Source of the DNA: a virus
Reading direction: 5' to 3' (one strand)
Length of the DNA stretch: 25,077 bases
IMG/VR virus record: IMGVR_UViG_3300024348_000225
Location: 1-25,077 of that record
Notes under the pieces: generated by a model
Told to the model about the DNA's origin: nothing
The model's database searches: none
What the model saw: only the letters and a program-made list of their open reading frames with translations
Shown: positions 1 through 25,077 of the stretch, in pieces
How the letters are laid out: each line of letters opens with the position of its first letter
Position numbering within the stretch: the first letter of the stretch is position 1
Position numbers and translations under genes: made by a program

Positions 1-1156
1 CAGCAGCAAACATAGCAGCCTGTTGCTTATTGCTAAGGTTCTGCTTCTCAAACGCAGCAGATGTCTGTGCATCTTGCATAGCGATAGGCAGAGCGCTTTC
101 CATAGCTGCCTGTACGACAGCCTGACCCGCCATAGAAGAGGCAGACAAGCCACGAGCAGCCATAGCTGCACCAGCGGCTCTCATAGCCCCTGCAGCCCAT
201 GCTGGTGGGTCTTTACCTTCAAACTGCTCCATCAGTCCAGTAAGTTGACCTTGCACTGTAGCGTCTGTTGAGGGCGCTCCTGTAGCAGCTTCAAAGTTAA
301 TCTCTTTCTTGACACGCTCCATGTCTACAGTAGAGCCTTCAATCAGCTCACCCTCTTGTAGAGTACGAGGATCAGGTGCATCTACTGTCTGGGCTTTATC
401 AATCTGAGCAGCTTCAAGTTCTAGTTGTGCAAGATCTTGTGGAGACATAGTAGCTGCATCTACAGTAGCATCTTCAGATACAGTACCCTGCGCAGCTTCT
501 AAGCTGTCTAGTGCTTCAGATACAGCAGGAGTAGAGAGAGTTGTATCTACTGTTTCTGCTTTCAGATCGTCAGGTGCTTGGACATCAGCAGCGGTCTCGG
601 CAGTAGTACCACTCACCGTAGGTGCAGGATCTTTAAGCTGACCAGTAGCGGGATCAATAAGCTGTTCATCTGTTACTTCGTTTAGCTCTACATCTGTTTT
701 AGTTGTCATAGATGTAGGATCATTGATAGCACCAGAGACTAGCTCTGCACTGGTTGGTACTTCAGTAGCTTTAAATGCAGCTTCAGCAGAAGTCATACCC
801 TCTTGGGCTAGATTAACATTAGCCTCTGCAGAAGTAAGCGCATCTTGTAGTGTTGTGTCTTCAGGGTTTGCTGCCTGAGCATCTCTTGCAGCTTGTAGTG
901 CTGTTTCGGCGTCAGCATAAGACTGCTGTGCTGTATCTAGATCAGTAGCCATGCCCCCAGCAGCATAACCCTTTACATAACCACCATAAGCCATATTAAT
1001 TCGCTTCTCAGCTAATTCACTCATCTTGCCTACACGAGCAGCAGCACCAGGCTGAGAGGCTAAGAACTTAGCTTGCTCATCAGCTTGCATACCTTGCATT
1101 TCTGGGACAATCTTTCCCATCTGTTCAGGTGTAAAGCCACCAAATCGTTTAGCCAT
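1..1156 (-). CDS. Alanine-rich probable internal virion protein, N-terminal 385 residues (runs off left edge)
   Basis: The frame is open from the ATG at 1156 to the left edge with no stop, so the gene is truncated by the window. A good AAGGA ribosome site lies 9 bases upstream of the ATG. The first 50 residues (MAKRFGGFTPEQMGK...) are followed by a glycine-rich GGYVKGYAAGG segment at residues 58-68, a long Ala/Thr/Glu-rich, probably helical stretch, and near the edge an Ala/Met-rich segment containing AARGLSASSMAGQA. I recognise this style from virion proteins of marine podoviruses, where such proteins sit inside the head or tail and may be ejected with the DNA; I cannot name a specific family. 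It follows the lysis cassette after a 117-bp gap holding candidate promoter boxes. It has no membrane segment and no catalytic motif that I can see. Role is inferred from composition and position. Confidence 0.7.
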   Translation of the reverse strand, partial: MAKRFGGFTPEQMGKIVPEMQGMQADEQAKFLASQPGAAARVGKMSELAEKRINMAYGGYVKGYAAGGMATDLDTAQQSYADAETALQAARDAQAANPEDTTLQDALTSAEANVNLAQEGMTSAEAAFKATEVPTSAELVSGAINDPTSMTTKTDVELNEVTDEQLIDPATGQLKDPAPTVSGTTAETAADVQAPDDLKAETVDTTLSTPAVSEALDSLEAAQGTVSEDATVDAATMSPQDLAQLELEAAQIDKAQTVDAPDPRTLQEGELIEGSTVDMERVKKEINFEAATGAPSTDATVQGQLTGLMEQFEGKDPPAWAAGAMRAAGAAMAARGLSASSMAGQAVVQAAMESALPIAMQDAQTSAAFEKQNLSNKQQAAMFAA

Positions 1157-1198
1157 TATAATAGTCCTTGTTATTACCCAGCCTCAAGTAAATAGCTG

Positions 1199-1246
1199 CA
1201 GTTATATATCTATGTGTTGGGGAGGGGTTATAGTGGTAGTTATATC
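1199..1246 (-). promoter_or_regulatory. Candidate leftward promoter boxes upstream of the internal virion protein
   Basis: The 117-bp gap between the spannin-like gene and the next gene contains GATATAACTAC (minus strand, 1236-1246), followed three bases later by TATAACC, and a near copy TATAACTG (1199-1206). The same GATATAACTAC-N3-TATAA arrangement occurs at 22298-22308. A G-rich run on the plus strand (ggggaggggt) lies between the two boxes. No good -35 element is visible. Promoter function is inferred from recurrence and position. Confidence 0.4.
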
Positions 1247-1273
1247 ACTTAGCTGCATATAAAGCAATAGCAG

Positions 1274-1639
1274 TCAAGACCTTCTACGAAATAATCCAAT
1301 AAAACTTCTGCCTATCTCACCAGGGCTAGGCGCTAACCACCCTGCAATTAGTAGAAGCAACATGAGCGGGTCTACTTCTGTGTTAGTACTCGTATCCTGT
1401 ATTACAGTATCTACAGGGGCTTCTATCCGCATCTGTGGTCTAGTGTTACTAACTACTCCGACAGTCTGGTTATTCTCTTTACCTAACTGCGTGTTTGCAG
1501 CTACGTTAGTCCCGCCGCCCGTCAGTAGGCTCAGTGGGCTGACCCCGCACCCCGCCAGACTTACCAAACCAATCCATACCGAAAGCCAAAGCACTAAACG
1601 TAAAGACAGGCCAGACCAAGATCTCAATGATTTTAACAT
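1274..1639 (-). CDS. Lipoprotein with C-terminal membrane segment, candidate unimolecular spannin
   Basis: From the ATG at 1639 the product is 121 residues: a basic N-terminus (MLKSLRSW), a hydrophobic signal, and a lipobox SLAGC with the cysteine at residue 31. A polar periplasmic stretch follows, then a hydrophobic LMLLLLIAGWLA segment near residues 92-103 and a basic tail ending RRRS. An N-terminal lipid anchor combined with a C-terminal membrane segment is the architecture of unimolecular spannins (T1 gp11 type), which fuse inner and outer membranes in the last step of lysis. The gene overlaps the 3' end of the preceding membrane-protein gene out of frame by about 134 bp. A longer reading from a TTG at 1672 has no ribosome site and would bury the signal, so I prefer 1639. 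The membrane segment is short, so the spannin call is inference; lipoprotein processing is firmer. Confidence 0.6.
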   Translation of the reverse strand: MLKSLRSWSGLSLRLVLWLSVWIGLVSLAGCGVSPLSLLTGGGTNVAANTQLGKENNQTVGVVSNTRPQMRIEAPVDTVIQDTSTNTEVDPLMLLLLIAGWLAPSPGEIGRSFIGLFRRRS

Positions 1640-1715
1640 CTTTAGTTTCCACAAGGTAGGCAAGCCAAACAAACAAGAGTATAGCTACTTCACGTTTGTA
1701 CGTCTTAGGTTTCAT
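1506..1715 (-). CDS. Small two-span membrane protein, holin-like
   Basis: The 69-residue product has two hydrophobic segments: AILLFVWLAYLV (about residues 11-22) and IIEILVWPVFTFSALAFGM (about 29-47). They are separated by a short charged turn, and the C-terminus is polar and Gly/Pro/Arg-rich. Size, topology and position directly after an endolysin and a one-span protein fit a small phage holin or antiholin, which makes the inner-membrane hole for endolysin release. The start ATGA overlaps the previous stop, so translation is probably coupled. The last 134 bp also encode the start of the lipoprotein gene in another frame. I do not recognise a named holin family. Confidence 0.5.
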   Translation of the reverse strand: MKPKTYKREVAILLFVWLAYLVETKDVKIIEILVWPVFTFSALAFGMDWFGKSGGVRGQPTEPTDGRRD

Positions 1716-1972
1716 CTTCCAGCCATAGCCTCTACAGCAGTACGGATAGCTTTGATATTCTCGTCCATACGAGCAGAAGTCACAGCTTGCTGCTGTACCA
1801 TAGTAGATAGTGTTTCTTGTCTAGCCTCAAGTTTAACGATGCTAACCTTGTTGGACTCTACTGCATTATTCATAGAAGCTACAAACCAGATGAGTGCAAT
1901 GGTCTGCATCGCAATAGCAAAGACCAAGGTTGCAGGTACGGATTTAGATAGGTGCCAAGGCTCTGTGGTCAT
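1712..1972 (-). CDS. One-span membrane protein with coiled-coil tail (lysis cassette)
   Basis: The 86-residue product has a short polar N-terminus, one membrane span at about residues 13-33 (VPATLVFAIAMQTIALIWFVA), and a heptad-rich helix to the end (KLEARQETLSTMVQQQA...). This resembles small one-span coiled-coil proteins often found beside phage endolysins, annotated variously as holin, holin-associated or Rz-like. It overlaps the endolysin stop by 4 bp (ATGA) and the next gene by 4 bp, which suggests co-translation in one lysis operon. Holin and inner-membrane spannin subunit are both possible; the sequence alone cannot separate them. Confidence 0.5.
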   Translation of the reverse strand: MTTEPWHLSKSVPATLVFAIAMQTIALIWFVASMNNAVESNKVSIVKLEARQETLSTMVQQQAVTSARMDENIKAIRTAVEAMAGR

Positions 1973-2346
1973 TTTGGGTAAGCTTTCCGTGAGAGTTGAA
2001 AATGTGGGCCATCAGGGAAAGACTTCCAGTCACCACCCCATTGCAAGTCGATGTTTAGTGTTTGGGCTGCTTGCTTCATAGCATCTGCAATAGGGTGAAA
2101 GTACTTCCAGTCCCACGACACAGGATACGGAAAGAGGTCTACAGCATGTCCAGTAATGTGTCTGCTGTTCATTGTTGTAGACTTACCAGCAGCTACGAGT
2201 GTCTTCTGGCGTTCTACTGATCTAAGACCTTCACCTACAGAGAAGTCTTGCTCTGTGAGGGTGATGGCTAGTTTAACTACAGCTACAAGGTCAGGGTGTA
2301 CACCTTCTAGTGTCTGTAAGCTTTTATTACCTAGTGAGTATGTCAT
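1969..2346 (-). CDS. Peptidase M15 family endolysin (peptidoglycan peptidase)
   Basis: The 125-residue protein carries the M15 zinc motif SxHxxGxAxD as SRHITGHAVD (residues 61-70), giving ligands H63 and D70. A downstream DGPHF (112-116) supplies the third ligand H115 and the probable catalytic D112. These are the hallmarks of the VanY / T5 L-alanyl-D-glutamate peptidase type, which cleaves the peptide stems of peptidoglycan, so this is very likely the phage endolysin. It has no signal peptide, so it should depend on a holin, and two small membrane proteins follow immediately. Length matches single-domain M15 endolysins. The ribosome site is weak. Confidence 0.88.
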   Translation of the reverse strand: MTYSLGNKSLQTLEGVHPDLVAVVKLAITLTEQDFSVGEGLRSVERQKTLVAAGKSTTMNSRHITGHAVDLFPYPVSWDWKYFHPIADAMKQAAQTLNIDLQWGGDWKSFPDGPHFQLSRKAYPK

Positions 2347-2350
2347 TTAA

Positions 2351-3097
2351 TTATACCGTATATGTACCATTAGATGTGAAGTTAGTCCAAGCACCACCAT
2401 TCTTGCTAAAACGAGCAAAACCATTTGCACCTGCACCACCAGGGGATTGTCCGTTGCCGTCATCAAGACCTTTAGAGCCAATGCTGACAGAGAGCTGAGT
2501 ACCAGGTACGAGAAGCCATGTGCCTGTCAGGTATGTACCAGCCAAACCACCACCGCCAGCACCACCAGATGAGTCAAATGTGCTTGCCCTGTCGCCACCT
2601 GCGCCGCCGCCACCTGCGCCGTAAGACCCTGCTGGGGCATTACCACCAGGGCTATAAGTCTCTGATGCGTATGAAGGACCAGCAATGCCACCAGCACCAT
2701 ATACAGTCCCAACACCATCTCTGTCTTCATCGGGGTATATACCGGGGTTCGAATAAGCATCAAGCCCACCCAAGCCACCTGCCGCTGTAATGTTAGTGAT
2801 GGCTGCACTTGTTACGCTAGATGAGCCACCAGAAGGCGCTCTTGTGGTAGCGTAACTATTCCAGTTACCATGACCGCCAGCGCCACCAGCACCGATTAGC
2901 TGATACGTGACTGTAATAGCTTTAACTGCACCATAAAAGTTAGATACACTGATAGCGCCACTTGTTGGTACACTGGTATTATTACTTGTCACATAAGCAC
3001 CATTGCGGTAATACTCAGAGAGGCTGATAGGGTTAGACCCACCAAACTCTGCTTGTATCTGTGCTAAGGTAATTAAACCTGAAGACTGTAAAGCCAT
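2351..3097 (-). CDS. Glycine-rich tail-tip / adhesin-like structural protein
   Basis: The 248-residue product has a conserved-looking N-terminus (LQSSGLITLAQIQAEFGG... ISLSEYYRNGAYV... ISVSNFYGA, about residues 4-57). A domain rich in poly-Gly runs follows (GAGGAGGHG, GGLGG, GAGGGGAGG) between residues 67 and 190. The end is a short beta-like domain. Gly-rich runs of this kind are known in adhesins such as the gp38 distal tip proteins of T4-like phages, where they form stacked polyglycine-II helices that display variable receptor-binding loops. The start overlaps the stop of the preceding fibre gene by one base (TAATG), so it may be made together with that fibre. The adhesin role is inferred. 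Confidence 0.6.
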   Translation of the reverse strand: MALQSSGLITLAQIQAEFGGSNPISLSEYYRNGAYVTSNNTSVPTSGAISVSNFYGAVKAITVTYQLIGAGGAGGHGNWNSYATTRAPSGGSSSVTSAAITNITAAGGLGGLDAYSNPGIYPDEDRDGVGTVYGAGGIAGPSYASETYSPGGNAPAGSYGAGGGGAGGDRASTFDSSGGAGGGGLAGTYLTGTWLLVPGTQLSVSIGSKGLDDGNGQSPGGAGANGFARFSKNGGAWTNFTSNGTYTV

Positions 3098-4662
3098 TAT
3101 GCTGCACCATATGCCGTTACGTTGTTCTCAACAACCAAGGCACCACCAGAAGATAGGGAGAATCTATCTGTACCAGCATAGCTAAACTTTAAGCTAGTAC
3201 CACTTTGGTAGATAACCCAATCACCAAGATCTACAGATGTAGCATTTAGTGTAGATGCTGAGAAGGCCTGTGCAGTAGAGCCAGCTTTTTCAGCTTTAGT
3301 ATCAATTTCTGTCTGCAACCCATCAATGTTACTGATAACGTGGTTGTGGCTATCGTCTGCTACTACAGCAGTGATGCTTACGTTAGATGTACCATTGAAT
3401 GATACAGAGCCAGATACACCACCAGCAAGACTAATAGTACGTGCTGTTTGTAGTGCAGTTGCTGTAGAAGCATTACCTGTTAGTGGTCCTTGGAAGCTGC
3501 CAGCTACAAGAGCCTCACTACCTACAGTCCACTTATCAGTAGTCTCATCCCATACAAATGTCTTGTTTGGCTGTGTGCCACGCTCAATCTCAATACCACC
3601 ATTCTGAGTAGGCGTTGCACCTGTAAAGTTAGAGTTGAGTACAATCTGGTTATCAGCAATGTTTACAGTCTCAGTATTGATAGTAGTAGTTGTACCAGAT
3701 ACTGTAAGGTTGCCATTAATAACAGCATTACCAGAAGCAGTTACGTTGTTAAATACAACATTTGATGTAGTACCTACGGGCTGTCCAATAGAGACAACAC
3801 CACCAGCAATACCTACACCAGTACCTGCACTAAAGTGATTTCTTACTTCTGTAGCAGAGGGTCCAGTGTAAGTGATGTTACCAGTGGCGCTTGAATATGC
3901 CAAGCTACCGTCACCACCAGCGTCTGTTACACCAATAGCAGATCTAGCTCTGGCGTTTGTGTAATAAAGATTATCACCCTCAGTAAGAATAGATGTAGTG
4001 TGGTTACTCAAAGAGGATACATTACCTGTTACGTAACCAGACACAGGACCAGTATGTGTCCCTGCTGTATTACCAATCAAGTTACCTGTAAATGTAGTAG
4101 CAGATGTTGTAACAGATGTAATAGCGGTAGCTACAATAGTGTCAATATTAGCAGTACCATCAACGTAGAGGTTTCTCCACTCTTTTGTAGCAGCACCTAA
4201 GTCATATAAGTCATCTACGTTAGGGATAATGCTACTGTTAATGTCAGCACCAAATGCAACGCTATCTGCTGCAGAATCACCAAATGTGAGGTTGCCATTG
4301 ATTGTAGCTGCACCAGTAACAGTAAGGTTACCACCAATCGCTACGTTAGAAGCTACATCAAGTGTGCCGTCAACATCAAGATCGCCTGACAGGTATGCAT
4401 CTTTGAAGCGTACAGCATTAGAGCCTAGATCAAGTGTATTACTTGTCTTAGCTTCTACTTTAGTGGATGACACAATAAGATCTTGCGCTGGGCCTACCTT
4501 AGTGATGGGAGCGCCTTCACCAGACGTGCCATCATGTTTATGACCAGTAGTAGCATTGAAAGCGCCTTCGACAGCGTTGTATTCTGCATCAAAGAGGTCA
4601 GCGTCAATTACGTTACCATTGGCAATGTTGTTCGCTGTATCTGTACGTGTATAACCAGCCAT
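3097..4662 (-). CDS. Beta-repeat tail fibre-like protein
   Basis: The 521-residue protein starts MAGYTRTDTANNIANGNVID and has a good AAGGA ribosome site. Its body is Gly/Thr/Asn/Val-rich with repeated GNLTVxGxATINGNLT-type strands, the pattern of trimeric beta-fibre shafts. Residues about 403-445 (QTARTISLAGGVSGS... ADDSHNHVISNIDGLQ) match three modules inside the 1278-residue fibre at 8377-12213. It is followed with a one-base overlap by the glycine-rich tip-like protein. Probably a secondary tail fibre or appendage; the receptor is unknown. Confidence 0.65.
   Translation of the reverse strand: MAGYTRTDTANNIANGNVIDADLFDAEYNAVEGAFNATTGHKHDGTSGEGAPITKVGPAQDLIVSSTKVEAKTSNTLDLGSNAVRFKDAYLSGDLDVDGTLDVASNVAIGGNLTVTGAATINGNLTFGDSAADSVAFGADINSSIIPNVDDLYDLGAATKEWRNLYVDGTANIDTIVATAITSVTTSATTFTGNLIGNTAGTHTGPVSGYVTGNVSSLSNHTTSILTEGDNLYYTNARARSAIGVTDAGGDGSLAYSSATGNITYTGPSATEVRNHFSAGTGVGIAGGVVSIGQPVGTTSNVVFNNVTASGNAVINGNLTVSGTTTTINTETVNIADNQIVLNSNFTGATPTQNGGIEIERGTQPNKTFVWDETTDKWTVGSEALVAGSFQGPLTGNASTATALQTARTISLAGGVSGSVSFNGTSNVSITAVVADDSHNHVISNIDGLQTEIDTKAEKAGSTAQAFSASTLNATSVDLGDWVIYQSGTSLKFSYAGTDRFSLSSGGALVVENNVTAYGAA
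3325..3455 (-). repeat. Fibre module copy 4 (shared with the large fibre)
   Basis: About 130 bp coding TARTISLAGG... DDSHNHVISNIDGLQ, similar at DNA and protein level to three copies in the large fibre gene near 9340, 9828 and 10417. It indicates duplication or recombination between the two fibre genes. Confidence 0.75.
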
Positions 4663-4673
4663 GTGGTGCGTCC

Positions 4674-6209
4674 TTATTGTCTATCGTTTTGTGCAAACTC
4701 TAAGAGTAATGTATCTAGAGTAAATGATGGGTTCGTGGAGTTATCTTCAATACGGATAGCAATGGTTTTACCTGAGCCGATAACATTCTTATTATAAACC
4801 TTATCTAGCTCACCACCAAAAGTAGCAGAACCAAATACAGCATTAGTACTACCAAAGATATACACAGAGCCACCTGTACTTGATACAGATGTGGTAGGGG
4901 GTTGTACAACGCCTGTGTTGGTAGCAGTACCAAAGTCAAAACTAAGGTTAATATCTAGATTCATGTCACCCATAGGCTCTGCATAAAGAGTCATCTTGTA
5001 GAATGTCTTACGGACTTGAGGGTCTGTAATAGGCATGTAAGGAGACTCATAGATAGCTTCAATGATATCACCATCAAAGTTAGAGCCTGTGTCTAACTCA
5101 TAGACGTAGCCATCATCGTTAGCAAAGACTGTAGTCTCGTCATACCCTGCGGTATACTTGCTGTCAGTGCAATATGCTTTAATACCCTTTGAGGTAGACC
5201 ACTGAATACCTGACCCACCCTGAGAAATAGTCTTAGTAGCGATAAGACCTTTAGAGGATCCTCTCTGCTCAGATGCTACATAAGCAAAGATACGATACTG
5301 TGATTTCTCTCTTAAAACAAGGCTGCTAAAAGTAGTTGTAGATTGAAGAAAGTTATTGGTATCTTTAGCAATCACGTCAGAAGCAATATCTAGTCCAAAG
5401 TCACCAATACGATCTGTAGCACTTAGAAGTCTAATGCCATCAGGTGCAACATACATAATGTCGCCGCCTACTTCTTGAATAGTATCAGAGTCAATACACC
5501 CAATACGATCTGTGATAGGTGCAACTTGATAGTCTGCTACACTATTACCTGTAATGCGTTTAATGCTATTACGGCTAAATACAATAAGTTGATCACGGAA
5601 GGTTGCTAAGCCTGTAATGGCATGACCAATGTTAATAACTCCACCACCGTTTGCAGGACTAAAGTCATCAAAGCTAGAAGGTGCAGTAAAGTATAGATCA
5701 GTACCTTTTGCATAGAAAGTTGTAGTCTTAAATAGAGCTACAAAGCTTGCACCTTGTACGTCATTATTAGTAATATATGTAATGGTGTCAGAAGCATCGT
5801 CATATACAGCGGGGTAGTTTGTACTATCTACTACAATTACTTTATGCCCAGCGCCAAAGTTTAACTCTGTGAAACGGGCTTTAGCTCCATTAAATGCAGA
5901 AGTACCTTTTAGAGTCCAACCAGTGCCAGAGCTTCTGTATATCTTGCTGCTTACACCGTCACTGCGGACTGCAATAAGCTCACCAGCATTGACTACTTTA
6001 ACACCTAAGACAGGACCAGATCCAGGCACAACATTAGGGTCATACTTCTCGTAACCCTTAATCTTAGAGTAACCACCTTCTTTAGTTACTTCAAAGTTCT
6101 GCAAGATCGTAGCAGAGCCAATAGCATTAGTACCATGCTGCAACGAACTGAGATTAGAGATGAGACCACCTTTAAACTCAATAGGAAATGTCTGCCATTG
6201 CGTTGCCAT
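4674..6209 (-). CDS. Tail nozzle / stabilisation-like protein (tail tubular B type)
   Basis: The 511-residue protein begins MATQWQTFPIEFKGGLISNLSSLQHG and shows many short repeated beta motifs (for example ITGLATFRDQLIVFSRNSIKRITGN and DIMYVAPDGIRLLS) typical of a beta-propeller. This matches the T7 gp12 tail-nozzle class and P22 gp10-like stabilisation proteins, which close the short tail tube. It lies directly after the tail tubular A-like gene with a TAATG junction, the usual A-B order in podoviruses. It has no enzymatic motif. Assignment rests on pattern and synteny. Confidence 0.65.
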   Translation of the reverse strand: MATQWQTFPIEFKGGLISNLSSLQHGTNAIGSATILQNFEVTKEGGYSKIKGYEKYDPNVVPGSGPVLGVKVVNAGELIAVRSDGVSSKIYRSSGTGWTLKGTSAFNGAKARFTELNFGAGHKVIVVDSTNYPAVYDDASDTITYITNNDVQGASFVALFKTTTFYAKGTDLYFTAPSSFDDFSPANGGGVINIGHAITGLATFRDQLIVFSRNSIKRITGNSVADYQVAPITDRIGCIDSDTIQEVGGDIMYVAPDGIRLLSATDRIGDFGLDIASDVIAKDTNNFLQSTTTFSSLVLREKSQYRIFAYVASEQRGSSKGLIATKTISQGGSGIQWSTSKGIKAYCTDSKYTAGYDETTVFANDDGYVYELDTGSNFDGDIIEAIYESPYMPITDPQVRKTFYKMTLYAEPMGDMNLDINLSFDFGTATNTGVVQPPTTSVSSTGGSVYIFGSTNAVFGSATFGGELDKVYNKNVIGSGKTIAIRIEDNSTNPSFTLDTLLLEFAQNDRQ

Positions 6210-6889
6210 TAGTAATAAACTCTTGTATCTCGCAGATATTCTGTGCGGTTAATGTGCAAGCTTCTAAGCTGCTTAATGCCTTGTGTAAACTTCTGTAATG
6301 CTAATTGTGCTGCTTGTAAGTCACCACGGAACTGATAGACATAATACATAGCACCATCAGTAATCACATAACGATATTGCTCTGGGAGGTTTGGCACATC
6401 AAGTGCGCTTTCTAGATCAAAACCAGAGGTAAAATACTCATAGATTACTTCATAAGCTTTATCTGGCTTTGGATAAAAGATCAGTTCACGACTAGGTGTA
6501 CGAGCTATATAACGTGGTAGACTTGAGGTAGAGTTATACTCACTATCAGCATACTTGTCAAGGTATTCTTCGTAATCCAATACTCTTAGTTTAGTTGTGC
6601 TAGTGTTTTGACTATCATTTCTTTTAATACGGAATGTATTCATACTAACAGTTTTAGCATCATAAGGAATACTATACCTAGCTGTACCTGGTAGCAATAT
6701 CTCTGAGGCCTCTACATGGTTCCATGGCCATTCATACTCTTCTTGCTGTACATGTCTAATGGCATTGTTGACAGAGTCTTTTGCAAAGCTGTAGTAACCT
6801 GTAGCTGCAGCAAAGTTAGCAGAGGTAAGCTCTACTTCGTTTAGTCTGCGGTTAATATCATTTACCAATGTAAGAAAGTTATATGCCAT
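6209..6889 (-). CDS. Tail tubular protein A-like (gatekeeper/adaptor)
   Basis: The 226-residue protein starts MAYNFLTLVNDINRRLNEVEL, continues with DSVNNAIRHVQQEEYEWPW, and has YEYF and PNLPEQYRYVITDGAMYYVYQFRGD further on. This is the pattern of podovirus tail tubular A / head-tail adaptor proteins (T7 gp11 class), which form the dodecameric ring below the portal. A GGAGAAG ribosome site precedes the ATG. It is followed by the nozzle-like gene and preceded by the Ig-like gene, all in one operon. Confidence 0.72.
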   Translation of the reverse strand: MAYNFLTLVNDINRRLNEVELTSANFAAATGYYSFAKDSVNNAIRHVQQEEYEWPWNHVEASEILLPGTARYSIPYDAKTVSMNTFRIKRNDSQNTSTTKLRVLDYEEYLDKYADSEYNSTSSLPRYIARTPSRELIFYPKPDKAYEVIYEYFTSGFDLESALDVPNLPEQYRYVITDGAMYYVYQFRGDLQAAQLALQKFTQGIKQLRSLHINRTEYLRDTRVYY

Positions 6890-6891
6890 TA

Positions 6892-7209
6892 TTACTTCTC
6901 CTTAACACGTAGGAAGATACTGCGCTCATACTGCAAGCCGCCACTCGTAGTAACTCTACATGTGATGGTATAACGTACATTGTTAGTACCAAGAGAGAAC
7001 CTTGCAGTAGCTACAGCACCAGTAATGGTCCCTTGTACAAACTGTAGGCCATGTACTAATGAAGCATCTGACACTTGTGTCTTTACACCATCTGCATCAT
7101 CAATGAACCAAGTAGCAGCAGCTACCAAGTCAGAACCTATAAAGCGTGACCAGTCTACGCTGTAGTCAATAATCTCGTCTTTATCTTTGTCGGGCCACTT
7201 GTAAGACAT
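6892..7209 (-). CDS. Small Ig-like structural protein
   Basis: The 105-residue protein starts MSYKWPDKDKDEIIDYSVDWSRFIG and has alternating strands ending YTITCRVTTSGGLQYERSIFLRVKEK, the look of a single Ig-like beta-sandwich. Proteins with this start and end are common beside tail genes in marine phages, with no assigned activity. It has a strong AAGGA ribosome site. A virion decoration or tail-associated role is inferred from its place between the repeat protein and the tail tube. Confidence 0.55.
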   Translation of the reverse strand: MSYKWPDKDKDEIIDYSVDWSRFIGSDLVAAATWFIDDADGVKTQVSDASLVHGLQFVQGTITGAVATARFSLGTNNVRYTITCRVTTSGGLQYERSIFLRVKEK

Positions 7210-7218
7210 AATAAGTCC

Positions 7219-7965
7219 TTATGCTGCAATGTATACGGTATTACTGCCGCTTTGTTTTATCAGGCGTACTGTATAGTCTTCAGGGTTGATATAGACAGTG
7301 TTATCCATATCTCGCCCTACTATGTGTACAGTGTTGTTTTGAGATACTACGTAGGATGTAGTATTATTATCATATGATACGAGGTAGATGACACGGTTTC
7401 TGTCATATGCTTCTGGGTCATACGGGAAGTTAATCGCTACAGGAGGAGCTAGGTCTAGCTCAAATATAGCGGTAACAGATGTAGGAGTAATATGAGCCAG
7501 GCCTGTTACAGATGCTAACTCTTGTATATCTATATTAGATACAACACTAGGGTTAGTTATATTCGCATCTGCACTAAAGTCAATGTCAGATACATCTATA
7601 TCAGAATTAATACTGCCTATAGTTATATTAGCTTTAGCATCTACATCAGCAAAGGCATTAGCAATGATAGAGGCTACTACAGGCGTTGGTACTACGTTAG
7701 CCTTAGCATCTACGTCAAAGAAGGTGTTTACTTCTAGAGTAGCAAGTAGGTTAGTCAGTTCTATGTTAGCTTTAGCATCTACGTCTAAGAAGTTGTTTAC
7801 TTGGATAGAAGAGTTTGTGCTGGGCAGTAAGTATACAGCTTTAGCATCATATGTAATAGTATCAGCATACATAATTGCACTAACGCTTCCTGCAAAACCA
7901 TTGGCTTTATTGGAAACAGTAGACTGTGCAAAAGGTGTTTGTGCAAATGTGCTAAAGCCTAACAT
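7219..7965 (-). CDS. Structural protein with 23-residue tandem repeats
   Basis: The 248-residue protein contains at least five and perhaps six repeats of exactly 23 residues between about residues 36 and 173. The clearest core, DVDAKAN, sits at 61-67, 84-90 and 107-113; weaker copies are YDAKA at 39-43, SADAN at 131-135 and TGLAH at 154-158. The spacing is maintained without gaps. The C-terminal 75 residues are a separate beta-rich domain. No family is recognised. The regular 23-residue period with alternating hydrophobics suggests a beta-solenoid or stacked-strand fibre. It sits between fibre/chaperone and tail genes, so a tail appendage or collar-fibre role is likely. The gene is AT-rich. 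Confidence 0.6.
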   Translation of the reverse strand: MLGFSTFAQTPFAQSTVSNKANGFAGSVSAIMYADTITYDAKAVYLLPSTNSSIQVNNFLDVDAKANIELTNLLATLEVNTFFDVDAKANVVPTPVVASIIANAFADVDAKANITIGSINSDIDVSDIDFSADANITNPSVVSNIDIQELASVTGLAHITPTSVTAIFELDLAPPVAINFPYDPEAYDRNRVIYLVSYDNNTTSYVVSQNNTVHIVGRDMDNTVYINPEDYTVRLIKQSGSNTVYIAA

Positions 7966-7975
7966 CTAAGTATCC

Positions 7976-8377
7976 TTATTCAGGCTTAACAGGCCACACG
8001 ACATCATTAGGGAATCCAGCCTGTTGTGGCACATCAAGAAGCGCCTGACGGTAGCCTGCCCAAGCGTCCTGCTGTTCTGCTGAGAGTGTAGCCCAGCGCA
8101 GTGGGTTACCGACGAATGCGTCTAATTTAGCCAACAGGGCGTCACGCTCCATGCGAAGCTGGTCAGACAGGGCTGCGTCCAGTTCAGCTTGAGTTGGCGG
8201 GATGTATGCTTCGACATCACCAGCGGCTTCCATAGCGGCTAAGAGATCGTCGTTGTTGATCGTCATGTCTGTGTCTGCTGGGTCTAAGGTGTAGGGAATC
8301 CAGCCAAAGGTTTCGTGTTCGATCTCACAGTCAATGACAGTTTCCGTGACGTATTTTGCGTTGCGGTAGTTTGTCAT
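7976..8377 (-). CDS. Tail fibre assembly chaperone-like protein
   Basis: From the ATG at 8377 the product is 133 residues. The N-terminal half (MTNYRNAKYVTET... FGWIPYTLDPADTD) is typical of fibre-linked proteins. The C-terminal half has RMERDALLAKLDAF... SAEQQDAWAGYRQALLDVPQQ... PNDVVWPVKP, the signature of phage tail fibre assembly chaperones. Such proteins help trimerise the distal fibre. The gene starts inside the fibre stop (TAATG) with GAGGA just upstream, so translation is coupled. Its base composition is clearly richer in G+C than neighbouring genes, as is the fibre 3' end, suggesting joint exchange with the receptor-binding tip. A longer reading to 8446 lies wholly inside the fibre gene and is not needed. 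Confidence 0.75.
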   Translation of the reverse strand: MTNYRNAKYVTETVIDCEIEHETFGWIPYTLDPADTDMTINNDDLLAAMEAAGDVEAYIPPTQAELDAALSDQLRMERDALLAKLDAFVGNPLRWATLSAEQQDAWAGYRQALLDVPQQAGFPNDVVWPVKPE

Positions 8378-11300
8378 TATGAAATCCTCAGGAAAAGAGT
8401 TGTGTTGTAACGACCAATAGAGCCAACGCCACCCATCGCCCTCCACGTTCCCGCTGGAGTGCCACTGTAGCCTATTCTGGCTGCTGTGTTGTCGGAATAT
8501 GTGGCGGTTGATGCCGTGCCTGCGTATCTAAGCCCAGAGCCTGCGTATGTGTCGCCAGCGGTAAAATAAAAAGTGCTTGCAGTGCTGCTGCCACCCAGCC
8601 AAGCATAAGTACCAACAGAACCAACGGCACTAGCAGAAGTGGAAGGCACACCGCCATTGACTGTAGAACAACCAACATCACCAGTAACGTCAATACCATT
8701 AGAAGCAGTAGCGAGTTTAACGGCTGCGTTGTGATACATTGCTGTGCCGCCAGTTTCCGTGAATAGCATATGCCACTGGTTATCTTCATCGTTATAGATA
8801 CCAGCAGTTTCACCATCAGTCATAAATGACCAACGCCCCTCGTTGGAACTATTGCAAATCTGAAGACCACCCCAACCAGAAGTGCTTGAACTGATTTGCA
8901 ACAAGTCAGCACGCTCCGTAGACTCTGATAGTGTTACACCTGCACCAATGACTACAGAGTTTGTGTCTACTGTGGGGGCATATAAGGCTCCAACTACAGT
9001 GAAGTTACTACCACTGATAGTGCAAGCAACTGTACCACCTGTTGTGAAGCCAATCTGGTTTGTCGTTGGCCTGTATATGCCAGTGTCGAGATCAGCACTC
9101 CAAGTGAAAGAAGGTGTTGTTGCACTATCTGCATCAATACCTTGGAAGCCGCCGCCAGTAGTTGATGTAGCGTTAAATGTGGAAGCGTTTGTAATCCCTT
9201 CAAAGGTAGCACCCTTGTTAAAGTAGAAAGAGGGTCTGTCTGTGTAGATATGCGCATAACTCGTGTTAGCTGGGCCAAAGTCAATATAACCATGTGCTGT
9301 AGAGTTACGAAGACCTCCCCAACCATTTACAGAAGCACCGTCAATGTTACCCCAAACATGGTTGTGGCTGTCATCTGCAACAGTAACACTCAAAGAAGCA
9401 TTACCAGAGCCATCCCAAGAGACGGACCCAGATGCATCACCTGTTAGTGAGAGTGTGCGGGCTGTGGTCCACTTGTCTGCATTGGGGTGGTAGTTGTCAT
9501 GGAATATTCTACGCCAAGGATAGTATGTAGCGCCAGAACCTGACCAACCTCTAAAGTAAAGGTCATCATTGCTGTACCCACCTGCAATCTGCAAACCTGT
9601 ATCAATATTTGCAGCAACAACCATAGCTCCATAAGCCTCCCCTGTGCCGTTAGTGGGGCTGCTGTTGAAGCCGTACATGCCAGGCACTCTGAAAGCAGCA
9701 GCGTTAGCGTCTGTTACTACCCGACCTTGTGCAAGAGCAAAGCCTGTGCTGTTAATACCATCAAGCAAGTTACTGTCAGCAGCTTTGCCTGTAGTAGACA
9801 GTTTCCCATCAAGCGCAGGCTGCAAGCCGTCAACATTAGAGATAATATGGTTGTGACTGTCATCCTGTACAACAGCAGTGATACTAATGTTACCAGAACC
9901 ATCAAAGCTTGCACTACCCGTTACATCACCAGCAAGAGCAATAGTGCGGGCTGTTGTTAGTTTGTCTGCATTGGGGTGGTAGCCATCATCAAACACACGA
10001 TCAGTACCAATATACATTGAAGTTGCACTGTTTCCAAAGTCTATGCGGCCACCAGCGTTAGCAGTGACGTGTATATAGCTAGCACCATCATACCAAGCGT
10101 GTCTAAAGTTTCGTTCAGATGCTGTATCATTGAGGCCATACCAGTGCAATCTTGAGTCGCTAGTATCAGATAGTCTTGCATCTGCTCTTTGAGCCGCATT
10201 ACCTGCTGCACGATTCCAGCGGATATGGTTGCCATTGTCAATCGCTAGTGTACCCGTCATAGTGTCGCCAGAAGCGTTAATATAACGTCCATCTGTGTAG
10301 GCGGTATCTAAGCTAATAGTGCGGTTAACTGTAAGGTCGCCACCACCAGTAATACCTGTACCAGCAGTGATAACTCTAGCTGTAGGTGCTTTAGAGTCTA
10401 GTGCAGCCTGTAGGCCATCTACGTTGCTGATTATATGGCTGTGACTGTCATCCTGTACAACAGCAGAAATATTGATGTTAGCTGAGCCATCAAAGGTAGC
10501 ACTACCTGTTACATCGCCAGAGAGTTGCACTGTACGTGCAGTAGCCAGCTTAGTAGCGGTAGAAGCGTTACCAGTGACGTTACCTACAACAGAACCTGTA
10601 TGTGTACCTGAGCTATTACCTGTAAGGTTACCACTTACGTTGCCTGTAAGGTTGCCTGTGACGTTACCTTGGAGATTACCCTCAAAGATAGCAGCAAGTA
10701 CAGTGCCTAGAGAGAATGATGGATCAGATGTATCAATAGCACCTTCTGGTTCTGGATCATATTCATCAAATACAGTCCACTTGTTAGAAGATACATCATA
10801 GTAGATACCCAAGTGAGTATAACCAATACCAGTAGTACCTGTGTTTCTGTTAGAAGCAAAACCTGTGTCTACGTTAACAGGAGATCCTGTACCAGTCCAA
10901 ACATCACCAAGTGTATGCCCTGTGGTAGCTTCAAACTTAATAGCGATGTTGTCAGTAGAGTGAATAAGCTGATCATCACCTGTGATATCTACATTCTGAG
11001 CAATAAAGGTAACAAAGTTATCTGTAGACCACTCAAAAGTATCAACACCTCCTGTACCTGTTCCAACACCATCAATACGAACATAGTAGTTAGTCTGTAC
11101 TGGCCCAGTAAAGTGACCAGTAAGAGAAGCGTCATCTAGACCTGTACCAGAAAAAGCAGTGTTTAAAGAGCCAATAGTGTCACCGCTGTTAAAGTAGTTC
11201 CATGCATTAGCAATGGCAATGTTAGCACTAGACGAGATGGTCTGAGAGCCTAAAACATTGAGGTTACCTGCAACAGTAACATTGCCGTCAACGTAACTAT

Positions 11301-12213
11301 TACCAGTGACACGTAATGTCTGGAAAGCTTCTGAGCGTGGGTGAACGTAGATGCAACCACCTACCGCAGCACTAATAAGGCATATACCAATTTCTGTAGG
11401 ATAGAAGGGGTACGTAGGAGAGGCTGTCTGAGTACCGCCATCAGGTGCAACATGAACAGGTTCACCTACAGTAAGGTGAGAGGTGTCTATATCTCCTACC
11501 AAGCCACGAGCAGTAACATAGCCGTATGTGGCATCTTCAATGTCGTGAGTAGCAATACCTACGGCCTGAGACTCTTCATAAGTACCGTTAGCTTTTGCAG
11601 GTACAATAGAAGGGATGCCACCTACTTCACCAGAGAGATAAACAGGTGTACCATTGGTAATAGTTGAACCTGTACCATTGTAGACTTTAATCCAGTCTTC
11701 TTGACCTACTTGAAGTGTTATGTCTGCTTCAGCATTATAAACACCTAAAGCACCCCAAGCCGCATCATAAAAGATGCGACCTTCACGGTGTGCTGGCTTA
11801 GTACCAATAGTGGTGTTAAGATCAATATGTGTTTCTACTTCAAGAGAAGTACCAATATCTAAAGCCCCGGCAAGAGATGTGTCACCATTAGCTGCTTGAT
11901 AGATAGCTTTAGAGGCAGGGTATGTCATAAAGACATCTTTAATGCCAGCAGAGAAGTCTACTGCAGATGTACCATTAGAGCCACTAAGAATAGTTGTACG
12001 AGTTAGGATGTTACCTGTATTCCAAGTACCTAAGCCTACCTCCCACTCATCCACACCTGAAGTAGTATGTACAATGGCGTAATAGGTAGTATCACCATCA
12101 GTCATAAAAGAGTTAAAGGTGGTAAAGGTAGAAGCTGAACCACTAAGATCAATAGCCCCAATACCTACAGAAGAAGTACCCTCTTTTACACGGTCTTTGA
12201 TGATAAATGCCAT
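8377..12213 (-). CDS. Large tail fibre protein, 1278 residues
   Basis: The N-terminus (MAFIIKDRVKEGTSSVGIG, about residues 1-300) looks like the virion-attachment domain seen in many marine phage fibres. It includes a beta domain with YNGTGSTITNGTPVYLSG and VGIATHDIEDATYGYVTARG. A GNVTGNLTGNVSGNLTGN array lies near residues 511-550. Three copies of a TARTxxLxGDxTGSxxxDGSxN... DDSHxH module start near residues 556, 751 and 914, interleaved with WRRIFHDNYHPNADK-type segments. The C-terminus (GTWRAMGGVGSIGRYNTTLFLRIS) resembles a trimeric receptor-binding tip. It is followed by its own chaperone. The 3' end is more GC-rich than the rest. This is the likely main host-range determinant. Confidence 0.8.
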   Translation of the reverse strand: MAFIIKDRVKEGTSSVGIGAIDLSGSASTFTTFNSFMTDGDTTYYAIVHTTSGVDEWEVGLGTWNTGNILTRTTILSGSNGTSAVDFSAGIKDVFMTYPASKAIYQAANGDTSLAGALDIGTSLEVETHIDLNTTIGTKPAHREGRIFYDAAWGALGVYNAEADITLQVGQEDWIKVYNGTGSTITNGTPVYLSGEVGGIPSIVPAKANGTYEESQAVGIATHDIEDATYGYVTARGLVGDIDTSHLTVGEPVHVAPDGGTQTASPTYPFYPTEIGICLISAAVGGCIYVHPRSEAFQTLRVTGNSYVDGNVTVAGNLNVLGSQTISSSANIAIANAWNYFNSGDTIGSLNTAFSGTGLDDASLTGHFTGPVQTNYYVRIDGVGTGTGGVDTFEWSTDNFVTFIAQNVDITGDDQLIHSTDNIAIKFEATTGHTLGDVWTGTGSPVNVDTGFASNRNTGTTGIGYTHLGIYYDVSSNKWTVFDEYDPEPEGAIDTSDPSFSLGTVLAAIFEGNLQGNVTGNLTGNVSGNLTGNSSGTHTGSVVGNVTGNASTATKLATARTVQLSGDVTGSATFDGSANINISAVVQDDSHSHIISNVDGLQAALDSKAPTARVITAGTGITGGGDLTVNRTISLDTAYTDGRYINASGDTMTGTLAIDNGNHIRWNRAAGNAAQRADARLSDTSDSRLHWYGLNDTASERNFRHAWYDGASYIHVTANAGGRIDFGNSATSMYIGTDRVFDDGYHPNADKLTTARTIALAGDVTGSASFDGSGNISITAVVQDDSHNHIISNVDGLQPALDGKLSTTGKAADSNLLDGINSTGFALAQGRVVTDANAAAFRVPGMYGFNSSPTNGTGEAYGAMVVAANIDTGLQIAGGYSNDDLYFRGWSGSGATYYPWRRIFHDNYHPNADKWTTARTLSLTGDASGSVSWDGSGNASLSVTVADDSHNHVWGNIDGASVNGWGGLRNSTAHGYIDFGPANTSYAHIYTDRPSFYFNKGATFEGITNASTFNATSTTGGGFQGIDADSATTPSFTWSADLDTGIYRPTTNQIGFTTGGTVACTISGSNFTVVGALYAPTVDTNSVVIGAGVTLSESTERADLLQISSSTSGWGGLQICNSSNEGRWSFMTDGETAGIYNDEDNQWHMLFTETGGTAMYHNAAVKLATASNGIDVTGDVGCSTVNGGVPSTSASAVGSVGTYAWLGGSSTASTFYFTAGDTYAGSGLRYAGTASTATYSDNTAARIGYSGTPAGTWRAMGGVGSIGRYNTTLFLRIS
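9340..9470 (-). repeat. Fibre module copy 3
   Basis: Codes TARTLSLTGDASGSVSWDG... DDSHNHVWGNIDG. Diverged copy of the module at 9828 and 10417. Confidence 0.75.
9828..9960 (-). repeat. Fibre module copy 2
   Basis: Codes TARTIALAGDVTGSASFDG... QDDSHNHIISNVDGLQ. The closest relative is copy 1 near 10417; they share long identical stretches such as gtgactgtcatcctgtacaa. Confidence 0.8.
10417..10545 (-). repeat. Fibre module copy 1
   Basis: Codes TARTVQLSGDVTGSATFDG... QDDSHSHIISNVDGLQ. First of three in-gene copies following the xTGN array. Confidence 0.8.
10565..10680 (-). repeat. Short in-frame xTGN repeat array in the fibre gene
   Basis: A run of 12-bp units coding GN-VT-GN-LT-GN-VS-GN-LT-GN, then SSGTHTGSVVGNVTGN. 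Plus-strand units are variants of gttacctgtaag. A shorter relative (GTHTGPVSGYVTGN) is in the second fibre near 4020-4080. Confidence 0.75.
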
Positions 12214-12235
12214 TATGCAGTGCCTACTATTATTA

Positions 12236-12673
12236 TTAAGAGATGCGGATTACAGCGTTTGTTGCGTCTGCAGTTGGGAATACCAGAGTGAAATCTCCAG
12301 ATGTAGAAGTAACTGTACCACCAAAGTCAAATACAGCAACGGCTCTATTAGCTTTTGAGGCATTATAAATGATTGCACCATCAGCAGCAATAGTATGGTT
12401 AACAAAGATCTCATCATCAAAGTCTACAAATGCAGTAGTACCTGAGAGAGTAATAGTTGCAGTGTCAAGCACCTGACCACCCGCAGAGTAGTTTGTACCT
12501 ACAGCCTCATCAGTGTTACCAGTAATGTCAGAGTAGTTTGTAGTATTGTCATCATACGTACCTGTAGGGGTTTGTTTGATGAGTGCTACTTTAAGAGTAT
12601 CTGTGTCGAGATCGTGAACACCACCAAGAAGCTCTTGCTTGAAGCTGTTGCACATCGCAGTTGTAATAGCCAT
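12236..12673 (-). CDS. Small virion structural protein
   Basis: The 145-residue protein starts MAITTAMCNSFKQELLGGVHDL and continues with DTLKVALIK, a beta-rich middle (GGQVLDTATITLSGTTAFVDFDD), and ends NAVIRIS. Proteins with this N-terminus are common in marine phages next to head or fibre genes and are usually listed as structural with no fixed role. GAGGA lies 9 bases before the ATG. It comes directly after the terminator-like hairpin behind the capsid gene and before the fibre. Head decoration, neck or fibre-base protein are all possible. Confidence 0.6.
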   Translation of the reverse strand: MAITTAMCNSFKQELLGGVHDLDTDTLKVALIKQTPTGTYDDNTTNYSDITGNTDEAVGTNYSAGGQVLDTATITLSGTTAFVDFDDEIFVNHTIAADGAIIYNASKANRAVAVFDFGGTVTSTSGDFTLVFPTADATNAVIRIS

Positions 12674-12703
12674 CTTGTGATGTCCTCTATGTTAAAGGCA
12701 CAA

Positions 12704-12728
12704 AGGGGCCAGCGTTATGCCAGCCCCT
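12704..12728 (-). terminator. Strong hairpin after the capsid gene, terminator-like
   Basis: On the minus strand AGGGGCTGGC-ATAAC-GCTGGCCCCT forms a 10-bp stem with two G-U pairs and a 5-base loop, followed by TTTG. It lies 12 bases past the capsid stop. The U-run is short, so it may act as a partial terminator or as a 3' stabiliser of capsid mRNA rather than a full stop. Confidence 0.65.
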
Positions 12729-12740
12729 AAGTTAGGTAGA

Positions 12741-13799
12741 TTAAGCAGCGTTGTAGTTAGCTACAATGAGCGACTCTGGACGCAGGATCTTGCGACCATA
12801 GAGGTGCATACCACGTACAATGTCAGCAAAGCTGTTTGGATCACGGTAAGACTCAACTTTGTTGATCTGCTCAGCAGAAGCAACAGCATCGTCCTGACCA
12901 GCAACAATAACACCATAGTCAGTCTGCTGTGCAGCAGTACCGTTAGTACCAGCACCTGTGCCGAGGTATGGCAGGTTGTTGGATACATATACACGGAAGC
13001 CGTGGATGTTGTTGAGGATCAAACCGTTCTGGAGACCAGCACCACCGAAGTCGCCGTTAAGCATACGGGAGTCTTCGTCCTTGAGCATCTCTACGAACAC
13101 TGGATCAAGTACAACCCAGCGACCACGAGCGTCTACGTTCTGTGTGTCCATCTTACGAGCCATACGAGCAAGTACAGTCAATGGGGAAACAGTAGAAGAA
13201 GACAACGCAGTTGCGCCTGGAAGACGTGGAGCCAATGGGATAGCATCGCCAGCAGTAGCTGTACCAGAGATGGTCAAGTTACCAAAAGCAGTTGCATCAA
13301 GCTTGTTAGCAGCAAGAAGCTCGTCTGCACCAGCAGCAGCATTAGCTTTGTCGCCAGAAGCTACAGTGTTTGCAGCCCAAGCACCAGCACCACCAGCGTA
13401 ACCAGACAAGTAACCCAGTACTTCTTCGTCCATTGCGTCAGCCATTTTATAAGCTGCTTTGTCGGAAGCCATACGTGTGAAATCAACGTGCGAGAACTGC
13501 TCTTCGATGTCATCCATCTTGAATGCGAAGTAGTTAGCTTTGTCGATTGTCAGGGAGAAGTCTGTGTCATCCAACTGCTCAGCAGTGATGGATGTGTGAC
13601 GCTGCAGAGCTGTGACTGTTACGTCTGGCTCTTTTTGGATGCGAACAGTGTCGCCTTGGTTGGAGATTTCACCAAAGTAAGAGTTGTTGGTGATTGCGTT
13701 AGTAACAGCGGACTTGCGAAGTGCAATCTGTGCTGTTTTCGAGTAGATTACTGGGGACCAGGCTCCGTTGAAGCCGCCAGATGCAGATGTAATAGCCAT
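12741..13799 (-). CDS. Major capsid protein (HK97-type fold expected)
   Basis: The 352-residue protein starts MAITSASGGFNGAWSPVIYSKTAQIALRK. It contains GDTVRIQKEPDVTVTALQRHTSIT, the DKANYFAFKMDDIEEQFSHVD segment and a C-terminal NPNSFADIVRGMHLYGRKILRPESLIVANY-like end typical of phage coat proteins. Length is normal for the class. It follows the scaffold gene and is flanked by an unusually long structured leader and a strong hairpin, as expected for the most abundant virion protein. AAAGGA is 8 bases before the ATG. G+C at wobble positions looks higher than in tail genes, consistent with codon optimisation for high expression. Confidence 0.85.
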   Translation of the reverse strand: MAITSASGGFNGAWSPVIYSKTAQIALRKSAVTNAITNNSYFGEISNQGDTVRIQKEPDVTVTALQRHTSITAEQLDDTDFSLTIDKANYFAFKMDDIEEQFSHVDFTRMASDKAAYKMADAMDEEVLGYLSGYAGGAGAWAANTVASGDKANAAAGADELLAANKLDATAFGNLTISGTATAGDAIPLAPRLPGATALSSSTVSPLTVLARMARKMDTQNVDARGRWVVLDPVFVEMLKDEDSRMLNGDFGGAGLQNGLILNNIHGFRVYVSNNLPYLGTGAGTNGTAAQQTDYGVIVAGQDDAVASAEQINKVESYRDPNSFADIVRGMHLYGRKILRPESLIVANYNAA

Positions 13800-14034
13800 T
13801 GTGAAATCCTTTCAAAGATATATGTGGCTTAGAGGGGAGACACTACATATCCACTTGAAAGAGGCTCTTCTTAATAGGGTAGTCAGCGTTGCTATCAGGA
13901 TGGCCGTCCATTTAGCGCTGGGCCTATAATAGGAGGTAGTTCTTTATGTGGGAGTTTGTGCTTAGTGTTAAAGCATACACAAACTTCATAGCTGTGTATG
14001 CCCTTAGTTTTACTTACGGTTAAAGTATTGTCAA
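13800..14034 (-). promoter_or_regulatory. 235-bp structured leader of the capsid gene
   Basis: The longest gap within the structural operon. On the minus strand it starts with TTGACA just past the scaffold stop, then the 9-bp stem-loop at 13973-14001, a CTATTATAG dyad, AGCGCTAAATGGACGGCCATCC with self-complementary parts, and ends in the capsid ribosome site AAAGGATTTCACA. No convincing -10 box stands 17 bases from the TTGACA. A dedicated capsid promoter, an mRNA processing site or a stabilising leader are possible. Confidence 0.4.
13973..14001 (-). terminator. 9-bp stem-loop between scaffold and capsid genes
   Basis: Perfect inverted repeat GCATACACA / TGTGTATGC with an 11-base loop, followed on the minus strand by TTTAA. 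It is terminator-like but with a short T run; a processing or attenuation site is equally possible. Confidence 0.5.
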
Positions 14035-14955
14035 CTATCTTTTACTCATATCGTAAATAAACTTTCCTGATTGCTGCGCTTTGAAGATTTCCTCCATGCG
14101 GCTCTCATATTCTTTAATACTCATCCTTTCCACTGCTGATTCAGACAGGTAGTTAGAGGAGTCATTTGTATCAATTACACTACGACGAGACTTAACAGAA
14201 GATGCTGCCTCTTTGTCTGCGCTAGGCTTCTTAGTCTTAATACCCTTGTCAGCCTTGTAGAGATCCAACACACGAGCTACAGACTTAACATCGTCAGGCT
14301 CATCATAGAGTGCTGTCTGCGCCCAGCTAGGCTGTTCCTTAGCCCAGTCATGAAATGCATCATCATTACGAATGCTAGGGAAGTCTGGGTGCATAGAGAG
14401 TAGAGTAGCTTCAGCTTTCTCTTTACGAGCCTGAGTACGCATAGCTTCTACTTCTTTGACACGGCCTTCCAAGCCTTTCATCTTTTCAACAGCTTGCTCT
14501 TCAGCCAAGGCACGAATGAGGGCGTTAGCTTTAGGGTTCTGCTTAGCCCAAGCCTCAATCTCTTCCTTAGTGGTGACTTCTTCAAGAGAGGTTTGTGAGG
14601 AGTTGTTTAGGCGTGTCTTGAGTTCTTCAATCTCACGCTTATACTCTGTGTCTTTCTCTTGCATGTACTTACGAATGTCAGAGTAACGCTTTTTAAAGCT
14701 CTTCTCTTCTGCACTTAACCCTTCTTCTGAGGCTTCTTCTTGCTCTGGCTCTTCTGAGGTTCTGACTTCTTGGCTAACAACGGCTTCTTCCTCAGTTGCT
14801 TCTGTGGCTTCTTGCTGTACGCTATCATCTGTCTCTTCCTCAGTTACTAAGCCACTCTCTTTTAGAAGTGCTTGTAGTTCAGCCTCGTCACGATCTACAC
14901 GAGCTTGGTTGCGGCGATGTGAAACTGAATCAGTCTGCATTTGTGCTTCTGACAT
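14035..14955 (-). CDS. Scaffolding protein
   Basis: The 306-residue product is strongly charged and helical. It has an acidic Glu-rich first third (EEETDDSVQQEATEATEEEA), a long coiled-coil region (KKRYSDIRKYMQEKDTEYKREIEELK and later EKMKGLEGRVKEVEAMRTQARKEKAEA), and a conserved-looking HPDFPSIRNDDAFHDWAKEQP segment. The C-terminus is basic. This composition, size and position immediately before the capsid gene fit a phage scaffolding protein, which directs procapsid assembly and is then removed. AAAAGGA precedes the ATG. No protease domain is seen. Confidence 0.8.
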   Translation of the reverse strand: MSEAQMQTDSVSHRRNQARVDRDEAELQALLKESGLVTEEETDDSVQQEATEATEEEAVVSQEVRTSEEPEQEEASEEGLSAEEKSFKKRYSDIRKYMQEKDTEYKREIEELKTRLNNSSQTSLEEVTTKEEIEAWAKQNPKANALIRALAEEQAVEKMKGLEGRVKEVEAMRTQARKEKAEATLLSMHPDFPSIRNDDAFHDWAKEQPSWAQTALYDEPDDVKSVARVLDLYKADKGIKTKKPSADKEAASSVKSRRSVIDTNDSSNYLSESAVERMSIKEYESRMEEIFKAQQSGKFIYDMSKR

Positions 14956-14977
14956 GTTGTAGTCCTTTTATGTGGGG

Positions 14978-14993
14978 CCAGCACTATTGCTGG
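14978..14993 (-). terminator. Small hairpin before the scaffold gene
   Basis: CCAGCA-ATAG-TGCTGG (minus strand), 6-bp stem with a 4-base loop, followed by CCCCACATAAAAGG. It shares GCTGGCCCC with the hairpin after the capsid gene. It lacks a T run, so it may be an RNA processing or stability element. Confidence 0.35.
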
Positions 14994-15024
14994 GTAGCCT
15001 TATAGTTGGTTTTGTTTGGTAGTT

Positions 15025-17481
15025 TTACTTCTTTTTAGACTTCTTGCTGACATAGCCGCCATGCATGAAGCCGCCACCTCTGCTAATCTTATCGTCGTAG
15101 CTCTCTTTTTTATCACGGCTACCGTCTCCGCTTCTGCCTGAACTTGTGGCACCTGAAAGGCTATTGGTAGACTTAGTAGTAGTACTAGACGATGACGCAG
15201 GGAGTGAAGTAGTTGTGACTTTTGGGGCAGACCCGCTTGTTGCAGTAGCAGCTTCAGGTGATGACGCAGGGAGTGAAGGTGCTGGAGATGTGTCTTTCTT
15301 AGTCATATCTCTTCTGCCGCCGCCAACAGACTCAGTAATACCAATCTTGTTACCATCTTTATCTTTAGCGTCTACGCCCATAGAACCGTCGAAGCCAAGT
15401 AGGTCACCAAGATATGTATCACCAAAGTTCGTCTTACCATCACCGCTGGTATCAACTAGACCATCAGTCATGCTCTTACCGCCACCATAGATACCAGTAC
15501 CACGTACTACTTTATCCTTCATTGTATCTTTTTCATTAGCAGCAGTAAATCTAGACTTCATGTCCATAAGCTTTTTATACTCTGGATCTTTAGGGTCTGT
15601 AATAGCTGCAAGGCGGTTATCTAGAGCTTCCATAACTCTTTTGTCTTCTGCGTTACCTGCATAACTAATAAGAGCGCCCATAAGAGGGTTAATACCGCCA
15701 GCAATAGCTCTAACGCCTCTGCCTAATAGGCTATCTTTCTGATCAAGGTAAGTGCCGAACTCAGAAGCATCAGCAGTAGCCCAGTCCTTACGTTCTACAG
15801 GCTGTTGTTGGGTAGGAGTGTCACGATCTTTGCGTTCACGCTTTGGTGCAGCAGTTTCAGCAGCAGTCTCACCAGAAGCTGTATAACCTGCAGGGATAGA
15901 TGACATAGGCTTACCATTCACAAAGCGTACAGAGAGTGTCATACCTTCAGCATTGGTGTAAGTGCGATACTCTTGCCCAGAACCTTTTCCAGCAGTCGTA
16001 AATGCATCTGGAAACTCTTCCTGTAGTGCAGCCATATCAACGTCTACTACACCGCCATCAGCATAACCTTTAATGTAACCGCCCATGTTCATCTCAGGCT
16101 GTTCACCCATCTGTGAATCATCAATAGTTTGCAACTCACTGATATCAAATGGAAGTTCGTCTTCACCCATTTCCATACCTGAAGGTTCACCACCTACACG
16201 ACCACCCTCGTCTAGCTCTTGCCAGCCTTGCTTAGCTTGCATACGTAGATCTTCAAAGAACTTAACGCCATAGTAGCGTAGAACATCAGCAGGTACAATG
16301 TATTCACCTTCACTGAGGTTAGCTGGGATATCATCCCGAACCTCTTCAGGTCTAGCACCTAGAGGTACTTCATTACCAGATACTGGATCTACTTCTGCTC
16401 TAGAGGATTTAAACACTGTTTCCATTTGATCATCCATTGTTAATCCACCTTCTGCATATTGCTGTCTCTTTTTAACAAGGCCACCTTCAGCGAATCCTGT
16501 ATCATTAGTTTCTGTAGGTAGCTTACGTATTGTAACACCAGCAGCACCAAGCTTGTTGTTTGCTACTTCAAAACCATTACCTAAAACCTCTGTTATATAG
16601 GATCTAAGTTCAGGCTGAGTAAAACCTTTTTGATATGTATCCATAGATGTAATGATAGACATAGGCTCAGGTCCAGGAGTACCTTTAGCAGCCATTACAT
16701 CTCTACCACGAGTAGTTATTACAGCTACACCATTAGGTTCAAGAATACGGCCAATATCCATAACTATACCATCCCTAACCTCACGAGGTACTACGTTTAG
16801 AACATTTAGGTTTGTAACCTTTTTGTATGAGTTAGATGGAATATCTTCTGGAGAAATAAAATCAGGTGTAAAGTCTGCTTTTGGGAATGGCTCATATGTA
16901 TCAAAGCCTAGCTCTTTTTTAGATAAACCCAATCCTGCCCCAAAGTCTAGAGTTCTACCCTCCCCTACTGCATCATTTAAAAGGGTGTCTGCTTTTTTAT
17001 ATGTAGGTAACGTACCTGCAATCTGTGTTCTAGCTGCATTTTCAGCGGGAGGTAATTCTATATCTGGAAGGTCTACCTCTTTGGGTTTCAAGGAGATGTT
17101 ACCACCCATAGAACCCATAGCATTAGGATTGACCTCTACCCGCTTAGCTACATCAAATACTTCTTTAGCACCCTTCTTAATGGCGGCAGAAGCAGCATCA
17201 CCTAAGCCGGGGACAAGGCCTACAATAGTAGCCCCACCTAAAGCCCCTGCTAAGTAATAATTAGGCTCTTCTTTGTTAAGCTCATCATAAACATCTTTAG
17301 CTGCCATAGCATCACCAATAATAGGTGTCATCTCACCAACGAAGGTAGCTACATCTCTAAAGGTAGTCTCTGGTAGGGGTTCAGACTCAGAAGCAAGTTT
17401 GTTCGTATAGTTTGACCACTCCTCTTCAGTACTACCTAATAGTCCAGTCATTTGGTCTTTTACACCCGTATCATCAGCCAT
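15025..17481 (-). CDS. Multidomain 818-residue protein with a class I methyltransferase-like domain, probable virion/ejected protein
   Basis: Residues 40-110 hold hydrophobic Gly/Pro segments (FVGEMTPIIGDAMAAKDVYD and IVGLVPGLGDAASAAIKKGA) similar to the pretoxin-type linkers of polymorphic toxins. Residues about 155-322 look like a SAM-dependent methyltransferase: motif I TLDFGAGLG (177-185), then NLNVLNVVPREVRDGIV and ILEPNGVAVITTRG (224-258). Residues 330-477 carry FAEGGLVKK, YAEGGLTMDD, a SEGEYIVPADVLRYYGVKFFEDLR block (391-413) and MGGYIKGYADGG. An EF-hand/dockerin-like loop DTSGDGKTNFGD is at 677-688, a Ser/Thr/Pro linker with repeated SLPASS follows, and the C-terminus is basic (MHGGYVSKKSKKK). 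The start overlaps the preceding stop by 8 bp, with GAGG 9 bases upstream. Its place between portal and scaffold suggests an internal or ejected virion protein. Catalytic activity is unproven. Confidence 0.65.
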   Translation of the reverse strand: MADDTGVKDQMTGLLGSTEEEWSNYTNKLASESEPLPETTFRDVATFVGEMTPIIGDAMAAKDVYDELNKEEPNYYLAGALGGATIVGLVPGLGDAASAAIKKGAKEVFDVAKRVEVNPNAMGSMGGNISLKPKEVDLPDIELPPAENAARTQIAGTLPTYKKADTLLNDAVGEGRTLDFGAGLGLSKKELGFDTYEPFPKADFTPDFISPEDIPSNSYKKVTNLNVLNVVPREVRDGIVMDIGRILEPNGVAVITTRGRDVMAAKGTPGPEPMSIITSMDTYQKGFTQPELRSYITEVLGNGFEVANNKLGAAGVTIRKLPTETNDTGFAEGGLVKKRQQYAEGGLTMDDQMETVFKSSRAEVDPVSGNEVPLGARPEEVRDDIPANLSEGEYIVPADVLRYYGVKFFEDLRMQAKQGWQELDEGGRVGGEPSGMEMGEDELPFDISELQTIDDSQMGEQPEMNMGGYIKGYADGGVVDVDMAALQEEFPDAFTTAGKGSGQEYRTYTNAEGMTLSVRFVNGKPMSSIPAGYTASGETAAETAAPKRERKDRDTPTQQQPVERKDWATADASEFGTYLDQKDSLLGRGVRAIAGGINPLMGALISYAGNAEDKRVMEALDNRLAAITDPKDPEYKKLMDMKSRFTAANEKDTMKDKVVRGTGIYGGGKSMTDGLVDTSGDGKTNFGDTYLGDLLGFDGSMGVDAKDKDGNKIGITESVGGGRRDMTKKDTSPAPSLPASSPEAATATSGSAPKVTTTSLPASSSSTTTKSTNSLSGATSSGRSGDGSRDKKESYDDKISRGGGFMHGGYVSKKSKKK
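15191..15278 (-). repeat. 19-bp direct repeats coding SLPASS in the 818-residue protein
   Basis: The plus-strand 19-mer gatgacgcagggagtgaag occurs exactly at 15191-15209 and 15260-15278, 69 bp apart and in frame. It duplicates SLPASS in the Ser/Thr-rich linker. Confidence 0.85.
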
Positions 17482-17662
17482 TGACTACATCCCTCAAGTA
17501 TTTTAGTTTCCGTAAAGCTTGGATGTAACCCTGACATCTATATATCTCAGAAGTATCCGTCAAACTCTCTAAGGTTTTATGTGTACCAGAGATGCGCCCA
17601 TCTAACTCCTCAATAAGCGCATCCCAGATAGCTTTATCATTGACTAGCTTTTTAAGCGACAT
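17474..17662 (-). CDS. Small conserved-type helical protein between portal and the 818-residue protein
   Basis: From the ATG at 17662 the product is 62 residues, MSLKKLVNDKAIWDALIEELDGRIS... YRCQGYIQALRKLKYLRDVVNG, nearly all helical and without membrane segments. I recall proteins of this shape next to portal genes in other marine phages, with no known function. It overlaps the portal 3' end by 11 bp and the next start by 8 bp, so all three are probably translationally coupled. An upstream in-frame ATG at 17677 has GGAG very close to it; either start could be used. A portal-associated or packaging-accessory role is possible but unsupported. Confidence 0.6.
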   Translation of the reverse strand: MSLKKLVNDKAIWDALIEELDGRISGTHKTLESLTDTSEIYRCQGYIQALRKLKYLRDVVNG

Positions 17663-19754
17663 TGCCACTGAACCCATCTTCTCCTGGTGCTGGAGCAGTA
17701 CCTACACCTATTTGTGAACCACCCCCACCAGAAGAGTCCTGAACGCCCTGTGGACCCTGTCCCTGTGGCGCTGGGCCACCTGCAGGAGGTTGCTGTGCAG
17801 ATTGGAACCCTTTCAGGATCTCTGCCTGAATAGCTGCATCAGTAATAGAGTTGGTAACCTTAGCTGGGTCAAGATCCATAGACTTAGCAATCTCACGAAT
17901 GATGTAGTCCATCTTAGCGAAAGGAGCCAAGACAGGGTTCTGTGCTACCTGCAAGAACTGCATCAAGCGCTGGGAGCGTACTTCGTTAGCCATGAGGCTC
18001 TCTGTACCTGAAGCATTAACTTCCAAGTCACCACGAATGCTAGGATCAAAGTCAAACTGCATGTTGAATGCAAAGAAAGACTTACCTAGTGGTTTGATCA
18101 GGTAGTCATCTACGTTCTTAACTACAGTGCGGATAGAACCGTTAGCTGCAGACATAAGCATAGAGATACCAGAAGCAGTACGACCTACACCAGACACACC
18201 AGTCTGACCATGTGCAAAGCTAGGGAAGCCTGTAGACTCATCAGCCAGTACACGAGCCTTATCAAAAAGCTGCATGTTCTCTTGTGCTACGTTAGGGAAC
18301 TTCGTACCAAAGATAGCCTGTCCTGGAGCGCCACCTTGACGCCTGAAGATCTTTCCTGGGTAGATAGACATATCTTGTCCTGGAACTAGGTTAGACTCAT
18401 CTACTTCAATGATCAAGTTACCCGACATTGCAGCGTTATCAATAGCCATACGCATAAAGCCGTTCATCAACGTCTGAGTATCGTCCATGTTCTCAGCAAT
18501 ACCTACACCGAAGAAGCTGTAAGGGTTATGCTCATATGGTACGGCGTAGTAAGGAATACGTGCAGGTTTGAATGGGTTAAGCACAAGACGGATCACTTCG
18601 CCGTTACACACCCATACGTTAGCATTAAGCTCATCAAGATCTTTATACTCTTTAGGGATCTTGATGCCATTCTCTTCAAGAATATCAACATCTACAAAAC
18701 CCCAGAACTCTAGGACTTCCCAACGCTCTGACTCTGGTTGAGTAGAGGCATCTTCCATAGCCTGTTCCCAGTGCTTCTGGATGTAGTCAGCACCTCTATC
18801 AATAGCTGTACCGATAGCCTCTTTCATGAAGTATGGGCGAGACTTCAATGCACGTAGCTGTGTGCGAGACATCTTGTGACGCTCTACAGTATACTCTGCA
18901 TCTGCCATTGATGATGCTTCTGGGTCTGGGTAGAAGTTCCATACAGAGACATGACTACACTCAGGTACAGTCTTAATGAGAGGCTCATAGTTGCCCTCTT
19001 CGTCCCAGTTAGGATACTCCTTATCTACAGCAAATGGACCCTTCATAACACCAGTGCCAAGCAAAGCCATCTCAAACGCCATAGAGCGAAGGTGAACAGA
19101 AGCGCCAGACTCTTGAAGCTGGTCGTGGATCTTCTTTTCCATCTTCTTAGCTGCAACCATAGCTGGGTGGAATGTTACAGTAGTAGCTGTAGTACCTACA
19201 CCCTCAATGATCTTATCAGAAATAGGTGCAAGCTTTTCTTTTAGTGGGCCAAGACGATCCTTCAATGAAGTAAGTGTCTCGCCGGGCATAAGCTTAGTAT
19301 CTGGGCCAATCAAGTAAGGCTTAGATGCTGGATCAGAGGTAACAGCTTTAAGGGCGTCACCAGCCTGTTCCGCATTAGGATCAATGTTGATATGAGCAGA
19401 TTCTACGACACCATCAGGTAGAATAGAAGGATCTACACTCATTGGGAACCTGTTGTTACCAAACAGTACGTCAATGATCTGACCATAAGCAGCAAGTGTC
19501 TTAGTTTTAGTCACCTTTACAAACACACGAGACTTCTCAGTGTCAGTGAACTTAACATCTGGACCATACAAGCCACGATAGTTGCGATAAGCTCTAAGCC
19601 AACGCTCTTCATCGCCTAGACGAGCATCTTCTGCTCTAGTGAACCTGTCAGTAACGTATGAAACTACACTACTTGCTGTAAATAGAGTGTCCTTACCGTC
19701 CTCTGCTGCAACAACATCGTCCGTCTCGAACATCATTTCATCATTTTCTGCCAT
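17652..19754 (-). CDS. Portal protein (large, podovirus/P22-like type)
   Basis: The 700-residue product starts MAENDEMMFETDD. It has FTRAEDARLGDEERWLRAYRNYRG early, the Trp- and Asp-rich VWNFYPDPEASSMADAEYTVERHKMSRTQLRAL segment in the middle, and RIPYYAVPYEHNPYSFFGVGIAENMDDTQTLMNGFMRMAIDNAAM, characteristic of large portals. The last 60 residues are a Gly/Pro/Gln-rich tail (PPAGGPAPQGQGPQG). Twelve copies form the ring through which DNA enters and leaves the head. The gene starts 2 bp after the large terminase stop, the standard terminase-portal order. At 700 residues it is longer than siphovirus portals and near P22 gp1. Confidence 0.85.
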   Translation of the reverse strand: MAENDEMMFETDDVVAAEDGKDTLFTASSVVSYVTDRFTRAEDARLGDEERWLRAYRNYRGLYGPDVKFTDTEKSRVFVKVTKTKTLAAYGQIIDVLFGNNRFPMSVDPSILPDGVVESAHINIDPNAEQAGDALKAVTSDPASKPYLIGPDTKLMPGETLTSLKDRLGPLKEKLAPISDKIIEGVGTTATTVTFHPAMVAAKKMEKKIHDQLQESGASVHLRSMAFEMALLGTGVMKGPFAVDKEYPNWDEEGNYEPLIKTVPECSHVSVWNFYPDPEASSMADAEYTVERHKMSRTQLRALKSRPYFMKEAIGTAIDRGADYIQKHWEQAMEDASTQPESERWEVLEFWGFVDVDILEENGIKIPKEYKDLDELNANVWVCNGEVIRLVLNPFKPARIPYYAVPYEHNPYSFFGVGIAENMDDTQTLMNGFMRMAIDNAAMSGNLIIEVDESNLVPGQDMSIYPGKIFRRQGGAPGQAIFGTKFPNVAQENMQLFDKARVLADESTGFPSFAHGQTGVSGVGRTASGISMLMSAANGSIRTVVKNVDDYLIKPLGKSFFAFNMQFDFDPSIRGDLEVNASGTESLMANEVRSQRLMQFLQVAQNPVLAPFAKMDYIIREIAKSMDLDPAKVTNSITDAAIQAEILKGFQSAQQPPAGGPAPQGQGPQGVQDSSGGGGSQIGVGTAPAPGEDGFSGNVA

Positions 19755-19756
19755 AC

Positions 19757-21352
19757 TTAGTATCCAAATGTTGTGTCACTAGCCTGAAAACCAGTGCGTT
19801 GTGTTGCAGGATCGTAATCCCATATGCTTTTGCTGCGTGGTCTAGTCATAATACCATAGCGCAAGGCATCATAGAGGTGGTCTTCTGAGTTTGTATCTAC
19901 ATCCTCTGGATTACGCTTATCTAGAGGTATAGATGGGATTTGAGCTATAGTATGAGTACAATTGCTAGTGAATACGAGACGTGGGGCTTCTGTATATTCA
20001 TCAACCTGTAAACGTCTGTGTATTTCGTTCTTACCTGAGACACGAGAGCCTCTAGATCTATCAGAAGGCCTCCATCTACAGCCCTTCATGTTCATCTGCT
20101 CTGCAAGGCTAGGACCAGTATCACCCCTGTTATGCCACAAGGAGGAGTCAAGAACACCATATAGTATCTTACCATCACCCGCTTCTAAGTCTAAGATCAT
20201 ATCTGCTAGATCAGAAGCAGTAACTTTAGAACAGTACAACTCTCTATACACGATAAGTTGCTCAGCAGGTGATACAGCAAACCACAAAACACCAGTGAAG
20301 GAACCATACCCGTAGTCACAGGCTCTAAACCGAGGCCAAGACTCTGGAATGTCAAAAGCTTCTACTACATGCTTGTTCCTGTCAAACTCAGGAAACGCTG
20401 CACCCTCGTTAATATCCCAGTTACCCTCTAGAAGCTGCTTACGCTGATGCTCAGGAAGAGACAAAAGCATAGCTTCATAGTCACCAGAGTCTGACAGATA
20501 AGGGTTATCAAACAAACTTGCAGGAATAAACCTACGCTTAAATAGAGGCTCACCTTCTTTACTGTGGCCTTTAGGAAACGTAATGGTTTCACCAGACTCA
20601 ATATCCGTAGCCCAGAAAGCTTTACCAGAAGGGCTAGGGTCAATAAACATCTTCTTAACCCAACTATGCCCAGCGCCACCAGGGTTAGTTGTACCTCGCA
20701 TATACAAACCTAACTCTTTACTAGAACTACGTAGTCGTGAACGCATATAATTCCAAGCGTAGGGAGTACCCCACTGAGTAAGTTCGTCGAAGCCAATCCA
20801 GTTAAACGCCTGACCTTGGTAGCGCATAACGTCCATGTCTTTATCCAAGTAAGACATCCAGAGTCTACCACCACGAGGTGAAGTCCATTGTGACTTGCGC
20901 TCTGACCACTTAATGCCAGGAATAGCCTTGGGATATAGTTCTTGGCTCTTCTGGATAAGCTCTCGTAGTTCTTCCGTAGTATGTCGTACTAGCAGACCAG
21001 AGAAGTTAGGGTCATTGAGGCCGTGTAAGGGGTCTGCAAGCATCGCATAAGACTTTCCGCCACCCGCAGCACCCCCGTAGAGTACTTCACGCTCAGAGGA
21101 GCTTAGAAAGGCTGTCTGTGGCCCTGCGTTAGGCTTGAATACAACGTCCTGTGCATCTTCGATGTTATACTCTGCAGATTTAACTTCAGCGTAAACGGTT
21201 TCAACCTGCTTAGGTGTCTTCCCCTCCTGTGATGGAGTAGGCTCCGATGTTTTGCTCTTCGAGTTTTTTGATCTCGTGTAGCGTTTCTTCGAGGCGCTTG
21301 GCAAGCTTGCGTTTAATTGCAGCAGTTTTTTTACGTCTTCGCTCAATTTCAA
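19757..21352 (-). CDS. terL: Terminase large subunit
   Basis: The 531-residue protein has an ATPase with Walker A GGAAGGGKS (residues 93-101), Walker B NWIGFDE (184-190) and coupling motif TTNPGG (221-226). A nuclease domain follows with acidic residues in RACDYGYG (D346), GVLDSS (D402) and EDHLYDALRYG (D491 or D495). It drives DNA into the procapsid through the portal and cuts concatemers. There is no ATG before the Walker A lysine (the first is at residue 104), so translation must begin at a TTG: either 21352, only three codons after an in-frame stop, or 21346. GAAGAGAG lies just upstream. The first 48 codons overlap the preceding gene in another frame. The basic N-terminus (SKKRYTRSKNSKSK) may be disordered. 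Confidence 0.92.
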   Translation of the reverse strand: MKLSEDVKKLLQLNASLPSASKKRYTRSKNSKSKTSEPTPSQEGKTPKQVETVYAEVKSAEYNIEDAQDVVFKPNAGPQTAFLSSSEREVLYGGAAGGGKSYAMLADPLHGLNDPNFSGLLVRHTTEELRELIQKSQELYPKAIPGIKWSERKSQWTSPRGGRLWMSYLDKDMDVMRYQGQAFNWIGFDELTQWGTPYAWNYMRSRLRSSSKELGLYMRGTTNPGGAGHSWVKKMFIDPSPSGKAFWATDIESGETITFPKGHSKEGEPLFKRRFIPASLFDNPYLSDSGDYEAMLLSLPEHQRKQLLEGNWDINEGAAFPEFDRNKHVVEAFDIPESWPRFRACDYGYGSFTGVLWFAVSPAEQLIVYRELYCSKVTASDLADMILDLEAGDGKILYGVLDSSLWHNRGDTGPSLAEQMNMKGCRWRPSDRSRGSRVSGKNEIHRRLQVDEYTEAPRLVFTSNCTHTIAQIPSIPLDKRNPEDVDTNSEDHLYDALRYGIMTRPRSKSIWDYDPATQRTGFQASDTTFGY

Positions 21353-21638
21353 CTCTCTTCTTTAGGCCCATATGTGATATGTAACGGCCTGTCTGTTTAG
21401 AAAGCCAGCGAGATACATCTCTAAAAGAGTACTGCTTTAAGTGACGCTTTGCAAGCTCTAAAGCTTCAAGCTGGTCAGGGATAGGGACTAGGAGCTTTTC
21501 ATTCTCTGGATGTACCTCATAGCCGAAAGGTATAGTCCTAGAACCTACTCTGGCTATAACGTGCCACTCCCGTTCTCTACCCTTGTTAGGCTTAGGTAAC
21601 TCCCAGAAGCCTAGATCTCTATCATAATCAAAAGACAC
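21210..21638 (-). CDS. HTH-like basic protein between terminase subunits
   Basis: The 142-residue product starts at a GTG, MSFDYDRDLGFWELPKPNKGREREWHVIARVGSRTIPFGYEVH. A helix-turn-helix-looking part follows (YSFRDVSRWLSKQTGRYISHMGLKKRVEIERRRKK, about residues 90-124), then a charged coiled coil (KLAKRLEETLHEIKKLEEQN). The helix-turn-helix resembles recombinase/resolvase-type DNA-binding domains, but no recombinase catalytic domain is present. Sited 2 bp after the small terminase and overlapping the large terminase by 143 bp, it may help recognise the packaging site. A transcription role is an alternative. Confidence 0.6.
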   Translation of the reverse strand: MSFDYDRDLGFWELPKPNKGREREWHVIARVGSRTIPFGYEVHPENEKLLVPIPDQLEALELAKRHLKQYSFRDVSRWLSKQTGRYISHMGLKKRVEIERRRKKTAAIKRKLAKRLEETLHEIKKLEEQNIGAYSITGGEDT

Positions 21639-21640
21639 TG

Positions 21641-22012
21641 TTACTCGTTATTACCTTCTTTAGGTGGAAGATAGAAGATGCCACCCCCAGAAGAGGAAAC
21701 ATCTACTTTGTCTACTTTACCAAGTCCTGCACGATCTAGCAAGTCTTTAGCTGCAGCCATCTTCTCTTTTATGCCAAGCTCTGTAGGATCATACAAAGCG
21801 TTAACCATAGCCATAGCAGCTTTTGGTGCAGTACGAGAGAAGTAGGTGCGTGTTGCGTCATTGATCTCATCTTTAAGTGCTTCTACAATCAAGCGTGTAG
21901 GCGTGTTTTCACTATAACCTGCCAACTTCTTGGCAAGAACAACGTCACCGCCAGCTTCGTCGAAGAGTACTTCTAGAAACTTTTGCTGATTCTCTGTTAG
22001 ATTTCTTGCCAT
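21641..22012 (-). CDS. terS: Terminase small subunit-like protein
   Basis: The 123-residue protein has an N-terminal helical domain (NLTENQQKFLEVLFDEAGGDVVLAKKLAGYSENTP, residues 4-38) that looks like the HTH of small terminases. Helical oligomerisation segments follow, and the protein ends in a short Gly/Ser linker and acidic tail. Small terminases bind the packaging site and stimulate the large subunit. The position just ahead of the large subunit and the length fit. GAGGA lies 9 bases before the ATG. The 65-bp upstream gap contains a TATAACTA box, so packaging genes may have their own promoter. The family is divergent, so the call rests on position and pattern. Confidence 0.75.
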   Translation of the reverse strand: MARNLTENQQKFLEVLFDEAGGDVVLAKKLAGYSENTPTRLIVEALKDEINDATRTYFSRTAPKAAMAMVNALYDPTELGIKEKMAAAKDLLDRAGLGKVDKVDVSSSGGGIFYLPPKEGNNE

Positions 22013-22042
22013 TAAGTTGTCCTCTTTAATTAGGCTTGCATA

Positions 22043-22050
22043 TAGTTATA
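22043..22050 (-). promoter_or_regulatory. TATAACTA box upstream of the small terminase
   Basis: Minus-strand context GAGTATAACTATATGC, about 31 bases before the ATG at 22012, in a true intergenic gap. Same octamer as in the gaps at 1237 and 22299. Promoter role inferred. Confidence 0.4.
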
Positions 22051-22077
22051 CTCAGTACAACCTTAATAGCAAGCACC

Positions 22078-22245
22078 TTATCCCTTAGCGTAATAACGCT
22101 CTTTAATCTCACCACGAGAAATGCCAATATCTCTCAGTTCTGCATCTGTCATGTGAGTCAAGATGAAGAAGTCAGCACGGCGTTGTTGAGACTTTACGAT
22201 ACCCTGATGAAAGCGCAGGATAGCTGCTTTGAGTTTGTTTAGCAT
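22078..22245 (-). CDS. DUF1127 (YjiS-like) small protein
   Basis: From the ATG at 22245 the product is 55 residues, basic and helical. Its C-terminal half HMTDAELRDIGISRGEIKERYY matches the DUF1127 signature (L-x-D-x-x-L-x-D-I-G-[IL]-x-R-x-x-I). The family is most abundant in Alphaproteobacteria, where members have been linked to RNA binding and to regulation of stress and nutrient metabolism. AAAGG is 10 bases upstream of this ATG and lies inside the longer alternative from 22284, so I prefer the short form, which is also the usual family length. It stands alone between two gaps with TATAACTA boxes, like a moron-type insertion. A role in reprogramming host RNA or transcription is inference. 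Confidence 0.8.
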   Translation of the reverse strand: MLNKLKAAILRFHQGIVKSQQRRADFFILTHMTDAELRDIGISRGEIKERYYAKG

Positions 22246-22297
22246 AGTTATATAACCTTTGTATGTAAGGACTGCACAGCGCAACCCTATTATACAC

Positions 22298-22308
22298 GTA
22301 GTTATATC
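22298..22308 (-). promoter_or_regulatory. GATATAACTAC box upstream of the DUF1127 gene
   Basis: Minus-strand GATATAACTAC-GTG-TATAATAGGG, the same 11-mer and 3-base spacing to a second TATAA as at 1236-1246. It lies about 53 bases before the DUF1127 ATG. The downstream TATAAT would itself be a good -10 box. Confidence 0.45.
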
Positions 22309-22349
22309 TAAGCATCTTGTGTTTTGTACTTACTAATACTGCATACCCG

Positions 22350-22706
22350 TTACCCTACAGGAACAAAGGTCTCAGTTACAGTCAGAATAGTATCAACATG
22401 TGCCGCTACAGAGGGCATTACCTGAATCTTGTCACCAGCCTGTAGTACAAGCTGAATATCTGGGAATGTTAGTGTCTCACCTGCACCTAGGTTTTTACCC
22501 TCTAGATAGTGTGATGTATAATTATCAGCAGAAATATACCACTGAATAGTGATACCAGTGTTGCCTAGGCTGTTGTGAATATGTAGATAGTTCAACTCTG
22601 CAACACAGTTCGCAGGGCAGGTATAGACGGTCTCTACACTTGTTGTAGTGTTGTGACCCCATATAGATCTTTTACGAGCATTCCTGCCCTGCGATACTAA
22701 TGCCAT
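22350..22706 (-). CDS. Beta-rich small protein, probable virion component
   Basis: The 118-residue product starts MALVSQGRNARKRSIWGHNTTTSVETVYTCPAN. It then alternates strands and turns (AELNYLHIHNS, GITIQWYIS, GETLTFPDIQLVLQAGDKIQVM, TILTVTETFVPVG) in the pattern of a jelly-roll or decoration-type domain. Proteins like this occur near packaging genes in marine phages and are usually called structural. The start shares a base with the previous stop (TAATG), with GAGGAAG upstream. Head decoration or neck whisker are possible; no family is named. Confidence 0.5.
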   Translation of the reverse strand: MALVSQGRNARKRSIWGHNTTTSVETVYTCPANCVAELNYLHIHNSLGNTGITIQWYISADNYTSHYLEGKNLGAGETLTFPDIQLVLQAGDKIQVMPSVAAHVDTILTVTETFVPVG

Positions 22707-22936
22707 TACTCTTCCTCTGCAGCTTTCTTAGCTTTAACCTTCTTAGGCTTAGGCTTTGACTGTTCTAAGTCTGCTACACGACAGATCTCAGTGACGTTAG
22801 GGTCTTTACTCTGTACGTTACCATAGTTGTCTTCACCTGCAGACTGGTTACCCATGTGATCCCACACGTAACCATGCTCATCTACGACATAGCCTTTAGC
22901 TTCTAGTTCTACTTTATACTTATGATAAAACTTCAT
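22706..22936 (-). CDS. Small hypothetical protein with Lys/Ala tail
   Basis: The 76-residue product starts MKFYHKYKVELEAKGYVVDEHGYVWDHMGNQSAGEDNYGNV and ends in a basic-acidic tail (KPKPKKVKAKKAAEEE). The N-terminal half has Tyr/Trp/Gly features; the tail is probably disordered. It is linked by a one-base overlap to the beta-rich protein and lies 5 bp after the Pro/Arg-rich gene, so they form one operon. Unrecognised; function unknown. Confidence 0.55.
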   Translation of the reverse strand: MKFYHKYKVELEAKGYVVDEHGYVWDHMGNQSAGEDNYGNVQSKDPNVTEICRVADLEQSKPKPKKVKAKKAAEEE

Positions 22937-22941
22937 CTGTA

Positions 22942-23217
22942 TTAACGCTTCTTAGATGGAGGTACAGAAGCACCACAGTTAGACTTCTTAACCATACCAC
23001 CTTTGTTGAAGTTACCTCTTGTAGGTGCAGGCTTACCTCCCGCTCCACGAGGCTTAGGACCACCTGCCGCTGCTGCCATACCAGGGTTAGGAGCAGGCAC
23101 AGCAGACTGAGGGGCTGCGCCACGAGGCTTAGGTCCAGCTCCACGAGGTGCCTGAGGGGATACACGAGGGTTAGTTGTTCTAGGTACTGCGGGTGTGTTT
23201 GGTCTTTGGATTCTCAT
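22942..23217 (-). CDS. Proline/arginine-rich basic protein with PKPRGA repeats
   Basis: The 91-residue product is largely disordered: Pro, Arg, Gly and Ala dominate. PKPRGA occurs at residues 29-34 and 54-59, with related QAPRGAG before. The C-terminus FNKGGMVKKSNCGASVPPSKKR carries the GG-x-VKK motif found in the 818-residue protein. AGGA is 7 bases before the ATG. Very basic with no acidic residues visible, so it may bind nucleic acid or an acidic virion surface. Function unknown. Confidence 0.55.
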   Translation of the reverse strand: MRIQRPNTPAVPRTTNPRVSPQAPRGAGPKPRGAAPQSAVPAPNPGMAAAAGGPKPRGAGGKPAPTRGNFNKGGMVKKSNCGASVPPSKKR

Positions 23218-23260
23218 TTTATATCCTACTATGAATTTTAATTATTATAATAGCTAAGAG

Positions 23261-23539
23261 CTACCACTTTTCCTTGTCAGCCCAATATGCTGCACTCATT
23301 TTACCTTTAGCAATATTCTTAGCATGTCTAGCTTTGAATGATGCTCTCTTCTTCTTCATTTGGTCCGACTCACCAGCTTTGGGTTTACCTGCTGTAGATG
23401 CACCCTGCTCCCCAAAGCGTATCATCTTAACAGTATCGCCTTCTTTAGCTAATACTGCGTGTGACTTAGTAGGGTGACTTGATGTGCGCTTAGGCTTGTT
23501 GTAGCCAGAAAACTTCTCTCCACGATACTCTACAGGCAT
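23261..23539 (-). CDS. Small conserved-type basic phage protein
   Basis: From the ATG at 23539 the product is 92 residues, MPVEYRGEKFSGYNKPKRTSSHPTKSHAVLAKEGDTVKMIRFGEQG. It ends with a dense block ASFKARHAKNIAKGKMSAAYWADKEKW. I recall this C-terminal block as recurrent in marine phage proteins, with no function assigned. GGAAG lies just upstream, and the previous gene's TGA is one base before the ATG. A longer reading to 23665 overlaps the HNH-like gene by 125 bp and has no better ribosome site, so I reject it. Basic charge suggests DNA or RNA contact. Confidence 0.65.
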   Translation of the reverse strand: MPVEYRGEKFSGYNKPKRTSSHPTKSHAVLAKEGDTVKMIRFGEQGASTAGKPKAGESDQMKKKRASFKARHAKNIAKGKMSAAYWADKEKW

Positions 23540-23540
23540 A

Positions 23541-23813
23541 TCACTTCTTCCCTGCTTTGCTGTTACGGGGGATACTTCTGTTCTTAGCTGGTGTCTGTAC
23601 ACGTAGGTTAGACTTAGTATTGTTACGTGGGTTGCCATCCTTGTGGTCAACATCCTTGCCGTCACCCTTAGAGACTAGGCCACCCTTCTCCATAGCATAA
23701 CGTGCCTTCTTACGAGAGCGGTTATCAGCCATACGCTTAGGCGACTTGTCATACTTACCTTCACCACTCATGGTGTAGTTACGATTAGTCTTCTTCTTGG
23801 GGGGTGTCGGCAT
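23541..23813 (-). CDS. Tiny HNH-like protein
   Basis: The 90-residue product is Lys/Arg-rich. It contains DVDHKDGNPRNN (residues 54-65) followed by NLRVQTPAKNRS (69-80), the core of the HNH_3-type endonuclease motif (DHxxGNxxxN...NLR...T..xN). The usual N-terminal strand of the fold is short or missing, so it may be a minimal nuclease or an inactive DNA-binding derivative. HNH proteins next to terminases can assist DNA cleavage during packaging, and this gene is six genes upstream of the terminase pair. MEKGGLVSKG at 41-50 is another copy of the GG-Lys motif. GGAAGAG precedes the ATG. Confidence 0.65.
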   Translation of the reverse strand: MPTPPKKKTNRNYTMSGEGKYDKSPKRMADNRSRKKARYAMEKGGLVSKGDGKDVDHKDGNPRNNTKSNLRVQTPAKNRSIPRNSKAGKK

Positions 23814-24060
23814 AGGGTCTCTTCCTGTCTGGGTCTAACACATCTCTGCGAGATAAGTGACCCTCTAAGTACATAGCTCTCTCTACGTGATCCAAGGAGT
23901 ACTTCACTCCAGTGTCTGCCTCTATAGCAGCCCTCACATAGAATACGTCACTTCTAGGGATATGAATACGTCTGAGTTTAGGTGTGTTACCGTCCGCTAA
24001 TGCAGAGTAAAACTCTTCTAATACGTCATCAGATGCGTATAGTTGTATGTCTTTAGTCAT
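23785..24060 (-). CDS. First small gene of the leftward operon, unknown function
   Basis: From the ATG at 24060 the product is 91 residues, MTKDIQLYASDDVLEEFYSALADGNTPKLRRIHIPRSDVFYVRAAIEADTG, then VKYSLDHVERAMYLEGHL and an acidic-basic tail. It is a mixed alpha/beta soluble protein without recognised motifs. A GTG at 24072 would add four residues. Neither start has a clear ribosome site, and a 74-nt hairpin sits 15-27 bases upstream. The 3' end overlaps the HNH-like gene by 29 bp. As the first gene it could be a small DNA-binding or regulatory protein, but that is only position-based. Confidence 0.6.
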   Translation of the reverse strand: MTKDIQLYASDDVLEEFYSALADGNTPKLRRIHIPRSDVFYVRAAIEADTGVKYSLDHVERAMYLEGHLSRRDVLDPDRKRPYADTPQEED

Positions 24061-24087
24061 AGGTGTCAACACTTATATGAAAATAAG

Positions 24088-24161
24088 TGGTACGTGTCGC
24101 AATACAAATATTGTTAGGGAGACAGGGAGGAGAGTAACACTATTGAGTGTGACACGTACCA
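24088..24161 (-). promoter_or_regulatory. 74-nt nested inverted repeat (large hairpin) upstream of the first leftward gene
   Basis: The outer arms TGGTACGTGTCGCA (24088-24101) and TGTGACACGTACCA (24148-24161) pair over 14 positions with one G-T. The inner arms AATATTGTTA (24107-24116) and TAACACTATT (24135-24144) pair at 9 of 10. The 18-base loop is pure purine except one C (plus strand gggagacagggaggagag); in leftward RNA it reads CUCUCCUCCCUGUCUCCC, like an anti-Shine-Dalgarno. A structured 5' leader, a cruciform or a packaging/terminase site are possible. Confidence 0.7.
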
Positions 24162-24170
24162 GTAAAGTAT

Positions 24171-24183
24171 AACTCTTAGAGTT
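24171..24183. promoter_or_regulatory. Palindrome AACTCTTAGAGTT, candidate operator 1
   Basis: Perfect 13-nt palindrome. It shares the 11-mer ACTCTTAGAGT with the copy 84 bp away at 24255. Confidence 0.5.
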
Positions 24184-24254
24184 CTTACTGCTCTATAAAG
24201 TTAGACTATAAGAACAGTAACACGGATATATATGTATTACAAGTAAATAGTTTG

Positions 24255-24278
24255 TACTCTTAGAGTAATACTCTAGAG
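24255..24278. promoter_or_regulatory. Palindrome TACTCTTAGAGTA plus adjacent CTCTAGAG, candidate operator 2
   Basis: Perfect 13-nt palindrome (24255-24267) followed by an 8-nt palindrome CTCTAGAG (24271-24278). An ACTCTT half-site follows at 24285-24290. Confidence 0.5.
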
Positions 24279-24364
24279 AGTTACACTCTTCCTATGTCCA
24301 ATGATCTAAATGTTACACATTCTGAATATGTTTAACTACTTAGAAGTAATACTATCATATTTGT

Positions 24365-24412
24365 ATTACTCTTCTTTAGTTATACTCTTCTTTATGTATT
24401 ACTCTTTTTATA
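24365..24412. repeat. Three imperfect tandem copies of (A/T)TACTCTTCTTTA
   Basis: Units begin near 24365, 24382 and 24398 (spacing 16-17 bp): ATTACTCTTCTTTAGTT, ATACTCTTCTTTATGT, ATTACTCTTTTTATATG. All contain the ACTCTT half-site of the nearby palindromes. AGTAATAC at 24345-24352 pairs with GTATTACT at 24363-24370. Confidence 0.6.
24377..24384 (-). promoter_or_regulatory. TATAACTA box inside the tandem repeats
   Basis: Minus-strand context AAGAGTATAACTAAAG. Same octamer as in the other leftward intergenic gaps. Confidence 0.35.
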
Positions 24413-24433
24413 TGTTTAACTATAAGTGTTTAA

Positions 24434-24447
24434 CTCTCTCTCTCTCT
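24434..24447. repeat. (CT)7 microsatellite
   Basis: Perfect CT repeat bounded by TTAA-type sequence on both sides (taa-(CT)7-taa). A polypurine tract on the minus strand. Confidence 0.8.
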
Positions 24448-24507
24448 TAACAGTTATAAGGATTTCACATTACGTGTCAATCCATAAAATGATGTACTAC
24501 CCCTAAA

Positions 24508-24515
24508 TAGTTATA
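24508..24515 (-). promoter_or_regulatory. TATAACTA box, most upstream
   Basis: Minus-strand context TTTCTATAACTATTTAGGGG. It could mark the start of the leftward transcript about 450 bases before the first gene. Confidence 0.35.
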
Positions 24516-24603
24516 GAAAGTGTTACATTAGACACACTATAGCTCTACTACCCAGTTTTCTGCTAGAGAGCCAGGGCAATAATGCAAAAACATTCCGTGG
24601 TCC

Positions 24604-24666
24604 GTATACCCCCTAGCCCTACTGTACTAGATAGGTCCGATTCGGTCTTACTTACATCTGGTATAC
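24604..24666. repeat. GTATACC / GGTATAC inverted repeat
   Basis: Seven-base arms at 24604-24610 and 24660-24666 flank a region that contains the palindrome CCGATTCGG (24637-24645). GTATAC recurs at 24701-24706 within tatatacatacgtatac, so the region may melt or bend easily. Confidence 0.35.
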
Positions 24667-24804
24667 ATTAGAGATCTGACATGTATGCTGTATATACATA
24701 CGTATACACCCTAGAGTTGTCTAACTCAAAAAGCTCGTGCGTGTATTTATACATATACGTACTACCCATGCACCCCCGGTGGCCCTCGCCCGCCCCTTAA
24801 AGCC

Positions 24805-24885
24805 ATGATGATCCTCACCGTTGCTGTTTTGAGTGCATTCCTAGTGGTTAACCTATTGAAAACATTGCATTCTTGTATGGATTGA
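24805..24885 (+). CDS. Possible 26-residue membrane peptide (doubtful)
   Basis: A plus-strand frame starting with two ATG codons encodes MMILTVAVLSAFLVVNLLK plus seven more residues, a clean single membrane span with a basic flank. No Shine-Dalgarno is visible (cccttaaagcc precedes). It would be the only rightward gene in the window. Chance is a real alternative. Confidence 0.15.
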   Translation: MMILTVAVLSAFLVVNLLKTLHSCMD

Positions 24886-24931
24886 TAAGCGGTAATTCAC
24901 TAAAAAGGTGTATTTTCTAGGGCAATCTGAA

Positions 24932-24943
24932 TTGTGATCACAA
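24932..24943. promoter_or_regulatory. 12-bp palindrome TTGTGATCACAA
   Basis: Perfect dyad in non-coding DNA. It resembles a regulator operator (TGTGA/TCACA half-sites without the CRP spacer). About one such palindrome per 4 kb is expected by chance. Confidence 0.3.
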
Positions 24944-25015
24944 AACGTAGAATGGATGCACTACCCTATCCCCCACTTGCAAGCTTTCCAAATATGCCAC
25001 CCCATCACCGTAAGG

Positions 25016-25069
25016 GCGTTTTGGTGTTATACTACATACTAGCAAAAAAAAGTTGCAGCGTTTTGGTGT
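25016..25069. repeat. 12-bp direct repeat GCGTTTTGGTGT, 42 bp apart
   Basis: Exact copies at 25016-25027 and 25058-25069 with TATACTACATACT and an A8 run between them. May be iterons, promoter elements or part of a longer repeat beyond the right edge. Confidence 0.6.
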
Positions 25070-25077
25070 CTCGCTGT

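What the first reader, a model, noticed from the sequence alone, without database searches (positions are those of the whole stretch)
15025..17481. Virion-module protein combining pretoxin-like, methyltransferase-like and EF-hand-like parts
The sequence shows GDxxxA/GLVPGLGDAA segments, a DFGAGLG motif I with matching later strands, several GG-Lys motifs and a DxSxDGxxNxxD loop in one 818-residue product between portal and scaffold. Established knowledge: phage and conjugative-element polyvalent proteins string enzymatic domains together and are delivered with DNA, and polymorphic toxins carry pretoxin linkers of this look. Inference: this may be an ejected multidomain effector that methylates nucleic acid or protein early in infection. 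A methyltransferase lodged in the head module is unusual and is the best candidate here for an undescribed system.
Basis: partly seen in the sequence, partly recalled or inferred. Interest (0 to 1): 0.72.

Follow-up and report, generated by a model that had tools for sequence, protein, structure and literature searches.

The report
Swappable methyltransferase in phage head gene
A head-region gene of an abundant kind of marine virus of bacteria carries a real, conserved methyltransferase as an exchangeable payload that near-identical viruses replace with other domains, as expected of an effector delivered into the host with the viral DNA (delivery itself is not shown).

Summary
The 818-residue product is real (minus strand, between portal and scaffold of an HMO-2011-type podophage). 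Residues 135-326 are a genuine class I SAM-methyltransferase: AF2 pLDDT 93 on 99 relatives, 638 PDB fold matches at E<=1e-3, Methyltransf_23 in 61/99 relatives, invariant D-x-G-x-G-x-G, E and N residues down to 25% identity, dN/dS about 0.03-0.19. It is not the EcoKI/TaqI DNA-adenine type known from polyvalent proteins. It is almost virus-restricted and lies beside the portal gene in many unrelated phages, solo or fused to cell-wall hydrolases, lysozyme, zincin-like peptidases, ParB-like and ADP-ribosyltransferase domains. The new point is the locus: a constant C-terminal domain plus a payload slot just after the start codon. Near-identical phages (90-98% DNA identity) differ mainly in payload, and one pair, each state seen in two or more metagenomes, swaps this methyltransferase for a remotely related one at the domain edges. 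The pretoxin-like segment is a conserved adapter before the swapped cassette, but matches no pretoxin profile; the EF-hand-like loop is confined to near-identical strains and GG-Lys motifs are unexplained. Virion packaging, ejection and substrate are inferred. Best reading: a new variant of phage polyvalent/internal-head effector proteins.

The parts
15025..17481 (-). slot gene: 818-aa payload-carrying protein
   Evidence: full-length relatives in IMG/VR
17131..17364 (-). residues 40-117: conserved pretoxin-like adapter (GDAMAAKD ... GLVPGLGDAASAAIKKGAKEVFDVAKRVEV)
   Evidence: shared by slot proteins with different cassettes behind it; no PF14449 match
17098..17130 (-). residues 118-128: junction motif NPNAMGSMGGN, just before the exchangeable cassette
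16504..17079 (-). residues 135-326: class I SAM-methyltransferase cassette (MTase-A)
   Evidence: AF2 pLDDT 93.1, Foldseek PDB, Methyltransf_23 in 61/99 relatives
16927..16950 (-). motif I LDFGAGLG (res 178-185)
   Evidence: D179, G181, G183, G185 invariant in 25/25 cluster representatives
16786..16812 (-). post-strand-4 motif NLNVLNVVP (res 224-232)
   Evidence: V227 and N229 invariant in 25/25; no NPPY
16162..16410 (-). residues 358-440: constant C-terminal domain (DPVSGNEVP..VRDDIPA.LSEGEY.VPADV)
   Evidence: conserved in the HMO-2011-type isolates examined; weak tape-measure PHROG match at 382-415
15028..16014 (-). residues 490-818: variable, Ser/Thr/Lys-rich C-terminal region
   Evidence: low-confidence model
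15418..15453 (-). EF-hand-like loop DTSGDGKTNFGD (res 677-688), probably incidental
17652..19754 (-). portal gene (context)
   Evidence: SU10_portal 1.3e-25; phrog_332, phrog_1216
14035..14955 (-). scaffold-position gene (context)
   Evidence: phrog_13678 6e-51, no assigned function; lies directly before the capsid gene
12741..13799 (-). major capsid gene (context)
   Evidence: phrog_267 major head protein 5.8e-55

Best explanation
The gene encodes a polyvalent-type effector carrier of the phage head module. Its constant C-terminal domain (res 358-440) is likely the part that holds it in the particle; between the start codon and that domain is a slot for exchangeable payloads. Here the payload is an adapter segment plus an active class I methyltransferase. 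The protein is packaged with the genome and leaves through the portal early in infection, where the methyltransferase modifies a host (or incoming-phage) molecule, probably to blunt a defence or help takeover; rivalry with host defences would drive the swapping. Shown by computation: methyltransferase fold, conserved active-site-type residues, purifying selection, portal-adjacent synteny, fusion to other effector and peptidoglycan domains, cassette swaps. Inferred: packaging, role of the C-terminal domain, ejection, substrate, benefit.
For: Fold: AF2 pLDDT 93.1, pTM 0.88; 638 PDB matches at E<=1e-3, top METTL6, mostly SAM-methyltransferases among the listed best; Methyltransf_23 in 61/99. Activity: T152, T157, Y161, K163, D179, G181, G183, G185, E197, P198, N229, R236, G251, R258, Q284, G286 invariant over 25 clusters down to 25% identity; dN/dS about 0.03-0.19 (several dS values saturated). 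Location: beside the portal in unrelated phages, fused or solo. Company: SleB hydrolase and DUF7178 (CRP-3), ParB_N (L013, weak), DUF6782 peptidase (L026), lysozyme (HTVC103P, L175), ART-PolyVal (L108), head-protease-like region (Myrna gp97). Payload slot: L016/L018 versus L295, 96% DNA identity either side of a swapped methyltransferase, each state in 3 and 2 metagenomes; L264/L265, L249/L254, L245/L246, L282/L284 and others differ in payload at 90-98% upstream identity. Patchiness: by portal the nearest isolates (CRP-207, CRP-2, CRP-603; 77-81%) lack the domain, while CRP-3/CRP-738 (54-57%) have it at 69-72%.
Against: No virion proteomics found for this group, so packaging and ejection are unproven. 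37 of 64 complete slot proteins from the C-domain scan carry almost no payload, so payloads are dispensable. Solo methyltransferases by the portal could act on phage proteins during assembly. Full-length model is poor (pLDDT 40), so the C-terminal domain's role is guesswork. Swaps prove variability, not host-directed function.
Confidence: 0.6

Rival explanations
1. The methyltransferase works during assembly: it methylates portal, scaffold or other virion proteins, and lies in the head module for that reason, without being ejected.
For: Solo versions sit directly beside the portal gene in MJing1 and in L226, L200, L129, L082, L197.
Against: Fusions to cell-wall hydrolases, lysozyme, ART-PolyVal and ParB-like domains fit delivery better; close relatives with similar portal and capsid lack the domain, so the virion does not need it.
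Confidence: 0.2
2. It is an injected nucleic-acid methyltransferase that protects incoming phage DNA against restriction, as DarB of phage P1 does.
For: Phage polyvalent proteins carry DNA-adenine methylases and DarB is a P1 head component (PMC5512222); best single fold match METTL6 is an RNA methyltransferase.
Against: No NPP(Y/F) motif, no target-recognition domain or helicase partner seen; nearest folds are generic small-molecule, protein or tRNA methyltransferases.
Confidence: 0.12
3. A structural or ejection-conduit protein in which the domains are passive ballast, the methyltransferase fold being a dead relic.
For: Large low-confidence, variable-length regions; many slot proteins have almost no payload.
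Against: Invariant motif I and polar residues over 25 clusters, dN/dS far below 1, replacement by another methyltransferase-like cassette.
Confidence: 0.08

Closest known systems
Phage polyvalent proteins (Iyer et al. 2017, PMC5512222)
   Same: Multidomain, encoded among late/virion genes, mixes unrelated enzymatic domains (zincin-like peptidases, ParB-like, ART, lysozyme, PF07486 hydrolase) predicted to be injected.
   Different: The methylase reported there is an EcoKI/TaqI-type DNA-adenine enzyme with NPP(Y/F), usually fused to LPD36 and a SWI2/SNF2 helicase; this one is a different, compact Methyltransf_23-like family with NVLNV, and sits in a slot with a constant C-terminal domain.
T4 internal head proteins IPI-IPIII and Alt (PMC9026906)
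   Same: Works like: variable, mostly non-essential head proteins; Alt is an ejected ADP-ribosyltransferase and IPI an anti-restriction protein.
   Different: T4 uses a short N-terminal capsid-targeting sequence removed by gp21; here the constant part is a C-terminal domain and the payload is N-terminal; homology was not tested.
Polymorphic toxins with pretoxin domains (general knowledge)
   Same: Works like: a constant adapter segment precedes an exchangeable enzymatic cassette.
   Different: No PF14449 match; the cassette is internal, not C-terminal; no immunity gene was looked for.
Class I SAM-methyltransferases, Methyltransf_23/11/25 (Pfam)
   Same: Fold, motif I, acidic residue after strand 2.
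   Different: Window protein itself is below Pfam cut-offs; own signature T-x4-T-x3-Y-x-K, NVLNV, QKG; almost confined to viruses.

Membership tests
Class I SAM-methyltransferase | Rossmann-type methyltransferase fold | tested here: met
   AF2 pLDDT 93.1, Foldseek PDB best 8e-9, 638 matches at E<=1e-3
Class I SAM-methyltransferase | Motif I glycine loop and acidic residue after strand 2 | tested here: met
   D179/G181/G183/G185 and E197 invariant in 25/25 clusters
Class I SAM-methyltransferase | SAM binding and methyl transfer | not testable with these tools
   needs bench assay; no superposition on a SAM complex was made
Phage polyvalent protein | Two or more unrelated domains in one polypeptide | tested here: met
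   window: methyltransferase, adapter, constant C-domain; relatives add SleB, ART-PolyVal, ParB_N, peptidase, lysozyme
Phage polyvalent protein | Encoded among virion/late genes of a terminase-portal phage | tested here: met
   between portal and scaffold-position gene; portal neighbour in diverse phages
Phage polyvalent protein | Packaged and injected | not testable with these tools
   no proteomics found
DarB-type DNA-adenine methylase | NPP(Y/F) motif after strand 4 | tested here: not met
   NLNVLNVVP there instead
Pretoxin (PF14449, PT-TG) | Profile match | tested here: not met
   no match at E<=10; DUF4112 at 0.013, below cut-off
EF-hand protein | Profile match and conservation of the loop | tested here: not met
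   EF-hand_5 no match; loop confined to near-identical strains at that place
Dnd-related methyltransferase TIGR04096 | Score above cut-off 150 bits | tested here: not met
   13.2 bits over 26 residues

The most novel reading that the evidence does not exclude
HMO-2011-type marine phages carry a dedicated payload slot in a head-module gene: a constant C-terminal carrier domain loads interchangeable N-terminal effectors into the particle, and methyltransferases of two remotely related families substitute for one another there, a phage counterpart of polymorphic toxins used on the host at the moment of DNA entry.
Probability: 0.4. Interest if true: 0.8.

Novelty: new variant of a known kind. Interest (0 to 1): 0.64.

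Why it matters
HMO-2011-type phages are described as a dominant, widely distributed marine group (PMC9038755), yet the text search of that comparative study found no mention of a methyltransferase. If the slot is an effector launcher, comparing payloads between near-identical phages gives a ready list of undescribed early-infection effectors, and cultured phages that have the domain (CRP-3, CRP-738) and lack it (CRP-603, CRP-207) make packaging, ejection and substrate directly testable. A head-borne methyltransferase that is not a DNA-adenine enzyme would add a new activity to ejected phage proteins.

Tried and rejected
DNA-adenine methylase: no NPPY. Pretoxin family: no PF14449 match. EF-hand: no profile match and confined to near-identical strains. 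GG-Lys as a general head-protein signal: not seen in CRP-603 or CRP-3. Dnd-related methylase: 13 bits. Full-length structure: pLDDT 40, not used. ART in the L024 insert: no PF18760 match. Methyltransf_23 in L295/L301 (MTase-B): no match, so MTase-B rests on profile comparison and motif. PDB search with the constant C-domain: nothing significant. Chimeric assembly as cause of the L016/L295 swap: unlikely, both junctions recur in several metagenomes. Sequence search of the whole protein in PDB: nothing. Literature searches for virion proteomics or for this slot found none.

Full report
OBSERVATION. The finding's coordinates hold one 818-aa ORF, on the minus strand. The window is a 25,077-base virus record with portal (17652-19754), large terminase (19757-21352), a scaffold-position gene (14035-14955) and capsid gene (12741-13799), all minus. 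Nearest named phages are the HMO-2011-type Roseobacter phages CRP-3, CRP-207, CRP-738, CRP-603 and HMO-2011 itself; [quoted passage not shown]

METHYLTRANSFERASE. The window protein alone is below Pfam cut-offs, but a profile of relatives matches a methyltransferase in the PDB (8ys9, 3.6e-4) and 61 of 99 relatives match Methyltransf_23. AF2 on 99 sequences gave pLDDT 93.1; Foldseek found 638 PDB entries at E<=1e-3, led by METTL6 and small-molecule methyltransferases, TM about 0.5-0.6, and the phage CRP-3 protein in the viral library (identified by its 1,292-aa length and 69% identity). Over 25 cluster representatives, down to 25% identity, motif I, E197, N229, R236, R258, Q284 and an N-terminal T152/T157/Y161/K163 set do not vary. 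dN/dS is about 0.03-0.19, some with saturated dS. So the enzyme is very probably active (inference). The DNA-adenine signature is absent.

DISTRIBUTION. Scans found 296 stretches in viral contigs (best 80 kept), 3 loci in 84,980 species genomes, all MAG contigs, one beside a portal gene, 12 of 50,697 phage records and none in plasmids. The genome scan used one strict pattern, so cellular relatives may be missed. Proteins range from 193 to 2,823 aa. The gene lies beside a portal gene in many loci, including solo forms 4-12 nt upstream of the portal (L226, L200, L082, L197) and next to it in Microcystis phage MJing1. Fusion partners: Cell Wall Hydrolase and DUF7178 (CRP-3), ParB_N weakly (L013), DUF6782 peptidase (L026), phage lysozyme (HTVC103P, L175), ART-PolyVal (L108), head-protease-like region (Myrna gp97), CTP_transf_like (L099), DUF6321 (L098). 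HExxH zincin-type motifs occur in 8 slot proteins, two with this domain.

PAYLOAD SLOT. All HMO-2011-type isolates examined keep a C-terminal domain DPVSGNEVP...VRDDIPA.LSEGEY.VPADV. N-terminal content differs: CRP-2 a cell-wall hydrolase, CRP-3/CRP-738 this methyltransferase (in CRP-738 the constant domain is on a second ORF), CRP-603 and HMO-2011 almost none, CRP-207/CRP-9 a shared unidentified module; CRP-13 and CRP-345 carry a separate class I methyltransferase gene, unrelated by BLAST, directly downstream of the slot gene. By portal the window phage is closest to phages without the domain. In 64 complete slot ORFs fetched through the C-domain, 37 have payloads of at most 35 aa and 27 have 130-1,643 aa, none of them MTase-A (nearest 80 matches only, and loci already fetched through the methyltransferase are counted apart); 63 payloads of at least 130 aa form 17 clusters by a mechanical criterion. 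Pairs with 90-98% upstream DNA identity differ in payload, with breakpoints at or near the start codon and shortly before the C-domain. The clearest is L016/L018 versus L295: protein 95-100% identical on both sides of a segment that is MTase-A in one and a different NVLNVI protein in the other. That second cassette is remotely related to MTase-A (hhalign probability 93%, E 3e-7), so the swap keeps the likely activity type. Each state's junctions recur in 3 and 2 metagenomes.

MECHANISM. Phage polyvalent proteins are proposed to be packaged and injected (PMC5512222); T4 ejects Alt and IP proteins, which vary among relatives (PMC9026906). By analogy this gene is best read as a head-borne carrier of exchangeable effectors with a methyltransferase payload. 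Packaging, ejection and substrate remain inferred. Rivals are listed in their field.

LIMITS.

Noticed in passing
window 2-1156 (-) and 15025-17481 (-): Two different proteins share almost the same motif: GGYVKGYAAGG and GGYIKGYADGG; small ORFs 22942-23217 and 23541-23813 carry GGMVKK and GGLVSK. Not general in CRP-603 or CRP-3.
   Followed up: partly
window 17474-17677 (-): A 67-aa ORF overlaps the end of the portal gene and the start of the slot gene; isolates have a small gene in the same place.
   Followed up: no
L233:7719-8423, L234:6249-6944: CRP-345 gp61 and CRP-13 gp54: a separate Methyltransf_25-type gene directly after the slot gene, unrelated by BLAST to the window's domain.
   Followed up: partly
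L036, L042, L035, L155, L216, L229: DUF7178 (unknown function) recurs in slot-type proteins of diverse phages, often with the methyltransferase.
   Followed up: no
L036 slot protein residues 1075-1086; also L027, L216: Canonical-looking EF-hand loop (DINDDGKLSEYE) in the CRP-3 group, at a different place from the window's loop.
   Followed up: no
L040:6810-10445: Myrna gp97, annotated tape measure, has a head-maturation-protease-like N-terminus plus this methyltransferase, between portal and capsid genes.
   Followed up: partly
window 23541-23813 (-): HNH endonuclease-type small protein (HNH_3, 1.9e-7) upstream of the packaging genes.
   Followed up: no

Follow-up and report, generated by a model that had tools for sequence, protein, structure and literature searches.

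The hairpin noted ahead of the late operon of an HMO-2011-type podovirus proves genuine, and it belongs to a widespread RNA element, apparently undescribed so far. Strong evidence backs the structure of this hairpin, its strand, and its conservation. That a single-copy RNA element survives while its stem sequence is replaced completely argues strongly that it has a function. What might this function be? The most likely answer, which we offer tentatively and from sequence, is that the hairpin acts as an anti-Shine-Dalgarno (anti-SD) leader or small RNA that would damp the translation of early, and perhaps host, messages.

The hairpin and its genomic setting

The window, i.e., the whole stretch of DNA analyzed here, is a viral record of 25,077 bases from an HMO-2011-type podovirus, a member of a very common marine group. 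The nearest named relatives at the hairpin end are Roseobacter phages CRP-603, CRP-207, CRP-1, and CRP-2, and Puniceispirillum phage HMO-2011. In CRP-603, a non-coding stretch separates rightward early genes from leftward late genes, and the hairpin is the last feature of the non-coding early/late stretch before the first late gene. The late genes of the window, all on the leftward (-) strand, include those for the portal (17652-19754), the large terminase (19757-21352), the small terminase (21641-22012), and a small DUF1127 protein (22078-22284; Pfam PF06568, 28.6 bits against a cut-off of 23.3). Of 27 relatives, 23 have a DUF1127 gene at a similar place in the late operon, whether or not they carry a C/U-loop hairpin. 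The first gene of the late operon (gene 1, 23785-24060, start at 24060) encodes a conserved 91-aa protein (HIPKSDVFYVRAAIEADTGVRYTLDHVERAMYLEG in relatives) that has no match in Pfam or PHROG, and a search for host genomes encoding it gave only two metagenome-assembled contigs. Gene 1 has no ribosome site, as had been claimed from the sequence, and the same absence is common to its relatives. A conserved -35-like TTGAC box occupies the usual position of the ribosome site ahead of this gene.

The late-leader hairpin lies at 24088-24161 on the leftward strand. Its outer arms, 24148-24161 (5' in the RNA) and 24088-24101 (3'), form an inverted repeat of 14-nt arms spaced by 46 nt. The sequence-only reading located this repeat correctly and overcounted its pairs: the arms are complementary at 13 of 14 positions rather than all 14, with an A.C mismatch at one outer pair of the leftward RNA, and the inner helix of that RNA is broken into shorter pieces. 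Its judgment that such a 74-base hairpin is unlikely by chance was borne out by folding. For 111 nt of leftward RNA, the folding energy is -25.4 kcal/mol, and its shuffles average -14.1 (z -4.2; 2 of 200 equally good). The opposite strand reaches -29.6 (z -3.4; 0 of 200 equally good). The C/U-rich loop CUCUCCUCCCUGUCUCCC (24117-24134, leftward) is complementary to SD-type ribosome sites and matches the anti-SD core described earlier. The leftward RNA immediately 3' of the stem reads ACUUAUUUUC. Between the main stem and gene 1 lies a small second hairpin (24070-24089, leftward; CACUUAU..AUAAGUG with a U-rich loop), which includes a U-rich tail that is also found in relatives. A literature search found no hairpins described in these phages, and promoters in the region likewise went unmentioned in the papers searched.

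Conservation of the leftward RNA

Four scans of viral contigs, using the gene 1 protein from four phages, gathered several hundred loci. These yielded 172 distinct 150-nt upstream regions that fell into 51 clusters sharing <30% of 7-mers. By a strand-neutral hairpin score, 40 of the 51 clusters scored above all of their own shuffles. At least 32 of the 51 qualified under a rule combining a long stem with a C/U-rich loop, in each case directly ahead of the first leftward gene. In most clusters, pairing extends across 15-30 positions despite unrelated stem sequences, for example GGTACGTGTC in the window, ACGTGCTGCGAGTAAC in CRP-2, and GTGATGTTGTAGG and AGTATTACTAGAGCTTC in two contigs (L057 and L064). 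The case rests on this comparison between clusters, not on an alignment within the GGTACGTG group, where MAFFT revealed few double changes because the outer arms are nearly invariant.

The pairing pattern also identifies the strand. Under strand-neutral scoring, the non-Watson-Crick positions read in the leftward sense comprised 113 G.U and 31 A.C, and the balance favored G.U in 30 clusters and A.C in 7. This excess of G.U indicates that the acting molecule is the leftward-strand RNA.

Unlike the stem, the loop is conserved in sequence. TCTCCTC was present at the site in 123 of the 172 sequences, GTCTCC in 118, and CCTCC in 91. The same three motifs were found 0, 0, and 0 times on the complementary strand at the site, and 0, 0, and 1 times among 240 equal-size stretches taken further upstream. 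In other words, it is the order of the loop (UCUCCUC, GUCUCC) that is conserved, beyond composition alone. The culturable phages CRP-2, CRP-207, and CRP-603 carry the hairpin. A C/U-loop hairpin is absent from HMO-2011, CRP-1, CRP-345, CRP-9, CRP-13, and several contig clusters, and thus the element, though common, does not occur throughout the group.

The element occurs once per genome. Across the sequences searched, a covariance model of the window's subgroup gave no match outside the known place, and a structural scan of the complete CRP-603 genome gave one outstanding match, again at the known place; neither search gave a convincing second copy elsewhere. No Rfam 15 covariance model matched the window region or 15 relatives at the gathering score, and nothing in the Rfam search of the hairpin region came close to threshold.

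Possible roles of the leader and its loop

The hairpin is located between two promoter-like boxes, which are putative promoters identified as consensus matches on the leftward strand. P1 (24453-24480), ~320 nt upstream of the hairpin, consists of TTGACA (24475-24480), a 16-nt spacer, and TATAAC (24453-24458). Its form, TTGAC[AT]-16-TA[TA]AAC, occurs in most clusters, roughly 200-440 nt further upstream. P3 (24042-24069) consists of TTGACA (24064-24069), 16 nt, and TACAAC (24042-24047). The form TTGAC[AT]-16-TA[CA]AAC was kept in 228 of 230 relatives in a search that allowed spacers of 15-18 nt, and its spacing is constant among relatives while the position of the ATG shifts. Because P3 overlaps the coding start of gene 1, a transcript beginning there could not include that gene's start codon. 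The P3 box of CRP-9 and CRP-13 lies entirely upstream of gene 1. A short tandem repeat is present right after the P1 -10 box (24430-24449, leftward) and at the same place in relatives; it varies by lineage (GAGAGAGAG, GTAGTAGTAG, GCAGGAGCAG, GGGGGTAAGGGGG) and showed no co-variation with the loop. The leader region (24170-24450) also contains many palindrome-like copies of AGAGTNNNACTCT / AGTGTTACACT, which are possible operator or origin repeats.

How might such a leader act? In the proposed mechanism, the conserved RNA structure would form part of the 5' leader transcribed ahead of the leftward late genes in HMO-2011-type phages. P1, together with P2 in some relatives, would produce a leader of ~300-400 nt with the long hairpin at its end. 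The sole role of the stem would be to hold open a 20-30 nt C/U-rich loop, and the loop would pair with purine-rich SD sites of the AGAGGAGA / AGGAGACA type, which are commonest among the divergent early genes and probably serve some host genes as well. Such pairing would block early and host translation as late transcription increases, and late genes, which carry weaker sites such as AUAAGGA, would be less affected. The mechanism is concrete and testable in that one small RNA could silence a whole class of messages, with early and late genes being distinguished by the type of ribosome site. A further claim, that an RNA linked to the late operon works in trans as an early-to-late translation switch and silences many early and host messages together, is somewhat doubtful. 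The switch reading takes the loop as antisense to the common early ribosome-site motif (AGAGGAGA/AGGAGACA).

Since the window itself carries no early genes, the target comparison was drawn from related genomes. In CRP-603, the loop GUGUCUCCUCUCCCUCCUC perfectly complements 11 nt at the helicase gene's ribosome site, AGAGGAGACAC (-19.2 kcal/mol), and 9 nt at two more early sites, both AGGAGACAC (-19.3 and -16.4 kcal/mol). To widen the sample, up to 20 kb of early sequence (~31 kb for the L002 genome) was taken from each of 27 related contigs, together with late regions for 13; starts were set by a simple rule that itself uses the 16S anti-SD. On early sites, a phage's own loop paired better than composition-shuffled loops in 20 of 21 genomes and, in nearly all of 22, better than the same loop read in reverse (p 1.4e-6). 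Pairs of -14 kcal/mol or lower, counted as strong, were formed at 124 of 413 early sites (30%) versus 35 of 260 late sites (13%; p 6e-7), in related genomes that are not independent. The own loop was also slightly better than foreign-phage loops on own early sites (-0.16 kcal/mol; permutation p 0.008, kinship ignored). In the L002 genome, the nearest relative of the window, the early signal was weak (z -1.4) and the own loop was 0.16 kcal/mol worse than the reversed loop on early sites. Early and late sites differ in type: in the 27 related genomes, GAGGAG occurred at 75 of 784 early ribosome sites versus 0 of 283 late ones, and TAAGGA was commoner in late sites (23 of 283 versus 19 of 784).

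The own loop was better than the reversed loop, on average, at late sites too, so simple anti-SD complementarity accounts for much of the signal. Furthermore, the early ribosome sites are no different in relatives with a hairpin but no C/U loop (GAGGAG 10 of 136), so the early sites did not evolve for the loop. A coupling of loop presence to early-site type was thus rejected, as phages without the loop show no difference. The idea that the loop pairs with the purine-rich tract at the P1 transcript start was likewise rejected: such pairing is strong in some phages, but own pairs did no better than swapped pairs (p 0.38). Taken together, the comparison is evidence for an anti-SD loop that favors early sites, short of a proven switch. 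The sequence-only reading had listed a regulatory leader RNA with such a loop among its options, and this option is supported by the kept structure, the changing stems, the leftward wobbles, and the good pairing with ribosome sites.

Other readings of the leader were weighed, the main rivals being an attenuator and a protein-binding leader. One possibility, rather unlikely, is that the hairpin and a U-rich tail form an intrinsic terminator of a P1/P2 leader, with a phage factor permitting late read-through, in functional analogy to the lambda PR'-tR' leader; late mRNA would then start from P3, beyond the terminator. The stem is followed by TTTT within 14 nt in 17 of 32 hairpin clusters versus 11% in the background (the window's tail is ACUUAUUUU), the tail is 50% T on the leftward side versus 34% on the other, and promoter-like boxes flank the hairpin on both sides. 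The observation of no T-run after the stem had earlier been used to dismiss a simple terminator. Given the window's ACUUAUUUUC and a run of at least four U in about half of the related clusters, the dismissal does not stand. A U-run after the stem fits attenuation of late transcription, and also a leader set free as a small RNA. However, stems of 20-30 pairs with loops of 20-30 nt are unlike those of ordinary terminators, about half of the clusters have C/U-rich tails without a U-run, and attenuation leaves the conserved UCUCCUC loop unexplained. It would also mean that gene 1, which is conserved as a protein, could be produced solely via read-through.

Alternatively, the C/U loop may be a single-stranded site at which Rho, ribosomal protein S1, or a phage protein, perhaps the product of gene 1 or the DUF1127 gene, controls late expression in cis. 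Rho and S1 prefer G-poor, YC-rich RNA. The loop has this composition, gene 1 lacks an SD, and the DUF1127 gene recurs in the late operon, but binding of this kind would not call for the specific order of UCUCCUC and GUCUCC, nor for own loops that outperform shuffled loops at ribosome sites. We regard protein binding as unlikely. It is quite improbable that the loop acts in cis by pairing with ribosome sites of its own late transcript, such as that of gene 2. In the two sequences examined, the gene 2 site does pair with the loop, at -14.7 kcal/mol for the window and -13.4 for CRP-603, but the same stretch is also constrained by the conserved C-terminus of gene 1 (DPDRKR).

A DNA element, i.e., a cruciform or a replication or packaging (cos/pac) site, is very improbable: the arms are nearly perfect, each genome has one copy, and the terminase genes are 2 kb away, but the wobble asymmetry is a mark of RNA that disfavors the cruciform raised earlier, and the cos/pac role raised with it has no support from contigs, which read through the hairpin (L009 extends 4 kb upstream) with no pile-up of ends there, the ends being scattered contig ends rather than mapped genome ends, or from two related genomes deposited as circular. 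Many contigs, including the window, L002, L003, L005, L006, L007, and others, stop ~0.9-1.1 kb upstream of gene 1, in an intergenic region well away from the hairpin. These stops hint that either the assembly breaks or the genome physically ends in that region.

Comparison with known systems

The closest parallels to an anti-SD loop of this kind come from bacterial small RNAs. The alpha-r14/NfeR1 RNA, which silences mRNAs by acting at their ribosome sites, has three anti-SD loops with CCUCCUCCC, and it was described as having a conserved C/U anti-SD loop and a freely varying stem (PMC10746234). In Rhodobacter, the CcsR sRNAs are co-transcribed with the DUF1127 protein CcaF1, which aids CcsR maturation (PMC10253847). 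The phage element resembles the cuckoo RNAs, alpha-r14/NfeR1, and CcsR in its conserved C/U anti-SD loop, its free stems, and its alphaproteobacterial hosts, and it resembles CcsR in having a DUF1127 gene in the same transcription unit. This co-occurrence is suggestive only, as the gene is also present in three of four contigs without the C/U loop. The differences are considerable. Cuckoo and alpha-r14 RNAs have several hairpins (three in alpha-r14) and a fixed CCUCCUCCC, whereas each phage genome has one hairpin with a much longer stem and a 20-30 nt loop. The exact 9-mer CCUCCUCCC occurs in 17 of the 172 relatives and is absent from the window, whose loop has CUCCUCCC preceded by U. Furthermore, the phage element, known here from sequence alone, is phage-borne and stands ahead of a late operon. 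Because it has neither the exact 9-mer nor several hairpins, it is not classified as a cuckoo/alpha-r14 member.

Among phages, the PR' leader (6S RNA) and tR' of lambda place a promoter, a short leader, and a terminator ahead of the late operon. The arrangement described here is similar, with a promoter-like box, a short leader, and a terminator-like hairpin before the late operon, but it differs in its large C/U loop, its inconstant U-run, and the lack of a known antiterminator. The phage antisense RNAs sar of P22 and OOP and aQ of lambda lower the expression of phage mRNAs by pairing with them (PMC12197685). Pairing of a phage RNA with mRNA is likewise what we propose here. While sar, OOP, and aQ each have one main target, a general anti-SD loop could reach many.
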